Origin: Cupriavidus sp. IDO
GTDB taxonomy: Bacteria > Pseudomonadota > Gammaproteobacteria > Burkholderiales > Burkholderiaceae
Length of the DNA stretch: 64,000 nucleotides
Direction: 5' to 3'
NCBI RefSeq assembly: GCF_000812465.1
Contig: NZ_JWMA01000033.1
Coordinates: 62,001-126,000 of the forward strand
Part shown: piece by piece, positions 1 through 64,000 of the stretch
How positions within the stretch are numbered: position 1 is the first letter of the stretch
How the letters are laid out: each line of letters starts with the position of its first letter
The notes under the pieces: model-generated
Seen by the model: only the letters and a program-made list of their open reading frames with translations
What the model was told of the DNA's origin: nothing
Database searches by the model: none
Made by a program: the position numbers and the translations under genes

Positions 1-667
1 CCACGATCGGAAAATTGACGCGATAGCTCTTCCTGCTTTCTATGGAGATCAACGCAGCACTATAGATATCCGGGCTGACACCGCCAAACAGCGCACCGTG
101 CGTCTCGATTATGCGCTTGACCAGTTGACGGGAAATCATTCCCGCATATGCCCGGGGCATGCCCAGCACGCCAGCCCCCATATTGCGCAGGGCTGTTGAC
201 AGTTCTTCCTTCGCGTCGAATGGCGTAACCCGACCGTCAAAGTCACTCACCACGAGCGTGCTTCCCTCGGCCTTCCATCGCGTCGTGCTGGCAAAGGTCG
301 GCCAGTAATACAGCATGGGGAAGCTGAAGCTGAAGGCATCGACATTGTTGGCGACGCCCCAATGGGCGATCTCCGCGATCTGCGGAGACACCAGATCATC
401 ATCCCCGATGAATGCGAGGTACTCTCCGCTCGCGTGGCTCAGCGCGTAATTGAAGTTGTCCACCACGCTGAGCGGCTCGCCGGGCCGAAGTAGCTTCAGG
501 CGAGGGATACCCTGGCCCCCAAAATGCGGCGATATCCTGTCCTCAGTGCTGGTGTCGCTGACGACAACCTCTAGCTCCTCGGAGGCCGCCAGCACAGCGC
601 GAATCGTAGAGACTGCGCATTCCGGGCGACCGTGAGTGGGGATGATGACTGATACAAGCGGCCGCAT
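1..667 (-). CDS. Glycosyltransferase family 2, C-terminus cut by window edge
   Basis: The first ~222 codons of a GT-A fold glycosyltransferase read from the minus strand. The N-terminus MRPLVSVIIPTHGRPECA is the usual GT2 beta-strand and loop, and FIGDDDL further in is the DxD-type metal/nucleotide-sugar site. It would transfer a sugar from an activated nucleotide to a lipid-linked O-antigen or EPS intermediate on the cytoplasmic face. The start codon overlaps the stop of the upstream dehydratase gene by one base (TAATG), so the two are probably translationally coupled. The donor sugar cannot be told. The 3' end lies outside the window. Confidence 0.85.
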   Translation of the reverse strand, partial: MRPLVSVIIPTHGRPECAVSTIRAVLAASEELEVVVSDTSTEDRISPHFGGQGIPRLKLLRPGEPLSVVDNFNYALSHASGEYLAFIGDDDLVSPQIAEIAHWGVANNVDAFSFSFPMLYYWPTFASTTRWKAEGSTLVVSDFDGRVTPFDAKEELSTALRNMGAGVLGMPRAYAGMISRQLVKRIIETHGALFGGVSPDIYSAALISIESRKSYRVNFPIV

Positions 668-1677
668 TACAGCTTCACCTGTTTACGAACATATGAAAGT
701 GTTAGCAGCAGTTGTTTGATGCGTTCCACATTCAATCGCTCGGTGTTGTGGGAGGTGTAGTCGTCAACGTCGTTGGCGTCGGGCTGGCCTTCCAGAATAA
801 ACTTGTCATAGTTCAGGTCGCGATTGTCCGCAGGGATTCGGTAATAGCGGCCCATATCTTCCGCCTTTGCCATTTCTTCGCGGGATACCAGGGTCTCATA
901 GAGCTTTTCGCCGTGCCGCGTACCGATAATTTCGACGGGGGCGGAGCTATTGAGCAGTTCCTTCAGAGCTTGTCCCAGATCCTCGATGGTGGAGGCTGGG
1001 GCCTTCTGCACGAAGATGTCGCCTTGCGTGCCATGCTGGAAGGCGTGCAGTACGAGATCGACGGAGTCTTCCAGCGACATCAGGAAGCGGGTCATCTTGG
1101 GATCGGTCACGGTCAGGGACTTACCGGCCTTGATCTTTTCGATAAATAGCGGAATCACCGATCCACGCGATGCCATTACGTTGCCATAGCGGGTGGCGCA
1201 AAGAACCGTGCTGCCCTCGCGGATGGTTCGTGACTTTGCCACCATGATCTTTTCAGCCATGGCCTTGGAAATACCCATTGCATTGATCGGGTACACCGCC
1301 TTGTCGGTGCTCAGTACGACAACACGCTTGACCTTGTTGGTGATAGCGGCGTTCAGGACGTTTTCAGTCCCGACGACATTGGTAAGCGTCGCCTCCATCG
1401 GGTAGAACTCGCAGGATGGTACCTGCTTCAGAGCCGCTGCATGAAACACATAATCGACGCCTTCCATGGCACGGGCGACGCTTTCATAGTTGCGAACATC
1501 GCCAATATGAAATTTGACCTTGCGGTTATTGATGGCAATGCGCATGTCTTCCTGCTTTTTCTCGTCACGACTGAAGACGATGATTTCTTTCACAGAGGAA
1601 TGCAGGAAACGATTCAGAACCGTATTGCCGAACGAGCCGGTGCCCCCGGTGATCATCAAAACCTTGTTATCGAACAT
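667..1677 (-). CDS. capE: CapE/WbjB-type UDP-GlcNAc 4,6-dehydratase/5-epimerase
   Basis: A 336-residue extended SDR. GGTGSFG (11-17) is the NAD(P) loop, STDKA (123-127) lies near the active site, and MGISK (134-138) carries the Met-x-x-x-Lys that replaces the SDR Tyr-x-x-x-Lys in inverting UDP-GlcNAc 4,6-dehydratases. The whole length resembles Staphylococcus CapE and Pseudomonas WbjB, including FHAAALKQVPSCEF and GTRHGEK. Family enzymes convert UDP-GlcNAc to UDP-2-acetamido-2,6-dideoxy-hexos-4-uloses with C5 epimerisation. That is the first step toward L-FucNAc-type or pseudaminic-type sugars. The next enzymes of the FucNAc route (CapF, CapG) are not in the window and could lie beyond base 1. 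Confidence 0.9.
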   Translation of the reverse strand: MFDNKVLMITGGTGSFGNTVLNRFLHSSVKEIIVFSRDEKKQEDMRIAINNRKVKFHIGDVRNYESVARAMEGVDYVFHAAALKQVPSCEFYPMEATLTNVVGTENVLNAAITNKVKRVVVLSTDKAVYPINAMGISKAMAEKIMVAKSRTIREGSTVLCATRYGNVMASRGSVIPLFIEKIKAGKSLTVTDPKMTRFLMSLEDSVDLVLHAFQHGTQGDIFVQKAPASTIEDLGQALKELLNSSAPVEIIGTRHGEKLYETLVSREEMAKAEDMGRYYRIPADNRDLNYDKFILEGQPDANDVDDYTSHNTERLNVERIKQLLLTLSYVRKQVKL

Positions 1678-1690
1678 TTGTGAAAATCTC

Positions 1691-3055
1691 TCAAAAATTA
1701 ATAATCAAAAATTGAGCCAGGGCGGCAATGACCATGAGTGGTACTATGAGTTGCAGTGCTAATACCGCGGAATATCTTGCCGTCGAACCGACCTTTTCGA
1801 GGGTAAGTGCCCTAATCCAACTGCTGGCGGTTGACGATATGTGATAGCCTGCGTACACATAGCATACGGCTTCAACACTCTGTTTATAGGCTGCCAGCGC
1901 GGCCAATGCCAACGTGACGATACTCAGAATCATCGAGGCTACTGCCTGGAAGCGAAAGTCCTTCGCGTAGAGCAGCAATGTGTACGGAATATAGCCAAAG
2001 GCGCCCACGACAAAGCCCGGCAAGAGAATCTTTACGTAGTGGGATATTATCTCGTTGTCATGATTGTGGCCAACCCACAGGCCAATCAGGAGATCCCGCG
2101 CCAGCCAGAAGACAAGGCAAGGTACGGTAGTGATCAGGATTGTGCAGAGTACGAATCTATAGATCGTGGCTTTGGGGAAATCGTTGCCTGCGATATTCTG
2201 ATTCAGCACACGGGGCTGAAAATACTGGCTGATGGGTCCGCCCAGCAATGATAACGGAACCATACAAACGGTCGTCGCCAGAAAGTAGGGCGACACGCTG
2301 TTGGCGGAAATCATGCCGGATACCAGGGGCTTGTCCAACTGCGTAACGGCTGCGCCTGCAGCCGAGAAGAGTACCAGTGCACGCCCCTTTTTTATCAGCT
2401 CCCACGCATCCCGGATACTGGCGTGTGGCAGGCTGGACTGTCGCGAGGTGGCGCCGCGCCAGTATGCGAGACAGTAGTGGCGCGTGACCAGTGCCTGCCC
2501 CACGGCAAATATGAGCTGTGTGGCGATGAAGGCGGACATCGTGTTCGAGATGGTCGCCAGAACATAGGCCGTGACGCATGCGCGGGCTGCCACGCCAATC
2601 ACCTGAATCGTACTTGCCGCCGCATACTCGCGGCGGGCTAGCATCGTCCCGTAGTACGTGTTCTGGAGAACCAGCACCCAAAAGAGCACAATCGTACCCA
2701 CGATTGTGCTCCACTCAATGCTGGCGAAAGCCCCCAGAGCCTTTAGGCCTACGGCGATCGGTAGCAGCAGGAGATAAAAGCCGGTGAGGCTAACCTCTGC
2801 CGTATGCACAAGCGACACTAGTTCGGGCGAGCTAGAGCGGTTGACTGCCACCTCACGACCGAGCAAGGTCGACATGCCCAGATCCAGCATGATCAGGAGA
2901 CTCTGGAGCGACAGGATTACGGCAACAATGCCAAACTGTTCAGGGCCGAGTTGGTGTCGATAGAACGGCAGGAAGATGAACCCTACTAGCACTGCCGACA
3001 CTTTGCCGGCATACAGCATCACCATGTCGAGTGCGGCGGCACGGAGCAATTTCAT
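1691..3055 (-). CDS. Wzx-like oligosaccharide flippase
   Basis: A 454-residue protein made almost wholly of hydrophobic helices, about 12-14 segments, with the layout of the MATE/MOP polysaccharide transporter family. The N-terminus (LLRAAALDMVMLYAGKVSAV) and the GPEQFG loop after the second helix are typical of Wzx. It should flip undecaprenyl-diphosphate-linked O-units across the inner membrane. It sits between the dehydratase and the DegT gene, with only 13 bp and 9 bp to its neighbours, so it belongs to the same operon. It is not closely similar to the other flippase at 15,994. Confidence 0.85.
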   Translation of the reverse strand: MKLLRAAALDMVMLYAGKVSAVLVGFIFLPFYRHQLGPEQFGIVAVILSLQSLLIMLDLGMSTLLGREVAVNRSSSPELVSLVHTAEVSLTGFYLLLLPIAVGLKALGAFASIEWSTIVGTIVLFWVLVLQNTYYGTMLARREYAAASTIQVIGVAARACVTAYVLATISNTMSAFIATQLIFAVGQALVTRHYCLAYWRGATSRQSSLPHASIRDAWELIKKGRALVLFSAAGAAVTQLDKPLVSGMISANSVSPYFLATTVCMVPLSLLGGPISQYFQPRVLNQNIAGNDFPKATIYRFVLCTILITTVPCLVFWLARDLLIGLWVGHNHDNEIISHYVKILLPGFVVGAFGYIPYTLLLYAKDFRFQAVASMILSIVTLALAALAAYKQSVEAVCYVYAGYHISSTASSWIRALTLEKVGSTARYSAVLALQLIVPLMVIAALAQFLIINF

Positions 3056-3064
3056 CAGTACCTT

Positions 3065-4204
3065 TCAGCTCTGTCCGGAATTCAGCGACTCGACTGCCGA
3101 GCGCGCGAACACGTCGCCGATAGTGTCAACGTCAGTCTGGGTCAGCCACCATCCGCAAGGAATGGCGACAATATGGTTTTGCAAATAGGCGGTATGAGTG
3201 AGCGGGCCCAGGCGGTTCGCATGGAACCCGCTATAGGTGTCATTCCGATGGTGCAGGATGGACGCGGAAATGCCCCGGTCTTTCAGTTGCTGAAGCAGCG
3301 TGTCCCTGTTTTCGGCCAGGCAGAGCATTACCCAATACGCCGGGTCTGCGCCATTGGCGGCGCGCACGGTGCTAATACCCTCGACTTCCGCGAGCCGTGC
3401 CGTAAGCCTGGTCACGTTGGAGCGGGCCTGCTCGACTTTTTCCCGTGCGGTCTCCAACTGGGCGTATCCGAGTGCCGCGCACAGATTGTTCATCGTGTAA
3501 GCCCACCCGATCTCGGGGATATCGGCGTCCGGATTGATTTCCCCTTGCGTGGTGCGGAACCCTGAGCTCTCGATGCCAAAGCGCCTGAGCTGAAGAGCCT
3601 TGCGTGCCATTTCCGCCGATTTGCACGCCAGCGCACCTCCTTCGGTGCAATTGATCTGACGATTCGGATAGAAGGAATAGATCGAGAAATCCGCGAGACC
3701 GCCGACGTGAGCGCCGTCCTGCGTGGCAAACAGGGCGTTGTTGCAGTCTTCGATAAATGCAATGCCACGCGCCTTGCACAGCTCGGCCATTTCCCTGGCC
3801 GGGCCAGGGTAGCCGGCTACGTGATACATGATCACGGCCTTTGTCTTGTCGCTGACCTTTCGCGCGGCATCGGCGACGTCCATTTCAACCGAGCGCGGAA
3901 GTACATCTACCCATACCGGTGTGGCCCCGCAATGCGCAATCGCGGAATTGGTGGCCATGCAGGAAAAGGCGGTGGTCAGGACTTCGTCCCCGGGGCGGAC
4001 CCCGGCGAGATGCAAGGCAAGAAACATCGCGCTTGTCATATCCTGGGTGGAAACCACGTGGGGTTGGCCGACAAGGTCGCCAATACCCTTTTCAAACTTT
4101 GCCACGTACTCGCCGCTGGCGATGCGACCGGAGCGCAGGACTTCCAGAGCCGCAGCCTCCATTTCGGGGGTGTGGACGACTCCGAACAATGGTATTTGCT
4201 TCAT
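3065..4204 (-). CDS. DegT/DnrJ/EryC1/StrS family protein lacking the PLP lysine
   Basis: A 379-residue fold-type I PLP protein of the sugar aminotransferase family. The residue that should be the Schiff-base lysine is Arg182 (SFYPNRQINCTEGG; codon CGT at 3659-3661). The phosphate-binding SGT loop reads STQDMTSA, and the usual EDCAH is EDCNN. The next gene upstream (4216-5301) has Lys182 and SSGTGA at the same places, which gives a built-in comparison. The SFYP-x-x-x-x-T-EGG setting recalls the ColD/E1 dehydrase branch, where the lysine is His. The protein is therefore unlikely to be an ordinary aminotransferase. It may be a non-catalytic partner of its paralogue, or a dehydrase-like enzyme. 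Confidence 0.85.
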   Translation of the reverse strand: MKQIPLFGVVHTPEMEAAALEVLRSGRIASGEYVAKFEKGIGDLVGQPHVVSTQDMTSAMFLALHLAGVRPGDEVLTTAFSCMATNSAIAHCGATPVWVDVLPRSVEMDVADAARKVSDKTKAVIMYHVAGYPGPAREMAELCKARGIAFIEDCNNALFATQDGAHVGGLADFSIYSFYPNRQINCTEGGALACKSAEMARKALQLRRFGIESSGFRTTQGEINPDADIPEIGWAYTMNNLCAALGYAQLETAREKVEQARSNVTRLTARLAEVEGISTVRAANGADPAYWVMLCLAENRDTLLQQLKDRGISASILHHRNDTYSGFHANRLGPLTHTAYLQNHIVAIPCGWWLTQTDVDTIGDVFARSAVESLNSGQS

Positions 4205-4215
4205 TTTGGGTTTCC

Positions 4216-5301
4216 TTAGCCTTTCCTGATCGCATCGACGATACGCTCGCGATCTTCATCGCTGACCCACCAGCCGCACGGGATGTGAAGCAGCCTTTTG
4301 TAGAACGCCTCCAGGCCGGGCAATTCCCTGCGGGATGCGGCGAAGATGCTGTGGAGACTGTTGGGGCGATGAAGTTTCGATGCGGCGATTCCTGCAGCGT
4401 TAAGCGCCTTTTCGACGCTCGCGCTGTCGTCGCACAACAGGGTGTAAATCCAGTAGCTTGGCTCGGCGACGGCATCGCAGCGCGCAAAGTCGACCCCGCT
4501 GACCGATTCCAGCTGGGCGTCGTAGAACTTGCCATTCTCGATGTGCCGATCGAGGACGGCCGAGATGTTCTGCAACTGAACCAGTCCGATCGTGGCGTTG
4601 ACGTTATTCATGTTGTACTTGTAGCCAACGCTGGTGATATCGATCTCGGTGCGCGGAACACCCTTGAGCATTCCGAACCAGCGGAATTTCTTTGCCGCGT
4701 CCAGTTGCGATTCGTCGCTGAGCGTCAGCAGGCCACCATCGACAGTGGTCATGTGTTTGATGGCCTGGAAGGAATAGATTCCGTAGTGGCCGATCGTGCC
4801 GATGGGCCGGTCCTGATAGCGTGCTCCCAGAGCGTGGGCGCAATCTTCGATGAGAGCGATTCCGTGCTCGTCGGCGAGCCGCTTCAGCTCGGCAAGGCGC
4901 ACCGGGTAGCCAGCATAGTGAACGCAAAGGATTGCCTTGGTCCGGCTCGTGATGCAATTGCGGACCGATTCGGGGCACATATTGCCCGATGCCGGATCGA
5001 CATCGGCCCAGACCACTTTTGCGCCGTTGTAGAGGATCGACGTATTGGTCGGCTCCGCAGTCATTGGCGTGGAAATCACCTCATCGCCAGGGCCGACACC
5101 GGCCAACGTCAGCGCCGCGTGAAGCGCGCCGGTTCCGCTGCTCATTGCGAGCGAATGCTTCAATCCGAATTTCTTGTTGAACTCTGACTCGAATCGGTAA
5201 ACGGATTCTCCCTCGGCAATCATGCCGCTGTAGAGAACCTCTTCCAACGCGGGCATGAGGGCCGATTTGGCGGGCATTGCTACCTTGACGATCGGGATCA
5301 T
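4216..5301 (-). CDS. DegT/DnrJ/EryC1/StrS sugar aminotransferase
   Basis: A 361-residue PLP-dependent nucleotide-sugar aminotransferase. It has SSGTGALHAAL (54-64, PLP phosphate loop), IEDCAHALGA (151-160, Asp that contacts the pyridine nitrogen) and YSFQAIKHMTTVDGG with the Schiff-base Lys182. Family members use glutamate to convert a 4-keto (or 3-keto) nucleotide sugar to the amino sugar. It could act on the 4-keto product of the CapE-like dehydratase, but the substrate is not shown by sequence. Its start is 15 bp after the acetyltransferase stop, and 11 bp separate it from the Lys-less paralogue. Both proteins share an IPCGWW motif near the C-terminus. Confidence 0.9.
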   Translation of the reverse strand: MIPIVKVAMPAKSALMPALEEVLYSGMIAEGESVYRFESEFNKKFGLKHSLAMSSGTGALHAALTLAGVGPGDEVISTPMTAEPTNTSILYNGAKVVWADVDPASGNMCPESVRNCITSRTKAILCVHYAGYPVRLAELKRLADEHGIALIEDCAHALGARYQDRPIGTIGHYGIYSFQAIKHMTTVDGGLLTLSDESQLDAAKKFRWFGMLKGVPRTEIDITSVGYKYNMNNVNATIGLVQLQNISAVLDRHIENGKFYDAQLESVSGVDFARCDAVAEPSYWIYTLLCDDSASVEKALNAAGIAASKLHRPNSLHSIFAASRRELPGLEAFYKRLLHIPCGWWVSDEDRERIVDAIRKG

Positions 5302-5315
5302 ATTGAATATTTCAC

Positions 5316-6143
5316 TTAGATGCGGTTAAGCAATGATATATATGGCAGGTCCGGGAGGCTCTTGCCCGAGAGATTGCTGATCATTCGCTGGGAACTTGCT
5401 TGCAGTTCCGAGCGGTAACCCCGATTGACCAGCTCTGCGTAAATTTCCGAGTCCGCCGGAGCATTTAGATTCCATCTTTCTGGAAGAATCTTGTCGATGA
5501 TCTCAAAAATGGCATCCCAATTGCCGGTCCACTCCGCCAGGGTGTATCCCTGCATGGTCGGGAGTACCGTTATGGAGGCCACGTGATTGCTGAAAGTCAC
5601 CACGCTTTTGGCGAACGCCGGGACGCCCTGAGTTGACCTGTTCTCTACTGTTATATCGGTCAGGTCGTGACAGAAAACGCTGTCATCGTCAGCCGCCGGA
5701 TGCCTCCACACAGTTCCATACCTGTCGTGGCTGTCCACGACGAAACCGTGCCTGGCATAGACATCGGGCTTGTTCGTCCAGAGGATCAGCGAGTTGTAGG
5801 ATTTTTCCTTGCCGACTTCCGTTGCAGCAGCAAGGAGTTTGTGGCTGAGCCCTTGGCCCCGGAACGCTTTGCCGACACAGACCATGCCAACTAGTCCGAC
5901 GGTCTCGGCGTTGAGAAACGTTGCCTCTTTGATGATGAGAGCCGCAGCCGTCGACTTCACGTCGTTCCCGTCATCCTGACTGATCAGGACAGATGTCACC
6001 CCGATCCCGGCGTCAATCCACGGGTAATGCGTGGGCAGGTCGATTCCGCGCCCTCTGGAGCTGAAAAATACCTCCCAGATCAGCGCCTGGGCAGCCGGTG
6101 GCACACCTCGATGTACCGAGTACTGCAATGACAGTTCGCTCAA
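5316..6143 (-). CDS. GNAT-family N-acetyltransferase
   Basis: A 275-residue protein with a GNAT domain at about residues 10-150. The acetyl-CoA loop is the Arg-Gly-Gln-Gly-Leu in VGKAFRGQGLSHKLL, followed by a helix and YARHGFV, the usual beta-5 element. In this operon it probably acetylates the amino group made by the aminotransferase before the sugar enters the repeat unit. It is longer than single-domain sugar acetyltransferases such as PseH (about 180 residues), and the C-terminal 120 residues are not recognised. It is the first gene of the minus-strand biosynthetic run after the MarR-type regulator. Confidence 0.8.
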   Translation of the reverse strand: MSELSLQYSVHRGVPPAAQALIWEVFFSSRGRGIDLPTHYPWIDAGIGVTSVLISQDDGNDVKSTAAALIIKEATFLNAETVGLVGMVCVGKAFRGQGLSHKLLAAATEVGKEKSYNSLILWTNKPDVYARHGFVVDSHDRYGTVWRHPAADDDSVFCHDLTDITVENRSTQGVPAFAKSVVTFSNHVASITVLPTMQGYTLAEWTGNWDAIFEIIDKILPERWNLNAPADSEIYAELVNRGYRSELQASSQRMISNLSGKSLPDLPYISLLNRI

Positions 6144-6227
6144 TTCACACCTCGTCCCGTTAGTCTCGGCTGGAGAACATCCTGATCGCTGACCCCGGAA
6201 TCGGCAAACCGCTCCGGTACCCCTGAT

Positions 6228-6599
6228 TTAAGCCTCTTCTTTCCTTTTCGCATTGAAGTCGCCGTCTCCAACTTCGGCCCGCAAGGCCTCGATTTCCGAC
6301 TTCAGCAGTTCGTACTCTTCCATCTTGCGTTTCAGGAAACGGCTGGTCAGGGCTGCCTTTTCCGCAATACCGCGTGGCGTGAGAATGTATACATAGCCAA
6401 ACTTGTTCTTGGATTGGCTAAAGTTCTGGACCTTGATCCAGCCCTTTTCCATCAGGGCCCTGAGGCAGTAATTCAGACCTCCCACGCTTACGCCCAGCTT
6501 CTCCGCAAGCTCGCGCTGGGTGAGGTCCGGATTCTCCTGCAAGATGCGCATGATCCGAAAATACGTGTCTTCTTGTATCTTGGCTTGGCGACTGGTCAT
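6228..6599 (-). CDS. MarR-family EPS-associated transcriptional regulator
   Basis: A 123-residue winged-helix regulator. The HTH spans about residues 20-55 (TQRELAEKLGVSVGGLNYCL, then RALMEKGWI), followed by the wing (KFGYVYILTPRGIAEK) and a C-terminal coiled coil. This layout is the EPS-associated MarR family (TIGR04176), whose genes stand at the head of exopolysaccharide and O-antigen loci. It precedes the acetyltransferase by 84 bp on the same strand and probably controls the run down to base 1. A perfect 8-bp inverted repeat lies 57 bp upstream of its start and is a candidate operator. Confidence 0.85.
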   Translation of the reverse strand: MTSRQAKIQEDTYFRIMRILQENPDLTQRELAEKLGVSVGGLNYCLRALMEKGWIKVQNFSQSKNKFGYVYILTPRGIAEKAALTSRFLKRKMEEYELLKSEIEALRAEVGDGDFNAKRKEEA

Positions 6600-6655
6600 G
6601 GGTTGGAGACAATGCTCATTTGCAGAATGACAGTCGCAAGCAAGGTAGCATTCAG

Positions 6656-6683
6656 CCTCGTCACTGTGAGGCTGTTGACGAGG
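6656..6683. promoter_or_regulatory. Inverted repeat, candidate operator of the EPS regulator
   Basis: CCTCGTCA (6656-6663) and TGACGAGG (6676-6683) are perfect inverted arms separated by 12 bases. A nested TCACTGTGA lies at 6661-6669. It is the only clear dyad between the regulator start (6599) and the upstream pseudogene. MarR proteins bind such dyads as dimers and often control their own gene. No binding data exist here, so the role is inferred. Confidence 0.4.
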
Positions 6684-6879
6684 TGACTAAAGTGCCTTAG
6701 ACAGTATGTTTGTTTGAAGTTGAACAATTCTACTTGGATCCCGCCGCGCGGTCCAGCGCCTGAGGCCAGCCCCGGCCCTTCCGCCTGCGGGGGATCTACC
6801 GATTGTTCTACGTCTGTTGTCTGGCGGCCCCATTTGCCTGTGATAGTTTCCACGGGAAATTGCCTTGCCTTCGTTCTTC

Positions 6880-7242
6880 CTTGGGTAGCTCTAGCCGTTC
6901 AGTCATGCCTGGCTCGCGAAGTTGTACCAGCACGTCAGCAAGTGCAGCTTCGTCCTCGGCGGGAACCGGCATGCCTTGATAAGTCGTCCTACCGACAGGA
7001 CGGTCCTGGCACCGCGAGGCGCAAGCGATTCTTGGATGGGGAACTGTAGAGGGTTGGGAAGGTACTCGCACGCCGGCGCAAGCGATGCGGCGATCAGCAC
7101 GATCGATTGCGCAAACTGGAAGTTGCCGAACCCCATCGGTGCCAGCGCGCGCAGGCATGGCCACCAGGCCGATAGCTACGCCGACCTGAAGGCCGCGCTT
7201 GGCCAGAATCCATAGCAGATTGCCTGCCACTTGCTGGCGTCA
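6880..7242 (-). pseudogene. Remnant of a Wzx-type flippase, frameshifted
   Basis: Directly after the stop of the GT4 gene the minus strand encodes VAGNLLWILAKRGLQV, close to VAGNLAWMLIERGLQV of the intact flippase at 15,994-17,292. After PARAG (near 7150) the match moves to another frame and continues as GFGNFQFAQSIVLIAASLA, against GFAHFQYAQAVVYIAASLV in the intact copy. Beyond about 7070 the match ends. Only about 60 of 430 codons remain. A short stretch at about 6,850-6,990 (VPAEDEAALADVLVQLRE) looks like the C-terminus of a GT4 enzyme, so the tail may be a fusion of two decayed genes. Confidence 0.65.
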
Positions 7243-8391
7243 GGCGGCCTCCGGATGGAGCACGCTCGCCGCGCTGGACAGGTTTGCGTAGAGCGTGAGC
7301 CAACGCTGTGCAACCGCTTCGATTGAGAACGACGACAGCACGCGATCGCGCCGTTCAGCGGCCTGTGTCGGTGTCCCGCGTCCTGCATGCAGCGCGGCGG
7401 CGAGGGCATTGGTGAGTGCCGTCACATCGCCTCGTGGGACGATGGTGCCCTGGCCGCGTAGCACTTCGGCCACGCCCGGGGCATCGGTCGCTACGACCGG
7501 GCATCCGCAGGCGAGCGCCTCGACCAGAACCATCGGCAGGCCCTCGATGTTCGACGAGAGCACGAATGCATCGGCAGCATTGAGCAAGGCGGGGATGTCG
7601 TCGCGCGGGCCCAGTAGCGTAATGCGTGGGGCCAGGCCATGCGCGCTGATCTGGTTGGCCAGTGCGTGGCGGAGTGCGCCGCCGCCGGCGATCAGCAAGT
7701 GCGCAGGCATGGAGGCATCCAATTGCCCGAACGCGCGGATCAGCAGATCTTGCGCCTTCTCCGGCGCCAGCCGTCCCACATTGAGCACCAGCCTCGTATC
7801 GTCTGTGATGCCCAGGCGTTCGCGTGCGGTTATGCGCAACGCCGGCTCCGGGCGGAAGCGGCAAACGTCGATGCCATTCGGTATCACAACGATGCGGTCG
7901 TCCGGCACTCCGCCGGCTGCGATCATGCCGCTGCGGCCGTCGGCGCTGACGTGCGTGGTCAGGTCTGTCCACCGATCGGTCAGCCGATATGCCAGCATGC
8001 GCATACGCCCGCCCTCCCGGAAGCTATGGGCGGTACAAACCAGCGGCGGGCAACGGACGATGCGGGTAAGCAGGCGGGCAAACAGGTTGGCATGCACCAT
8101 ATGCGCATGGATGACGTCCGGGTGCCATGCCTTGATCAGCACGCGCGCCCGCAACAGGGCCCGTGCCATGTCCATGGGCGTTTTGCACATGTTCAGTTCG
8201 ACCAGGCATGCGTCTGCTGGCAAGTCGATTTCCTTGCCGGACGACAGGCTCAGAATGGTCACGGCGTGTCCCAGCGCAAGGAAAGCGCGTGCCAGCGCGG
8301 CTACCTGGAGTTCGGCACCGCCCACCTTCAATCCGGTAGTAACCAGGAGGATCCGCATTGGCGCGATATCGCCGACGTTGGTCGATGCCAT
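7240..8391 (-). CDS. GT4 glycosyltransferase (group 1)
   Basis: A GT-B enzyme. The N-terminal domain begins MRILLVTTGLKVGGAELQV, the acceptor-side glycine loop. The C-terminal domain has LNVGRLAPEKAQDLLIRAF and the nucleotide-sugar motif SSNIEGLPMVLVEALACGCPVVATD (ExxxxxE type). It retains configuration at the donor anomeric carbon and works on the cytoplasmic side. The chosen start (8391) overlaps the stop of the sugar-transferase gene as TGATG. A second ATG at 8358 (MRILL) is also possible. It is the last intact gene of a three-gene minus-strand unit (GT4, sugar transferase, GT4). Confidence 0.88.
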   Translation of the reverse strand: MASTNVGDIAPMRILLVTTGLKVGGAELQVAALARAFLALGHAVTILSLSSGKEIDLPADACLVELNMCKTPMDMARALLRARVLIKAWHPDVIHAHMVHANLFARLLTRIVRCPPLVCTAHSFREGGRMRMLAYRLTDRWTDLTTHVSADGRSGMIAAGGVPDDRIVVIPNGIDVCRFRPEPALRITARERLGITDDTRLVLNVGRLAPEKAQDLLIRAFGQLDASMPAHLLIAGGGALRHALANQISAHGLAPRITLLGPRDDIPALLNAADAFVLSSNIEGLPMVLVEALACGCPVVATDAPGVAEVLRGQGTIVPRGDVTALTNALAAALHAGRGTPTQAAERRDRVLSSFSIEAVAQRWLTLYANLSSAASVLHPEAA

Positions 8392-9716
8392 CACCGCGCC
8401 CCATACCCCGTCAATAACGTCCGCACCGTCTTCACCGCGATCAGCAGATCCAGCGCAAACGAGCAATGCTTGACGTAATACAAGTCATAGCTCAGCTTGG
8501 TCACCGTTTCCTCATGCGTGCCGACATACCCCTGCTGCACCTGCGCCCACCCCGACAATCCCGGCCGGACTAAATGGCGGTACGGATAGTACGGAATCGT
8601 CCCTGAAAACTCCTCGACCATCGGCGCCTGCTCCGGCCGCGGTCCGATCAGGCTCATATGCCCGACCAGCACGTTCCATAGCTGCGGAGTTTCGTCGATG
8701 CGGTATTTGCGGATGATCCGGCCAACCTTGGTGACGCGCGGGTCCTGGCGTGCGGCGAACTGCGCCGTGGTGCTGGGATCCACGCCCATGCTGCGGAACT
8801 TCAGCATGACAAATGGCTTGCCAAAGAGGCCGACTCGTTCCTGGCGGAAGATGGCCCGGCCAGGCGTTTCCAGTCGGATCGCAAGTACGACGGCAAGGCC
8901 GACTGGCACAACGAACGGCGCCAGGCAGACGACAGCTGCGATATCGACGGCGCGCTTGAGGTAGCCGTAGAGGTAATGCGCCGCGTAGTCATCAAGAAAA
9001 TTCTCGTCGATATGCGCAAGCCCGACGCGGCCCGTAAGCATCTCGCCGACGCGTTCCACCGAGTACATGCGCACGTGGCTCATCTTGTACTGGGCCAGTT
9101 GTCGGGTGCGCTCGGGATCGGCGGTGGTGCTGCGGTCGACCATCAGGCCGTCGCAGTGCCTGGCGTCTTCCAGCGAGCCGATTGGCTCGAAGCGTGTAGG
9201 CGAGGGAGGCGCGGCACCTGGCATTGCCAGGATGGACTCGAGTTGTTCCAGCGTATGCGGATCGGTGTAGCCAAACAGCGGCACGTAGTTCTGCACGTAG
9301 CGGCGATATCCGATCCAGATCCACGCGAGCGTGGTCACGTAGCTCAGCAGAAGGGCGCCGCGGGAGTACTCGATGTGAAATGCGGCAAAGACGAAGAGCA
9401 ACGCGACAAACGGGAAGGTTGACGCAAGCCCGGCCAGGCTGTTGCCCTCCATTGCCGGCAAATGCAGCGACCGGTGTAGCATCAAGAAGGCGAACAGGTA
9501 GGGGACGATGGACCACAGTAGCGTTCGCGTGAACACGTAGGTCACGACACCGGCATGGTGTGCGACCTCGGCCAGCACGGTGTTGATGCCGAACAGCAAC
9601 AAGCCTAGGCAGGCCCAGCCTAGCATCCTGCTCACGCGGCGGACGGTCTCCGAGCCGGCAATATGCATGCCGGTTGCGTGGCGGCGCAGGGGTTCGCTCT
9701 TGATGATTTCGGTCAT
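8391..9716 (-). CDS. Undecaprenyl-phosphate sugar phosphotransferase (WcaJ/ExoY type)
   Basis: About 441 residues. The N-terminal half has four or five membrane helices and a short CoA-binding-like domain. The C-terminal half is the bacterial sugar transferase domain: KRAVDIAAVV helix, PGRAIFRQERVG, FVMLKFRSM, RKYRIDETPQLWNVL, MSLIGPRPE and RPGLSGWAQV. Such enzymes start repeat-unit assembly by moving hexose-1-phosphate from the UDP-sugar to undecaprenyl phosphate in the inner membrane. The donor (glucose, galactose or HexNAc) cannot be told. The ATG at 9716 overlaps the preceding stop as ATGA, which fixes the start better than the longer frame opening at 9815. Confidence 0.9.
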   Translation of the reverse strand: MTEIIKSEPLRRHATGMHIAGSETVRRVSRMLGWACLGLLLFGINTVLAEVAHHAGVVTYVFTRTLLWSIVPYLFAFLMLHRSLHLPAMEGNSLAGLASTFPFVALLFVFAAFHIEYSRGALLLSYVTTLAWIWIGYRRYVQNYVPLFGYTDPHTLEQLESILAMPGAAPPSPTRFEPIGSLEDARHCDGLMVDRSTTADPERTRQLAQYKMSHVRMYSVERVGEMLTGRVGLAHIDENFLDDYAAHYLYGYLKRAVDIAAVVCLAPFVVPVGLAVVLAIRLETPGRAIFRQERVGLFGKPFVMLKFRSMGVDPSTTAQFAARQDPRVTKVGRIIRKYRIDETPQLWNVLVGHMSLIGPRPEQAPMVEEFSGTIPYYPYRHLVRPGLSGWAQVQQGYVGTHEETVTKLSYDLYYVKHCSFALDLLIAVKTVRTLLTGYGAR

Positions 9717-10852
9717 GTCTGCATCCGTGCTGCGCGGGGCTTGTCGTCCAGGGCGTCCTGATATACGGCCCATGTGGCCCGCGTCATGCGATCCAGGCCG
9801 TAATGCTGTTCCCATCGATTGCGTGCAGCATTGCCCAATGCTGTACGCCAGCTGGCATCAGAGGCCAGGCGCGACAGTGCTTCGGCAAGCGTGGCCTCGT
9901 CGTTACGTTCCAGCAGCACGCCGCAACGGCCGTTGTCGAGCTGCTCGCGGATGCCGGGCAGGTCCGATGCAATGACCGGCAGGCCTGCACGCATAGCTTC
10001 CAGCACGGATAGCGGGAAGCCTTCATGATCGGAGGTGAGGACGAAGATCTGGGCAGTCAACAATAAGTTAGGGACGTCGCCGATGCCGCCGGTGAAGCGG
10101 ACCCGCCCCGGAGCAACCTGGTCTGCCAGTTGCTGCATGGCGGAGCGCCTGGGGCCGTCTCCTGTGATCACTAGTTCGCACGCTGGCAAGCTCGCTTGCG
10201 CGAAGGCGCGGATCACCAGGTCAGGACGCTTCGGCGCGGCAAGACGGGCGACCATGACGATCCTTTGCACGGGTGCCTCTGGTCGTGCGCGCGCGTTCGT
10301 GTCGGCAATGCCATTCGGAATCACGGCAATATGCCGCGCCCGAATTGGCAGTGTCCGGGCCAGGTGCTTCTCAGCCTCGGCTACGCAGATCATGCGCGCG
10401 GTCAGCGGCGCTAGCAGCCACTCGGCAATGCGTGCGGCGACGCGCTGCCGCGCGGGAGCTTCGGGCTTGAACGCGAAGCCGTGCACGGTATAGATCACAG
10501 GGATGCCAAGCAGGAAGCCCGCAATCCTGCCCAGCGCTCCGGCCTTGGCACTGTGGGCATGGATAAGGTCCGGCGCGGCCTGTCGCAGGGCCAGCAGCAA
10601 CTCGCGCAGGGCCGTCAATGCACGGGCTGGCGAGAGGGTGTTGTCTAGCTGTTGCAGCCGGATGACGGGGATGCCGGCGCGTTGTGCGATGTCAAGAAGC
10701 GGTCCGTCCCCGCCGGCCAGTAGTACCATGTCGGCCTGGCCGTTTGCCGATTGCAGCAAATCCGCCACATGCGACTGTGCGCCGCCGATCTCCGAATTGG
10801 TAATCAAGCAGGCTACGCGCGGCCGGTTGGTGGTCTGGGTGTTGGATGGCAA
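9713..10852 (-). CDS. GT4 glycosyltransferase, start uncertain
   Basis: A GT-B enzyme whose homology begins at RVACLITNSEIGGAQSHVADL. It has IHAHSAKAGALGR, YTVHGFAF and IPNGIADT in the middle, and the donor-site motif TSDHEGFPLSVLEAMRAGLPVIASD. The frame is open upstream to 11,098, but that part overlaps the start of the divergent phosphomannomutase gene and does not look coding. There is no ATG near the start of homology, and a TTG at 10,852 is the closest fit. It would add a later sugar to the lipid-linked unit begun by the sugar transferase encoded next to it. Confidence 0.82.
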   Translation of the reverse strand: MPSNTQTTNRPRVACLITNSEIGGAQSHVADLLQSANGQADMVLLAGGDGPLLDIAQRAGIPVIRLQQLDNTLSPARALTALRELLLALRQAAPDLIHAHSAKAGALGRIAGFLLGIPVIYTVHGFAFKPEAPARQRVAARIAEWLLAPLTARMICVAEAEKHLARTLPIRARHIAVIPNGIADTNARARPEAPVQRIVMVARLAAPKRPDLVIRAFAQASLPACELVITGDGPRRSAMQQLADQVAPGRVRFTGGIGDVPNLLLTAQIFVLTSDHEGFPLSVLEAMRAGLPVIASDLPGIREQLDNGRCGVLLERNDEATLAEALSRLASDASWRTALGNAARNRWEQHYGLDRMTRATWAVYQDALDDKPRAARMQT

Positions 10853-11072
10853 GGGTGAGAGCGCAATCGCTGGCGCGGATGACGGCTGGCAGTGGCGAAC
10901 CGGGCCGGCTTCAGGTAGTGAGCCGCTATGTGGGTGGCAAGAACAGTGGCCACCGTTCCCAAAGCGGCGATTATACCGCCCGCCCGCCGTGCAATCCGGC
11001 AAAATACCTCCTTCGGCACGCAGTGGTTGACCCTTGGGGGCGCGCGGCTGAGCCATTACTTCAGGAATCCCC

Positions 11073-12458
11073 ATGAGACTTGATCCCTCCATCTTCAAAG
11101 CCTATGACATCCGCGGCATCGTCGGCAAAACCCTAACCAGCGACGTGGCCCGCCAGATCGGCCTTTCGTTCGGTTCGGCTGCTGCGGAAGCCGGCGAAAA
11201 GGCCGTCGTAGTCGGCCGCGACGGCCGCCTCTCCGGCCCTGACCTCATCGGCGGCCTGGTCGAAGGCCTCCGTGCCGCCGGCATGGACGTGATCGACCTG
11301 GGCATGGTCGCCACGCCGATGGTCTACTTTGGGACCAATGTCGAGCTGGATGGCGTGAAAGCCACTTCCGGCATCATGGTCACCGGCAGCCACAACCCGC
11401 CCGACTACAACGGCTTCAAGATGGTGCTGGCGGGCAAGGCGATCTACGGCGAGCAGATTCAGGCGCTGCGTCAGCGGATCGAGGCCGGCAACTTCACAAG
11501 TGGAGCCGGATCCTACCGGGAAGTGGATGTGCGTCAGCAGTATCTCGACCGCATCATCGGCGATGTGAAGCTGGCACGCCCCATGAAGATCGCGCTGGAC
11601 GCCGGCAACGGCGTCGCCGGTGCCTTTGTGGGCGACCTGTTCCGTGGCCTGGGCTGCGAGGTGACCGAGCTGTTCTGCGAGGTCGACGGCCATTTCCCCA
11701 ACCATCATCCGGACCCGGCCCACGTCGAGAACCTGCAGGACCTGATGAAGTGCCTGCGCGAGACCGATTGCGAGCTGGGCCTGGCCTTTGATGGCGACGG
11801 CGACCGCCTCGGCGTGGTGACCAAGGACGGCCAGGTGATCTTCCCGGATCGCCAGCTGATGCTTTTTGCCGAGGAGATCCTGTCGCGCAACCCCGGCGCG
11901 CAGGTGATCTACGACGTCAAGTGCACGGGCAAGCTAGCCCCGTGGATTCGCCAGCATGGCGGCGAGCCCCTGATGTGGAAGACCGGCCATTCGCTGGTGA
12001 AGGCCAAGCTCAAGGAGACCGGCGCGCCGATCGCCGGCGAGATGAGCGGGCACGTGTTCTTCAAGGATCGCTGGTACGGTTTTGACGACGGCTTGTACAC
12101 TGGCGCGCGCCTGCTGGAAATCCTGTCGCGCCACGCCGGCCCGAGCGCGGTGCTGAATGCGCTGCCGAACGCCAACAACACGCCCGAGCTGCAGCTCAAG
12201 TGCGCCGAGGGCGAGCCGTTCACGCTTCTGGACAAGATCAGGGCCAACGCGAAGTTCGAGGGCGCTCGTGAAGTCATCACCATCGACGGCGTGCGTGTCG
12301 AGTACGCCGATGGCTTCGGTCTGGCCCGTCCGTCCAATACCACCCCGGTGGTGGTGATGCGGTTCGAGGCGGACAACGACGCCGCGCTGGCGCGGATCCA
12401 GGCTGAATTCAAACGTGTGATCCTGGCCGAGAAACCGGATGCTCAGCTCCCGTTCTGA
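11073..12458 (+). CDS. manB: Phosphomannomutase/phosphoglucomutase
   Basis: 461 residues, the normal length for the AlgC/ManB alpha-D-phosphohexomutase family, with all four domains. FKAYDIRG lies near the N-terminus, TGSHNPPDYNGFK holds the phosphoserine, FDGDGDRLG is the Mg2+ loop, EMSGHVFFKDRWYGFDDG is the sugar-binding loop, and RPSNTTPVVVMRFE is the C-terminal phosphate-binding loop. It interconverts hexose 1- and 6-phosphates and so feeds GDP-mannose, UDP-glucose and LPS core precursors. It opens the plus-strand operon manB-waaC-waaA and is divergent from the GT4 gene at 9,713. Confidence 0.95.
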   Translation: MRLDPSIFKAYDIRGIVGKTLTSDVARQIGLSFGSAAAEAGEKAVVVGRDGRLSGPDLIGGLVEGLRAAGMDVIDLGMVATPMVYFGTNVELDGVKATSGIMVTGSHNPPDYNGFKMVLAGKAIYGEQIQALRQRIEAGNFTSGAGSYREVDVRQQYLDRIIGDVKLARPMKIALDAGNGVAGAFVGDLFRGLGCEVTELFCEVDGHFPNHHPDPAHVENLQDLMKCLRETDCELGLAFDGDGDRLGVVTKDGQVIFPDRQLMLFAEEILSRNPGAQVIYDVKCTGKLAPWIRQHGGEPLMWKTGHSLVKAKLKETGAPIAGEMSGHVFFKDRWYGFDDGLYTGARLLEILSRHAGPSAVLNALPNANNTPELQLKCAEGEPFTLLDKIRANAKFEGAREVITIDGVRVEYADGFGLARPSNTTPVVVMRFEADNDAALARIQAEFKRVILAEKPDAQLPF

Positions 12459-13545
12459 GCGCGTGGCGGTGCCGCAGGCATCGGCGGGGACGACCGGGAT
12501 TGTCCAGTCCGCACCGCTGGTCGCGCCGTTCCCGCTGCCCGATAAGCCGCGGATCCTGCTGGTGAAGGTTTCCTCGCTGGGCGATGTGGTGCACAACATG
12601 CCGCTGGTGCATGACCTGCGCGCGCGCTGGCCGGGTGCCGAGATCGACTGGGTGGTGGAGGAGGGCTACGTCGACCTGGTGCGTCTGCTGCCGCAAGTGC
12701 GGCGCGTCCTCCCGTTTGCGCTGCGGCGCTGGCGCAAGCGTCTCTACCAGCCCGCTGTCTGGCAGGAAATGGGTGCGTTGCGCGACGCCTTGCGCCGGGA
12801 CAGCTATGACGCGGTCATCGAAAGCCAGGGCTTGCTGAAGACTGCGGTGGTGGCGCGCGTGGCCAGGCGTACGGCGGATGCGCCGATTATCGGGCTGGGC
12901 AATGCGACGCAAGGCTCGGGCTACGAGCCCGCGGCGCGGCTGCTCTACACCGCGCCGGTGCGGGTGCCGCGCCAGACCCACTCGGTGCGGCGTTCGCGGC
13001 TGCTGGGTGCGGCGCTGACCGGTGTCGAGCCGGCCGAGCCCCCGCAGTTCTTCGGCTCGGTTGCGCAGACACTGCATGTGGACGATCCGATCTGGGCCGC
13101 GCTGCCTGCGCGCTACGCCGTGTGTTTCCACGCGACGGCTGGCGCAAAGAAGAAGTGGCCGGTATCCAGCTGGCATGCACTCGGACGCCAGCTTCAGGCT
13201 GAAGGCCTGACCATGCTGCTGCCCTGGGGCAACGAAGCGGAGCGTCGCGCCGCCGAGGAGATCGCCGCAGGTGTGCCACAGGCGCAGGTACTGCCGCGCT
13301 TCTCGGTCATGCAGGGCTTTGGCCTGATCAATCGTGCCGAGGTGGTCATCGGTGTCGATACCGGCCTCGTCCATATCGCCGCGGCCCTGTGCCGGCCTAC
13401 CGTGGAAATCTATACCGCGACCTGGCGCTGGAAGACCGAGGGCTACTGGTCCGAGCGCATTGCCAACGTCGGCGATGACGGCGTGGTGCCGTCAGTCGGG
13501 GAAGTCTATGAGGCGGCCTGCCGCGTACGCGGGGTGGGGCGCTAA
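12439..13545 (+). CDS. waaC: Lipopolysaccharide heptosyltransferase I
   Basis: A 368-residue GT9 enzyme. ILLVKVSSLGDVVHNMPLV is the N-terminal acceptor motif of WaaC, ATAGAKKKWP lies at the domain boundary, and VIGVDTGLVHIAAALCRPTV is the ADP-heptose site. It adds the first L-glycero-D-manno-heptose to Kdo of the LPS inner core, at the inner membrane. Its ATG lies 20 bp inside the manB gene, and its stop overlaps the waaA start (TAATG), so the three genes are coupled. About 35 N-terminal residues before the first strand are an extension of low complexity, and a later non-ATG start is possible. Confidence 0.95.
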   Translation: MLSSRSERVAVPQASAGTTGIVQSAPLVAPFPLPDKPRILLVKVSSLGDVVHNMPLVHDLRARWPGAEIDWVVEEGYVDLVRLLPQVRRVLPFALRRWRKRLYQPAVWQEMGALRDALRRDSYDAVIESQGLLKTAVVARVARRTADAPIIGLGNATQGSGYEPAARLLYTAPVRVPRQTHSVRRSRLLGAALTGVEPAEPPQFFGSVAQTLHVDDPIWAALPARYAVCFHATAGAKKKWPVSSWHALGRQLQAEGLTMLLPWGNEAERRAAEEIAAGVPQAQVLPRFSVMQGFGLINRAEVVIGVDTGLVHIAAALCRPTVEIYTATWRWKTEGYWSERIANVGDDGVVPSVGEVYEAACRVRGVGR

Positions 13546-14834
13546 TGCTGCGTTTTGTGTATAGCCTGCTGTGGCTGGTGGCGCTGCCAGCCGCGCTGCT
13601 GCGCCTCGTCTGGCGCGCGCGCAAGGAGCCGGGCTACCTCGAGCATGTCGGCGAGCGCCTTGGCGCCTATGGGCATCTGCCGGCAGCCGGGCCGTGGCTG
13701 TGGGTGCATGCGGTTTCCGTCGGCGAGACGCGTGCCGCGCAGCCGCTGATCGAAGCGCTGCTGGCTGCTTATCCCGGTCATCGGCTGCTCCTGACGCATA
13801 TGACGCCGACCGGCCGCCAGACCGGTGCTCAACTGTTCGGCAAGGAGCCTCGCATCATGCAGTGCTACCTGCCCTATGACCTGCCCTGGCTGGTGAGCCG
13901 CTTCTTGCGCTACTTCCGGCCCGCGGGCGGAATGCTGATGGAAACCGAGGTGTGGCCCAACCTCGTACATGGCGCTCGCCGCGCGGGCGTGCCGCTGTTC
14001 CTGGTCAATGCCCGGCTGTCGCCGCGCAGCTTCCGCCGCACCGCCCGCTTCGGGCGCGCCGCCGCAGCCATGTATGGCGACTTCGCCGGCATGCTGGCGC
14101 AGACGGTGGGCGATGCCGAACGCTTCGAGGCGTTGGGCGTGGCAGCGGTGCAGGTCACCGGCAACCTGAAGTTCGACATGCAGCCAGCCCCGGCCAGCGT
14201 GGAGCGGGGCAAACGATTGCGTCAGGCATTTGGCGAGCGCGCCGTGCTGGCGGCTGCCAGTACCCGTGAAGGCGAAGAGCCGCTGCTGCTGGATGCCTTC
14301 TCGCGCTGGCAGCAGTTGTCCGGCAATACCCCAAGGCCAGCCCTGTTGCTGATACCGCGTCATCCGCAGCGTTTCGATGAAGTTGCGGCGATGGCTGCGC
14401 GGGCCGGCTTCACCGTGCAGCGACGCAGCGAGCTGGACATCGACCAGCTGTCCGCGCCGGTCACGGCCGATGTGGTGCTCGGCGATTCGATGGGCGAGAT
14501 GGCGATGTACTTCGCCGCTTCCGACCTCGCCTTTATCGGCGGGAGCCTGATGCCGCTGGGCGGGCAGAACCTGATCGAGTCCTGCGCGGTCGGCACGCCG
14601 GTGCTGATCGGCCCGCACACCTTCAACTTCGCGCAGGCCACGGAAGACGCCATTGCGGCCGGCGCCTGCCTGCGGGTAGCCGATGCCGAAGACCTGGTCA
14701 GGACGGCGTCGAAGGTGCTGTCGAACTCCGCCTCGCTGGCTGACATGCGCGCCCACGCGCATACCTTCGCTGGCCTGCATCGCGGCGCGACAGTGCGCAC
14801 GCTGGCGGCGCTGGCGCAGGCACTTGGGACCTGA
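13545..14834 (+). CDS. waaA: 3-deoxy-D-manno-octulosonic acid transferase
   Basis: A 429-residue GT30 enzyme. An N-terminal membrane anchor (about residues 2-22) is followed by HAVSVGETRAAQPLI and METEVWPNL (the conserved Glu needed for catalysis). The C-terminal domain has LLIPRHPQRF, GDSMGEMAMYFAASDLAFIGGSL and GGQNLIESCAVGTPVLIGPH. It transfers one or two Kdo residues from CMP-Kdo to lipid IV-A at the inner membrane and is essential in most Gram-negatives. It is the last gene of the manB-waaC-waaA unit. No clear terminator follows before the convergent GT4 gene 44 bp away. Confidence 0.96.
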   Translation: MLRFVYSLLWLVALPAALLRLVWRARKEPGYLEHVGERLGAYGHLPAAGPWLWVHAVSVGETRAAQPLIEALLAAYPGHRLLLTHMTPTGRQTGAQLFGKEPRIMQCYLPYDLPWLVSRFLRYFRPAGGMLMETEVWPNLVHGARRAGVPLFLVNARLSPRSFRRTARFGRAAAAMYGDFAGMLAQTVGDAERFEALGVAAVQVTGNLKFDMQPAPASVERGKRLRQAFGERAVLAAASTREGEEPLLLDAFSRWQQLSGNTPRPALLLIPRHPQRFDEVAAMAARAGFTVQRRSELDIDQLSAPVTADVVLGDSMGEMAMYFAASDLAFIGGSLMPLGGQNLIESCAVGTPVLIGPHTFNFAQATEDAIAAGACLRVADAEDLVRTASKVLSNSASLADMRAHAHTFAGLHRGATVRTLAALAQALGT

Positions 14835-14878
14835 GAGGGGCGCCCTGCGAAGCCGCTAGCCCTCGGGACAGGTGACCG

Positions 14879-15997
14879 TCAGGAAGGGTCCGCCGTGCGC
14901 CTGGCTTCCGCGTTCGCAGGAGCTCTCAGCAGAGCGTCCCACCGGGCGGCAATCTGTTCCAGGGCAAAGTCGCCGGCTCTTCTTCTGGCCGCGGCGCCAA
15001 GGCGACTGGCGTCTTCCGGCTGGTTGATCACCCGCAACAGGGCATCCGCAAGCGCATCAGGGTTGTCGGTCGGCACGACCAGCGCATCCTGGTCAGGTGT
15101 GAGCAACTCTCGCGGTCCCGTCTCGCAATCTGTCGACACGATCGGCAGGCCGAATGCCATCGCTTCGATCAGCACCAGGCCAAAGCCTTCATAGCGGGAG
15201 CTCAGGCAGAAGACCGAGGCGCGCGCATAGGACTGCGTCACGTCAAGGCAGACCCCGGGCATGCTGACGCGGTCGCTCAGCCCCAATTGGCCAACCAGTG
15301 CAGCAAGAGCGTTGCGCTCCTCGCCTTCGCCATGGATGACCAGTTCCCATTCCGGCACCCGCGCCGCCACTTTCTGCCAGGCGCGCAGCAGCACGTCGAA
15401 GCCTTTTGCCGCGACCAGCCGGCCCATGGCGAGAACCGTCTTGCCCGTACGCGCCGATGGTGCAGCGGGCATGGGGAAGGGGAGTGGATTCGGGATGCAG
15501 ACGACTTCGCTGCGGGGCTGCAGGGCTTCGATCCACCGCCGGCGATCGCGCTCCGTCAAGACCACGACCTGCCTGCAAAAGCGCGCGGCAAGACGCCGGG
15601 CCAATTTGCGCGCGGGCCTTCCGAGATCCTCGTCGAAGTGGCAATGCTCCCAGGCAATGTGGTGCACGCCGAGTCCGATGCTCGCCGGCAGTACGAACAA
15701 CGCCAGCATGGTGTCGACCTGTATCAGCACATCGATCTGGTGCCTGACGCAATGACGGCGAATGCCGGCAACGGTGGCGAAATACGCGCGCTTGAACGAA
15801 GGGCGATGTGCGAACAAGGCTTCATGCTGAATGTTCGGATGCAGCGGGAAGCAGCTGGCCGTATCGAACAAGGTCAGGATGGTGACGTTATGGCCGAGTC
15901 CGGCAAGCGCATTGGCGACGGTAGCCGTCATTCGCTCGGCGCCGGCCATGACATTGAGCGTGCCGGTAAGAAGGCAGATATTGCGGCCCGCTGTCAT
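14879..15997 (-). CDS. GT4 glycosyltransferase
   Basis: About 372 residues, GT-B fold. The N-terminus MTAGRNICLLTGTLNVMAGAE carries the glycine-rich acceptor loop. VLAMGRLVAAKGFDVLLRAW opens the second domain, and SSRYEGFGLVLIEAMAFGLPIVSTDCETGPRE is the nucleotide-sugar site. The Asp-Cys-Glu-x-Gly-Pro-Arg-Glu end is common in GT4 enzymes that use UDP-GlcNAc or UDP-GalNAc-like donors, but that is only a hint. The ATG at 15,997 overlaps the upstream flippase stop as ATGA, so the frame to 16,171 is not the real start. It forms a two-gene unit with the flippase. Confidence 0.88.
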   Translation of the reverse strand: MTAGRNICLLTGTLNVMAGAERMTATVANALAGLGHNVTILTLFDTASCFPLHPNIQHEALFAHRPSFKRAYFATVAGIRRHCVRHQIDVLIQVDTMLALFVLPASIGLGVHHIAWEHCHFDEDLGRPARKLARRLAARFCRQVVVLTERDRRRWIEALQPRSEVVCIPNPLPFPMPAAPSARTGKTVLAMGRLVAAKGFDVLLRAWQKVAARVPEWELVIHGEGEERNALAALVGQLGLSDRVSMPGVCLDVTQSYARASVFCLSSRYEGFGLVLIEAMAFGLPIVSTDCETGPRELLTPDQDALVVPTDNPDALADALLRVINQPEDASRLGAAARRRAGDFALEQIAARWDALLRAPANAEARRTADPS

Positions 15998-17292
15998 GCG
16001 TTGACCTCCCGTGCTGCCGCGGCGCTGCGCCCTTCGCGCAGCCAGACACCGAGTCCGAACAGGACGGAAAGCAGGTTCGCGACTGCATAGCCAAGGATCG
16101 CGCCATACGCGCCAAGCACCGGTATCGCGACAATATCGATCGCAATGGTGACGACGAACACCAGTCCCCACTTGATGGCAACCAGTCGGGGCCGGCGCAG
16201 GTAGACGGGTAACAGAGTCAGGGCGACATCGGCAAAGATGAGCATCGATGCCATGGCCGTCAATTGCAGCAGGCCGGCGGCGGAGGCAAACGCCGAGCCA
16301 TAGAGCAGGTGAACGATCCAGTGGGCGCTGAGGGCAATTGCAAGCGCGCCCACTGCACCTACGATCGTCATGCCCGCGACAATCTTCATGATGTTACGCC
16401 GGGCCTGGGCCAATGAGGGCTGCGCATAGACATAGATCGGGGCGATGCCTGCGCAGAGGATGGTGGCAACCACCACGTAGTTGTCCAGAATCTGCATCGA
16501 CGCCGCGTAGGCGCCGAACTCGCCAAGCGGTACCAACGGCTTGAGTAGCAACTGGTCGAGACGGCGGGAGCTCATCATTAGCACGAAGCTCACCCAGAAG
16601 AGGGCGCCATTGTTGAGCAGCTCCCGGATCAGCGTCGCATCCATGGCGACGCGGGTACGCGGCGCGCGGCCCAGGTAGTAGTGGCCCAGCAGCACCGACG
16701 AGAGCGCGGTTTCAAGCACAATGGCTGCGGCATAGGCCGGCACGCTTTGTACCCCGAGCCAGAAAAGCAGCGCCACACAACCCGCCTTGACGGCCAGCGA
16801 GGCCAGGCTGACGAGCGCATTGGGCCGGGTGCGCGTATGCGCCTGCATCCAGGCCGTAATGACGCCGAACGGTTCGCGCAGCAGCACGGCCAGGCCAAGG
16901 ATCATCGATGGCACCCAGAATTCTGGGCCCTGGCGGGAGGCCAGCATGAACCCGCCGATCAGCAGGTAGGCGAGCACGCCGGCTGCAAAGCGCAAGCCAA
17001 AGCCGTGCATCAGCAACCGGTGCTGGGCGGTGGGGTCGGGATTGGCGACGAGCCTCGGAACGATGACCTCGCTACCGCAGATCAGCACGAGCGAGGCGGC
17101 GATATAGACCACCGCCTGCGCATACTGGAAATGGGCGAAGCCTTCCGGCCCCATGCCGCGTGCCAGCATGGCTACGATGCCGATGCCGCCCGCCACCTGG
17201 AGGCCGCGCTCGATCAGCATCCAGGCAAGATTGCCGGCAACCTTCCGTCTTGTCACGCCGGCTCCGTGCCGCAGACCTCCACCTTCACGCAC
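15994..17292 (-). CDS. Polysaccharide flippase (MATE/Wzx family)
   Basis: About 430 residues with 12-14 predicted membrane helices. KVAGNLAWMLIERGLQVAGG and MLARGMGPEGFAHFQYAQAVV form the first two helices and the glycine loop typical of lipopolysaccharide biosynthesis flippases. It would flip an undecaprenyl-linked oligosaccharide to the periplasm. The start is GTG at 17,292 or GTG at 17,256; the second gives an N-terminus closer to the family. A decayed sister copy of its first 60 codons lies at about 7,070-7,240, so this locus and the 7-11 kb locus share ancestry. Confidence 0.85.
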   Translation of the reverse strand: MREGGGLRHGAGVTRRKVAGNLAWMLIERGLQVAGGIGIVAMLARGMGPEGFAHFQYAQAVVYIAASLVLICGSEVIVPRLVANPDPTAQHRLLMHGFGLRFAAGVLAYLLIGGFMLASRQGPEFWVPSMILGLAVLLREPFGVITAWMQAHTRTRPNALVSLASLAVKAGCVALLFWLGVQSVPAYAAAIVLETALSSVLLGHYYLGRAPRTRVAMDATLIRELLNNGALFWVSFVLMMSSRRLDQLLLKPLVPLGEFGAYAASMQILDNYVVVATILCAGIAPIYVYAQPSLAQARRNIMKIVAGMTIVGAVGALAIALSAHWIVHLLYGSAFASAAGLLQLTAMASMLIFADVALTLLPVYLRRPRLVAIKWGLVFVVTIAIDIVAIPVLGAYGAILGYAVANLLSVLFGLGVWLREGRSAAAAREVNA

Positions 17293-17680
17293 GCCGTGGC
17301 GGCGACGTAGAAGACAGGTGTTGTATTCGTGACGGTAGCAGGAGTGCTGGCGGTCAGATGGGCGGACACCATAGGGGGTGAATGATTCGCGACCGCCACT
17401 TTCTCACAAATTGGTACATTTGCCAAAGTCGATGCGCAGCTGGCGCTGGCGGGCTGGCCAGTTGGATGGGGCGTAGCCGACATATATGGGTGGCATTCTG
17501 TCGGCGGGGCGGGTTCGGGTGGCAGCGGCTGAAGGCGAAGCCGCATAGGCCAGCAGCGTAGGGGCGTCGCCCCTTTTCAGCGTCACTGCGTTCCCGCCTC
17601 CTCAGGAACTCCAGTGGTTGACTGCACTGTAGGGTATTGGCGGACCAGCGCGTCCTTTCTGTGGTGTCGGGAGTCCTGGC
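17293..17680. other. Intergenic stretch, no recognised gene
   Basis: Between the flippase start and the end of the O-antigen ligase gene. Short frames exist on the minus strand (17,404-17,586 and 17,253-17,546), but neither matches a family I know, and neither has a convincing ribosome-binding site. The stretch may hold the promoter of the flippase-GT4 unit. No strong hairpin or repeat was found. Confidence 0.3.
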
Positions 17681-18970
17681 TCAATGGGCCGCCTGTGCTG
17701 CCAACGTATCCTTGCGTGCCACAATGTAGGCAAAACATACAGACATGACAAGGCTGTAGAAGGCATTGATCAATGTCGTGGCGAACATGACCTCGGTAAG
17801 GCCGAAGACCATAAAGCCGCAGCACAGGGCCAGTCCCATGGCGCTAGCAACCTGCGTATCCCGGTCTTCGCTGCGAAGGTGGCGGAGGAAGAATGCGGCT
17901 GGTACGAGATATAGTGCGAGGATCGCCAATAGACCCGGGGCTCCGAGAGTGGCTGCGGCGTGCAGGATGTCGTTGTGGGCGTGCGGCAACGTGGCTGCCA
18001 CGGGTGTAACTACGTGCTGTACCGCCAGGGCTTGTAACTCCTGTGGGAAGTTGTCTGGCCCCACGCCAGTCCAAGGATGGGCCTGCAACATCTTGAGCGA
18101 TGCTCGCCACAACTGAAGCCGTATCCCGGTTGACGTGTCCAGTGTTACATGGTGAGCAAATTTAGACAATTCAGATACAACCTCTGTCGTGCGCTGCTGC
18201 ACGCGGGTGCTCCCAAACCACGTGAGCGTCATGAGGCCAGCCAGTCCGACCATGACCCCAGCCTTGTGCATCCGTGTCAACCGACGCGATGCGGCCAGCG
18301 CAATGAGCGCCAGCACTGGGATGGCGAGCCAGCCGCCACGCGTGCCGCTCATGTATGAGGCGTACAGGCCCGCAAGAGCGGCCAGCAGTTTCAAGCCTGA
18401 CTGCAGATACTCTCCGGAGCGATTCCACCCGATAGAAATCAGTGCCAGCATCCCCATCAGCAAGGCGAGATTGCCGAAGGGGATGACATTGGAGAACCCG
18501 ACATGGCTCGGCCGGCCGGCAGCGGCTACCTCATGAAGCCAGACGGCAGACATGAGCGCACTGGCTACAAAGCCCCACTGGACGCTCCGTATGCCGCTGG
18601 GGCCCAGCCGCACCATGCCAATGGTCAGCGGAATGAACATGGCAAAGCGCAGGTAGAGATATGGGACATGCGGCGCCTCCACCTGCGTCAGCAGTTGCTG
18701 CAGCAGCACTGCAAGCGGCAGCGCCGCCATGGCCAGCATGAACGGCCAGTATCGGCGCAGCAGCGCGCCACATTCCGCCAGGCCCGCGCGTCCGGCGGCA
18801 ACGATGGCGCAGGCGCTCCAACCAAGCAGGAGTCCATAACAGGTATTGCTGAGCGTCGGCTGGACAAACATCAGCGCTGGGAATACAGCCAGGACGGCGC
18901 AGGCGGCCAGGTATAGGGCTTTGTCGATCCCGTGAGATTGGGATCTCTGCAATCTCGTCATCAAGAGCAT
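17681..18970 (-). CDS. waaL: O-antigen ligase-like protein (WaaL/Wzy_C family)
   Basis: 429 residues with 10-12 membrane helices and one large periplasmic loop. The Wzy_C hallmark MSGTRGGWLAIPVLALIAL lies near the middle, and HPWTGVGPDNFPQEL plus HAHNDILHAAATLG are in the periplasmic loop, including the conserved Arg and His of ligases. It should join undecaprenyl-linked O-polysaccharide to the lipid A core in the periplasm. A Wzy-type polymerase or a protein O-ligase would look similar. Location in an LPS core region (waaC, waaA nearby) favours the ligase. Confidence 0.82.
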   Translation of the reverse strand: MLLMTRLQRSQSHGIDKALYLAACAVLAVFPALMFVQPTLSNTCYGLLLGWSACAIVAAGRAGLAECGALLRRYWPFMLAMAALPLAVLLQQLLTQVEAPHVPYLYLRFAMFIPLTIGMVRLGPSGIRSVQWGFVASALMSAVWLHEVAAAGRPSHVGFSNVIPFGNLALLMGMLALISIGWNRSGEYLQSGLKLLAALAGLYASYMSGTRGGWLAIPVLALIALAASRRLTRMHKAGVMVGLAGLMTLTWFGSTRVQQRTTEVVSELSKFAHHVTLDTSTGIRLQLWRASLKMLQAHPWTGVGPDNFPQELQALAVQHVVTPVAATLPHAHNDILHAAATLGAPGLLAILALYLVPAAFFLRHLRSEDRDTQVASAMGLALCCGFMVFGLTEVMFATTLINAFYSLVMSVCFAYIVARKDTLAAQAAH

Positions 18971-19326
18971 GGTGGAGGAGCATTCCGATGGAAGGGCTTG
19001 TGCACCCCGGGGTGTGCCGTTCCATCCTTCATTGTTGTCACCGCCTTTGCGGCGCCGGAGCCCTTCGGCCAGTTGCTGCGCCAGGCCGGGCGATTATATC
19101 GGATGGCCGTGGTGGTATTTCGGGATAACCCACATCCTAGCCGTCTGATCAGGTAGAGGCGTTACAGGATGTATGTGTTGTTTTCGTTGCTTTGGTGGTG
19201 ACGGTGGGCAGCCGCTTGCTAAGCTGATATTCCCCCGGGGGGTGTGCACTTTCCGGCGGGCACTCTGTCTACCAATTGCACAAGCCATGCGACCGCCCTT
19301 TACGTGGCACATTACAGGAGTTCTTC
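18971..19326. other. Divergent intergenic region
   Basis: About 355 bp between the start of the O-antigen ligase (minus) and the lipoprotein gene (plus). Promoters for both should lie here. The only clear signal is the ribosome-binding site AGGAG at 19,316-19,320 for the plus-strand gene. No RNA gene, repeat or coding frame is convincing. Confidence 0.3.
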
Positions 19327-20154
19327 ATGCACAGCCGCACCCGCTTGTTTCCCTTCGCTTTGGCTGCCCGCGGCGCGGCTGCTTTGATGGTGGTAAGCGC
19401 ACTGAGTGCCTGCACGACTGCCCCGGCACCGGACCTGCCCTCCGCCGGCGCCACCCTGAACCAAACCCAACCCTCCGGCCCCAGCCGCTGGGAACTGGTG
19501 CGCTGGCAGCAGGCCGACGGCACGCTGCGCGATATCCCGCATGGTGACAACGGGCAGCCGGTCATCTTCGAATTCAATGGCGGCATCGATGCCGCGCAAG
19601 GCACCGTCAGCGGCACCAGCGGCTGCAACCGCTTCACCGGCGGCTATGGCAAGACCGATACCGGCATCCGTTTCGACCGGATTGCGGGCACGCGCATGGC
19701 CTGCCCGCTGCCCCGCATGGAGCTGGAATCGGCGTTGCTCAAGGCCATGCAGTCGCCGTTCGTGACGGTTGGCACGCAGCCGTCGGCCGGGAGCACGGGC
19801 CGGCAGATCATCTGGAAGACTGCGGACGCCGACTTGCTCCAGTTTGTCGAGCGCGAAGGCGTGGGTCAGCGCGGGGCGCGTGTCGAGGCTGCTTCCGGCG
19901 TTGAGAAGATCGTCTATATCGATTCCCAACGGGTGGAGTGCAGCGGCGCCGGCAAGATGACCTGCTACCGCTGGCGCGAATCCCCCGATGCTCCGTGGCA
20001 GCTCTGGTACGGTCCGATCGAAGGCTTGGACTTCGAACCTGGCGTCGCCTACAAGCTGCGCGTACGTGAGTACCAGGTGCCGAATCCGCCGGCCGATGCT
20101 TCGTCGATCCGCTGGCAGCTGCTGAATGTGGAGTCGAGGACGCGGGCGAAGTAG
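19327..20154 (+). CDS. META and DUF4377 domain lipoprotein
   Basis: About 275 residues. The first 33 form a lipoprotein signal with lipobox LSAC. A META (HslJ-like) domain follows (about 55-160: WELVRWQQADGTLRDIP, then SGTSGCNRFTGGY and RMACP). The C-terminal DUF4377 domain (about 195-270: IDSQRVECSGAGKMTCYRWR through ENSE-like ending LNVESRTR) completes it. HslJ-type proteins are envelope proteins linked with heat and novobiocin tolerance; the function of DUF4377 is unknown. The ATG at 19,327 has AGGAG seven bases upstream, so the frame beginning at 19,276 is not the start. Confidence 0.85.
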   Translation: MHSRTRLFPFALAARGAAALMVVSALSACTTAPAPDLPSAGATLNQTQPSGPSRWELVRWQQADGTLRDIPHGDNGQPVIFEFNGGIDAAQGTVSGTSGCNRFTGGYGKTDTGIRFDRIAGTRMACPLPRMELESALLKAMQSPFVTVGTQPSAGSTGRQIIWKTADADLLQFVEREGVGQRGARVEAASGVEKIVYIDSQRVECSGAGKMTCYRWRESPDAPWQLWYGPIEGLDFEPGVAYKLRVREYQVPNPPADASSIRWQLLNVESRTRAK

Positions 20155-20183
20155 CCTGCCAGGCAGCAAGCACGGCGGCCGCG

Positions 20184-22505
20184 TTACCAGCGGTGCTGGT
20201 ACATCGCCGTCAGCGTGATGCCGGCGGCCGGCAGGCGGCTGGTGTTGTTGCTGTTGCGCATGAGCTGGCTGTACAGCGGGTAGTAGTAGCGGTTGAACAG
20301 GTTCTCGATCCCCACGGTGACCGTGTCCTTCTTGCTGACCTGGTAGCGGCTGATCAGGTCGACCGTGGTGTAGCTGCTGACATCGCGCCGTCCGAAGCTA
20401 TTCTGGTCGTTGAGCCGGTAGTCGCGGGCGCCGTAGTAGGTCACCTGCAGGCGGTTGCTCCACTGGCTGAGCGGCCGGTACTGGACGTAGGCGGTCAGCT
20501 TCAGCGGCGGAATGCGGTAGCCCGTCATGTTCTGGAAGCTGCTGCTGCCCTGGGGCTGCTCGCGGCCGTTGATCCAGGTGAAGGTGCCGCCGGCCCCCCA
20601 CATCTCGCTGTCGCTAAGGTAGTCAGCGGAAGCTTCCACGCCCGCGATGTTCTCCCTGGTGCGGGTCAGGATCAGGCCGTTGTTGAAGCTCTGCACATCC
20701 CCCAGTTGCGAGGTGGTGTAGAAGACGGCGAGGGTTGCCAGCGTATTGCCGAACGCGCCGCGCCAGCCAATCTCATAGTTGTTGGTCTTGACCGGCTCCA
20801 GGCTGGACGAATTGATGTCGAAGCCCGGGCGCGCATTGCGGATCTGCAGGCCGATATCGGGCAACTGGAAGCCCTGGCCGAACGAGGCGTAGAACTCATG
20901 GCCTTTCACCGGCGAATAGGCGCCGCCGAGGTTGAACAGCCAGGCGCCGTAGTTGACCGTGCCGCCCTTGACCGCGACGGGGTTGCTGACCTTCGACTGC
21001 GACAGCGGCACGAAGTCATCGAAGCTGGCATTGGCGCGCTCATAGCGCACGCCGCCTTCCATCGACCACTGCTCGCTGAACTTGTGCTGAAGCTGGCCGA
21101 AGATCCCGCCGCTGCGGGTGGTCAGCGGCGGCATATAGGTCAGCGAGCCGGTCTTGTTGATAACCAGGCCGCCGCTCTGCTCGTAGGCCTTCGGGTCGAA
21201 CACGTCGAGCGGCATGTCGCTGCGCTCCTGGTTGTAGTCCGCGCCCCACAGCAGCTTGGTCTTCTTGTCGGCGCCCAGTGGAGTGCTGATGGTCAGGCGG
21301 CCGCCGAAGACGTCGCTGTTCTGGCTGACCTGGTCCACGTTGCCGCCGCGCGTGGCCACCGCACGCGCATCGAACGGCGGGAAGCGGGTGAAGTAGTCGC
21401 GGTAGTAGACCTGGGTGGACAGCGTGCTGCCGAACAGGTCCAGGTTCTGGTAGCCGAGGTTGACCACGGTGTTGCGCAGCTCGTTCTGGTCTTCGAGCTG
21501 CAGGCCCTTGATCGCCCGCGCCGCCGCGGTGCCGGGCGGCAGCCTGGCCACCAACGGATCGGAGGCATAGTCGGTGTTCTGCCTGGCCTGGTACTGGCTG
21601 ACGCTGAGTTCGAGGCGCTGCTGGCTGTCGATGCGCCAGCCCAGCTTGCCGCTCACGTTGTAGACGTTGGAATCGAACAGGTCGCCCTGGCTCGGCTCGG
21701 GCGCGATGCGGTGGCCGTGGGCGTCATAGGGGCTGCCGATGTGTTGCGCGCCCAGATGGAAAGCGTAGTCGATCGGCCCCTGGCTGCCCGAGAAGTGCTG
21801 CTGGACATTGGCGCTCAGGCCATCCTTGCTCAGCTGCGTCAGCGGGGTGCCCAGCGTCACGGTGGTATCCGCGCTGGGCGGGCCGCCGGCGGGACGCGTG
21901 GTGATCGCGATAATGCCGCCATTGGCGCCGGCGCCGTAGATGGCACTGCTGCCGCGCATGATTTCGATGCGCTCGATATTGCTCGGGTCGATCGTGGCCA
22001 GGTTGCGCGCGGAATCCCGGTTGGTGTTGAGCGGGATGCCGTCCACCAGGATCAGGGTGCCACGGCCGCGCAGCGTCTGGCCGAAATCGGTGACCGTGCG
22101 GCTGGAGTCCGCCATGCCGGGAATGAGCTTGCTCAGCATGGTTGCGAGGTTGTTCGAGCCGGCCTTCAGTTCCTCGATTTCGTCGCGCTCCAGCACCGTG
22201 ACCTGCCGGGTCGGGCTGACAAGGTCGCTCTTGATCCGGTCGACCCGGACTTCCACTGCATTCAGCTCGCCGCCATCTGCGTTTGCCGGCGGCGCGTCAG
22301 GCTTCGTTCCCGCGCCCGAAGCGCGCCCCCCACCACTTTGCGAGACGATGGGTACTCCGGTCCCGCCAGATTCGGCATTGACGGCCTGCGCCTCGGAGAG
22401 CAGGGGGGTGCCCGCTCCAAGTGCTGCGACGAGGAGTGCGAGCGGACGCGCCCGGCAGCGGCCGGTTGGACCTGCCAGGGTTTCAAAGCTTGTAGCGGTT
22501 TGCAT
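20184..22505 (-). CDS. TonB-dependent outer-membrane receptor
   Basis: About 773 residues. The signal peptide ends near LLSEAQA. The plug domain (about 90-210) has VTVLERDEIEELKAG, RGRGTLILVDGIPLN and IERIEIMRGSSAIYGAGANGG. A 22-strand beta-barrel follows and ends in an aromatic residue (Trp), as outer-membrane insertion needs. It imports a scarce ligand, most often a ferric siderophore, with energy from TonB-ExbBD. No siderophore, ABC transporter or TonB genes lie beside it, so the ligand is unknown. The ATG at 22,505 is chosen because the signal peptide starts there; the frame runs open to 22,679. Confidence 0.9.
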   Translation of the reverse strand: MQTATSFETLAGPTGRCRARPLALLVAALGAGTPLLSEAQAVNAESGGTGVPIVSQSGGGRASGAGTKPDAPPANADGGELNAVEVRVDRIKSDLVSPTRQVTVLERDEIEELKAGSNNLATMLSKLIPGMADSSRTVTDFGQTLRGRGTLILVDGIPLNTNRDSARNLATIDPSNIERIEIMRGSSAIYGAGANGGIIAITTRPAGGPPSADTTVTLGTPLTQLSKDGLSANVQQHFSGSQGPIDYAFHLGAQHIGSPYDAHGHRIAPEPSQGDLFDSNVYNVSGKLGWRIDSQQRLELSVSQYQARQNTDYASDPLVARLPPGTAAARAIKGLQLEDQNELRNTVVNLGYQNLDLFGSTLSTQVYYRDYFTRFPPFDARAVATRGGNVDQVSQNSDVFGGRLTISTPLGADKKTKLLWGADYNQERSDMPLDVFDPKAYEQSGGLVINKTGSLTYMPPLTTRSGGIFGQLQHKFSEQWSMEGGVRYERANASFDDFVPLSQSKVSNPVAVKGGTVNYGAWLFNLGGAYSPVKGHEFYASFGQGFQLPDIGLQIRNARPGFDINSSSLEPVKTNNYEIGWRGAFGNTLATLAVFYTTSQLGDVQSFNNGLILTRTRENIAGVEASADYLSDSEMWGAGGTFTWINGREQPQGSSSFQNMTGYRIPPLKLTAYVQYRPLSQWSNRLQVTYYGARDYRLNDQNSFGRRDVSSYTTVDLISRYQVSKKDTVTVGIENLFNRYYYPLYSQLMRNSNNTSRLPAAGITLTAMYQHRW

Positions 22506-22743
22506 GGAGTGAAGCAGATCGGTGTAATGTGCTGTAATAAGTCCATGCAAATGGTAATGGGAAGTATTCGTATTTACAAGAAATTGTGATGCTCTGTGGA
22601 TATCTGTCACAGATTCCATCTGACTTGTCCTGGCGCATTCGGGGTAGCCGAACAGGGTGGCTTTGGTCGCCCAGGTCATTCAGCGCTTCAGGAGAGAGGA
22701 CCTGCTGGTCCCGGGACTGTCCGCCGCGATCGGCCACAATGAA

Positions 22744-22773
22744 AAACGCCCATAACGTGGGTTATGGGCGTTT
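22744..22773 (-). terminator. Rho-independent terminator of tolC
   Basis: AAACGCCCATAAC (22,744-22,756) and GTTATGGGCGTTT (22,761-22,773) form a perfect 13-bp stem with loop GTGG. Read on the minus strand the stem runs into TTTTTC. It lies 87 bp past the tolC stop on the same strand, and nothing else upstream on that strand needs it. Confidence 0.8.
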
Positions 22774-22859
22774 GGGCCGCCGACGGCAGCGCTCGTCTAC
22801 CTTGTCAGGGCGTTCTTACACAATCTCAGTGCGGCTCGTTCTACGCTCGGCCGACCGGA

Positions 22860-24368
22860 TCAGGAACGCGGCGCACCGCTGGCGATCGATTCACGCCGGC
22901 CAGCGCGGCGCTCGGTCGCGGCAGATGCAGCTGATGGCGTTGCCACTGCGCCCACCTTTGTCTTTGCCGGCAGCTTGTACATCGCGCCCGGCGACGAGGT
23001 CAGCAGCGTATTGATCTGCACGATATCGTCCTCCTGCAGTACGCCCGTGGAGGCCTTCAGCCGCAGGCCGTTCATGATGGTGTCGTAGCGGGCCTTGGCA
23101 AGGTTGGCGCGTGTCTGGAACAGCTGGGCCTCGGCGTTCAGCACGTCGATGTTGATGCGCACGCCCACGTCATAGCCGAGCTGGTTTGATTCCACTGCGC
23201 TTTGCGCCGAGCGCTCGGCGGCTTCCAGCGCCTTCACCTGCGCCAGGCCGTTGGATACGCCCGAATAAGTCTGGCGCGCGGTCTGCGCGGCGGTGCGTCG
23301 GGCGAACTCGAGGTCGCTCGCAGCCTTGTCGGCCAGCGCCAGGGTCTCGCGCACGCGCGACTGGATCTGGCCGCCGGCAAAGATCGGCATGCTCAGCTGC
23401 ACGCCGATCTGCGAGGCGGTGTAGTGCGTGGAGATCGCCTGCGTGGCACTGCCGGTCTGGTTGTTGAAGCCGTAGGAGGCGACCAGGTCGACGGAGGGCA
23501 GATGCCCGGCACGCGCCTTGTTGGTTTCGCGCTGGGCCGTTTCGAGGTTGTAGCTGGCCAGGCTGACCTGCGGATTGGAGGCTTCTGCCTGTGAGGCCCA
23601 GGCGTTGACGTCGGCCGGCGCTGGCGCGGGCAGGGGCGCCTCGGGCCGCAGGCCGAGCAGTTCATCCACGGGCTTGCCGGTGATCTGCTGCAGGTTCGCG
23701 CGCACTACTTCCAGCGCGCTCTGTGCTGCGATCTCGGTCGACACCGCCAGGTCGTAGCGTGCCTGCGCATCATTGGCATCGGTGATGGTTGCCGTACCGA
23801 CCTCGAAATTGCGCTTGGCCTGCGCCAGCTGTTCGGAAATGGCCTTCTTCTGGGCGCCGGCCAGATACAGGTTGTCCTGCGCGGTCAGGACGTCGAAATA
23901 CGCCTGCGACGAGCGGGTGATCAGGTCCAGCTGGGCCTGCTGGAAGGTGACTTCGCCAGCCATCGCCGCCAGTTCACCCTGCTTGTAGGTTTCCCAGCGG
24001 TCCCAGCGGAACAGCGGCTGGCTGAGCTGCAGCTGCCAGTTGTTGTTGTTGAAGAAGCGCGTGCCAGAGGCACTGGGACTGGCGCCGATTGGCAGCGAAG
24101 CCGTCTGTTCGAGCCTGGTGCGCGACGCGCCGGCGGTGCCGACGACCAGTGGCAGCAGCCCGGCGCGGCCCTGCGGCAGTTTCTCGCGCGTGGCCAGCAG
24201 CTGCGAGCGCGCGCTGGCGAACTGGGCATCGTTGGACTGCGCGTCGCGGTAGACCTGCAGCAGGTCGGCGGCGCTGGCCACCGGAACCTGCAGCAGCGCA
24301 AACAGCGAAACCGCGATTGCCAGGCGCGTCCTGGTCACTCCGGACACGGCGAAAGGCGCAAACGTCAT
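22860..24368 (-). CDS. tolC: TolC-family outer-membrane channel protein
   Basis: 502 residues. A signal peptide (to about residue 33, VASAADLLQVYRDA) precedes two outer-membrane-efflux repeats, each with long alpha-helical hairpins: NDAQFASARSQLLATREKLPQGRAGLLP at the start of the first and NPQVSLASYNLETAQRETNKARAGHLP in the second. It forms the trimeric outer-membrane duct for type I secretion and RND or MFS pumps. TolC next to a rhodanese and pcm is a conserved betaproteobacterial order. It may serve the RND pump at 25.6-30 kb. The terminator at 22,744 closes the unit. Confidence 0.93.
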   Translation of the reverse strand: MTFAPFAVSGVTRTRLAIAVSLFALLQVPVASAADLLQVYRDAQSNDAQFASARSQLLATREKLPQGRAGLLPLVVGTAGASRTRLEQTASLPIGASPSASGTRFFNNNNWQLQLSQPLFRWDRWETYKQGELAAMAGEVTFQQAQLDLITRSSQAYFDVLTAQDNLYLAGAQKKAISEQLAQAKRNFEVGTATITDANDAQARYDLAVSTEIAAQSALEVVRANLQQITGKPVDELLGLRPEAPLPAPAPADVNAWASQAEASNPQVSLASYNLETAQRETNKARAGHLPSVDLVASYGFNNQTGSATQAISTHYTASQIGVQLSMPIFAGGQIQSRVRETLALADKAASDLEFARRTAAQTARQTYSGVSNGLAQVKALEAAERSAQSAVESNQLGYDVGVRINIDVLNAEAQLFQTRANLAKARYDTIMNGLRLKASTGVLQEDDIVQINTLLTSSPGAMYKLPAKTKVGAVATPSAASAATERRAGRRESIASGAPRS

Positions 24369-24473
24369 GACATCTCCAGGTTGCCGGGCACGCGCACGGC
24401 CAACGAATTGGTTCTTCTTCGGGTTTTACTTCGCGGGCCGGGTTGCGCTCGGCAAACTGTTTGCAGCGGCCTC

Positions 24474-24797
24474 TCAGTACTTCGGCATGGCAGGGTCTAC
24501 CTCATGCGCCCAGGCGTCGATGCCGCCGGTGAGGTTGTAGACCTTTGCATAGCCCTGGCGCTCGAGGAAGCCGGCCACCTGCATGCTGCGCATGCCGTGG
24601 TGGCAGATGCAGACGATCTCGGCGTCCTCGTCCAGTTCGGCGGCGCGCGCCGGGATGTCGCGCATGGGGATGTGGGTGATGCCGGGCATGGCGCAGGTCT
24701 GCACCTCCCAGCCTTCACGCACATCGAGCAGGACCGGCCTGGCACGGCTGGCGTCAGCCAGCCACTGGGCCAGTTCGGTCGCGTTGATGACCTGCAT
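24474..24797 (-). CDS. Rhodanese-like domain protein
   Basis: A 107-residue single-domain rhodanese. LLDVREGWEV is the usual N-terminal motif, and the active loop is CHHGMRS (Cys in the CxxGxR form), so the catalytic cysteine is present. GYAKVYNLTGGIDAW is the C-terminal signature. It would carry sulfur as a persulfide on the cysteine, in the cytoplasm. It lies between pcm (15 bp upstream) and tolC on the same strand. Confidence 0.92.
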   Translation of the reverse strand: MQVINATELAQWLADASRARPVLLDVREGWEVQTCAMPGITHIPMRDIPARAAELDEDAEIVCICHHGMRSMQVAGFLERQGYAKVYNLTGGIDAWAHEVDPAMPKY

Positions 24798-24811
24798 GGA
24801 TAACTCCGTAC

Positions 24812-25465
24812 TCAGAACTGGAAGTGCGACGGCTGGGCCGCGCCTTGCAGCGGCTTGACCGCGGTTTCGAACAGGTTGACGACCTGGTACTCCGTTTCGG
24901 ACAGGCGCGTGACCAGGCGTGCTTCCATTACCGGCAGTTCGCCGACGAAGGCGGCGATGCGGCCGCCAACCTTGACCTGCGACAGGATCGACTGCGGAAT
25001 CGACGGCAGCGAGCCCGAGATGCAGATCACGTCGTACGGCGCGGCGGCGCTCCAGCCGTCGGCGGCATTGCCTTCGGCCACGTCGACGTTGGTGACGCCG
25101 GCGTTGGCCAGGTTCTTGCGCGCCAGCTCGACCAGCTCGGGAACGATATCAACGGTCAGCACGTGGCGCGCGCGGTGGGCGAGCAGGGCGGCCATGTAGC
25201 CGGAGCCGGCGCCGATTTCCAGCACGTTCTCGTGCTTGCGCACGGCCAGGTCCTGCAGGATGCGGGCTTCCACGCGCGGGGGCAGCATGTTCTGGCCGGC
25301 CGGCAGGGGGATCTCCATGTCGACGAAGGCCAGTGCCGAGTACGCCTGCGGCACGAACTGCTCGCGCTTGACCACTGCCAGCAGGTCCAGGATTTCCTGA
25401 TCCAGCACATCCCACGGGCGGATTTGCTGTTCGATCATGTTGAATCGGGCTTTTTCGAGATCCAT
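24812..25465 (-). CDS. pcm: Protein-L-isoaspartate O-methyltransferase
   Basis: 217 residues with an SAM-binding Rossmann core: ENVLEIGAGSGYMAALLA is motif I, VLTVDIV motif II and YDVICISGSLP motif IV. The preceding LPAGQNMLPPRVEARILQDL is the isoaspartate-binding part. It methylates isoaspartyl residues in aged proteins so they can revert to Asp. The ATG at 25,465 is preceded by AAGGAA, and the frame beyond it lacks homology. The N-terminus MDLEKARFNMIEQQIRPWDVL is typical of the proteobacterial family. Some members lack strong activity in vitro, so the repair role is inferred from family. Confidence 0.92.
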   Translation of the reverse strand: MDLEKARFNMIEQQIRPWDVLDQEILDLLAVVKREQFVPQAYSALAFVDMEIPLPAGQNMLPPRVEARILQDLAVRKHENVLEIGAGSGYMAALLAHRARHVLTVDIVPELVELARKNLANAGVTNVDVAEGNAADGWSAAAPYDVICISGSLPSIPQSILSQVKVGGRIAAFVGELPVMEARLVTRLSETEYQVVNLFETAVKPLQGAAQPSHFQF

Positions 25466-25610
25466 CTTGCCATTCCTTACCAATGCAAACCGCTGTCGGT
25501 TCTGTGTAGCGGCCGCGCGGTGCCACGGCCGGACAGTCTTGTTAAACAACCCGGTATTTTAACCTTCCGCGATGTCCGGGCCTACATGACAATTAGCGCA
25601 ATTAGCGGTT

Positions 25611-28600
25611 TCATTCCGCGCTTGCTTCCCGCGCCGGGCTGCCGGCCGTACCGGCGGGCTGTCCGGGCAGGGTGGCGGTGGCACTCTTGCCTTTCCACAG
25701 CCGCCGTAGCCAGGCAGCGAAGTCATCAAGATACGTATAGATCACCGGAACCACCACCAGCGTCAGGATCGACGAGGTGATGATCCCGCCGATCACCGTC
25801 TGGCCCATCGGCGCGCGCTGCTCGGCGCCTTCGCCCAGGCTGAACGCCAGCGGCACCATGCCGAAGATCATGGCCAGCGTGGTCATCAGGATCGGGCGCA
25901 GCCGTACGCGGGCGGCTTCGATCAGCGCTGCCTCGCGCGACAGCGGCGCCTTGCCGTCGGCGCCGTCCACATGCCCGTGCCGGGCCTGGTTGGCAAAGTC
26001 CACCAGCAGGATCGCGTTCTTGGTCACCAGTCCCATCAGCATGATGAAGCCGATGATCGAGAACATGTTCAGCGTGGAGCGGAACAGCAGCAGCGCCGCG
26101 AACACGCCGATCAGCGTCAGCGGCAGCGAGGTCATGATCGCGATCGGCTGGAAGAAGCTGGCGAACTGCGAGGCCAGGATCATGTAGATGAAGATCACCG
26201 CCAGCGCCAGCGCGGACACGGCGTAGCCGAACGACTCGTTCATCGACTTGGTCGAGCCGCCGAAGCGGTATTTGTAGCCGGCGGGCCAGCTCATGCCATC
26301 CAGCGCGGCCTTCACGTCGCGTGCGACCTCGCCCGCCGAGCGGCCGGCCACGTTGGCGGTCAGCTCCACCTCGCGGTTCAGGTCGCGCCGGCTGATCTGG
26401 TTGGCGCCGGTGGTGGGCACCAGGTCGGCGATCTGGCGCAGCGGCACCATCCTGGGCGAGCCGTCGGCGTTGGTCTGGCTGCTGGCGATCATCAGCGCGC
26501 TCAGGTCCGCCATCCCGGTACGCGCGTCCTTGGGCAGGCGCACGCGTACGTCGTAGTTCTGGTCGTCCGGGGCGCGCCACGAGCTGATGGCGTCGCCGGC
26601 CAGCAATGGCCGCAGCGCGTTGCCGATCTGCGCTACGCCCACGCCGAGGTCCGACGCCAGTTCGCGGCGGATGCGCACCTCGATCGTCGGCCGGTCGTCC
26701 TTCATGCTCGAATCCAGGTCCGCCAGCCCGCGTATGGCGGTCATGCGCGCGCTGGCCTTCTTCGACAGCCGCCGCAGTTCATCCAGGTCATCGCCCTGGA
26801 TCGATACCTGGATGGCCTTCTGCCCGCCCGCGCCGTCGGGCATGCCGACCATCGTCAGCGTGATGCCGGCGATGCCCGCCAGCCGTTCGCGGATCAGCGG
26901 GTTCAGCTGCACGGTCGACAGCTTGCGCGCACGCCGGTCGGTCAGGCGCACCGACACCAGCGCGTTATTACGCCCCGATGTGTTTCCCGAATTGATCGTG
27001 GCGTAGGTGTAGGCCACTTCGGGGAAGGACTTGAGCGCTGCCTCGACCTGCCGGACCTTGGCTTCCGTGACGTCGATCGACGTGCCGACCGGCGTGGTGA
27101 AGCCGACCTGCGTTTCGCCCAGGTCAGCGTTGGGCACGAACTCCGTGCCGATCAGCGGCACCAGTGCAAAGCTGCCGAAGAAGGTCACCACGGCGATCAG
27201 TGCCGTGGCCAGGCGATGTTTGAGCGCCCAGCCCAGCATCGCGGCATAGCCATTGCCGAGCTTGTCCATGCGCGCCGAGAACCAGTCCAACAGTCGGCCG
27301 ACCGTGCGGCCATACCAGCTCTTCTTGTTGCCGGTGCCATGCAGGTCGGGGTCATGCCAGACCGAGGACAGCATCGGGTCCAGCGTGAACGAGACGAACA
27401 TCGAGATCAGCACGGCCGCCACCACGGTGATGCCGAACTGGTGGAAGAAGCGCCCGATGATGCCGCCCATGAAGCCCACCGGCAGGAATACCGCCACGAT
27501 CGAGAAGGTGGTGGCCAGCACCGCCAGGCCGATCTCGTTGGTGCCGTCGAGCGCCGCGGTATGGTGGTCCTTGCCCATCAGGTTGTGGCGCACGATGTTC
27601 TCGCGCACCACGATGGCGTCGTCGATCAGCAGGCCCACGCACAGCGACAGCGCCATCAGCGTGATCACGTTGAGCGTAAAGCCGCACATATACATCACGC
27701 CGAAGGTGCCGATCAGCGCGATCGGCAGCGTCAGGCCGGTGATTACCGTGCTGCGCCACGAGCCCAGGAACAGGAACACAATCGCCACGGTCAGCAGCGC
27801 GCCTTCGAGCAGCGTGGAGCGGACTTCCTTGACGCTGCTGCGGATGCCGCGGGCGGTGTCGTTGACCACATTGAGCTGCACGCCGGCCGGGACCAGCTTG
27901 CGCGTCTCTTCGGTCATGCGCACCAGCCCGTCGACGGTGTCGACGGTGTTCTGGCCCTGTGCCTTGACGACGGAGAGGAAGAGGGCGCGCTTGCCGTCGA
28001 GCAGCGCCAGGCTTTCCTGCTCTTCCTGCCCGTCGCGCACGTCGGCGATTTCTCCAAGCGTTACCGGATGGCCGGCGCGGCGCGCGACGATGATGTGACG
28101 GAAGGCGTCGGGGGTCGATACGCGGCCCTTGATCTGCACCACGGTTTCCGTCGCCGAAGAACGCAGTTCGCCGGCCGGCAGCTCCTGGTTCTCGTTGCGG
28201 ATCGCATTCATTACCTGATCGACGCCGATGCCCAGCGCTTCAAGCTGGGCAGGGCGGATGCGGACCTCGACCTCGCGCTTGGTGCCGCCGACGATATTGA
28301 TGGCGCCCACGCCGCGCACGGTTTCCAGCCGCTTGCGCACGATCTGGTCGGCGATGGTGGTCAGCTCGCGCTGGCTGCGGTTCGCGCCCGGCGCATTGGA
28401 GACCGACAGGTAGAAGATCGGCGCATCCGACGGGTCATAGCGCAGCACGCGCGGCTCCTTTACCTCGTCGCGGAATTGCGGGCGGATCAGCGCGATCTTG
28501 TCGCGCACGTCCTGCGCGGCCTGGCCCACGTCGACGCTCAGGTCGAACTTGATGACCACGACCGACGTGCCCTGGTAGGAGTGCGAGAAGATCTCGTCGA

Positions 28601-28829
28601 TGCCGGAGATCGTGTTGACGATCTCCTCGACCTTGCGCGTGACGTCGGACTCCACCGATTCCGGCGCGGCGCCCGGGTACTCGGTCTGCACCACCACCAC
28701 GGGGAAGGTGATGTCGGGAAACTGGTCTACCGGCAGGCGCTGGTACGAGAACAGGCCGACCACGATGAAAGCCATCATCATCATGGTGGCCAGCACCGGG
28801 TTGCGGATCGAAAGGCGGGTGAACCACAT
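25611..28829 (-). CDS. RND multidrug efflux permease (HAE1 family)
   Basis: 1072 residues, the length of an AcrB/MexB/MdtC type permease, with 12 membrane helices in two repeats and two large periplasmic loops. GLLIDDAIVVRENIVRHN in helix 4 has the Asp-Asp pair of the proton relay, and the matching conserved Lys is in GLVTKNAILLVDFAN of helix 10. SIRNPVLATMMMMAF begins helix 1. It exports hydrophobic drugs by proton antiport with its fusion protein (28,850) and an outer-membrane channel. It has a 20-bp gap to the fusion-protein gene, so they share an operon. Confidence 0.95.
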   Translation of the reverse strand: MWFTRLSIRNPVLATMMMMAFIVVGLFSYQRLPVDQFPDITFPVVVVQTEYPGAAPESVESDVTRKVEEIVNTISGIDEIFSHSYQGTSVVVIKFDLSVDVGQAAQDVRDKIALIRPQFRDEVKEPRVLRYDPSDAPIFYLSVSNAPGANRSQRELTTIADQIVRKRLETVRGVGAINIVGGTKREVEVRIRPAQLEALGIGVDQVMNAIRNENQELPAGELRSSATETVVQIKGRVSTPDAFRHIIVARRAGHPVTLGEIADVRDGQEEQESLALLDGKRALFLSVVKAQGQNTVDTVDGLVRMTEETRKLVPAGVQLNVVNDTARGIRSSVKEVRSTLLEGALLTVAIVFLFLGSWRSTVITGLTLPIALIGTFGVMYMCGFTLNVITLMALSLCVGLLIDDAIVVRENIVRHNLMGKDHHTAALDGTNEIGLAVLATTFSIVAVFLPVGFMGGIIGRFFHQFGITVVAAVLISMFVSFTLDPMLSSVWHDPDLHGTGNKKSWYGRTVGRLLDWFSARMDKLGNGYAAMLGWALKHRLATALIAVVTFFGSFALVPLIGTEFVPNADLGETQVGFTTPVGTSIDVTEAKVRQVEAALKSFPEVAYTYATINSGNTSGRNNALVSVRLTDRRARKLSTVQLNPLIRERLAGIAGITLTMVGMPDGAGGQKAIQVSIQGDDLDELRRLSKKASARMTAIRGLADLDSSMKDDRPTIEVRIRRELASDLGVGVAQIGNALRPLLAGDAISSWRAPDDQNYDVRVRLPKDARTGMADLSALMIASSQTNADGSPRMVPLRQIADLVPTTGANQISRRDLNREVELTANVAGRSAGEVARDVKAALDGMSWPAGYKYRFGGSTKSMNESFGYAVSALALAVIFIYMILASQFASFFQPIAIMTSLPLTLIGVFAALLLFRSTLNMFSIIGFIMLMGLVTKNAILLVDFANQARHGHVDGADGKAPLSREAALIEAARVRLRPILMTTLAMIFGMVPLAFSLGEGAEQRAPMGQTVIGGIITSSILTLVVVPVIYTYLDDFAAWLRRLWKGKSATATLPGQPAGTAGSPAREASAE

Positions 28830-28849
28830 GGCGGCTTGCCCTCCGGCCC

Positions 28850-29968
28850 TCAGGCCTTGACGCGCTTGACCTGGCTGCCCGTGCGCAGGGTGCCGAGGTT
28901 GTTGCGCACGATCTCGGTGCCGGCGTCGAGGCCGGAAACGATCTCCACCAGGCCGCTCGCTTCGTCGCGGATGCCGAGCTGCACGGGACGTTCAGTCAGC
29001 GTGTCCTTCTCGATGACATAGACGAAGGCACGGTCGCCCTCGGTGCGTACCGACGAGGCAGGCACGGCAATGACACCGTCACGCTTGCCGAGCACCAGCG
29101 CGCCGCGCGCGAACATGCCCGCGCGCAGCCTGCCGTCTGCATTCTCGACCCGCACATAGACCATGACGCTGCGCGTGCCCTGGCTCACCGCCGGGTTGAT
29201 GCGCACCAGCTTGCCGGCAATGCGGCCGGTGCCTTCGACGTCGAGCTGGACGGACTGCCCGACCGAGGCGCGCGCGACATCCGCCATCGGGATCGGCGCT
29301 TCCAGTTCCAGCACGCGCAGGTCGACCACATCGATCAGGCGGGTGTCGGGCGAGACCTTCTCGCCGGGCTGCACGGCCCGTGCCGCGACCACGCCGTCGA
29401 GCGGCGCCTTGACCACGGTGTCGGCGAGCGCCTTCTGCGCAACCCCCAGTCCGCCCTGGGCCGCGTCGAGATTGGCGCGGGCGACATCGAGGTTGGACTG
29501 GTAGTTGTCGAACGCCGTCCTAGAAATAAAGCCCTTGCCGACCAGCTCGCGATTGCGCTCCCAGGTCTGGCGCGAATTCTCGTACTGGCCCTTGGCCGCC
29601 AGCATCTGGCCGCGCGCCTGCGCAGCCTTGGCTTCGTACTCGGTCGGGTCGATGCGCACGATGACCTGGCCCGCGCGCACGGCCTCGCCCTCGCGCACCA
29701 GCACCTGCTGCACCTCGCCCGACACCTTGGCCTTGACCGAGGCCTGGTTCAGCGCGCGCAGGCTGCCCGACAGCGGCAGCGAAACCTGCAGGTCCCGTGC
29801 GGCCACGCTGACGAGGTCCGTCTGCAGGAATTCCACCATGGCCGCGGCCGTCGACTGCGCGGCGGCCTGCGCCTGCCTTGCGCTTCCCGCCTTGCGCACG
29901 GCAGCGGTGGCGCTCAGTACCGCGATGGCGCCGAACACGGCGATCAGGATCTTCTTGCTTCGTTTCAT
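28850..29968 (-). CDS. RND efflux periplasmic adaptor (membrane-fusion protein)
   Basis: 372 residues. An N-terminal anchor or signal (about 8-25) precedes the lipoyl-like domain (ASVKAKVSGEVQQVLVREGEAVRAGQVIVRID) and the alpha-hairpin (about 115-185). The second lipoyl half is TVVKAPLDGVVAARAVQPGEKV, followed by beta-barrel and membrane-proximal domains. There is no lipobox Cys, so it probably keeps its N-terminal helix in the membrane. It links the permease encoded downstream with an outer-membrane channel, perhaps the TolC at 22.9 kb. It lies 58 bp after the TetR gene. Confidence 0.93.
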   Translation of the reverse strand: MKRSKKILIAVFGAIAVLSATAAVRKAGSARQAQAAAQSTAAAMVEFLQTDLVSVAARDLQVSLPLSGSLRALNQASVKAKVSGEVQQVLVREGEAVRAGQVIVRIDPTEYEAKAAQARGQMLAAKGQYENSRQTWERNRELVGKGFISRTAFDNYQSNLDVARANLDAAQGGLGVAQKALADTVVKAPLDGVVAARAVQPGEKVSPDTRLIDVVDLRVLELEAPIPMADVARASVGQSVQLDVEGTGRIAGKLVRINPAVSQGTRSVMVYVRVENADGRLRAGMFARGALVLGKRDGVIAVPASSVRTEGDRAFVYVIEKDTLTERPVQLGIRDEASGLVEIVSGLDAGTEIVRNNLGTLRTGSQVKRVKA

Positions 29969-30000
29969 TGTTGTTTTGTCTCTGGTCCGCGGCGGGACTT

Positions 30001-30056
30001 AGCCGTCCGCTTTGTCGTCTGCGTTCTCAGCCGTCCGCTTTGTCGTCTGCGTTCTC
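30001..30056. repeat. Perfect 28-bp tandem duplication at the TetR 3' end
   Basis: Bases 30,001-30,028 and 30,029-30,056 are identical (unit begins AGCCGTCCGCTTTGTCGTCT). The second copy encodes the last codons of the TetR protein and the first lies just past its stop. With one copy the frame would end in TAA at the same residue; the duplication changes the stop to TGA without changing the protein. Confidence 0.9.
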
Positions 30057-30785
30057 GCGCTGGGCCAGCATTTCCTCCCGGATCCGCTCCCAGGCATAGG
30101 GTCCCACCTGCGGGGGCAGGGGCCTGTTGCGCGCTTCGCCGGTCGTCAGCCCGAACAGCAGCATTTCCAGCAGGTTGTCCAGGAAGGCATCGGGATCGAT
30201 CTCCTTGGTTGCGGTCGCGCCAAATGCGCGTTGCCACAGCATCAGGAACACCAGCGGCGCGCAGATCAGCGTGGTGGTGGGGTTGGGCGGCATATCGCGC
30301 AGTTCCCCGCGTGCCACGCCGCGCGCCAGCACCCTGGCGAACAGCTCGTCGCCCGGCACCATGACTTCCTCGTGGTAGAAGCGGGCGATGTCAGGGAAGT
30401 TGCCGGACTCCGCCATGATCAGCTTGGTCAGCCCGGCCACGGGCGTCGCGCCGATCAGGCCCCACCAGCCACGCAACAGCTCGCGCAGCAGTTCGGGCGT
30501 GCTGCCCTCGAAGTTGTCGACCAGGTCGGTACCCCTGGCCAGGGCCGGCACCAGGTTTTCGCGGACCACCGTCTTGAACAGTTCTTCCTTGTTGGCGAAG
30601 TAGAGATAGACGGTGCCTTTGGAAACGCCGGCGGCCGCGGCCACGTCTTCCAGGCGCGTGGCGGCATAGCCGCGTTCCACAAAGAGTTCGAGGGCGGCCG
30701 CCACCAGTTCCTGCGGGCGGGCTGCCTTGCGGCGGCTCCAGCGCCGGGAATCGGCGTCCTTCTGGGGGGCGGAAGACTTGTTCAC
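30027..30785 (-). CDS. TetR-family transcriptional regulator of the RND pump
   Basis: About 252 residues from the GTG at 30,785. The HTH is in the first third (ELVAAALELFVERGYAATRL, EDVAAAAGVSKGTVYLYF, ANKEELFKTVV), and the rest is the helical ligand domain. The Arg/Lys-rich N-terminal tail (SRRWSRRKAARPQ) is common in this group. It is upstream of, and on the same strand as, the fusion protein and permease genes, so it probably represses the pump and itself. A TTG at 30,884 opens the frame further, but that part overlaps the predicted promoter at 30,852-30,880, so the GTG is preferred. Confidence 0.88.
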   Translation of the reverse strand: MNKSSAPQKDADSRRWSRRKAARPQELVAAALELFVERGYAATRLEDVAAAAGVSKGTVYLYFANKEELFKTVVRENLVPALARGTDLVDNFEGSTPELLRELLRGWWGLIGATPVAGLTKLIMAESGNFPDIARFYHEEVMVPGDELFARVLARGVARGELRDMPPNPTTTLICAPLVFLMLWQRAFGATATKEIDPDAFLDNLLEMLLFGLTTGEARNRPLPPQVGPYAWERIREEMLAQRENADDKADG

Positions 30786-30851
30786 GTGGATCTGGTCTGT
30801 GTCGGCAGGCCGTTGCGAGGGCAGCTTAATGTTAATAACTTGTGGGTCAGT

Positions 30852-30880
30852 AATGTAGAGTAGCCAATCTGGAGGGTCAA
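30852..30880 (-). promoter_or_regulatory. Predicted sigma-70 promoter of the TetR-RND operon
   Basis: On the minus strand, TTGACC (30,880-30,875) and TACATT (30,857-30,852) are separated by exactly 17 bases. The -35 matches consensus in five of six positions and the -10 in four of six. Transcription would start near 30,845, about 60 bp before the GTG. AT-rich sequence with TTAATGTTAATAACTT follows (30,826-30,842) and could be the repressor site. Confidence 0.5.
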
Positions 30881-31052
30881 GCAAGCCCGGCGGAAGGAGG
30901 GGGCTCGGGCGAGGTGTGCACGCGACAGGTGATCTGAAGGCTACGTTTTTGCCGCTGTTGCCCGATGTTTCAGATTTCCGTCTGGCTCCTCAATCGGCCT
31001 CGGGCACAATGGCGCCTTTGCTTCGCCTTGCCGGTTCGCCTGAACCATTGCC

Positions 31053-31358
31053 ATGACCTGCCTGTCTGACGTTTCCTGCCGCGAAGGCTGCGGCGCCTGC
31101 TGTATCGCGCCGTCGATCGCCTCGCCGTTGCCCGGCATGCCTGACGGCAAGCCGGCCGGTGTGCCCTGCGCCCAGTTGTTGCCCGATTCGCGCTGCGCGG
31201 TATTCGGGCGGCCCGAACGGCCGGCATTCTGCGGTGGCCTGAAGCCTTCCGCCGAAATGTGCGGAGACTCGCGCGAGGCCGCGCTGCACTGGCTGACGCG
31301 GCTGGAAATCCTTACCGCGCCGGGGCGCCCGCAATCGGGTGCATGCGATTCGCGCTGA
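31053..31358 (+). CDS. YkgJ-family cysteine-cluster protein
   Basis: 101 residues with nine cysteines, among them Cys3, Cys9, Cys13, Cys16 and Cys17 in CREGCGACC, and further ones in PCAQL, RCAVF, FCGGL and MCGDS. This spacing is the YkgJ (CxxCxxxxCC) zinc- or iron-binding family of unknown function. It lies 24 bp before the DUF1439 gene on the same strand, a pairing seen in related genomes as far as I recall. The region upstream (30,885-31,052) is intergenic and should carry its promoter. Confidence 0.85.
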
Positions 31359-31381
31359 ACCCCACTGCAATCGGAGGCAAT

Positions 31382-31942
31382 ATGACCCGGATCACCCGCC
31401 GCCGCTGGCTTGCCATTGCGGCCACGTCCACGGCGGCCGCCTGGCTGGCCGCTTGCGGCGCCTTCCGCAACGAATACACCTTTTCGCAAAGCCAGCTGCA
31501 GTCGGCGCTGGAGCGCAAGTTTCCGTTCAACAAACGCTATCTCGAACTGTTCGACATCCAGCTCGCCAACCCGCAGCTGACGCTGGATCCGGCGCGCAAT
31601 CGTGTCAACGTGCAGTTCGACGCCACCGTTGATAACAAGCTGTTCTTCCGCCAGGCGCTGACCGGGCGCTTCGCCCTGGACAGCGGCCTGCGCTATGACC
31701 CGGATACCCGCTCGGTCGTGCTGCAGGACCCGGAGGTGCGGCAGTTCGACGTGCAGGGGTTGCCCGGCCAGTTCTCGCGCCAGCTCAATGCGCTTGGCGG
31801 CATCCTGGCCGAGCAGCTGCTGCAAGGCTATCCGCTGTATACGTTCCGTCCGGACCAGTTGCACATCGCGGGCGCCAATGTAGAGCCCGGTACAATCACC
31901 GTTTTGCCTGACGGCATTAACGTCAAGGTCAATCGCCCCTGA
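31382..31942 (+). CDS. DUF1439 lipoprotein
   Basis: About 186 residues. A twin-Arg-like start (MTRITRRRWLAIAATSTAAA) leads to the lipobox LAAC at about residue 25, so it is probably a lipidated envelope protein. The remainder is the DUF1439 (YceB-like) fold with alternating beta-strands: YTFSQSQLQSALERKFPFNK, then LELFDIQLANPQLTLDP and IAGANVEPGTITVLPDG. YceB relatives have a tubular lipid-binding-type fold, but the role is not known. GGAGG lies 7 bp before the ATG at 31,382. Confidence 0.85.
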   Translation: MTRITRRRWLAIAATSTAAAWLAACGAFRNEYTFSQSQLQSALERKFPFNKRYLELFDIQLANPQLTLDPARNRVNVQFDATVDNKLFFRQALTGRFALDSGLRYDPDTRSVVLQDPEVRQFDVQGLPGQFSRQLNALGGILAEQLLQGYPLYTFRPDQLHIAGANVEPGTITVLPDGINVKVNRP

Positions 31943-32002
31943 AGGCAGCGCGGTCCGGGCAATATCCGGGTCTCGCTTCACGTCAACGTTTTCCGATCCC
32001 GC

Positions 32003-32884
32003 ATGGAAATTGCACTCGCCCTGAAAGCCGTGATACTCGGCATCGTCGAAGGACTGACCGAGTTCCTCCCCATCTCCAGTACCGGCCACCTGATCCTGGC
32101 CGGCCAGTTGCTGGACTTCAATGACGAGAAAGGCAAGATTTTCGAGATCGTCATCCAGTTCGGCGCGATCCTCGCGGTGTGCTGGGAATTCCGCCGGCGC
32201 ATCGGCGATGTAGTGAGCGGGCTGGCGTCCGATCCCAAGGCGCAGCGGTTTGCCATCAACGTCATCGTTGCGACCGTGCCTGCCATTGTGCTGGCGCTGG
32301 TGTTCGGCAAATGGATCAAGGCCCATTTGTTCAATCCGGTCACGGTGGCACTGGCCTTCATCGTCGGCGGCGTGGTGATCCTGCTGGCCGAGCGGCGCGA
32401 GGCCCGCCGCGGCCAGGTTTCGCATCCGAAGGGCAATGCGCTGCTGGAGGCGGCCAAGGCCGGCGCGCCGCGCATCGAATCGGTCGATGACCTGAACTGG
32501 CGGGATGCGCTCAAGGTGGGCCTCGCCCAGTGCTTCGCGCTGGTGCCGGGCACGTCTCGCTCCGGCGCGACCATCATCGGCGGCATGCTGTTCGGGCTGT
32601 CGCGCCAGGTGGCCACCGAGTTCTCGTTCTTTCTCGCGATTCCGGTGATCTTCGGCGCGACTGTCTACGAACTGTACAAGGCGCGGGCCCTGCTGTCGGC
32701 GGACGACATCGGCCTCTTCGGCGTGGGCTTCGTGTTCGCGTTCCTGTCTGCCTTCCTGTGCGTGCGCTGGCTGCTGCGTTTTGTCGCCACGCATGACTTC
32801 AAGCCCTTTGCCTGGTACCGGATCGTCTTCGGCATCATCGTGCTGGCAACGGCGTACTCGGGGCTGGTGTCCTGGCACGCCTGA
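32003..32884 (+). CDS. uppP: Undecaprenyl-diphosphate phosphatase
   Basis: 293 residues, eight membrane helices. [22 protein letters not shown] holds the (E/Q)xxxE motif and the PGxSRSxxT-like pair, and [20 protein letters not shown] is the second signature with the catalytic Arg and Ser. It removes a phosphate from undecaprenyl diphosphate on the periplasmic side and so recycles the carrier used for peptidoglycan and for the O-antigen made by the first third of the window. High activity gives bacitracin resistance. A bidirectional terminator follows at 32,906. Confidence 0.96.
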
Positions 32885-32905
32885 GCATCCAGGGCGTCAG
32901 AAATG

Positions 32906-32937
32906 AAAAAGGCGTGGCCGATGTGCCACGCCTTTTT
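32906..32937. terminator. Bidirectional terminator between uppP and trmB
   Basis: AAAAAGGCGTGGC (32,906-32,918) and GCCACGCCTTTTT (32,925-32,937) form a 13-bp stem with loop CGATGT. A run of five T follows in both directions. It stands between two convergent genes and serves both. Confidence 0.9.
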
Positions 32938-32956
32938 GCATTCCGGCCGCTGCGCG

Positions 32957-33745
32957 TTAGGCGCGCTTGCGGAAAATCACGTCCCACACGCCGTGCCCCA
33001 GCCGCACGCCCCGGCGCTCGAACTTGGTGATGGGGCGGTAGTCCGGTCGCTCGGAAAAACCGTCGGCGGCGGATGACGTATTGACCAGGCTCGGCTCGCC
33101 GGCAAGCACTTCGACCATCTGGTGGGCGTACTCCTCCCAGTCGGTCGCGCAATGGATGTAGCCGCCGGGCTTGAGCCGGCTGGCGAGCAGCTTCACCAGC
33201 GGCGGCTGCACCAGCCGGCGCTTGTTGTGGCGCTTCTTGTGCCAGGGATCGGGGAAATAGATGTGGACGCCATCGAGGCAATCCTCGGTCAGCATATGCG
33301 CGATGACCTCGACGGCGTCGTGCTGGATGATCCGCACATTGGCCAGGCCGCGCTCGTCAATCAGCTTGAGCAGCGCGCCCACGCCGGGTTCATGCACCTC
33401 GCAGCCCAGGAAGTTGTCCAGCGGACGCAGGCCGGCGATATGCGCGGTGGTCTCGCCCATTCCGAAGCCGATCTCCAGGATCGACGGCGCTTGGCGGCCA
33501 AACGTCGCTTCCCAATCGAGCGGCTGCGGCGCGTACGGCACCATCATGCGCGGGCCGACTTCCTCGATAGCCCGCTGCTGCCCGGTCGAAGTCCGTCCCG
33601 CGCGGCGCACGAACGAACGGATCCGGCGCGGATGCGCTACGCCTTCGGGGTCGGCGGGGGAGGGGACGGGCGGCTGCTGGGCGTTGTCGACCTGTGTGGC
33701 GTCATCGGCCGGCGTCGGTTCAGTGCTGGGGTCTTGGGGAAGCAT
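32957..33745 (-). CDS. trmB: tRNA (guanine(46)-N7)-methyltransferase
   Basis: 262 residues from the ATG at 33,745. A Pro/Ala-rich N-terminal tail leads to [28 protein letters not shown] (SAM motif I), [33 protein letters not shown] (the TrmB signature) and the tail [18 protein letters not shown]. It makes m7G46 in the variable loop of several tRNAs. The frame is open to 34,027, but homology and length point to 33,745. No ribosome-binding site precedes that ATG: the bases just before it are the T-run of a hairpin (33,752-33,795). Confidence 0.93.
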
Positions 33746-33751
33746 GGCAAC

Positions 33752-33795
33752 AAAAAAGCCGCCGGGCAGATCACCGTAACGGTGACAAAGGCGGC
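33752..33795 (-). promoter_or_regulatory. trmB: Terminator-like hairpin touching the trmB start
   Basis: On the minus strand, GCCGCC (33,795-33,790), an inner stem TCACCG-TTA-CGGTGA (33,785-33,771) and GGCGGC (33,763-33,758) are followed by six T. This is a two-tier hairpin with a U-run, the form of a rho-independent terminator, and it ends six bases before the trmB ATG. It could be an attenuator, the end of a small leader RNA, or the end of an upstream transcript. Confidence 0.5.
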
Positions 33796-34650
33796 CTATC
33801 TCGACGGGAAGCGCAAGGGGTGGTGGGAACATAACACAGCCCCAGCCCAGGGAACAAAAACGGTTAATTCTCGTGCCCATTGGGTGGGGCCGTATTATGT
33901 ACTGCGACGTCCTTCTTCGGCAAGCGAAGCTAAAGGTCTTCAGACGTCCCCAGCTCATGCGGATGGGCGAGTCCTGCTTTGAAAACCAAGACAGTATTGG
34001 ATATGCGCATCGACGATGGGATGCCATGGCCTACTTGCTGGGCAGATTTTGGGAGCCTGACATCTGGGTAAGCGAGGCTGCCCGCCTTGTCTGGCAGCAT
34101 TCCCACAGGCCACCGCTCAGGACGCACTGATTATGCCTCCAGGCGCAACAATTCATGCAAAATCGGTCTTTGTCAAATGCTGGCAGAGCAGGTCTAATCA
34201 CGCAGGTGCGCCCCGCGGCATATGTCGATGTGACTGTTGCGCATCGCCTGCCGGAAGAGACCCAGTATCTGCATATAAGCGGTCCTTGGGAGTTGTTGCG
34301 TACGCCCGGTTCGCGACGCCGAAGGCAACAGGTGTGCCGAGACGGAAACTCGCGAGATCGCATGCAGGGATTCCAGACTGGAGACTTGGGTGCACGCCTT
34401 ATTGCCCACTGGCAATAAGCCGGGAACCTACGTTGTCTGCGTAGCGGTTCGAGCGACTGGCAATTTCACTATCCACCGCGGCAGTGATGTGGTCCAAGGC
34501 ATTGCGCATCGACATTGAGCCGGCTCCAACGGAGTGACGGATACCGACACACAAGGATAGCTAAGACCAAGGAGTAGCGGGAGAAGGCCGAGTTACGCAC
34601 GGCGCGCTATCCCTTCCCGGCCTGAAGGCCGAGGTTTCCCGCGCATCCGG
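33796..34650. other. Chromosome/ICE junction region, mostly non-coding
   Basis: About 850 bp between trmB and the parB gene. Short frames exist on both strands but none matches a known family. The stretch 33,905-33,960 has dyads (GACGTC twice, and CTTCG-N5-CGAAG) that could fold as part of a trmB leader. In related elements ParA and DnaB genes should stand here, and neither is present. No tRNA and no obvious att repeat could be found, so the exact left end of the element is not placed. Confidence 0.4.
34399..34515 (-). CDS. Short ORF, hypothetical 38-residue protein
   Basis: The minus strand reads MSMRNALDHITAAVDSEIAS and continues 18 residues to a TAA. The sequence is helical and has the balance of a real protein. 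The frame stays open after the stop down to 34,198, so it may be the start of a decayed gene. No family is recognised and no clear ribosome-binding site is seen. Low confidence. Confidence 0.25.
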   Translation of the reverse strand: MSMRNALDHITAAVDSEIASRSNRYADNVGSRLIASGQ

Positions 34651-36336
34651 ATGAATCCTCGGGACAATGACGACAAATTGAACGCCGCCAACTTCCAGCG
34701 GGCCGTCCCTTCGGTAACAGCTGGGAGCGATCCCATCGCTGGCACATCGATGATTGTGACGCTGGACCAATTGCGCTCGTATGAGCACGATCCGCGCGTT
34801 ATGCGCAATCCGGCTTATGAGGAAATCAAAGCGTCCATCCGAGCGCGCGGCTTGGATGCGCCACCGGCGATAACTAGGCGCCCAGATGAAGCGCATTACA
34901 TCATTCGCAACGGTGGCAATACGCGACTGGCAATACTTCGCGAGTTGTGGGCAGAGACCAAGCAGGAACGGTTCTTCCGCATCTCCTGCCTATTCCGTCC
35001 GTGGCCGGAACGGGGCGAAATCGCCGCCTTAACGGGCCACTTGGCAGAAAACGAACTGCGCGGCGGATTGACTTTCATCGAGCGCGCCCTGGGAGTCGAG
35101 AAGGCGCGCAGACTTTACGAGCAGGAGGCAAGTAGCAAACTGAGCCAGTCCGAACTCGCCCGGCGCCTGACGGCCGATGGCTATCCGGTGCAGCAATCAC
35201 ACATCAGCCGCATGCAAGATGCGGTGTGTTATTTGCTGCCAGCGATACCTACCGTGCTGTACCAAGGGCTCGGCCGGCATCAGGTGGACAAGCTCGTGGT
35301 GCTGCGCAAGGCGTGCGAGCGAACCTGGGAACGAAGGGCTCAGGAGGGTCACCTCGTGGTGGACTTCGCCTCGCTGTTCCAGGATGTGCTGTCGCAGTTC
35401 GACGCGCTACCGGATGGCTTTTCGCTCCAGCGGGTAAAGGATGAACTAGTGGGCCAGATGGCCGAGTTGCTGGGCACAGACTATGATGCGCTGAGCCTCG
35501 AGATCGACGGCAGCGAAAGCCGGCAGCGCGCGCTGAGCAGCGAGCCGGCGCCGGCGAAATCGACGGTCTCTACCATATTCTCGACGCCAAAGTCGGCATC
35601 CCTTCCTCAGGCGGCGACAACTGCCCAGCCGGGCGGCGTATCGACTGGACTGGCGTTCAAAGGGGCCTCAACACGGGCTGCAATGGTGTCTGCGGCTGGC
35701 AGCGGGCTAGCGGAGGAAGAAGCAGCCGCGCCAGTACGGGCCGACCGTGATGGGCAGCGCGTGCAGGGGCGCATCGTGTCTCCGGCGCCGACCACCGAAC
35801 GCATGCAGTGCGTTCAGGGCCAGGTCTCGAGCCAGTTGGGCGACAGGCTATTCGACTTTGACACGAATGCCTCTTGCGCAATTCCGGTTCTGGCCGATGG
35901 CCTCTACCCGATCTCGGATGTCTGGCATATCGAGCCAGGATTGGACGAGCCAGGCCGACTTCGGGTGCATATTGCACAGTTTGCCCGTGAAATTGCCGAA
36001 GAGGCGGCGGTTGCCGAACAGATCGTGCCAAGTGACAGTGGTATCGGCTTCGTTTGCATGACCCCCCGCGTTGGGCAGGTGAGCGTTTTGCCTGATTTCC
36101 CTGGCGCGCTTCTGGCGCTGTTGCATGCGTTGAGCACGCCCGAGTCAATCGCGACGGGATTGAATCGTGCGCGACTGGATAACGACCTGGCGCCGCTGCT
36201 GTATGGTACGGGCGCAGCGTCCACGCGACTGAGCGACACTGGCCTGATCAAGTTGTTCCGGCTGCTGCGTCTGGCGCGACGGCTGCGAGACCTGGAGCAC
36301 GGTACGGGATTCGCCGACCCGGGCCGCGACTCCTGA
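34651..36336 (+). CDS. ParB-family protein, PFGI-1 ICE class
   Basis: 561 residues. The ParB/Srx nuclease-like domain spans about 35-130 (MIVTLDQLRSYEHDPRVMRN, YEEIKASIRARGLDAPP, YIIRNGGNTRLAILREL). A helix-turn-helix follows at about 150-195 (LSQSELARRLTADGYPVQQS). The long tail is of low complexity in its middle, with a conserved end. The layout matches the ICE ParB family of TIGR03764. It is thought to help maintain the excised element, together with a ParA that is missing here. It is the first of the element's conserved genes in the window and lies 9 bp before the DUF2857 gene. Confidence 0.9.
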   Translation: MNPRDNDDKLNAANFQRAVPSVTAGSDPIAGTSMIVTLDQLRSYEHDPRVMRNPAYEEIKASIRARGLDAPPAITRRPDEAHYIIRNGGNTRLAILRELWAETKQERFFRISCLFRPWPERGEIAALTGHLAENELRGGLTFIERALGVEKARRLYEQEASSKLSQSELARRLTADGYPVQQSHISRMQDAVCYLLPAIPTVLYQGLGRHQVDKLVVLRKACERTWERRAQEGHLVVDFASLFQDVLSQFDALPDGFSLQRVKDELVGQMAELLGTDYDALSLEIDGSESRQRALSSEPAPAKSTVSTIFSTPKSASLPQAATTAQPGGVSTGLAFKGASTRAAMVSAAGSGLAEEEAAAPVRADRDGQRVQGRIVSPAPTTERMQCVQGQVSSQLGDRLFDFDTNASCAIPVLADGLYPISDVWHIEPGLDEPGRLRVHIAQFAREIAEEAAVAEQIVPSDSGIGFVCMTPRVGQVSVLPDFPGALLALLHALSTPESIATGLNRARLDNDLAPLLYGTGAASTRLSDTGLIKLFRLLRLARRLRDLEHGTGFADPGRDS

Positions 36337-36345
36337 GGGGCCACC

Positions 36346-36906
36346 ATGTCGTCACCTCACCCGCTCAACCAGGCTGTCATCGCCCAAGCGTTGAACGATC
36401 TGCGCAATGGCCAATTGCGTCGGTGCAAAGCGATGGGATTCGGCGAAGAGGAACTGGAGGCGCTCAAGCATCCGGCGCTAGTCAGTGTGCTGGTCAACGC
36501 CACGGTGTCGTGGTGTTCGGTATCGGTCAATCGTGAGGTCCTGAAGCGGCTGCTAAGCCAAGTGCATGACGTGGAGCAGGAAATTGCCACGGTGGATCGC
36601 ATGCTGCGCCTGGGCGCGAGCACGGAGATGGTGAGCCACTTCTACGGCCTCACGCATCAAGAAATCGCGCTGCGGCGCGACATTCTCGGCTTGCCCAAAC
36701 GCAAGGGCCGGCACCCGGTGCTAGACGAGGCACAGGGCATCGCACTGTGGAAACACTGGAAGGCCGGAGTCGGCGAGCGTAATCTTGCGCTGGACGACGA
36801 TCTGCCCATGCTGGGCCTGTCGATGGACCTGGCCGAGAGCCTGACGTTACCGATGTCGGTGGTCTGGGCGTCGATCCGAAATTGGATCGACGAGGGGCTG
36901 GTCTAG
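36346..36906 (+). CDS. DUF2857 ICE protein
   Basis: 186 residues with the layout of DUF2857: an N-terminal helical part (HPLNQAVIAQALNDLRNGQL, LRRCKAMGFGEEELEALK) and a central HTH-like part (STEMVSHFYGLTHQEIALRR) that ends in a basic LPKRKGRHPVL. In related elements it always follows parB. It may be a DNA-binding accessory or regulator; ICEclc homologues of this kind have been linked with activation of the element, which I recall rather than read here. A GAGG site lies just before the ATG at 36,346. Confidence 0.85.
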   Translation: MSSPHPLNQAVIAQALNDLRNGQLRRCKAMGFGEEELEALKHPALVSVLVNATVSWCSVSVNREVLKRLLSQVHDVEQEIATVDRMLRLGASTEMVSHFYGLTHQEIALRRDILGLPKRKGRHPVLDEAQGIALWKHWKAGVGERNLALDDDLPMLGLSMDLAESLTLPMSVVWASIRNWIDEGLV

Positions 36907-37234
36907 ACTCTTGGGAAGGGCAGTGCGCCATGGCGTGATGGCCCCCTAGTACTGTCGGCATGGTTCCTCGATACACAAGGGAACTGGTATCGGCCCCATC
37001 GATCGCCCAAACGGCATCGGGAGCAACGCCGCGTATGGATGCAGCACTAGCGCGCAACCGGTTCATGAGCTTGACTGTTCGAGCTACGCTGCCTACGTGA
37101 CGCTCAGAGGGCCACCTGGTGTGCAGAACATGCGAGGTATAGCTCCCACGGCTCTCCATGAAAATGGCTGACCGCCAGCTATCCCCAGGGGATAGCTGGC
37201 ACACCCGGCCTTCCGCATCGAATAAAGCGGGCAA
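36907..37234 (-). pseudogene. Possible remnant of a tyrosine recombinase N-terminus
   Basis: A 410-bp gap interrupts the ICE gene order. On the minus strand it reads PALFDAEGRVCQL followed by DSWRSAIFMESRGSYTSHVL, which looks like the N-terminal SAM-like part of XerD-type integrases (Phe-Asp-x-x-Gly-Arg-Val, a Trp-Leu-Arg-like helix, then Ser-Tyr-Thr). The similarity fades after about 60 residues, and the frame continues antisense into DUF2857. No catalytic Arg, His or Tyr region is present. This is a recalled pattern, not a verified match. Confidence 0.3.
37174..37200. repeat. 27-bp perfect palindrome
   Basis: GCCAGCTATCCCC (37,174-37,186), a single A (37,187) and GGGGATAGCTGGC (37,188-37,200) form two perfect 13-base arms. 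No T-run follows on either strand, so a terminator is unlikely. It lies 117 bp before the PFL_4669-type gene. It may be a protein-binding site (ParB, regulator or recombinase). Confidence 0.85.
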
Positions 37235-37316
37235 TCCCGGTCTGCGGTTTTTTGACTGACGCCCTTCCGGCCGACGCGGATGCTAGCGACTCATTCCTCC
37301 TTCTTGAGTCGTCCCT

Positions 37317-38093
37317 ATGGCTAATGAACCCCTGCAACTAAATCTCGGATCGTTGCGCAGCGCGATATCGCTGACGCTGCACACTCACCACGCGTCCCGT
37401 ATCTGGCATGGCCGCCCCGCAGCCGAGGGGCGGCCCGGCATCATCGGCCTCAACGGCTACATCAGCGTGATGAGCAAGATGAAGCGCGGCGCCGAGCAGG
37501 ACGATCCCTACTCCGACTGGTGGATGCTTCGCATCGAAGACAAGCTGGACGACACTAAGAGGCGCCTGCAGACGCTGCGCGAGCAGGTGGAGCAGGCGCT
37601 CACCAGCGTACCTCCCGCGCTCAGCCTTGGTGAGAACCTGAATCTTCAACCGGTGAAACTTCCGCTGTTCGTCAACGCCCAGCTCGGCTTTGCGGCCATT
37701 TACTTGCTGGCTGATTACGACGACCTCGCGCGCAAGCTGATGCTCGCCCACCATACGGCGCTGATCGACCGAAGCACGCTGGAGCGCTGGCTCAACGATG
37801 GCGCGCACGCAATGCGCAGCCTGTTTTCGCTCGCCCAAGAGTATTGCTCCTCTGGCGCAACCCGCGCTGACTTTGCGGAGAACAATGCGGCGGCGCAGGC
37901 GGCAGTGCAGAAGTTCGGCCAGCTGCCACAGGAGGTGCTCGAAGGCACGCGCCGTTCACGCTTTGCACCGCCTATTGCGCGCCGAGGCGGTAGTCGCGAA
38001 TCCGCAGCCGCGCCCACCGCGGTGGAGCCGACTTTCGGCGCCATCGATGACCCAACCGGCACTGCCGCACGCGACGAGGATGCGACGAAATGA
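37317..38093 (+). CDS. ICE protein, PFL_4669 family (TIGR03761)
   Basis: 258 residues. The family opening (LQLNLGSLRSAISLTLHTHH) and the core GLNGYISVMSKMKRGAEQDDPYSDWWMLRIEDKL are clear, as is LGENLNLQPVKLPLFVNAQLGFAAIYLL. The C-terminal 50 residues are variable. Its function is not known; it is always found between DUF2857 and DUF3158 genes in PFGI-1 type elements and is part of the replication and maintenance cluster. Its stop overlaps the DUF3158 start (ATGA). Confidence 0.88.
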   Translation: MANEPLQLNLGSLRSAISLTLHTHHASRIWHGRPAAEGRPGIIGLNGYISVMSKMKRGAEQDDPYSDWWMLRIEDKLDDTKRRLQTLREQVEQALTSVPPALSLGENLNLQPVKLPLFVNAQLGFAAIYLLADYDDLARKLMLAHHTALIDRSTLERWLNDGAHAMRSLFSLAQEYCSSGATRADFAENNAAAQAAVQKFGQLPQEVLEGTRRSRFAPPIARRGGSRESAAAPTAVEPTFGAIDDPTGTAARDEDATK

Positions 38094-38638
38094 CGGTACG
38101 TACCATGCCCGTCCAGCCGAGGCGCTTTACGGCGCTGGAACAGGCGGACTTCCAGCGGCTGGAACACGCAGGCTACCTAAAAGGCCTTTTACAACCTTTT
38201 AAAGGTAAGGGGAGTTTGGAGGCTTGGGCCGGTCAATGCCTGGCGCTGCGCGACAGCGTGATCGTCCTGGCGCAGCGGCGTGTGCTGCCCCAAGCCAGAG
38301 CCTATCCCTTCAACCTGCTCAATGTGCAGCTGGCCCAGCAAACGACTGGCGCAGGGACGACCTTCCTACGCTGGCGCAATGTCGACCGCTCATCCATGGG
38401 CGTCGCCTTGTGGGAATCCCTGATCGGCAGTCCTGCGATACCGGCCTCGCTGATTGACGACCTGTATGCGATGGAGCTGCAGCGTATTGCGCTGAACATG
38501 CAGATCAGCCTGACCCACAGCATCGCCCGCCACGCCTTGGAATGCGCCAACAAGATGGCCCAGGCTGAGGCGGTTTACCTACGGCGCACCCATAGCCATG
38601 CCACGTCCACTGTCACCATTCCCAAGGAGTCGCCATGA
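38090..38638 (+). CDS. DUF3158 ICE protein
   Basis: 182 residues matching DUF3158: RFTALEQADFQRLEHAGYLKG, then FKGKGSLEAWAGQCLALRD and FLRWRNVDRSSMGVALWESL. It is mostly helical with no membrane segment. The role is unknown. It starts inside the previous stop (ATGA), and its own stop overlaps the ssb remnant in the same way, so the four genes from parB are one operon. Confidence 0.88.
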   Translation: MTVRTMPVQPRRFTALEQADFQRLEHAGYLKGLLQPFKGKGSLEAWAGQCLALRDSVIVLAQRRVLPQARAYPFNLLNVQLAQQTTGAGTTFLRWRNVDRSSMGVALWESLIGSPAIPASLIDDLYAMELQRIALNMQISLTHSIARHALECANKMAQAEAVYLRRTHSHATSTVTIPKESP

Positions 38639-38740
38639 GCCCATCGTTTGTCGGCGAAGGCAACATCGGCTTTGCGCCGGACTACCGCGAGTTTGCCAAT
38701 GGCAATCGCAAGCCGGGCCGGCTGCCGCGCCACACTGTTC
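38635..38740 (+). pseudogene. ssb: Truncated single-strand DNA-binding protein gene (ICE ssb)
   Basis: The frame begins MSPSFVGEGNIGFAPDYREF and goes on with ANGNRKPGRLPRHTV. This is the start of the ICE-type SSB, which in related elements reads MSTHFVGEGNIGxAPxYREF and keeps a similar NGN-x-x-x-RRL run. After about 35 residues the OB-fold continuation (NVYFDNPVP, GGFWAPVELW) is absent, and the frame runs through unrelated sequence to 39,132. The start overlaps the DUF3158 stop as in intact elements, so the gene was cut by deletion or replacement. Confidence 0.65.
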
Positions 38741-39047
38741 CAGCTCGGCGCGCGGGTCTGCGGCGAAGAGCGGGTTCCGACGAGAACGCTGTCGTATACA
38801 ACCGCCGTGCACCAGTGTGGTATCGCCCGGGAAAGATTCCCGGCGGTCGACTCGCTCCCATCCGCTCTCCCGAGGCAAGCTTGCGGTCCCCTCGCTGGTT
38901 GCAAACAATCGACGCGTGCTGCGACAATTGTCCCTTCGACGGTCATGAATCGGTGCCCATGCCGTCCGGCTTTTTTGTGGCCCGTCTCATTCGGCGCAGC
39001 CATGCTGTCACCCATCCGACGAACCGCCCATCGACAAGGAGCCTTCA

Positions 39048-39179
39048 TTGTCGGATCCAGATACCGAGGATGAAGATCTCGCCCGCAGGGCGGCGCATCT
39101 CGCGGTGGCGTACATCAGCCAGGTCTCCATGACAGGTGGCGCTGGCCTCGCGAACCCTGCGCTACGCCGGCTGCATTAG
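39048..39179 (+). CDS. Small ORF with TTG start, 43 residues
   Basis: Bases 39,036-39,041 read AAGGAG, an ideal ribosome-binding site six bases before TTG at 39,048. The frame gives an acidic start (LSDPDTEDEDLARRAAHLAV) and continues AYISQVSMTGGAGLANPALRRLH to a TAG at 39,177-39,179. I do not recognise it. It could be a real small protein or the last part of a lost larger ICE gene kept after the deletion that took ssb. Confidence 0.45.
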   Translation: MSDPDTEDEDLARRAAHLAVAYISQVSMTGGAGLANPALRRLH

Positions 39180-39347
39180 CCGGCGTGGCCAATTGCCCGC
39201 ATCCCGCGGGAAATCCCAGCGCATGTTACCTTCTGCAACGTTGCGCGCGTCTCACGGTGCCGTTATGCACATGCGAGGCGAGAAGGCCGTTCCTTGATAG
39301 ACCGCGCTCGGCGCGGTTGCGCTGGTCCAGTTGATTCCGTCGATGGC

Positions 39348-39405
39348 GAAGGGTCTCCTGGCGGCTTGCGGGCCTGTGCCGCAGCGAGCCTCGAGGAGAC
39401 CCTTC
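39348..39405. repeat. 12-bp inverted repeat with 34-base loop
   Basis: GAAGGGTCTCCT (39,348-39,359) and AGGAGACCCTTC (39,394-39,405) are perfectly complementary. The loop has its own short dyad (TGCGG and CCGCA). The whole could fold as a branched stem-loop in RNA or single-stranded DNA. Confidence 0.75.
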
Positions 39406-39578
39406 GGGTCGTCGGTATTCGTTGCCGGTGCCCGCCGGTGGAACAACGGGCTCCCTTTGTGCACGGATGTGTGCCCAAGGATGTCGACCCCAGCCACGAT
39501 ACGGGTCGAGTGCGACTGCTGGCGCAGCAAATGCCGTTGACAGGACTGCAGCAGCCCACAGGTGGCGCCTTTGTCCAA

Positions 39579-39603
39579 GGCTGAAAGCCTGGTGCTTTCA
39601 GCC
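39579..39603. repeat. 10-bp hairpin
   Basis: GGCTGAAAGC (39,579-39,588) and GCTTTCAGCC (39,594-39,603) form a perfect stem with loop CTGGT. GATTGTTCTTTG follows on the plus strand, so it is a weak terminator candidate. It could also be a nick-site hairpin. Confidence 0.7.
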
Positions 39604-39855
39604 GATTGTTCTTTGCCTGGTCAGAAAGTGGCGCGGCCCCGGGCATGGCGGCTGCCGCCCGGTCAGCGCGAGGCGAGACCGCCAGGATTTTCAAGTCTGT
39701 AAGACGTGATCGCCGCATGCATCGCAACGGTCCGCTTCGCATTGTCTCCCTGCGGCGGAGCGTCTTCCCGACGCCGATGCGCTTTTCTGTAAGCCTTTGG
39801 GACGATTCCGTTTCCGTCATGGTGTGGGGCTTTCCGTCCCTTCGCAGGCGTAACT

Positions 39856-40086
39856 ATGTCACTTGCTATCGCATCGGCGCCACTGAGCGCCCCACAGGCC
39901 TGTCCCGTGTCCATCGGCCATCTGGCCAAGGCCTACACGGGCAAACACCTATCGTTGCAGGTGCTTTCCAGCGCCGCCGGCCACTACATCGGCACTGCCG
40001 ACCGTGAAGGATCGGTATCACGTGAGTCAGTGGAGTATTTCCCCTCACGGGAGGCGGCAGAGGCGGCCCTGCCGACGGGGCACTGA
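39856..40086 (+). CDS. Small hypothetical ICE protein
   Basis: 76 residues. The core ACPVSIGHLAKAYTGKHLSL is followed by SSAAGHYIGTADREGSVSRE and SVEYFPSREAAEAAL, which has the regular strand-helix pattern of a small folded protein. Similar small proteins occur upstream of the PilL-like gene in related elements, as far as I recall. No domain of known function is seen. Confidence 0.6.
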   Translation: MSLAIASAPLSAPQACPVSIGHLAKAYTGKHLSLQVLSSAAGHYIGTADREGSVSRESVEYFPSREAAEAALPTGH

Positions 40087-40295
40087 CAACAGCGGTGCCA
40101 GCCATGATCCCAGCCTGCAGGCGTGTCTTGGGGAGTCTTTGTCCCAAGACGTGATTGATCACACTGTGGCGGAAGAACGGCCCCGCGGCGCTAACTGGCT
40201 CTCCACGATCCCGTGGCTGCATCGCCAAACCGGTGACGATGCGGTTCCCATTTGGTGCTGCCGTTTGCATCGAATACGGCGAAGGTAATGGCTGC

Positions 40296-40889
40296 ATGTT
40301 TCGGAAGCCAATATCAATGCGACTGTCCGCCTATTCTCTCCCTCTCGCCGGTCTCGCCGGGGCCATCCTTATCACGGGTTGTGCCACCACCGTACCACCG
40401 GCCGATCTGACACAGACGCCCGGGCCACCCGAGCAATCCCAAGCGCTGATATCCGGGACGAATACTCCAGGCGCCCCTGTGCCCGTCGTCCGCTACGGCC
40501 GCTACACCTTGACGGAACTGGTGGCGGAGCCGGGGCAGCGGGAACTAATGAAGCAGGTCGTGGACATCACCATCCCGCCCTCGCTCGACTCCACGGTCGG
40601 CGACGCCATGCGCCATGTCCTCCAGCGGTCGGGATATCGGCTGTGCGAGGGCTCGCAGGCCGTAATGCTGTATGCGCTGCCGTTGCCGGCGGCTCATCTA
40701 CGGTTGGGGCCGATGGTTCTGCGCGATGCGTTGCTGACGCTCGCTGGTCCGGCGTGGGACATGGCCGTTGATGAAACCTCGCGCCAGGTTTGCTTCAAGC
40801 ACGCGGTGGCGCCCGTTACCCCCACCCCGACGGCACCGGCTCTGGATCGCGCCGAATCCGTCGAACGCATCGATACTCCGGAGGGGTAA
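40296..40889 (+). CDS. PilL-like conjugative transfer lipoprotein (TIGR03748)
   Basis: About 197 residues. The signal peptide ends in the lipobox ITGC (MRLSAYSLPLAGLAGAILIT, then GCATT). The body has VVRYGRYTLTELVAEPGQRE and LDSTVGDAMRHVLQRSGYRLC, the core of the N-terminal PilL domain in PFGI-1 elements. It is thought to belong to the mating apparatus in the envelope. It opens the transfer cluster and is 2 bp from the next gene. ATGs at 40,296 and 40,317 are both possible; GAAGG precedes the first. Confidence 0.85.
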   Translation: MFRKPISMRLSAYSLPLAGLAGAILITGCATTVPPADLTQTPGPPEQSQALISGTNTPGAPVPVVRYGRYTLTELVAEPGQRELMKQVVDITIPPSLDSTVGDAMRHVLQRSGYRLCEGSQAVMLYALPLPAAHLRLGPMVLRDALLTLAGPAWDMAVDETSRQVCFKHAVAPVTPTPTAPALDRAESVERIDTPEG

Positions 40890-40891
40890 CC

Positions 40892-41545
40892 ATGAACGTC
40901 CCGAACATTCCGGCTCCGTCCAAACGCGATCGACGCGTACGCTGGCCGTGGGTTGTCGCCTGCATCTGGCAGCTGCTTGTGAGCACACTGACGATCCTCA
41001 ATAGCGTTGGCTTGTCGCGTCTGACCGAGCATAGCCGCGCCAGCGCTCAGAATGCCCATGTCCAGGCGCTGGCGACGCGTGTCGACGGTCTGGAAAAGCG
41101 GGCCGAGGCCGTCAAGCTGCAGCCCACGCCCGTCATCCGGGCCGATCTCGATGCCACGCGCCAAGAGCTGGATGAGCGCCTGTCGCGGGTTGAGCAGGCT
41201 CAGACCGCCGATGATAGCGCCAGCGGGTTGCAGGCGTTGCAAGCGCGCGTCAGCGCCATTGAGGATCGCCTAAAGCGGACAGCGCCGACCATGGCCGTGG
41301 TACCACGGAGCGACGCTGAACGTCCCAAGCCAACGGTACCCGAGCCGCCCTTCAATGTCATCGGTCTGGAGCTGCGCGGTGGAGAGCGCCTTGTATCCGT
41401 CGCGGCGCGGGGCGCAGCTTCGGCGCGCGAAGTGCGGTTGCTTCGTGAGGGCGACACCATGGGCGCCTGGCAGCTCCAAGCCATCGAAGCGCATGCCGCG
41501 GTATTCCGCATCGACGGCCACACGCTGCGCATCGCAATCCCGTAG
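40892..41545 (+). CDS. ICE inner-membrane protein with coiled coil
   Basis: 217 residues. One membrane helix (about 18-38, WPWVVACIWQLLVSTLTILNS) is followed by a coiled coil (about 45-115) and a small C-terminal beta domain (NVIGLELRGGERLVSVAARG to HTLRIAIP). The end resembles the periplasmic repeat domain of PilP/GspC proteins that link inner and outer membrane parts of secretion machines, but this is only a fold guess. It starts 2 bp after the PilL-like gene, with GGAGG before it. Confidence 0.75.
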   Translation: MNVPNIPAPSKRDRRVRWPWVVACIWQLLVSTLTILNSVGLSRLTEHSRASAQNAHVQALATRVDGLEKRAEAVKLQPTPVIRADLDATRQELDERLSRVEQAQTADDSASGLQALQARVSAIEDRLKRTAPTMAVVPRSDAERPKPTVPEPPFNVIGLELRGGERLVSVAARGAASAREVRLLREGDTMGAWQLQAIEAHAAVFRIDGHTLRIAIP

Positions 41546-41554
41546 GTGCGGACT

Positions 41555-42280
41555 ATGACGCAAGTACCTGTGGCCGTCCTTGCCGTGATCCTGGTAGTCG
41601 GCTTACCCTGTGCGTACGCACAGACAGCGCCGCTGGCGACCCCGCGCGTCGCTCAGAGCCAGGTGATGAAAAGCATTGACGCCGCGCTCGACGAGCGCCA
41701 GGCCAGGGATTGGGGCTTGCGTCCCGAAGAATGGACGCGCTACCGGCAACTGATGCAAGGGCCGCTGGGCGTTTATTCCCCCAACCTCGATCCTCTCACG
41801 ACCTTGGGCATCGAGGCACGCAGTGACGAGGAGCGCAACCACTACGCCGAGCTGCAGGTGCAGGTTGAGGCACGGCGCGTGAACAAGACCCTCGCCTACC
41901 AGAGGGCCTACGACGCGGCTTGGAAGCGCCTCTATCCGGGCCAGCAACGTGTCAATCTCCCGGGTGCGCAGACACTGAGCGCTGGTAACAGCGGTTCTGG
42001 TCGCCTGGCCGTTTTCGTCAGGGCTGACTGCGCGCCGTGCGACAAGCGCGTGCGCCAGTTGCAGACGGCGGGCACGGCGTTCGATGTCTATATGGTCGGC
42101 AGCCGCCTGGACGATGCTCATATCCGCCAGTGGGCGACTCGGTCCGGCATCGACCCGGCCCGAGTCCGCGCACGCACGATCACTCTCAACCATGATGCCG
42201 GACGTTGGCTGTCCCTCGGCGTGCCGGGCGAGCTGCCGGCCGTGGTACGTGAGCTGAACGGCAGATGGCAGCGGCAGTAA
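41555..42280 (+). CDS. ICE protein, PFL_4693 family (TIGR03759)
   Basis: 241 residues. A signal peptide (to about residue 22, CAYAQ) precedes RDWGLRPEEWTRYRQLMQGPLGVYSPNLDP, the family signature. The C-terminal half is thioredoxin-like, with ADCAPCDKRVRQLQ (CxxC) and TLNHDAGRWLSLGVPGELPAVV. It acts in the periplasm, probably in assembly or redox care of the mating channel. GTG at 41,546 is an alternative start. Confidence 0.88.
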   Translation: MTQVPVAVLAVILVVGLPCAYAQTAPLATPRVAQSQVMKSIDAALDERQARDWGLRPEEWTRYRQLMQGPLGVYSPNLDPLTTLGIEARSDEERNHYAELQVQVEARRVNKTLAYQRAYDAAWKRLYPGQQRVNLPGAQTLSAGNSGSGRLAVFVRADCAPCDKRVRQLQTAGTAFDVYMVGSRLDDAHIRQWATRSGIDPARVRARTITLNHDAGRWLSLGVPGELPAVVRELNGRWQRQ

Positions 42281-42840
42281 ATCCGCAATCCGCGTTGCGT
42301 GTCGCGCTCCTGCTAGGCGCCTGCGTCTGGGCATCGGTTGCGCCCGCGCAAGAGGAGCCGCCGCCGGCCTACCAAATTGCCGCGAAGCACGCAGGTCTGC
42401 CGTCGCCAGTACTGTACGCGGTGGCCTTGCAGGAGAGCGGCACCAGACTGCGTGGACGGTTGATCCCCTGGCCGTGGACACTCAATGTTGCGGGAAGGGG
42501 CGAGCGTTATGCCACGCGGGCTCAGACGTGCGCGCGCTTGCGCCAAGCGCTCAGCCGCATCCCAGCCAACCGGATCGACGCCGGCCTCGGGCAGGTCAAT
42601 CTCGGTTACCAGGCGCATCGCTACAGTCATCCCTGCGAGCTCCTCGACCCTTACAGGAATCTCGCGATCGTCGCGGAAATTCTCAAGGAGCAGTACATAG
42701 AGGGCGAGGACTGGCTGGCCGCCATCGGCCGCTACCACCGTCCAGCCGGCGGCGCACCGTCCGCTCGTTATCGCCGTAGTGTTCATCAGCACCTCGTTCG
42801 CGTGCTGGGGCCGCGCACAACGCCTTCCGCTATCAAGTGA
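42265..42840 (+). CDS. Lytic transglycosylase (VirB1-like) of the ICE
   Basis: 191 residues. A signal peptide (to about residue 29) is followed by an SLT domain: AVALQESGTRLRG with the catalytic Glu57, then IDAGLGQVNLGYQAHRY and YRNLAIVAEILKEQY. It cuts peptidoglycan so the type IV secretion channel can cross the wall. The start lies 16 bp inside the previous gene. Confidence 0.9.
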   Translation: MAAAVNPQSALRVALLLGACVWASVAPAQEEPPPAYQIAAKHAGLPSPVLYAVALQESGTRLRGRLIPWPWTLNVAGRGERYATRAQTCARLRQALSRIPANRIDAGLGQVNLGYQAHRYSHPCELLDPYRNLAIVAEILKEQYIEGEDWLAAIGRYHRPAGGAPSARYRRSVHQHLVRVLGPRTTPSAIK

Positions 42841-42847
42841 CCACGCC

Positions 42848-43384
42848 ATGAACCGGATGCTCTGCACTTGCGCCCTGGGGCTGCTCATTGCCACCACCGT
42901 CCTGGCGAAATCGACCGCCCAGCCCCTGATCGTTGTCGAGGACCGCGGCGGCGCCTTGGCGCTGCCGTACTACCAGGCACTGAATGCCGAGAGTGAGGGG
43001 GCACCCGGGCCGACAGCACCGAAGCGGACACCCCGCATCGGAGGTCTGGCAGAAGCCGAGGCGGCCATGCTGCCGGTGCGCTCGGCACGGCTGTCGCCGG
43101 GTAATGAACCGCGCCGCGTCATCCGCGCGCCGGGCCTCACACCATTGTTCCTGATTGGCGACGATGATCGCTCCCGCGCTTGGCTCCTGCAGCGCCGGGG
43201 GGCGTTGCAGGAGCTGGGCGCGATGGGCCTGGTGGTCAACGTGGTGTCGCCGGAAGCCCTGGCCGCGCTGCGCCGCCTTGCGCCGGGCTTGATGCTGTCG
43301 CCTGCCTCGGGCGACGATCTGGCTCAGCGGCTGGGCATCCGTCACTATCCAGTGCTGATCACTTCCACCGGCATCGAGCCATGA
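42848..43384 (+). CDS. ICE protein, PFL_4695 family (TIGR03765)
   Basis: 178 residues with a signal peptide (to about residue 24). The family signature includes LIVVEDRGGALALPYYQAL near the start and GLTPLFLIGDDDRSRAWLLQ in the middle, with LAQRLGIRHYPVLITSTGIEP at the end. The fold of the C-terminal half looks thioredoxin-like without a CxxC. It is periplasmic and its role is unknown. It precedes traD by 15 bp in the usual order. Confidence 0.87.
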   Translation: MNRMLCTCALGLLIATTVLAKSTAQPLIVVEDRGGALALPYYQALNAESEGAPGPTAPKRTPRIGGLAEAEAAMLPVRSARLSPGNEPRRVIRAPGLTPLFLIGDDDRSRAWLLQRRGALQELGAMGLVVNVVSPEALAALRRLAPGLMLSPASGDDLAQRLGIRHYPVLITSTGIEP

Positions 43385-43399
43385 TGTGAAGCGCCGACC

Positions 43400-45571
43400 A
43401 TGGCCAAGTCCCGGACCATCGAGGTTTTGCTGCGGCCAGCGGTGGAGCTATACACCGTCGGGGTTTGTGCGGGAGCCGCATTGCTGTGCCTGGTGGCACC
43501 GTGGTCGCTCGCGCTGAGCCCCTTGCTGGGGCCGGGCAGCGCGCTGCTGTTCCTCGCCTTCGGCGCCATCCGGCTGAGGGACGCCTGGGCCATCCTCCGC
43601 TACCGACGCAGCATCCGCCGGCTACCGCGCTACGTGATGAGCAGCCGCGACGTGCCCGTCAGCCAACAGCGGCTATTTGTCGGCCGGGGCTTTCGCTGGG
43701 ATCAGCGCCACACGCACCGGCTGATGCAGACCTACCGGCCGGAGTTCCGCCGCTACGTGGAGCCGACAGCGATCTACCGAGCGGCACGGCGGATTGAGCA
43801 GCGGCTTGAGTTCGCGCCGTTACCTGTTGCCGGGCTGGCGAAAGCTCTGGCCTGGGACAGTCCACTCAATCCGGCGCGGCCGCTGCCGCCGGTCGGCGGC
43901 CTGCCACGTCTGCACGGCATCGAGCCAGACGAGGTCGACGTTACCTTGCCGTTGGGCGAGCGGGTCGGCCACACGCTGGTGCTGGGCACCACGCGCGTGG
44001 GCAAGACGCGCCTGGCCGAGTTGTTCATCACCCAGGACATCCGCCGCAAGGTGGGCGGCCAGCACGAGGCGGTGATCGTCTTCGACCCAAAGGGGGACGC
44101 CGACCTGCTCAAGCGCATGTACGTGGAGGCCAGGCGCGCCGGCAGAGAAGGGGAGTTCTACGCCTTCCACCTGGGCTGGCCGGACATCTCGGCACGCTAC
44201 AACGCCGTGGGCCGTTTCGACCGGATATCGGAGGTTGCCACGCGCATTGCCGGCCAGCTTTCGGCCGAGGGCAACAGCGCAGCGTTTCGCGAGTTCGCCT
44301 GGCGCTTTGTCAACATCATCGCGCGTGCATTGGTCGAATTGGGCCAGCGTCCTGACTACCTGCTGATCCAGCGCCACGTCATCAACATCGACGCGTTGTT
44401 TATCGAGTACGCTCAACACTTTTTCACCAAGAGCGAGCCGAAAGCCTGGGAGGTCATCGTCCAGCTCGAGGCGAGGCTGAACGACAGAAACATTCCGCGC
44501 AACATGATCGGCCGCGAGAAGCGGGTCGTGGCGCTGGAGCAGTATCTCTCGCAGGTGCACATCTACGACGCCGTGCTCGATGGCCTTCGCAGTGCCGTGC
44601 GCTACGACCGCACCTATTTCGACAAGATCGTCGCGAGCCTGCTGCCGCTGTTGGGGAAGCTGACCACTGGAAAGATCGCGCAACTGCTCGCGCCGAACTA
44701 CTCGGACCTGAACGACCTGCGTCCCATCTTCGATTGGATGCAAATCATCCGCAAGCGCGCAGTGGTCTACGTCGGCCTGGACGCGCTGTCGGATGCGGAG
44801 GTCGCGGCTGCCGTGGGCAACTCGATGTTCAGCGACCTGGTATCCGTGGCTGGCCACATCTACAAGTTCGGTATCGATGAAGGTCTGCCGGGCGCATCGA
44901 GCGGCGTGAAGGTGCCCATCAACGTCCACGCCGACGAGTTCAACGAACTGATGGGCGACGAGTTCATACCAATGATCAACAAGGGCGGCGGCGCCGGGGT
45001 TCAAGTGACGGCCTACACGCAGACGCTCTCTGACATCGAGGCGCGCATCGGCAACCGCGCCAAGGCCGGGCAGGTCGTCGGCAACTTCAATAACCTGTTC
45101 ATGCTGCGCGTGCGCGAGACCGCGACGGCCGAACTGCTGACGCGGCAACTGCCGAAGGTGGAGGTGTATGCCTCCACGGTGACGAGCGGCGCGACCGACA
45201 GCTCGGACCCGCGCGGCAACACCGCCTTTACCTCCAATACCCATGATCGCATCAGCAGCACCAGCGTGCCGTTGATCGAGCCCGCGCACGTGGTCGCGTT
45301 GCCCAAGGGGCAATGCTTCGCGCTGATCGAAGGCGGAAATCTATGGAAGATCCGCATGCCGCTCCCCGCCCCCGACCCCGATGAGGCCATGCCAAAGGAT
45401 CTCCAGGAACTCGCCGCCTACATGCGGCAGCACTATGTCGAGGCCGGTGACTGGTGGGCGAGTCAAGGCGTCCCTGTCTCTCAGAAACAAGCGCTTCCAG
45501 ACGATCTGCAAGCGAACGCTCAGCAGACTGCCGCGGCCAATGAGGCTGGTGGCGAAGACGTCGTAACATGA
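43400..45571 (+). CDS. traD: Type IV coupling protein TraD (SXT/TOL subfamily)
   Basis: 723 residues. Two membrane helices are near the N-terminus (about 15-60). Walker A is GTTRVGKT (196-203), and IVFDPKGDAD follows about 30 residues later. VHADEFNELMGDEFIPMINKG carries the Walker B/Asp-Glu region, and VTAYTQTLSDIEARIG is the third motif. It is the hexameric ATPase that brings the relaxase-DNA complex to the secretion channel. It belongs to TIGR03743. Its stop overlaps the PFL_4697-type gene (ATGA). Confidence 0.93.
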   Translation: MAKSRTIEVLLRPAVELYTVGVCAGAALLCLVAPWSLALSPLLGPGSALLFLAFGAIRLRDAWAILRYRRSIRRLPRYVMSSRDVPVSQQRLFVGRGFRWDQRHTHRLMQTYRPEFRRYVEPTAIYRAARRIEQRLEFAPLPVAGLAKALAWDSPLNPARPLPPVGGLPRLHGIEPDEVDVTLPLGERVGHTLVLGTTRVGKTRLAELFITQDIRRKVGGQHEAVIVFDPKGDADLLKRMYVEARRAGREGEFYAFHLGWPDISARYNAVGRFDRISEVATRIAGQLSAEGNSAAFREFAWRFVNIIARALVELGQRPDYLLIQRHVINIDALFIEYAQHFFTKSEPKAWEVIVQLEARLNDRNIPRNMIGREKRVVALEQYLSQVHIYDAVLDGLRSAVRYDRTYFDKIVASLLPLLGKLTTGKIAQLLAPNYSDLNDLRPIFDWMQIIRKRAVVYVGLDALSDAEVAAAVGNSMFSDLVSVAGHIYKFGIDEGLPGASSGVKVPINVHADEFNELMGDEFIPMINKGGGAGVQVTAYTQTLSDIEARIGNRAKAGQVVGNFNNLFMLRVRETATAELLTRQLPKVEVYASTVTSGATDSSDPRGNTAFTSNTHDRISSTSVPLIEPAHVVALPKGQCFALIEGGNLWKIRMPLPAPDPDEAMPKDLQELAAYMRQHYVEAGDWWASQGVPVSQKQALPDDLQANAQQTAAANEAGGEDVVT

Positions 45572-46317
45572 GCGATCCGGTCGTCGCAGCGCAGCGCCAG
45601 CAGGTCTACCAACAGGGGCTGGTCGCGAGCGTCATCACCTTGCCGTTCCGCATTTTTGGCGTGCTGTGCGGCTCACTGCTTTTGTGCATCGTGGTCGAGT
45701 GCATCGGTGTGCAATTCTTCTGGCCGCAGGAGGGCTGGCGTCACGCCCAGGGCATGCTTAACCACGAGTTGGCCCAGGTATCGGAGAGCTTTACGCACAG
45801 CGTCCTGGTGCAGGAACCAGGCCGAACCGCGCGGCATCTTGTCGAGCTGGCCTACGACTGGCTTTTCGTGAAAAGCGGGCTGCTGGACTGGATACGCGAT
45901 GCCGGCACACAGGCCAGCGCCGGTGTCCGCAGCCAGGCCTATGACTTGCGCCACTACCTTGGCGTGGTCTATGTGCATGTTGAGAGCTACTTGATCGCCT
46001 CCGCCTACACCGCTCTCGTGTTTCTCGTGCGGCTGCTGGTGCTGACGCTGACCTTGCCGTTGTTCGTGATGGCCGCCTTCGTCGGGCTGGTCGATGGCTT
46101 GGTTCGGCGCGACGTGCGCAGCTTCGGAGCCGGCCGAGAGTCGGGATTCGTCTACCACCGAGCGAAGGCCAGCCTGATGCCGCTGGCCATCCTGCCCTGG
46201 GTCACTTACCTGGCACTGCCGGTGAGCGTCCATCCGCTGCTGATTCTGGTGCCCAGCGCAGCTATGTTTGGCGTAGCAGTGTGCATCGCTGCAGCGACGT
46301 TCAAAAAGTACCTCTAG
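45568..46317 (+). CDS. ICE membrane protein, PFL_4697 family (TIGR03747)
   Basis: 249 residues with four membrane helices: two near the ends (about 20-45 and 205-245) and a pair in the middle (about 145-185). The middle pair is followed by FVGLVDGLVRRDVRSFGAGRESGFVYHRAK, the family signature. It is an inner-membrane partner of TraD, encoded by an overlapping start. Related TraD-adjacent proteins may stabilise the coupling complex. Confidence 0.88.
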   Translation: MSDPVVAAQRQQVYQQGLVASVITLPFRIFGVLCGSLLLCIVVECIGVQFFWPQEGWRHAQGMLNHELAQVSESFTHSVLVQEPGRTARHLVELAYDWLFVKSGLLDWIRDAGTQASAGVRSQAYDLRHYLGVVYVHVESYLIASAYTALVFLVRLLVLTLTLPLFVMAAFVGLVDGLVRRDVRSFGAGRESGFVYHRAKASLMPLAILPWVTYLALPVSVHPLLILVPSAAMFGVAVCIAAATFKKYL

Positions 46318-47008
46318 CAGGCGCTAGGCGGTGGACGTCTACAGGTTCGCCTTGCCACCAATCATCAACGTGTGCCTCGACCCGACGATGCGCTGGCGCC
46401 GCACAACTCCAGCTTTATCGAGACCGAGGGCATGGCGACGTTTCTGTGCGCTCATGCTTTCCGTGTTCAGCAGCACTGCCACGTCCGCTTTCCGATCCCT
46501 TGAGCAACAGCTTGCTGCAGTCAGTTGCACGTCGGACGAGATGTTGAATCGCACCAGCGTGGCCTGCCGGGCCTCGTCGTCGGCAAAGACGCAGCTTTCG
46601 AGGTCGGCCTTGCCGGAAATAGACGCGTGAATTGACCGGCAGGCCCGCTGTACCAATGCACAACTGGACCTGCTGTCGGGTTGGTGTGACAACGGGCATT
46701 GCAGCGCTCCCAAGGCGCTGCCGGGCTTGCTGTGCCTGCGCTTAGGCACGCGCTTGGGCAGGCGCTCGTCCATCAGCTTCAGGCCGATCTTGTCATTTGG
46801 CATGTCCAGCAGTTGTGGGTCGACGAGTAACAACTGCTTCCAAGGGAGCTCTAAGAAGAGGAACGGCCTTCCGATGAGCACCCTAAATGGGGCGGCTGGC
46901 GGGGCATGGCGCCATCAATCGGGTCGCGCAGAGGTTCTCTTTCTCTACTGCGCCTGACCGGGATGGGCCGCAGCATTGACGCCATTCACTTCTCCGGAGA
47001 GTGGCACG
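46318..47008. other. Unexplained stretch inside the transfer cluster
   Basis: About 690 bp separates the PFL_4697-type gene from the RAQPRD gene, in a cluster where genes otherwise touch. Frames at 46,331-46,630 (+), 46,339-46,881 (-) and 46,727-46,957 (+) overlap, and none matches a known family. No transposase, inverted terminal repeats or RNA gene was found. It may be a decayed insertion. The ribosome-binding site of the next gene (GGAGAG at about 46,996) lies at its end. Confidence 0.4.
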
Positions 47009-47377
47009 ATGAAACAGACCTGCCGACGCACTGGTACCGGGCCGCGCGCAACGATCATGCTGCCCCTGGCGCTGGCCCTCTCGTTTTCGGACGTGCGTGT
47101 GGCCATTGGCTCCGATGGCGCTCTGGAGCGTGAGCAGCTCTCCGCTCTGGCACGCCAGATCGACATGGCTGACCGCCTGGCAGAGCAAGCTGCCAACACC
47201 GCGCTGAATGAACGTGCTCGCTACCACTTCGATTACGCCCGGCTGCGTGCGGACCTCAAGCGCGTCCGCGCTGGCGTGCAGGACTACCTTGCCCCGCAGC
47301 GAGCGCAGCCTCGCGATCCCGTCCCCCTGATGGGCGACTACCTGCACCGCGATGCACAGCAGAAGTCATCGCCATGA
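47009..47377 (+). CDS. RAQPRD-family ICE protein (TIGR01690)
   Basis: 122 residues. A signal peptide is followed by a helical body (EREQLSALARQIDMADRLAE and RYHFDYARLRADLKRVRAGV) and the name-giving motif RAQPRD in YLAPQRAQPRDPVPLMGDY. It is a periplasmic protein of PFGI-1 type mating systems with no known biochemical role. The ATG at 47,009 has GGAGAG upstream. Its stop overlaps the next start (ATGA). Confidence 0.93.
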   Translation: MKQTCRRTGTGPRATIMLPLALALSFSDVRVAIGSDGALEREQLSALARQIDMADRLAEQAANTALNERARYHFDYARLRADLKRVRAGVQDYLAPQRAQPRDPVPLMGDYLHRDAQQKSSP

Positions 47378-47613
47378 CGCCTTCGGCCGATCAGGTTGCC
47401 GCCTTCCTGGCCAACGGCGGTTTCACGCCCGCGTCCGTCTCCGCCGTTGTCCTCGGCTTCGTCTTCGCCGTCCTGCTGCTGTGGGGCGTTTGGGCAATGC
47501 GTACCGCCTATGTCGGTTGGGCCGAGAACCGAATAGCCCTGCGCCAGTTCCTCGGCGTGGTCATACGCTTCGTCGCGATGTACCTGGTGCTGAGCTTCTT
47601 CCTCCTGTCCTGA
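47374..47613 (+). CDS. Small ICE membrane protein (TIGR03758/DUF3262)
   Basis: 79 residues with two membrane helices (about 21-42 and 58-78). The family pattern is seen in ADQVAAFLANGGFTPASVSA and AENRIALRQFLGVVIRFVAM. Its size and place suggest a VirB2/VirB3-like inner-membrane or pilus part, but this is not proven. It starts within the stop of the RAQPRD gene. Confidence 0.87.
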   Translation: MTPSADQVAAFLANGGFTPASVSAVVLGFVFAVLLLWGVWAMRTAYVGWAENRIALRQFLGVVIRFVAMYLVLSFFLLS

Positions 47614-47634
47614 CCACGAAAGGATTGAATCGCC

Positions 47635-47997
47635 ATGAATACCTGTTCGACTTCCCATCGCGCCGCACGCATTGCCGCCGTGCTCGTTCCGCTGGGCATC
47701 ACGGTCACGCCGCGGGCCTCGTTTGCAGGCCTGCCGACCATGGAAGACCCTTCGCGCGGCACGGGCAAAGGCGTCCTGCAAACGCTGCAGAACTACGGCT
47801 ACGATATCGTGCTGCTCATCGCGCTGCTCGTGGTTGCGTCGATGTTCATCGGGGTCTGCTACCACGCTTATACGCGTTACGCCGAGATCCACACCGGCCG
47901 CGCTACCTGGGGCCAGTTCGGCCTCACGGTGGCGGTGGGCGCCATGCTGCTGGTCGTCGGCATCTGGCTGCTGACCAAGGCCACCGGTGTGCTCTGA
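47635..47997 (+). CDS. ICE membrane protein, PFL_4702 family (TIGR03745)
   Basis: 120 residues. A signal peptide (to about residue 31) precedes two membrane helices (about 58-78 and 95-115) with a short loop, the layout of a VirB2/TraA-like pilin. GLPTMEDPSRGTGKGVLQTL is at the mature N-terminus, and YGYDIVLLIALLVVASMFIG is the first helix. It is the likely pilin of the mating pilus by analogy. That role is inferred. Confidence 0.88.
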   Translation: MNTCSTSHRAARIAAVLVPLGITVTPRASFAGLPTMEDPSRGTGKGVLQTLQNYGYDIVLLIALLVVASMFIGVCYHAYTRYAEIHTGRATWGQFGLTVAVGAMLLVVGIWLLTKATGVL

Positions 47998-48009
47998 AGG
48001 CCGGCACCG

Positions 48010-48459
48010 ATGGCCAGCTATTTGCAGATCCCGAGGCAGGCTCCACATGATGGGCAGGGGGATGGGCTCGTAACCTTCCTGCCGCATCGCTTGAACCGCC
48101 ATCCCGTGGTGGTACGCGGATTGACCGCCGACGAGCTGTGGGTCTGCGCCGGCTTGTCGGCCGTGGCCGGCTTCCTGGCCGGCTTGCTGCTGGCTTGGCT
48201 GACACACAGTATCGCCATGGTCCCGACACTGATCGTCGTCGCCATCTGGATCGGCGTCTTCACGGGTGGCGGCTTGCTGCGTCGACAGAAGCGCGGTCGG
48301 CCCGAGGCCTGGCTGTACCGCCAGCTCCAGTGGCGGCTCGCGCAGCGCTACCCCTCGTTCGCAGCCTACGTAGGGGGGCGGCAGCTCATCACTCGCTCTG
48401 GCCGGTGGATCACGCGGCGTCAGCGGCCTACTACGTCCATCCGTCGAGGTGCCGCATGA
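48010..48459 (+). CDS. Conjugative transfer protein, TIGR03750 (DUF3487)
   Basis: 149 residues. FLPHRLNRHPVVVRGLTADE is the family motif, followed by two close membrane helices (about 48-90) and a basic tail with GRPEAWLYRQLQWRLAQRYP. It resembles TraL/VirB3-like inner-membrane parts in size and topology. Its stop overlaps the next start (ATGA at 48,456). Confidence 0.88.
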   Translation: MASYLQIPRQAPHDGQGDGLVTFLPHRLNRHPVVVRGLTADELWVCAGLSAVAGFLAGLLLAWLTHSIAMVPTLIVVAIWIGVFTGGGLLRRQKRGRPEAWLYRQLQWRLAQRYPSFAAYVGGRQLITRSGRWITRRQRPTTSIRRGAA

Positions 48460-49145
48460 GCCGGTTCAAGAACGAAGTCATGCACCTGCAGGCGCATGTC
48501 AAAACCTTGCGCCTGGGTGCAGCCGCGCTTCTTGCCGTGGCGCTGCTGCTGGGGTTCGGCTGGTGGAGCGCGCCGAAGACCCTGACCATCCACGTGCCTC
48601 CGGACCTGCGTTCGGGTAGCACCCGCAAGTGGTGGGACGTGCCCCCGGAAAGCGTCTACACCTTTACCTTCTACATCTGGCAGCAGGCCCAGCGCTGGCC
48701 GGCCAATGGCGAGGAGGACTACCCGCGCAACCTCAAGACGCTGTCCGCTTACTTCACGCCGAGCTGCCGGTCCTTCCTGCAACAAGACTACGAATGGCGG
48801 CGAAACAACGGCGAACTGCGCCAGCGCGTGCGCGGCATCTACGAGATTCCCGGCCGGGGCTACGGCGACGATCCCGCGTCGCGCGTGCAAGTCGTGTCGG
48901 CGAACGATTGGATCGTCACGCTCGAGGTGAGCGCCGACGAGTACCTGGGCGCCGAGCAGGTCAAGCGCGCACTGGTGCGCTACGCCTTGAAGGTCGTGCG
49001 CATGGATGTCGACCCGGAGCACAACCCCTTCGGCCTGGCCCTGGACTGCTATGCGAGCGCGCCGCAGCGCATTGAACCGGCGCCGGCAACTGCATCGGCC
49101 AGGCAGCCTGCCGCTGCCACCCCTCTGCAAGGAGGGGCCCTATGA
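48456..49145 (+). CDS. ICE protein, PFL_4703 family (TIGR03746)
   Basis: 229 residues. One membrane helix (about 21-41) is followed by a periplasmic domain with SVYTFTFYIWQQAQRWPANG and LKTLSAYFTPSCRSFLQQDY, plus RVRGIYEIPGRGYGDD. The topology and place match TraE/VirB8-like assembly factors of the inner membrane. The upstream frame to 48,138 is antisense-like filler; the overlap ATGA fixes the start. Confidence 0.88.
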   Translation: MSRFKNEVMHLQAHVKTLRLGAAALLAVALLLGFGWWSAPKTLTIHVPPDLRSGSTRKWWDVPPESVYTFTFYIWQQAQRWPANGEEDYPRNLKTLSAYFTPSCRSFLQQDYEWRRNNGELRQRVRGIYEIPGRGYGDDPASRVQVVSANDWIVTLEVSADEYLGAEQVKRALVRYALKVVRMDVDPEHNPFGLALDCYASAPQRIEPAPATASARQPAAATPLQGGAL

Positions 49146-50062
49146 AGCGCCTTGTCCTGCGGGCCCTGGCTGGCCTCCTGCTCGGCGTGGGGCTCGTCTC
49201 GACCGGCCACGCCTTGGAGATTCTGCGCTGGGAGCGCTTGCCCCTGGCCGTGCCGCTCGTGGTCGGCCAGGAGCGCGTGATCTTCATCGATCGTAACGTG
49301 CGCGTCGGCCTGCCGGAGAACATCGCATCGCACCTGCGCATGCAGAGCGCCGGCGGCGCGATCTATCTGCGCGCAAGCGAGCCGATTCCGCCCTCGCGGC
49401 TGCAACTGCAGGATGTGGACTCCGGGGTGCTGATCCTGCTCGACATTGCTGCCGAGCCGGCCAAGGCGGGCCAGCCGGCGCTGGAGCCCGTGCGCATCGT
49501 CGAGGGCGATGGGGCGCCGTCCCGCGCTGACGACTCAGCCGGTACCAGCGCGAGCGCGGGCGAGCGTCGCGACACGGCCAGCGCGGCCGCGCGGCGCGCG
49601 ACCCCGGTGCCCGTGGTGCTGACACGCTATGCGGCACAGAACCTTTATGCACCGCTGCGGACCGTGGAGCCAGTGACCGGCATCGCCCGCGTGAACCTGC
49701 ACCGGCATCTCAAACTGGATACCTTGCTGCCCGCACTCCCGGTGCGCGCGCAGGCGCTGGCTGCGTGGCGGCTCGAAGACCAGTGGGCGACGGCTGTAAA
49801 GCTCACCAACACCTCGGCACGGCACCTGGTGCTCGACCCGCGCGCACTGCAGGGTGATCTCGTCGCGGCCACCTTCCAGCATACGACCCTGGGGCCTGCC
49901 GGCCAGTCGACCGACACCACCGTGGTCTACTTGGTTACCCGTGGCCATGGCCTGGCCGAGTCGCTGCTGCCGAAGGTGGCACCCATCGACGCCGCCGTGA
50001 ACCTGCCGGCGGCAGCCGCGGCCGGCCAGGCCGAAGGAGGAGGTGCCCCTAATGAAAAGTAA
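49142..50062 (+). CDS. ICE protein, PFL_4704 family (TIGR03749)
   Basis: 306 residues. The signal peptide ends at about residue 22 (GHALE). The mature part is beta-rich, with ILRWERLPLAVPLVVGQERV near the start and TRYAAQNLYAPLRTVEPVTG in the middle, separated by an Ala-rich linker (about 115-155). By place and type it is the VirB9/TraK-like periplasmic part of the outer-membrane core complex. Its last 11 bp overlap the next gene. Confidence 0.88.
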   Translation: MKRLVLRALAGLLLGVGLVSTGHALEILRWERLPLAVPLVVGQERVIFIDRNVRVGLPENIASHLRMQSAGGAIYLRASEPIPPSRLQLQDVDSGVLILLDIAAEPAKAGQPALEPVRIVEGDGAPSRADDSAGTSASAGERRDTASAAARRATPVPVVLTRYAAQNLYAPLRTVEPVTGIARVNLHRHLKLDTLLPALPVRAQALAAWRLEDQWATAVKLTNTSARHLVLDPRALQGDLVAATFQHTTLGPAGQSTDTTVVYLVTRGHGLAESLLPKVAPIDAAVNLPAAAAAGQAEGGGAPNEK

Positions 50063-51533
50063 CCCCCTCCTCAAGTGGTTGCTGATCCCGATGGTGCTAC
50101 TGGTGGTCTTCGTCGGTATCAAGCTCTTCTCGGGTGATCGCGGCGTCAAGCCCGGCCAGCCCGGTGCTGCCAACCCGCTCACGCGTGAAGAGATGAAGGC
50201 CTTGGGTATCGAGGGCGACACGCCGCGCGACACCGTTGCCACGCTGGTCGCCCAGGTCAAGCAGTTGCGCAACGAACTACAAGCCGCGCTCAACGACAAC
50301 AAGAACCAGAAGGCCGAGAACGAGCGCTTGCGTGCCCGCGAGAGCGCGATCGACCAACGCATCCAGGCCGCATTGGATGGCGAGCGCGGCCGCCAGCAGC
50401 AGGACCGCGATCAGATCGCCAACGATCGCCAGCAGACGCAGGGCCTGTTGCAAGACCTGCAGCGGCGCCTCGACGGGCTTTCCGGCAAGGGCGCGCCGTC
50501 CGACCTACCCATCGGGCTGGGCCTGGAAGAGGCCGATGGTAAGAATTTCGGCGGCGGCCAGGGCAGCGGTGCTGGCAGCAGCGGCGGCACGCGCTGGGTG
50601 GAGCCAGACGACGCCAAGCCCTCCAAGAATGGCGGTGCGGGCAGCGGCCCGAACTTCCCCACCAGCTTTGGACCCGCGCAGAAGACCCTGACGGGTACGG
50701 CCGACAGCGTTGGGAGCACCGTCGCCGATGCAGGCAGCCGGGTCGCGGGGGCTTCGGCCAAGCCGATCTACACCGTGCCGTCCAACTCGACACTGGTGGG
50801 GTCGATTGCGATGACGGCGCTGATCGGACGTGTGCCGATCGACGGCACGGTGAACGACCCGTATCCCTTCAAGGTGCTGATCGGTCCGGACAACCTCACC
50901 GCCAACGGCATCGACATCCCCGAGGTGGCTGGCGCCGTGGTCAGCGGCACCGCCTCGGGCGACTGGACGCTCTCGTGCGTGCGCGGCCAGGTCCGCAGCG
51001 TGACCTTCGTTTTCCAGGACGGGACCATCCGCACCGTGCCGGAGAAGAGCGCGCGCAGCCCGGACGCCAACGGTGGCCAGGCCAGCAGCAACGGCACGGA
51101 CGGCAGCGCCACATTGGGCAACTTGGGCTGGATCAGCGATCCCTATGGCATTCCCTGCGTCTCCGGCGAGCGGCGCAGCAACGCGCAGCAGTACCTCGGT
51201 TCGCAGGCGTTGATTACCGCCGCCGGTGCCGGCGTGGCCACGCTCATCAAGTCCGACAACGGCAGCGTGGCAGTCGTCTCCAACACCAACGGCTCGCTCG
51301 GTACGGTGGGCATCTCCGGCAACGAGGCCATGGGCCGCATCCTGGCCGGTGGCGTGCGCGACATGGCCGATTGGGTCAACAAGCTCTACGGGCAGGCGTT
51401 CGCCGCCATCTACGTGCAGCCCGGTGCAAAGGTCGCCGTCCACCTGGAGCAGCCCCTCAACATCGACTACGACGCCAACGGGCGCCAGGTCAATCACCGT
51501 CTCGGAGGCACTCATGCGTCGGATCTTGACTGA
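50052..51533 (+). CDS. ICE protein, PFL_4705 family (TIGR03752), TraB/VirB10-like
   Basis: 493 residues. An N-terminal membrane helix (about 8-24) precedes a coiled coil (about 70-140), a Gly/Ser-rich linker (about 160-220) and a C-terminal beta-barrel domain. The latter has VPSNSTLVGSIAMTALIGRV, LIGPDNLTANGIDIPEVAGA and VQPGAKVAVHLEQPL, the VirB10-type fold. It spans from inner to outer membrane and forms the core of the channel. AAGGAGG lies before the ATG at 50,052. Confidence 0.9.
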   Translation: MKSNPLLKWLLIPMVLLVVFVGIKLFSGDRGVKPGQPGAANPLTREEMKALGIEGDTPRDTVATLVAQVKQLRNELQAALNDNKNQKAENERLRARESAIDQRIQAALDGERGRQQQDRDQIANDRQQTQGLLQDLQRRLDGLSGKGAPSDLPIGLGLEEADGKNFGGGQGSGAGSSGGTRWVEPDDAKPSKNGGAGSGPNFPTSFGPAQKTLTGTADSVGSTVADAGSRVAGASAKPIYTVPSNSTLVGSIAMTALIGRVPIDGTVNDPYPFKVLIGPDNLTANGIDIPEVAGAVVSGTASGDWTLSCVRGQVRSVTFVFQDGTIRTVPEKSARSPDANGGQASSNGTDGSATLGNLGWISDPYGIPCVSGERRSNAQQYLGSQALITAAGAGVATLIKSDNGSVAVVSNTNGSLGTVGISGNEAMGRILAGGVRDMADWVNKLYGQAFAAIYVQPGAKVAVHLEQPLNIDYDANGRQVNHRLGGTHASDLD

Positions 51534-51948
51534 AGCAGGCGCAATCCTGATCGCAGCCACGGTGCTGGGAGGGTGTGCCACCAGCAAGGACAAGCTGCTG
51601 CCGCAGGGCGATCACACCATGCGCGATGTCTGGAGCCAGGAGGCCGGCGGCAGTGCGGGCGGCGGCCAGCCCGCCCATCAACTGCTCGATGCGCGCCAGG
51701 GCTTGCGCCGGCCGCTGACCGAAGCCGACGTACAGGGCATGCCCGTCACCAATGCGGCCTACACCCGCACCGCCGCCAACGAGATCTATCGCCAGTTCCA
51801 CCGACTGCCGAACCCGGACCTCGTGATGTATGTCTTCCCGCATCTGGCGGGCAGCGATCCGGTGCCGGTGCCCGGCTACACCACGGTGTTCGCGCTCTAC
51901 CAGCGGGTGCCGTACGCGATGCCGGGCGAACGCCTGGAGGTCTACTGA
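51514..51948 (+). CDS. Conjugative transfer lipoprotein, TIGR03751 (VirB7-like)
   Basis: 144 residues. The signal ends in the lipobox LGGC (about residue 20). The mature part has LLPQGDHTMRDVWSQEAGGS at its start and YVFPHLAGSDPVPVPGYTTVF near the end, the pattern of TIGR03751. It is a lipoprotein that should anchor the channel core in the outer membrane, like TraV or VirB7. GGAGG precedes the ATG, which lies inside the end of the TraB-like gene. Its stop overlaps the ATPase start (TGATG). Confidence 0.88.
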   Translation: MRRILTEAGAILIAATVLGGCATSKDKLLPQGDHTMRDVWSQEAGGSAGGGQPAHQLLDARQGLRRPLTEADVQGMPVTNAAYTRTAANEIYRQFHRLPNPDLVMYVFPHLAGSDPVPVPGYTTVFALYQRVPYAMPGERLEVY

Positions 51949-54842
51949 TGATCCGGTCCGTTCCCATCTTTCGGGCGCGCCAGGCCGAGACGCCAACCGC
52001 CGCCGACGCGCCGGCCGACGACGCCTGGACCCGGCATGTGTCGTCGCTGGCCGCGCATGGCATTGCCGAGCCCGGCAGCATACTGGACGGCCACCGCCAC
52101 AAGCCAGCCACCGAGGCGGACGTCCAGGCGCTCTGCGACGTGGCCCCGTCCTTCGCGGACTTGCTGCCTTGGGTCGAATACCTGCCCGAGTCGAAGAGTA
52201 TGCTTCTGGAAGACGGGCAATCCGTCGCCGCCTTCTTCGAGCTCGCGCCGGTTGGCACCGAGGGGCGCGAGATGGCTTGGCTGTGGCAAGTGCGCGATGC
52301 GTTGGAGAACGTGCTGCAGGACTCGTTCGATGAACTCGACGAGAACCCCTGGGTGGTACAGCTCTACGCCCAGGACGAGGCGACCTGGGATGGCTACCTG
52401 CGCAGGCTGGCCTGCTACGTGCGGCCGCGCGCTCAGGGCAGTGCCTTCAGTGAGTTCTACCTGCGCTTCTTTGCGCACCACCTGCGCGCGATCGCCAAGC
52501 CCGGTGGCCTCTTTGAGGACACCATGGTGACGGGTCTGCCGTGGCGTGGCCAGGTCCGGCGCGTGCGCATGGTGGTCTACCGGCGCGCACCCACGACACG
52601 GGTCTCCCGGCGCGGCCAATCGCCCGAGCAGTCCCTGTCCACGATCTGCGACCGACTTGTGGGCGGCCTTGCCAATGCGGGCGTGAAGGCCCGCCGCATG
52701 GATGCGGCCGACATCCACGACTGGCTGCTGCGCTGGTTCAACCCGCATCCGACGCTGCTGGGGCCTAGTTCCGAAGATCGTGAGCGCTTCTACGCGCTGA
52801 CCCGCTACCCCGAGGAGACGGAGACAGGCGAGATCGAGCTGGCTAGCTGCGACTTTGCCCAGCGCCTGTTCTTCGGGCAGCCGCACTCGGACGTGGTCAA
52901 CGGTGCCTGGCTCTTCGATGGCATGCCGCATCGGGTCATTGTGATGGACCGGCTGCGCGCGCCCCCGGCGACGGGACATATCACCGGCGAGACCCGCAAG
53001 GGCGGCGATGCGGTCAATGCACTGTTCGACCAGATGCCGGAGGACACGGTGATGTGCCTCACTCTGGTCGCCACGCCCCAGGACGTGCTAGAGGCCCATC
53101 TGAACCACCTGAGCAAGAAGTCGGTGGGCGAGACACTAGCTTCGGAGCAGACTCGCCAGGACGTGCAGCAGGCGCGCAGCCTGATCGGCAGCGCGCACAA
53201 GCTCTACCGCGGCGGGTTGGCCTTCTACCTGCGCGGACGCGACCTGCAGCAGCTCGACGCCCGCGGCCTGCAACTGGTCAACGTCATGCTCAACGCCGGG
53301 CTGCAGCCGGTGCGCGAGGAAGACGAGGTGGCGCCGCTCAACAGCTACCTGCGCTGGTTGCCCTGCGTCTTCGACCCGGCCCTGGACAAGCGGCAGTGGT
53401 ACACCCAGCTCATGTTCGTGCAGCACGCCGCGAACTTGGCGCCGGTTTGGGGCCGCAGCCAGGGCACGGGGCATCCGGGCATCACGTTCTTCAACCGTGG
53501 CGGCGGGCCGATCACCTTCGATCCGCTCAACCGGCTGGACCGGCAGATGAACGCGCATCTGTTCTTGTTCGGCCCCACCGGCTCGGGCAAGAGCGCCACG
53601 CTCAACAATATCCTGAACCAGGTCACGGCGATCTACCGGCCGCGCCTGTTCATCGTCGAGGCGGGCAACAGCTTCGGCCTTTTCGGCGACTTTGCGTCGC
53701 GCCTGGGCCTGTCGGTCCACCGTGTCAAGCTTGCTCCCGGCGCCAGCGTGAGCTTGGCTCCTTTCGCCGACGCCTGGCGGCTGGTAGATACGCCTGGTGA
53801 AGTGCGAACGCTGGATGTCGATGACCTGGATGAGCGCGGCGACGACGAGGCAACGCCGGTCACGGACGCTGATGAGCAGCGGGACGTGCTTGGCGAACTG
53901 GAGATCACGGCGCGACTGATGATCACCGGCGGCGAGGACAAAGAAGAGGCCCGAATGACGCGCGCCGATCGCAGCCTCATTCGCCAGTGCATCCTCGACG
54001 CGGCCCAGCGTTGTGTGGCTGACAAGCGAGCGGTACTCACGCGCGACGTTCGCGATGCACTGCGCGGGCGCACTCACGATATGACTCTGCCCGAGGTCCG
54101 CCGCGCCCGGCTGCTGGAGATGGCCGACGCGATGGACATGTTCTGCCAGGGCGTGGATGGCGAGATGTTCGACCGGTCCGGCACGCCCTGGCCCGAAGCC
54201 GATATCACCATCGTCGATCTGGCCACCTTCGCGCGCGAGGGCTACAACGCCCAGCTCTCCATCGCCTACATCAGTCTCATCAATACGGTGAACAACATCG
54301 CCGAGCGCGACCAGTTTCTCGGGCGGCCGCTCATCAACGTGACCGATGAGGGGCACATTATCACCAAGAACCCGCTGCTCGCCCCTTACGTAGTCAAGAT
54401 CACCAAGATGTGGCGCAAGCTCGGTGCCTGGTACTGGCTCGCGACCCAGAACATCGATGACCTGCCCAAGGCGGCCGAACCGATGCTCAATATGATCGAG
54501 TGGTGGATCTGCCTTTCGATGCCGCCGGACGAGGTAGAGAAAATCGCACGCTTCCGTGAGCTGAATCCGGCACAGAAGGCGCTGATGCTATCGGCGCGCA
54601 AGGAGGCTGGCAAGTTCAGTGAGGGCGTGATTCTCTCCAAATCGATGGAAGTGTTGTTTCGTGCTGTCCCACCCAGCCTCTACCTGGCGCTGGCTCAGAC
54701 GGAACCTGAGGAGAAAGCCGAGCGCTTCCAGTTGATGCAGCAGTACGGCATTGGCGAACTGGATGCTGCATTGAAGATCGCTGAGAGGATCGACTGCGCC
54801 CGCGGCATCGCATCGCTTCCACTCGATGGATTGACGCCGTAA
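51948..54842 (+). CDS. Conjugative transfer ATPase TraC, PFL_4706 family (TIGR03744)
   Basis: 964 residues. The N-terminal half is the VirB4-type domain (VEYLPESKSMLLEDGQSVAA, RFFAHHLRAIAKPGG). Walker A GPTGSGKS is at 542-549, and the Walker B region is INVTDEGHIITKNPLLAPYV. YWLATQNIDDLPKAAEPMLN is motif D-like. It drives pilus and channel assembly at the inner membrane. An insert of about 90 acidic residues (about 610-700) separates the motifs, as in other members. The frame before 51,948 is a shadow of the lipoprotein gene. Confidence 0.93.
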   Translation: MIRSVPIFRARQAETPTAADAPADDAWTRHVSSLAAHGIAEPGSILDGHRHKPATEADVQALCDVAPSFADLLPWVEYLPESKSMLLEDGQSVAAFFELAPVGTEGREMAWLWQVRDALENVLQDSFDELDENPWVVQLYAQDEATWDGYLRRLACYVRPRAQGSAFSEFYLRFFAHHLRAIAKPGGLFEDTMVTGLPWRGQVRRVRMVVYRRAPTTRVSRRGQSPEQSLSTICDRLVGGLANAGVKARRMDAADIHDWLLRWFNPHPTLLGPSSEDRERFYALTRYPEETETGEIELASCDFAQRLFFGQPHSDVVNGAWLFDGMPHRVIVMDRLRAPPATGHITGETRKGGDAVNALFDQMPEDTVMCLTLVATPQDVLEAHLNHLSKKSVGETLASEQTRQDVQQARSLIGSAHKLYRGGLAFYLRGRDLQQLDARGLQLVNVMLNAGLQPVREEDEVAPLNSYLRWLPCVFDPALDKRQWYTQLMFVQHAANLAPVWGRSQGTGHPGITFFNRGGGPITFDPLNRLDRQMNAHLFLFGPTGSGKSATLNNILNQVTAIYRPRLFIVEAGNSFGLFGDFASRLGLSVHRVKLAPGASVSLAPFADAWRLVDTPGEVRTLDVDDLDERGDDEATPVTDADEQRDVLGELEITARLMITGGEDKEEARMTRADRSLIRQCILDAAQRCVADKRAVLTRDVRDALRGRTHDMTLPEVRRARLLEMADAMDMFCQGVDGEMFDRSGTPWPEADITIVDLATFAREGYNAQLSIAYISLINTVNNIAERDQFLGRPLINVTDEGHIITKNPLLAPYVVKITKMWRKLGAWYWLATQNIDDLPKAAEPMLNMIEWWICLSMPPDEVEKIARFRELNPAQKALMLSARKEAGKFSEGVILSKSMEVLFRAVPPSLYLALAQTEPEEKAERFQLMQQYGIGELDAALKIAERIDCARGIASLPLDGLTP

Positions 54843-54849
54843 GGACCGC

Positions 54850-55614
54850 ATGATGCAACGTTCCGGCGCTAACCAATCCCGGACCCTTCTTGCCGTACTG
54901 CTGGTGGCCGCCACGCTGATAGGCGTAGGCGCCTGGCTGGTACTGCGTCCGCAGGCCATGGCGCCAGCCACTGTTCAGTTCGAGTCTCATGCCGAGGCGA
55001 AGACTGGGGCTCGGTCTACGGCAGTACCCGGACCGCCCTGGCGCCGCGGCCGTTCTGATGCGCGCTTCACCGTGATTGAATATGCCGACCTGGAATGCCC
55101 GTTCTGCCGGACCTACTTCCCGGTCCTTAAGCGCTGGATCGATGAACACCCAGACGTAGCGCTGCAATGGCACCATCTGCCGCTCGCGATGCACGAGCCG
55201 GCCGCATCCGCCGAAGCCCGCCTCGTCGAATGCGTCGGTGCTGCCGGCGGCGATGCTGCGTTTTGGCAGGCGGTCGAATGGGTCTATACCCATACCCGCG
55301 GCAATGGCCAGGGCCTGCCCGAGGAGCTGCGCTATCCAGACCTGTCGCCAGCCGCACAGCAGTGCTTGGCGTCCGAGCGGCCCAATGCATTCATTCGCGC
55401 CCAAGGCGAAGAGGCGGCCAAGAGCGGTGTCACGGCGACGCCGGCCCTGCTTCTGCTGGACCGTGAGACGGGTAAGACGCTGCTGCTGCACGGGCCAGTC
55501 GAGGGCGATGCCTTGCTTTCGGCGCTCGATTTGCTGGCCGCTGGCGGTGCCGATGCCGAGCCGTACAGTTCTACAGATATGCCCGCCGCAATCGTCGGCG
55601 ACATGCCCAGGTAG
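54850..55614 (+). CDS. DsbA-like thiol-disulfide protein of the ICE
   Basis: 254 residues. A membrane anchor or signal (about 13-31) precedes a thioredoxin fold: FTVIEYADLECPFCRTYFPV has the CPFC active site (83-86), and VTATPALLLLD carries the cis-Pro. A helical insert (about 105-190) lies between. It should help form disulfides in the Cys-rich channel proteins encoded downstream (PFL_4710-type). It stands 7 bp after the ATPase gene. Confidence 0.9.
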   Translation: MMQRSGANQSRTLLAVLLVAATLIGVGAWLVLRPQAMAPATVQFESHAEAKTGARSTAVPGPPWRRGRSDARFTVIEYADLECPFCRTYFPVLKRWIDEHPDVALQWHHLPLAMHEPAASAEARLVECVGAAGGDAAFWQAVEWVYTHTRGNGQGLPEELRYPDLSPAAQQCLASERPNAFIRAQGEEAAKSGVTATPALLLLDRETGKTLLLHGPVEGDALLSALDLLAAGGADAEPYSSTDMPAAIVGDMPR

Positions 55615-55807
55615 CCCTCGATCTTCAAGGCTACGGCGCGGCGCGACCGCGTTGATCGAAACCCCGTTCGCATCGCATCCCTGGCGCGAACAGCCATCGC
55701 CACCGCGGTGGTGGATGCCTGTTTGTCCGATGCCTCATGCCGTCATCCCTTGGAGGGTTTGCCCTCCCGGGGCATACGCCTCCGAATTTAACCATTGGAG
55801 GTTTGCA

Positions 55808-56299
55808 ATGTCTTTCGTGTCTGATTCCACCCCGCAGTCGCTCGCTCTGCTTGCCGCCCAGCACGAGGATTGGATCATCCAGCAGGCCATCTCCTTGCTG
55901 GAAAAGCGTGTTTTCAAGTCCGGTCCGGTTCTGAACGGCCTCGCGGCCGTGCGCGACTTCCTGCGTCTCAAACTGGTTGCGGAGCCCAACGAGGTGTTTG
56001 CAGCGGTGTTCCTCGACGGTCAGCACCAGGTACTCGCCTACGAGCCGCTGTTCAAGGGCTCGCGTAGCGAGGTCGCGGTGTATCCGCGAGTGGTTGTTCA
56101 GCGCGCCTTGGCCCTCGACGCCTCGGCGCTCATCCTTGCGCATCAACATCCGTCCGGGATATCCGAGCCGTCGATGGCCGATCGAGTGCTCACGGACCAA
56201 CTCAACGTCGCCTTGGCGCTGGTGGAGGTTCGTCTGCTGGAGCACGTCATTATCGGCAAGGGCACACCGTACTCGTTCGCCGAATCGGGGCTGCTGTAA
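55808..56299 (+). CDS. radC: RadC-family JAB protein
   Basis: 163 residues. The JAMM motif is His112-x-His114 with Asp125 (HQHPSGISEPSMAD), and Glu62 is the upstream partner (EVFAAVFLDGQHQVL). This is the short ICE/plasmid form without the N-terminal HhH part. The link with DNA repair in the family name is not supported by recent work, so the role is unknown. A 193-bp gap precedes it, and a terminator follows at 56,341, so it looks like a separate unit inserted in the transfer operon. Confidence 0.9.
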   Translation: MSFVSDSTPQSLALLAAQHEDWIIQQAISLLEKRVFKSGPVLNGLAAVRDFLRLKLVAEPNEVFAAVFLDGQHQVLAYEPLFKGSRSEVAVYPRVVVQRALALDASALILAHQHPSGISEPSMADRVLTDQLNVALALVEVRLLEHVIIGKGTPYSFAESGLL

Positions 56300-56340
56300 C
56301 CGGTCACGGCGACGTTCCGGACGCGCATATTCCACCCTGT

Positions 56341-56365
56341 GGGAGCTTCGGCTCCCGCTTTTCTT
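56341..56365 (+). terminator. Rho-independent terminator after radC
   Basis: GGGAGC, TTCG loop and GCTCCC (56,341-56,356) are followed by GCTTTTCTT. The UUCG tetraloop makes the hairpin very stable. It lies 42 bp past the radC stop. Confidence 0.8.
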
Positions 56366-56491
56366 GTCGCCAATGCAAGGCGTTTCGTGCGGAGCCAACA
56401 AACGGAATGCGCGCAGTGCGTCTTGTTTGTCGAGGCGATGCCGCCTTCAGCGCTTGACTATGGCTCTGATCAGCTTCCAAGGATCCCGTGC

Positions 56492-56932
56492 ATGTCAGCC
56501 CTTCTACTCAAGTTCTTGCCGGGGTGGCCGGCCCCCTGCATCGCTGCTGTACTGCCAACCATGCTGATTACATTCTGCACGCCCGCCTTCGCCGCCGATG
56601 TGCTTGTCATCACCGACAGCCGCCATCCAGTACGAGCCATGGGCGGTGAGCGGGTCATCGAACTGGACCTTCCCTCGCGGATCGAGGCCGAGCTGTCTGT
56701 GGGCCTGCCCGCAGATGCGATCCTCGCCGCCGACCTTGTGCGCAAGCGCCTACGCGAGGGCAAACTTCAGCGCCGAATAGGCCAGGCCTACCAAGGGCTC
56801 GCCGATGCTCGGGCCCTGGGCATCACCAAGGTGCCCGCCGTAGTGGTCGACGGCCGCTATGTGGTCTATGGCGACCCGGACGTTGCGCGCGCCGTGGCGC
56901 GCATTGAAAGCCATCGGAGGGAACAGCCATGA
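56492..56932 (+). CDS. ICE protein, PFL_4709 family (TIGR03757)
   Basis: 146 residues. A signal peptide (to about residue 34, TPAFAA) precedes DVLVITDSRHPVRAMGGERV and LGITKVPAVVVDGRYVVYGD, which is a thioredoxin-like fold without a CxxC in the usual place. It is periplasmic and is the TrbC-like part of the pair with the PFL_4710-type protein. AAGGA lies before the ATG at 56,492. Its stop overlaps the next start. Confidence 0.87.
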   Translation: MSALLLKFLPGWPAPCIAAVLPTMLITFCTPAFAADVLVITDSRHPVRAMGGERVIELDLPSRIEAELSVGLPADAILAADLVRKRLREGKLQRRIGQAYQGLADARALGITKVPAVVVDGRYVVYGDPDVARAVARIESHRREQP

Positions 56933-57879
56933 ATCGCCTGCTCTTGCCACTCTCTCGCCGGTTTCGGCTGGCTATGGCTTTAGCGCTCCTGAGCGGTGCC
57001 GCGTCGGCATTCGCTTTGACCACGGCCACCATCGTGGCCTCTTCTGCGTCGCCCGGCTGTCTGGAGTACCGCGTCGTCGGCATCTGCTACTGGCTGTATT
57101 GCTCGTGGTCGGGGTGCAGTGTGCGTACGTCGTTGAAAGTACGTCATTACGTGCCGGATGCGGTGGTATCGAGCTATTCGAATACCGGCGAGAACCCATG
57201 GACGGAAGTGCGCGCGATAAGCATGCCGAATCACACCGCCGAAGCCGGTGGCGACGGCACCGTGAACCATGGCAACGATTACAACGTGGCGAAGTTCAAG
57301 AACACCGACGTGATTGGACACCCCGCGGGTTCGGTATTCAGCGAGTTCGCCAGGGCCTTTGGTTACACCTGTCAGGGCGCGGGTACGGCTTTCATGCCGT
57401 ACTTTCTGAGCACGCTCGACACGGCGGCCTGGCGCTACAACGTGCCCGAGATGGTGTATCCGGAGGCGCTGACCTCGGGTATGCGAGAGATCGGTAGCCG
57501 CGTGACGGGGAATCTGTGGGGCAATGTCTTTCCGCGCGGCGGTTTCTTGCATCAGGCCGATGACTACAAGAGCGCGGCCGTGGTTGCGCAGCGCGCGGGC
57601 GACATCGTGACGCGGCGCGCCCAGCCCCACGTCTATCAACCGCTGCTGGCCAATACCCGGGATGGTTACTGGCCGGCTGGTGCACTGATGGAAGGCAACG
57701 CTTCCACCGGAACGTGGCAAGAGCTGAGCCCGACGCTCTCGAACTCCTGTGCCGTTTTTCCGCACAGCAGCCCGCGCGTGCAGGCCAAGCAGGGCGACTA
57801 TGCCTGGGCGCTGTGGCGGCCCTATGCCTGTTGCCAGCGTCGGGGACAGGTCTTCCTTGGTAGCGTTGATTTAGCATGA
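56929..57879 (+). CDS. ICE protein, PFL_4710 family (TIGR03756), TraU-like
   Basis: 316 residues. A signal peptide (to about residue 28) is followed by a Cys-rich body: SPGCLEYRVVGICYWLYCSW near the start and LWRPYACCQRRGQVFLGSVD near the end. VRHYVPDAVVSSYSNTGENP lies between. This is the TraU-like family needed for DNA transfer more than for pilus growth. The many cysteines explain the DsbA-like gene upstream. Confidence 0.89.
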   Translation: MNRLLLPLSRRFRLAMALALLSGAASAFALTTATIVASSASPGCLEYRVVGICYWLYCSWSGCSVRTSLKVRHYVPDAVVSSYSNTGENPWTEVRAISMPNHTAEAGGDGTVNHGNDYNVAKFKNTDVIGHPAGSVFSEFARAFGYTCQGAGTAFMPYFLSTLDTAAWRYNVPEMVYPEALTSGMREIGSRVTGNLWGNVFPRGGFLHQADDYKSAAVVAQRAGDIVTRRAQPHVYQPLLANTRDGYWPAGALMEGNASTGTWQELSPTLSNSCAVFPHSSPRVQAKQGDYAWALWRPYACCQRRGQVFLGSVDLA

Positions 57880-57888
57880 GGTTTCGCG

Positions 57889-59292
57889 ATGAAGGTGTCC
57901 TATTCCTGTATGACAGGGCGTGCCACGTCCTACGCATTGATTATCGCGCTCGCTTGCGCCGTCACGGCAGCAGCAGGCGTCACGTGGGCGCAGACCCGTA
58001 TCGACCGCAATGGCGCAAGCGCGAGCGGCAGCGTCATTGGCGATGACGTGCTCTACAGTGTGGGCGGTGGCCGGGCCGTGTCCATGAGCGGGGCTGGGAA
58101 CATGAAAAGCATCGGCGTCGGGGTCGGCTGGAACAGCAACCTTATCTGCGGGGACATGAGTCTAACGACGACGCTGCAGAATCAGCTGAACGGCGCCACT
58201 AATGGCTTCCAGTCCATCATGTCCTCAGTGATCCAGAACGCTACCAGCGCCGTGGCGTCGCTGCCGGCGCTGATCATCCAGCGCGCGGATCCGGCGCTCT
58301 ACAACCTGCTGGCCAACGGCGTGCTGCAGGCGCGCCTGGATTTCGACCGCTCCAAGATGACCTGCCGGACCATCGCCAACCGGATGGCGGATTTGGCCGG
58401 CGGCCAAGCGGGCTGGGACCAGCTCGCCGAGGGCATGGCACTGCGTGATGCGGCTGGCAGCGCCGATGCGGTATCGGCCATCGCACGGGCCGAATCGAAC
58501 AAGGGCAACAACGGCGTGCCATGGGTAGGCGGCCGCAATGCGGGCGGCTCTAGCCAGAGTCCAATCAAGGTGGTGAGCGACGTAACGCGTGCGGGCTACA
58601 ATTTGCTCAACGGGCGCAACGTCATGGAGACGTCATCGATTCCGCCTGCGTCCTGCGGCAATAGGCTGACGTGCCTCACGTGGTCCTCGCCACAAGCTGC
58701 TATCAACTTCGCCACCCGTGTGCTGGGTGAGCGCGAGCAGCGCACCTGCGACAACTGCGCCAAGACGCAGACCACAGCGGGCGTCGGCCTCACGCCCGTG
58801 ATTCAGGAAGAGTACGACGCCAAACTGCAGGCACTGCAGGAGCTGGTGACGGGTGTGAAGCCGACGACAGTAGCGAACCTCGAGGCGGCCGGCAGCAATT
58901 CGCTGCCGATCACCCGCGGTGTGATCGAAGCCCTGCGAGACGAGCCCGATCAGGATTTGCTGGGCAAGCGGCTGGCTTCCGAGGCAGCGCTGTCAAGTGT
59001 GCTGGAGAAGGCCTTGCTGCTGCAGCGCACGCTGCTGACCGGCAAGAAGGAGCCGAACGTCGCAGCCAATGAGTTGGCGCTGAAGGAGGTCGACCGGGAG
59101 AACGGCACGCTGGAGCAAGAGATCAACAACCTCAAGACCGAGCTGGAGTTGCGGCGCACGCTGGCCGCGAACTCCGCCTTGGCGATCGTGCAGCGCCACG
59201 ACACCCGCGCCGGCGGATCGCGCGGCATCTTCGAGGGCGACACCACGCGTGATCGGCTTAAGGAGTTGCAGAAGCCGCGGAGAACACCATGA
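57889..59292 (+). CDS. ICE protein, PFL_4711 family (TIGR03755), TraH-like
   Basis: 467 residues. A signal peptide (to about residue 33) precedes GDDVLYSVGGGRAVSMSGAG and GVGWNSNLICGDMSLTTTLQ, the family signature. ALIIQRADPALYNLLANGVL follows, and a coiled coil is near the C-terminus (about 395-440). It is a periplasmic part of the mating-pair system. Nine bases separate it from the previous gene, and its stop overlaps the next start. Confidence 0.88.
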   Translation: MKVSYSCMTGRATSYALIIALACAVTAAAGVTWAQTRIDRNGASASGSVIGDDVLYSVGGGRAVSMSGAGNMKSIGVGVGWNSNLICGDMSLTTTLQNQLNGATNGFQSIMSSVIQNATSAVASLPALIIQRADPALYNLLANGVLQARLDFDRSKMTCRTIANRMADLAGGQAGWDQLAEGMALRDAAGSADAVSAIARAESNKGNNGVPWVGGRNAGGSSQSPIKVVSDVTRAGYNLLNGRNVMETSSIPPASCGNRLTCLTWSSPQAAINFATRVLGEREQRTCDNCAKTQTTAGVGLTPVIQEEYDAKLQALQELVTGVKPTTVANLEAAGSNSLPITRGVIEALRDEPDQDLLGKRLASEAALSSVLEKALLLQRTLLTGKKEPNVAANELALKEVDRENGTLEQEINNLKTELELRRTLAANSALAIVQRHDTRAGGSRGIFEGDTTRDRLKELQKPRRTP

Positions 59293-59642
59293 CCGCCCGA
59301 AGGTGGCTGCGGCGGGTCTGGCTGCTCAGCCGTCCCATGTGCATGGCGTTGTTGTGGCTACTGGTCGTAATTGGCTCCTCCGTGGTTGTGAGTGTGGCCG
59401 GCATCCATATCGTGGGCAGCGTCGACAGTTGGGAAAGCTGGCTCCGTGCTCACGCGACTCATTTCTTCGTCTGGCGGCTGCTTCTCTACGCTGCGACAGC
59501 TTATGGCTGGTGCTGGATGCGCGGGCGCTTGCGGCGCCGTGAGCCGTCGGGCCAAGCGCATCAACGCCTCTTGCGAGTCGAGATCGCGGCCGTGATCACC
59601 ATCGTGCTGCTCGAAGGCAGCCAACTTCTGCGCCATGCCTGA
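59289..59642 (+). CDS. Small ICE membrane protein
   Basis: 117 residues with two clear membrane helices (about 16-40 and 55-75) and a third hydrophobic segment near the C-terminus (about 95-112). Basic ends (MTARRWLRRVWLLSR and MRGRLRRREPSG) suggest both termini are mostly cytoplasmic. It lies between the PFL_4711- and TraG-type genes, where related elements also carry a small membrane protein. No known motif. Confidence 0.75.
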   Translation: MTARRWLRRVWLLSRPMCMALLWLLVVIGSSVVVSVAGIHIVGSVDSWESWLRAHATHFFVWRLLLYAATAYGWCWMRGRLRRREPSGQAHQRLLRVEIAAVITIVLLEGSQLLRHA

Positions 59643-59657
59643 AGCTGAGATGACCTC

Positions 59658-61175
59658 ATGACCCTCTACACGACCGACTACCTGGAGTATTACCTGACCC
59701 TCGTGGGGTGGGTGGTCAACAACGGCATCTGGAACATCCTTGTGATCAGCGGCCTGTTCGCGCTGCCGTTCGTTGCCATCGTGATCCACGAGTGGCTGCG
59801 CGCGAGGACAGAAGGCGCGGACGAGGGCAACAAGGGCGTGTTGTCCTCGATGCGCATCGAGAACCGCGTGTGGGTTGCGATCATAGTGGTCCTGTTCGCC
59901 GGCATCCCCTTCATTCCGGTGGACCTCAGCACGATCAAATTCGACACGAGCCGTTCCGGGCAGTGCCAAGTCAATGTCCCCCAGCCGGCCGATACGGGTT
60001 GGTCCAGCGCCTATACGACGCTCAACAACCAGAGCGCACTGGTGCCGGTGTGGTGGTTCTTCATGCACGCCATCTCGAAGGCCGTCACGGGCGCGGCGGT
60101 GGCGGCGATTCCTTGTGGAACTGACCTGCGGCAGATGCGCATGGATGTTGACGCCACGCGCATCGATAACCCGGTGCTGGCCCAGGAAGTCGGCGATTTC
60201 GTGCGTGACTGCTATGGCGCTTCGCGCGCCAAGCTGTTCATGAGCCGGCCGACGCTCTCCGACGAACAGATGAACGACGTCACCTGGATCGGTTCGGGCT
60301 ACTTCCTCAACACCGCCGGCTTCTACGACACCTATCATTCGAGCACGCCGCGCACGGCTTGGCCTTACGACGCGGCCCGCGATGCGGGGCTGGCCCAGGT
60401 GGACAGTGGCGGCGGCTATCCGACCTGCCGACAATGGTGGTCCGATGGCAGCAGAGGGCTGCGCGCACGCCTGCTGGCCCAGATCGATCCCGATCTGCTC
60501 TCTCGTATCGGGCGATGGGCGGGCTTTCTCTCGCAGAATGAGGTCAACGACTCGGTGGTCCGCGCCGTCGTCTCGCCCCGGCAGCAGAAGATGAACCAGG
60601 GGGCCGTCTATACGGACTACGGCGGTCAGATTGAAAAGACGCTGCCCAACATTGTGGCGCGCGGCACCGGCGATCTCGGCCTGGCCGCCGGCTCGCCTGC
60701 TTTCTTCCCTGCCATGGACGTGGTGCGCCAGGCGCTGCCGATGGTGCTGTCGCTGCTCAAGATGGCACTCGTCATCTGCATCCCGCTGGTGCTGCTGTTC
60801 GGCACCTACGAGCTGAAGACCGTGGTCGCTGTGAGCTGCGTCCAGTTCGCGCTGTTCTTCGTGGATTTCTGGTTCCAACTTGCGCGCTGGCTGGATAGCA
60901 CGATCCTTGACGCGCTCTATGGCTCGGGGTTAGGTGCGAACCGGCCGCACTCGAACTTCGATCCCTTGATCGGCCTGAACAATGCCTTCGGCGACATGCT
61001 GCTGAACTTCGTCATGGCGACGATGTTCGTCATCTTGCCGACATTCTGGGTGGCCGCACTCGGGTGGGTAGGCGTGCGGGCTGGCGCCGCGCTTCAGTCA
61101 TTGGGTGTGGGATCTAAGGAGGCTCAGGCTGCAGGAGGGAAAGGCTCCGGCATCGCCATGAAGACTGTTAAGTGA
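59658..61175 (+). CDS. TraG N-terminal domain mating-pair protein
   Basis: 505 residues. Membrane helices are at about 12-40 and 70-92, with a group of four between about 365 and 475. The N-terminal part (YLEYYLTLVGWVVNNGIWNI) and the core SGQCQVNVPQPADTGWSSAY are typical of the TraG_N family. The central 250 residues are periplasmic and include CRQWWSDGSRGLRARLLAQI. It should stabilise mating pairs and may act in entry exclusion. It is convergent with the DUF3742 gene, whose stop is 5 bp away. Confidence 0.9.
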   Translation: MTLYTTDYLEYYLTLVGWVVNNGIWNILVISGLFALPFVAIVIHEWLRARTEGADEGNKGVLSSMRIENRVWVAIIVVLFAGIPFIPVDLSTIKFDTSRSGQCQVNVPQPADTGWSSAYTTLNNQSALVPVWWFFMHAISKAVTGAAVAAIPCGTDLRQMRMDVDATRIDNPVLAQEVGDFVRDCYGASRAKLFMSRPTLSDEQMNDVTWIGSGYFLNTAGFYDTYHSSTPRTAWPYDAARDAGLAQVDSGGGYPTCRQWWSDGSRGLRARLLAQIDPDLLSRIGRWAGFLSQNEVNDSVVRAVVSPRQQKMNQGAVYTDYGGQIEKTLPNIVARGTGDLGLAAGSPAFFPAMDVVRQALPMVLSLLKMALVICIPLVLLFGTYELKTVVAVSCVQFALFFVDFWFQLARWLDSTILDALYGSGLGANRPHSNFDPLIGLNNAFGDMLLNFVMATMFVILPTFWVAALGWVGVRAGAALQSLGVGSKEAQAAGGKGSGIAMKTVK

Positions 61176-61180
61176 CCTGC

Positions 61181-61552
61181 TTAGTCTTGTTCGTCTTCGG
61201 GATCGTGAGGATCGATTCGATGACCATCATAAGAATACAGGCCATACCCGGCAGGACCGTGCTTCCATTCTGCCTTGTGTTCCTCGTCATAGCTTCCATT
61301 ATCATTCCGAACGATCAAGGCGCCGGCCAGAGCGAATGCAAGCAGCAACGCTAGCCATAATGTGGTGTAGAGCAACGCGCCGAGCGCGGTGAGCTTGAGC
61401 ACCATCAGCAAAGCCTTCGCAACGCCAGGCCCCCATCCTCGCGCCACCAGCCAATTCGTTGCCCTCCGGTCCAGCCGCACACAACTCTGCCACAGCCGGC
61501 CCAAGGTCCGGCCCACACCCTCCGCGAAAGTGGTTTGTGCAACGTGTTTCAT
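61181..61552 (-). CDS. DUF3742 ICE protein
   Basis: 123 residues. It has VGRTLGRLWQSCVRLDRRAT near the N-terminus, a pair of membrane helices (about 47-80) and the conserved tail EWKHGPAGYGLYSYDGHRID, then PHDPEDEQD. This is DUF3742, found opposite the transfer genes in this ICE class and of unknown role. The ATG at 61,552 has GAGG eight bases upstream. The longer frame to 61,651 adds unrelated sequence. Confidence 0.87.
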   Translation of the reverse strand: MKHVAQTTFAEGVGRTLGRLWQSCVRLDRRATNWLVARGWGPGVAKALLMVLKLTALGALLYTTLWLALLLAFALAGALIVRNDNGSYDEEHKAEWKHGPAGYGLYSYDGHRIDPHDPEDEQD

Positions 61553-61651
61553 TGTGGCTACCTCATGCTCGTCCTGCCGTGTCCCTCGATACTCGTTCTT
61601 GAATCCTGCACGGCTTTTCAACCGAGAGGCTGATTTCCCTGCAACATCCAA

Positions 61652-61797
61652 TCAGACTGCGTGGCGTGCCCAAAATTCCGCAGGCGGGAGGATGGGGTAC
61701 TGGCGGCCGGCAGCCCCTTGTCGCCGGTTATTAGGTAGTCGACCTTCGGCGCCAACAACGTGACAAGCCCTAGCCTGGTGAGCGGGGTCTCGCAGGA
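61652..61797 (-). pseudogene. Remnant of a PIN-domain toxin gene
   Basis: The minus strand reads LGLVTLLAPKVDYLITGDK in one frame. After a one-base shift it reads QYPILPPAEFWARHA and a stop at 61,652-61,654. Together these match the C-terminal end of PIN-family toxins of type II toxin-antitoxin systems, which typically read ADYLVTGDKDLL then YPILTPAEFL. The first two-thirds of the gene and any antitoxin are missing or unrecognisable, so it should be inactive. Confidence 0.6.
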
Positions 61798-61904
61798 GCC
61801 GACGGTCAATCCGACTTGGGCGAAGCCCGCATTGGCTGTGGCCTGAGAAGGACTGTTGACACTATATCCAAGGATCCAAAGTTTGCCCGTCATTCGGATT
61901 CGCC

Positions 61905-63812
61905 ATGCTCTCGTTGTTCTTGCGCAAAAAAATGCCGCCGGACACCGGCATTCCCTCCTCAGTCATGATGGAGCTTCCTAAAGGCCTGACTAGGCCGGAA
62001 TCGGCTGCATCCCTGCTGGCAACACCGCGCCGACAGAAGTTGCTGGAGCACATTTGGCAGCGCACTTCCGTCTCCCGCAACCAGTTCGCCGCGTTGTACC
62101 TCGCGCCGTTGGAACGCTACGCCGAACTGGTTCAACAGTTTCCGGCCTCGGAAAGCCACCACCATGCCTACCCCGGCGGCATGTTGGATCACGGACTGGA
62201 AACCGTCGCCTACGCGCTGAAGTTGCGACAAGCCCATCTCCTTCCGGCTGGCTCGACGCCGGAAGCTCAAGCTGCCCAAGCGGAAGCCTGGACCGCGGGC
62301 ACGGCCTACGCGGCACTGCTGCACGATGTCGGCAAGGTCGCTGTGGATCTGCAGGTCGAGTATGGCGACGGCACTGTCTGGCATCCCTGGCATGGCCCAC
62401 TTCGACTGCCATACCGCTTCCGTTACCCCAAGAATCGCGAGTACCGGCTTCACGGCGCAGCAACGGGGCTGCTGTACGCTCGCCTGCTCGATACGGACAT
62501 TCTCGACTGGCTGAGTGGGTATGCTAACTTGTGGTCCGCCTTGCTTTATGTCCTGGCGGGTCAGAACGAGCACTCCGGCATGCTAGGCGAGCTGGTGATT
62601 CAGGCCGATCGGGCCTCGGTCGCCCAAGAGCTCGGCGGTGATCCGAGCAAGGCGCTAGCTGTGCCCCGCAACGCGTTGCAGCGCAAGCTGCTGGAGGGCC
62701 TGCGTTACCTGCTCAAGGAGGAGTTCAAGTTGAACCAGCCTCAGGCTTCCGATGGCTGGTTGACTCAGGATGCGCTCTGGTTAGTGAGCAAGACCGTTTC
62801 CGACAGGCTGCGCGCACACCTGCTGTCGCAGGGCATCGACGGCATTCCCTCCAGCAACACGGCCGTGTTCAACGTGCTGCAGGATCACGGCATCGCCTTA
62901 CCCACTCCGGACGGCAAGGCGATTTGGAAAGGTACCGTGACAAGCGATGTCGGTTGGTCCCATACCTTCACGCTTCTGCGCCTCGCACCCTCGCTGATCT
63001 GGGAAGGAGATGAGCGGCCCCCATCGTTCACCGGTACGGTGACGGTGGTGCAGGAAGAGGGAGAGGCAACGATTCTCGCATCCCTGCCAATCGCTGCGAG
63101 TTCGTCCGCATCTGGGCCTTCGTCCGCCGGCCAGCCAACGGGCGATAGCGTCGAAGCCTTGGCGGATCTGCTTGTCCCTCCCGGCGCGTCGTCGGCCGCT
63201 TCCTCATCAGCCATCGCATTCCGTCCCCCAGTGCTGGACGACCCGGCTATCGAGTCGGGAGAGGCGCGGGCGCCAACCGGCTCGGTGTCGCAGGCGCCCG
63301 CGTTGACTTCGGGGCAGGAGGAAACGCCGTCAGGCGAGCATTTTGTTACTTGGCTGCGCCGGCACATCGAAGCACGCACGCTTATCATCAATGACGCCAG
63401 GGCATTGGTGCATACGGTCGCCGATACCGTCTATCTGGTCAGTCCCGGTGTGTTCCAGCGCTATGCCCAGGAACATCCCAAGACTGCTATCCTTGCCAAG
63501 CAAGACCAAGTGGCAGATTGGCAATGGGTGCAGAAACGGTTCGAGAAGCTGCAACTGCACCGCAAGCAGCAGGCCGGCCTGAACATCTGGACTTGCACAG
63601 TGAAGGGGCCGCGGAAGTCGCGGAGAGTTCATGGCTACCTGTTGGAAGACCCGCAAGTCCTGTTCTCCGATGCCCCGCCAAACAACCCCTACCTGTCGCT
63701 GTCCACCGGTTCTGGGTCGGAGTTACCGCGTCCGGCCTCAGCTCAGACGGCAACGCATGCGCAGAGGGCACTACCCATGGGACTGAAGGAGGGCTGCGAT
63801 CGGGCAACTTAA
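61905..63812 (+). CDS. MobH-family relaxase TraI (PFGI-1 class, TIGR03760)
   Basis: 635 residues, the full family length. The TraI_2 domain covers the first ~330 residues, with His85-87 (SESHHHAYPGGMLDHGLE), His96, and the HD pair His140-Asp141 (AALLHDVGKVAVDL). These are the metal ligands of MobH relaxases. A variable Ser/Ala-rich linker (about 385-470) leads to the C-terminal DNA-binding domain (FVTWLRRHIEARTLIINDAR and WVQKRFEKLQL). It nicks oriT and leads the strand to TraD. Its oriT was not found in the window. Confidence 0.92.
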   Translation: MLSLFLRKKMPPDTGIPSSVMMELPKGLTRPESAASLLATPRRQKLLEHIWQRTSVSRNQFAALYLAPLERYAELVQQFPASESHHHAYPGGMLDHGLETVAYALKLRQAHLLPAGSTPEAQAAQAEAWTAGTAYAALLHDVGKVAVDLQVEYGDGTVWHPWHGPLRLPYRFRYPKNREYRLHGAATGLLYARLLDTDILDWLSGYANLWSALLYVLAGQNEHSGMLGELVIQADRASVAQELGGDPSKALAVPRNALQRKLLEGLRYLLKEEFKLNQPQASDGWLTQDALWLVSKTVSDRLRAHLLSQGIDGIPSSNTAVFNVLQDHGIALPTPDGKAIWKGTVTSDVGWSHTFTLLRLAPSLIWEGDERPPSFTGTVTVVQEEGEATILASLPIAASSSASGPSSAGQPTGDSVEALADLLVPPGASSAASSSAIAFRPPVLDDPAIESGEARAPTGSVSQAPALTSGQEETPSGEHFVTWLRRHIEARTLIINDARALVHTVADTVYLVSPGVFQRYAQEHPKTAILAKQDQVADWQWVQKRFEKLQLHRKQQAGLNIWTCTVKGPRKSRRVHGYLLEDPQVLFSDAPPNNPYLSLSTGSGSELPRPASAQTATHAQRALPMGLKEGCDRAT

Positions 63813-64000
63813 CGCCAATCTTTGCCGGCGTTCCGTTTGACTTTGTTGCCGTGTGTGGCGAGTGCAGGTGCGACGACGTAGATGCCGCCGGGCTGTCGAT
63901 ATTGATTCCGGGTTGGCGGCCGTACGGGCTACGATCTTGCAGTAGCCTTGCGTGCCGTTGGCCTAGTAGCGGCCAAGGTCCTTGCCGGAATCAGGTGCTC
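63813..64000. other. End of window, no gene seen
   Basis: 188 bp after the relaxase stop. No frame, repeat or strong hairpin is convincing. In related elements the integrase gene lies further along in this direction. Confidence 0.3.

Follow-up and report, generated by a model that had tools for sequence, protein, structure and literature searches.

Two adjacent genes on the minus strand of the window (the whole stretch of Cupriavidus sp. IDO DNA that was analysed, 64,000 nucleotides) encode proteins of the DegT fold, of which only one carries the lysine that binds PLP. In the 361-residue product of 4216..5301 this lysine is K182, found in SFQAIKHMTTVDGG; in the 379-residue product of 3065..4204, the residue at this position is Arg. 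What, then, is the second protein: an enzyme of another kind, a partner of the first, or a remnant? The original prediction described two adjacent DegT paralogues, Lys182 and Arg182, with genes 11 bp apart, and proposed either a heterodimer or a dehydrase resembling ColD. The open reading frames, the spacer of 11 nt and an ungapped alignment of the region agree with this description.

The two genes belong to a cassette of minus-strand genes. It lies downstream of a gene for a MarR-family EPS-associated regulator (6228..6599; TIGR04176, 163.8 bits vs. a cut-off of 88) and contains a GNAT N-acyltransferase (5316..6143; Pfam GNAT), the catalytic DegT aminotransferase, which is AtmS13/CalS13-like (4216..5301), the DegT-fold partner (3065..4204), and a UDP-GlcNAc 4,6-dehydratase of the FnlA/PseB-like type (667..1677; Pfam Polysacc_synt_2). 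A Wzx-like flippase (1691..3055; PF01943) is encoded between the partner gene and the dehydratase gene. The dehydratase scores under both NCBIfam cut-offs, FnlA (557 vs. 730 bits) and PseB (317 vs. 408 bits). Upstream of the cassette, a glycosyltransferase gene and a sugar-phosphate transferase gene are also present.

This gene content suggests a short pathway. The dehydratase would make UDP-4-keto-6-deoxy-HexNAc, the Lys chain would transaminate C4 using PLP and an amino donor such as L-glutamate, and the GNAT protein would acylate the amine, the new 4-amino group being its probable target. A dehydratase, an aminotransferase and an acyltransferase in one cassette thus point to a UDP-2-acetamido-4-acylamido-6-deoxy sugar. 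Stereochemistry apart, a 4-acylamido-6-deoxy sugar is the likely product, to judge from the genes present.

In a pairwise alignment, the two chains are 34% identical over 348 columns, and Arg182 falls on the Lys182 column with no gap nearby. Both match PF01041 over their full length (302.6 bits for the catalytic chain and 258.1 bits for the partner, with a cut-off of 19.8). PF01041 is the sole Pfam match of the partner at an E-value of 0.001, which places this protein outside the alpha-oxoamine synthase family, that of serine palmitoyltransferase (SPT). Because Arg182 replaces the PLP lysine, the partner is better labelled “DegT fold” than “DegT aminotransferase”; in a plasmid copy of the pair, both genes are annotated as aminotransferase. 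By sequence, both chains have AtmS13 and CalS13 (PDB 4zwv, 4xau, 4zas) as their nearest relatives of solved structure, and the best PDB relatives of the partner are AtmS13, CalS13, and TlmJ. The IPCGWW motif, which had been pointed out as shared by the two chains, is indeed present in both, but is common to the broader AtmS13/CalS13-like subfamily (LPVGWW in AtmS13, IPVGWW in CalS13). An AlphaFold2 monomer model of the Arg protein (pLDDT 88.3, pTM 0.88) has as its best Foldseek matches the DegT-type sugar aminotransferases TlmJ, CalS13, and AtmS13, with TM values of about 0.9. AtmS13 and CalS13 are therefore like both chains in sequence and in the GWW end motif, and close to the partner model in fold, but they have the PLP lysine, unlike the partner. 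The 4-aminotransferases PseC, ArnB, and Spr1654 have the same fold and obey the same dehydratase-aminotransferase logic as the window pair. PseC differs, however, in that both chains miss the cut-off of 423.5 of its equivalog TIGR03588 (229.1 for the catalytic chain and 177.6 for the partner).

Is the Arg protein an isolated variant? One genome per species was scanned at the contig level with two short peptide patterns, a search that is thus not exhaustive; 86 relatives were confirmed and 80 loci kept. Two loci, L010 and L013, duplicate L017 and L015 and are excluded from the counts. On viral contigs, the patterns gave 17 matches, with no relative among them. Eleven loci (L014–L024), found in Cupriavidus, a Comamonadaceae bacterium, Mariprofundus, Erythrobacter, Sphaerotilus, and Sphingomonas, encode proteins 40–79% identical to the window's Arg protein, the closest ones being from Cupriavidus (79 and 76%). 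In all 11, column 182 is Arg, and the gene just upstream encodes a Lys paralogue. The scan loci that come after them are at most 33% identical to the Arg protein and correspond to ordinary Lys-bearing DegTs. Together with two further relatives, the plasmid copy and the window, the eleven make up a set of 15 first loci, in all of which the Arg chain follows the Lys chain at a distance of −1 to 18 nt. A dehydratase homologue (63–96% identical) accompanies the pair in each of the 14 loci other than the window, although about 5.5 kb downstream in L017, and a GNAT homologue is present in 13 of these 14, L020 having a hexapeptide acyltransferase instead. A 16th Arg pair was found in genome G1055, on a stretch where the dehydratase is only a fragment at the edge and where no GNAT homologue was found.

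Altogether, 29 adjacent pairs were collected from several proteobacterial groups, 12 of them from one family, and the partner gene is directly downstream of the catalytic chain on the same strand in every one (29/29). No partner gene without a Lys paralogue was found in the genomes searched, so that the suggested check, whether Arg-type homologues sit beside a K182 paralogue, gives a positive answer. The Arg protein, used as query, matches 4 of 200 genomes of the family and 2 of 398 of the phylum, and these genomes are also the ones that the Lys protein finds (4 of 200 and 2 of 396), every figure including the genome of the window. With a profile of the Lys chain (A3), members scoring at least 500 bits, all with an adjacent partner, occur in 3 of 229 class genomes, in 12 of 36 genomes of one family, and in 2 of 249 and 2 of 130 genomes of two further samples; each sample includes its centre genome, most of these having been picked because the pair is present, and the 3 class genomes comprise that of the window and two of the family's 12. 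Residue-by-residue reading covers those matches of the profile searches that were assigned a locus. No member of the catalytic clade devoid of a partner, either at 500 bits or more with A3 or within the E-value limits of the Lys-protein query, was found in the genome samples. More distant single genes (L131, L142/L163, and L157/L162; 330–369 bits) have no partner within the 12–19 kb examined; a strongly diverged partner would escape the profile. These genes look like representatives of a one-gene state. Since L162 and L163 have nearby a dehydratase that shares 55% identity with that of the window, the chemistry need not require the partner.

The genomic setting differs between the groups of pairs. 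The cassettes of the window's group are set in EPS or O-antigen synthesis. As for the second group, L129 and L130 have the dehydratase (48–50% identical), and a GNAT is present in L129; no GNAT homologue was found in L130. A further pair, L169 (genome G1213), has both dehydratase and GNAT homologues. The two second-group loci that were read with wide flanks have flagellar neighbors, FliS and FliF for L129, flagellin and GT41-type TPR proteins for L130, which suggests flagellin glycosylation. For this reason the pseudaminic acid pathway was considered (pathway as given in PMC7591256). PseI was not found in any of 17 pair-bearing genomes, none of them from Sphingomonas, with a control search that matched 8 of 14 known genomes, 1 of them over the cut-off. 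Pseudaminic acid is thus unlikely in those 17 genomes, and this result is a second difference from PseC systems.

Cofactor-site residues were then compared across the pairs. Column 182 is Lys in 29/29 catalytic chains. In the partners, it is Arg in 16, Ser in 7, Asn in 4, Thr in 1, and Lys in 1. The Ser, Asn, and Thr partners are those of the 12 pairs from one family, and two of them share 38 and 40% identity with the window's partner. The single lysine belongs to the L169 partner, where it occurs in a normal SFYATKHINTGEG motif together with Asp153 and Asn235. As a control, Lys is found in 94/94 other full-length DegT proteins, which come from the same searches and are rich in Verrucomicrobiota, with near-copies, rather than being a random sample (22 are left after greedy thinning at 55% identity). 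According to the original prediction, Lys as the usual residue in close homologues would reduce the case to a local mutation. Lys is absent from 28 of the 29 partners, but Arg itself is not constant, its sister clade having Ser, Asn, or Thr. Arg182 as a universal catalytic residue was rejected on this ground. Varying by clade, residue 182 is not a common catalytic residue of the partners.

Other columns of the site change along with the lysine. The counts that follow are given for 29 catalytic chains, 16 Arg partners, 13 other partners, and 25 other DegTs, in this order. At column 55, Ser (29) is replaced by Asp (15) or Asn (1) in the Arg partners and by Asp (13) in the others, the other DegTs having Ser (19), Asn (5), or Thr (1). 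At column 56, Gly (29) gives way to Met (16) in the first partner group and to Arg (12) or Ala (1) in the second, vs. Gly (17), Cys (6), or Ala (2) in the other DegTs. Column 57 is Thr (29), then Thr (14) or Ser (2), Ala (9) or Ser (4), and Thr (23) or Ser (2). Column 127 is Val (29) in the catalytic chains and Val (24) or Leu (1) in the other DegTs, but Tyr in all partners (16 and 13). Column 156 goes from His (29) to Asn (13) or Ala (3), to Gly (7), Ala (5), or Glu (1), and to His (12), Gln (9), Glu (3), or Leu (1). Finally, column 235 is Lys in all 29 catalytic chains; it is Ala (9), Ser (5), Thr (1), or Pro (1) in the Arg partners, Ser (9) or Asn (4) in the other partners, and Asn (12), Lys (11), Arg (1), or Gly (1) in the other DegTs. 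The window's partner has Asp55-Met56, Tyr127, Asn156, and Ala235. Hence, the His of EDCAH has been lost from it, as predicted, the motif reading EDCNN. The predicted loss of the SGT phosphate loop holds in part: Ser55 and Gly56 have become Asp and Met, but Thr57 is retained, as are Ser177 and Asp153.

Several features are nevertheless kept in the partners: Ser177 in 29/29, Asp153 in 25/29 (Glu in the other 4, all of them among the 13 partners outside the Arg group), and, at the C-terminal end, His318 and Asn321 in 29/29. The correspondence of Asp153, His156, and Ser177 with Spr1654 was set by equal distance from the lysine (29, 26, and 5 residues), and that of Thr57 and column 235 by motif. 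We take column 235 to be Lys257 of Spr1654 and Lys241 of ArnB, a residue that binds the amino donor in models. This putative donor lysine may act across the dimer in DegT enzymes. Just before column 235, the partners have a loop of their own, G[ED][IL][ND]P..D[IV], present in 28/29 partners, 0/29 catalytic chains, and 0/25 other DegTs. From its position, this loop should match the flexible region of Spr1654 whose Tyr249 extends, in a model, as far as the substrate in the other subunit (PMC5936713). Taken together, these columns indicate a partner whose predicted fold has been retained, with changes at the lysine, at the O3' contact, at the putative donor residue, and in part of the phosphate loop.

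In phylogenetic trees, the catalytic chains form one clade (100/99) and the partners another (100/98; 100/96 with L169 added), and both clades split in parallel into the same two bacterial groups. The fork that joins the two clades and the singletons is unsupported either way in both trees. For brevity, L011, L022, L133, L136, L138, and L139 are omitted from the trees; three long-branch outgroup rows were dropped with the L169 tree, and the partner ends of L022 and L023 were trimmed at the stop. The branching fits an old duplication followed by co-inheritance. Chain-to-chain distances correlate with r 0.956 (27 pairs, 0/5000 permutations; 0.95 and 0.915 within the groups), as would those of any two linked genes, so that the correlation is no evidence of contact. 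Over 14 comparisons, dN/dS is 0.077–0.127 for the partner and 0.035–0.081 for the catalytic chain, approximate values because dS is near saturation (0.63–2.67). With a dN/dS estimated at about 0.1, the partner is under purifying selection; its divergence exceeds that of the catalytic chain by a factor of about 1.5 (1.46 in one group, 1.59 in the other). The age of the clade, the several changed columns, the purifying selection, and the constant Lys neighbor bear out the original view that selection has favored a new role, and that more than one isolated mutation is involved.

The L169 partner, which may be active since it retains Lys, is placed within the partner clade, where the Ser/Asn/Thr group is its sister. 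This placement implies two changes of the lysine on the best tree, either two losses or a loss and a regain. Constraining all Lys-less partners to group together costs 18.7 log units, but with a p-AU of 0.118 this grouping is not rejected, and two losses are therefore not claimed. Because Asp55 and Tyr127 are already present in L169, the pocket may have changed before the lysine was lost.

Our favored explanation, held with moderate confidence, is that the product of 3065–4204 is a paralogue with a degenerate cofactor site, probably PLP-free, and an obligate partner of the 4-aminotransferase encoded at 4216–5301. The Lys-less chain would carry out no transamination of its own and would stabilize, activate, or give specificity to the catalytic chain within a hetero-oligomer. 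Its retention beside an active paralogue, the constraint on its fold and loop, and the clade-specific nature of residue 182 fit a role for which residue 182 is not needed. The absence of PLP, a physical complex, and a structural or regulatory role are what we infer, as is the identity of the sugar. A K-R heterodimer is plausible from the sequences; a K-R model made with the stop-read-through chain of L016 has a pTM of 0.53, obtained with only three read-through rows for the partner half and with a short linker tying the chains.

Partners that are dead paralogues are known for a few eukaryotic enzymes. In SPT, the SPT1 subunit is devoid of the PLP lysine and SPT2 is unstable without SPT1 (PMC6148460). 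SPT1/SPT2 (LCB1/LCB2) is thus a pair of PLP-enzyme chains one of which has no PLP lysine, as in 28/29 of the DegT pairs. However, SPT is a eukaryotic member of the alpha-oxoamine synthase family whose complex was shown experimentally, whereas the window pair is bacterial and of the DegT family, and its complex is a proposed one. In trypanosomes, the AdoMetDC prozyme and DHSp are catalytically dead paralogues retained with an active partner (PMC5201418 and PMC3663545). These enzymes are unrelated to DegT proteins, and here again both complex and activation were demonstrated, in contrast with the window pair.

It is possible, though rather unlikely, that the Lys-less protein instead forms its own homodimer with a new PLP-independent activity on nucleotide sugars (epimerization, or binding and channelling), the catalytic chain being a separate homodimer. 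The behavior of column 235, which decays in the partner alongside Lys182 and is invariant in the catalytic chain, speaks for this arrangement, as it argues against a simple shared active site. If the residue acts across the dimer, the catalytic copy must serve a live site, which means K-K dimers, or have been put to another use, perhaps facing the partner's Asp55; separate homodimers would then fit better than a shared site. The altered pocket is also conserved (Asp or Asn at 55 and Tyr127 in 29/29 partners, Met56 and Arg182 in 16/16 Arg partners), together with His318 and Asn321. Yet residue 182, which differs between clades, is no common catalytic residue; Asp153 is Glu in 4 of the 13 second-group partners, and the pathway seems to offer no obvious spare step.

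That both chains would be aminotransferases acting on different substrates, with Lys replaced in the partner by a different residue or an external amine, appears improbable. The L169 partner, with its normal lysine motif, Asp153, and Asn235, is what such a model would lead one to expect, but the other 28 partners have no Lys, and the columns beside the cofactor as well as the putative donor residue are altered.

The second reading of the original prediction, a 3-dehydrase of the ColD or E1 kind, dependent on PMP and with Arg replacing the catalytic His, is very improbable. ColD and E1 (RfbH) have His at the position of the PLP lysine and use PMP chemistry, so that they share with the partner a DegT fold whose lysine has been replaced; the title of entry 3bb8 is “E1 Dehydrase H220K Mutant”. 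One profile (A2) matches E1 3bb8 (4.6e-33) and ColD 3gr9 (3.8e-20). However, it matches AtmS13 far better (5.3e-59), and the RfbH NCBIfam score of the partner is 128.6 bits, far under the cut-off of 423. In addition, His occurs at column 182 in 0/29 partners, and columns 55, 56, 156, and 235 have changed. The residues and the profile scores led us to reject this candidate. As for a local mutation or a functionless decaying duplicate, the faster divergence of the partner is what decay would give, but Arg in 11/11 loci at least 40% identical, Lys absent from 28/29 partners, a dN/dS of about 0.1, invariant clade-specific residues, and pairing in 29/29 leave this with almost no credence.

We know of no pseudoenzyme partner in the DegT family, and no description of a Lys-less DegT partner was found in the openly licensed PubMed Central literature, among the matches listed. 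Returning to the obligate-partner explanation, we tentatively extend it, with somewhat less assurance, to a two-chain bacterial nucleotide-sugar aminotransferase, in which a catalytic DegT would depend on a co-inherited, PLP-free DegT “prozyme”. The lysine would have been lost after pairing, possibly twice (to Arg and to Ser/Asn/Thr), with one living form that still has it, and Asp55 of the partner may replace the PLP phosphate, pairing across the dimer with the catalytic-chain Lys at column 235. If such genes are annotated as two aminotransferases, a second amination step is assumed that may not exist. If this scheme is true, the series of Lys, Ser/Asn/Thr, and Arg partners would show how a homomeric PLP enzyme comes to retain, or to depend on, a dead twin.

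One partner-clade protein (L169, 1443-2567, minus strand; L171) keeps the PLP lysine (motif SFYATKHINTGEG) alongside the clade-typical Asp55 and Tyr127 (numbering of the window partner protein) and is a candidate evolutionary intermediate. A one-gene state is possibly represented by the lone AtmS13-like DegT genes of loci L162 (8635-12339) and L163 (6264-9989), which have SFQAIKHITTGDGG and an SCT loop. Both have a dehydratase close by that is 55% identical to that of the window, and no partner gene was found beside either DegT gene within the stretch examined.

In a Sphingomonadaceae isolate from a leaf, the cassette (GNAT, Lys DegT, Arg DegT, and dehydratase) is carried on a 65 kb plasmid (L094, CP099620.1, 6075-10175). 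In the window, a MarR-family EPS-associated regulator (6228-6599, minus strand; TIGR04176, well over cut-off) sits immediately upstream of its cassette. Among the first 15 loci, all Lys/Arg pairs, only L020 has a hexapeptide acyltransferase (5986-6855, plus strand) in place of the GNAT.

Finally, two second-group cassettes, with Ser, Asn, or Thr at partner column 182, lie close to flagellar genes: FliS and FliF in L129 (7304-19000), and flagellin, together with GT41-type TPR proteins, in L130 (8163-18859). These cassettes may therefore act in the glycosylation of flagellin, independently of the pseudaminic acid pathway.
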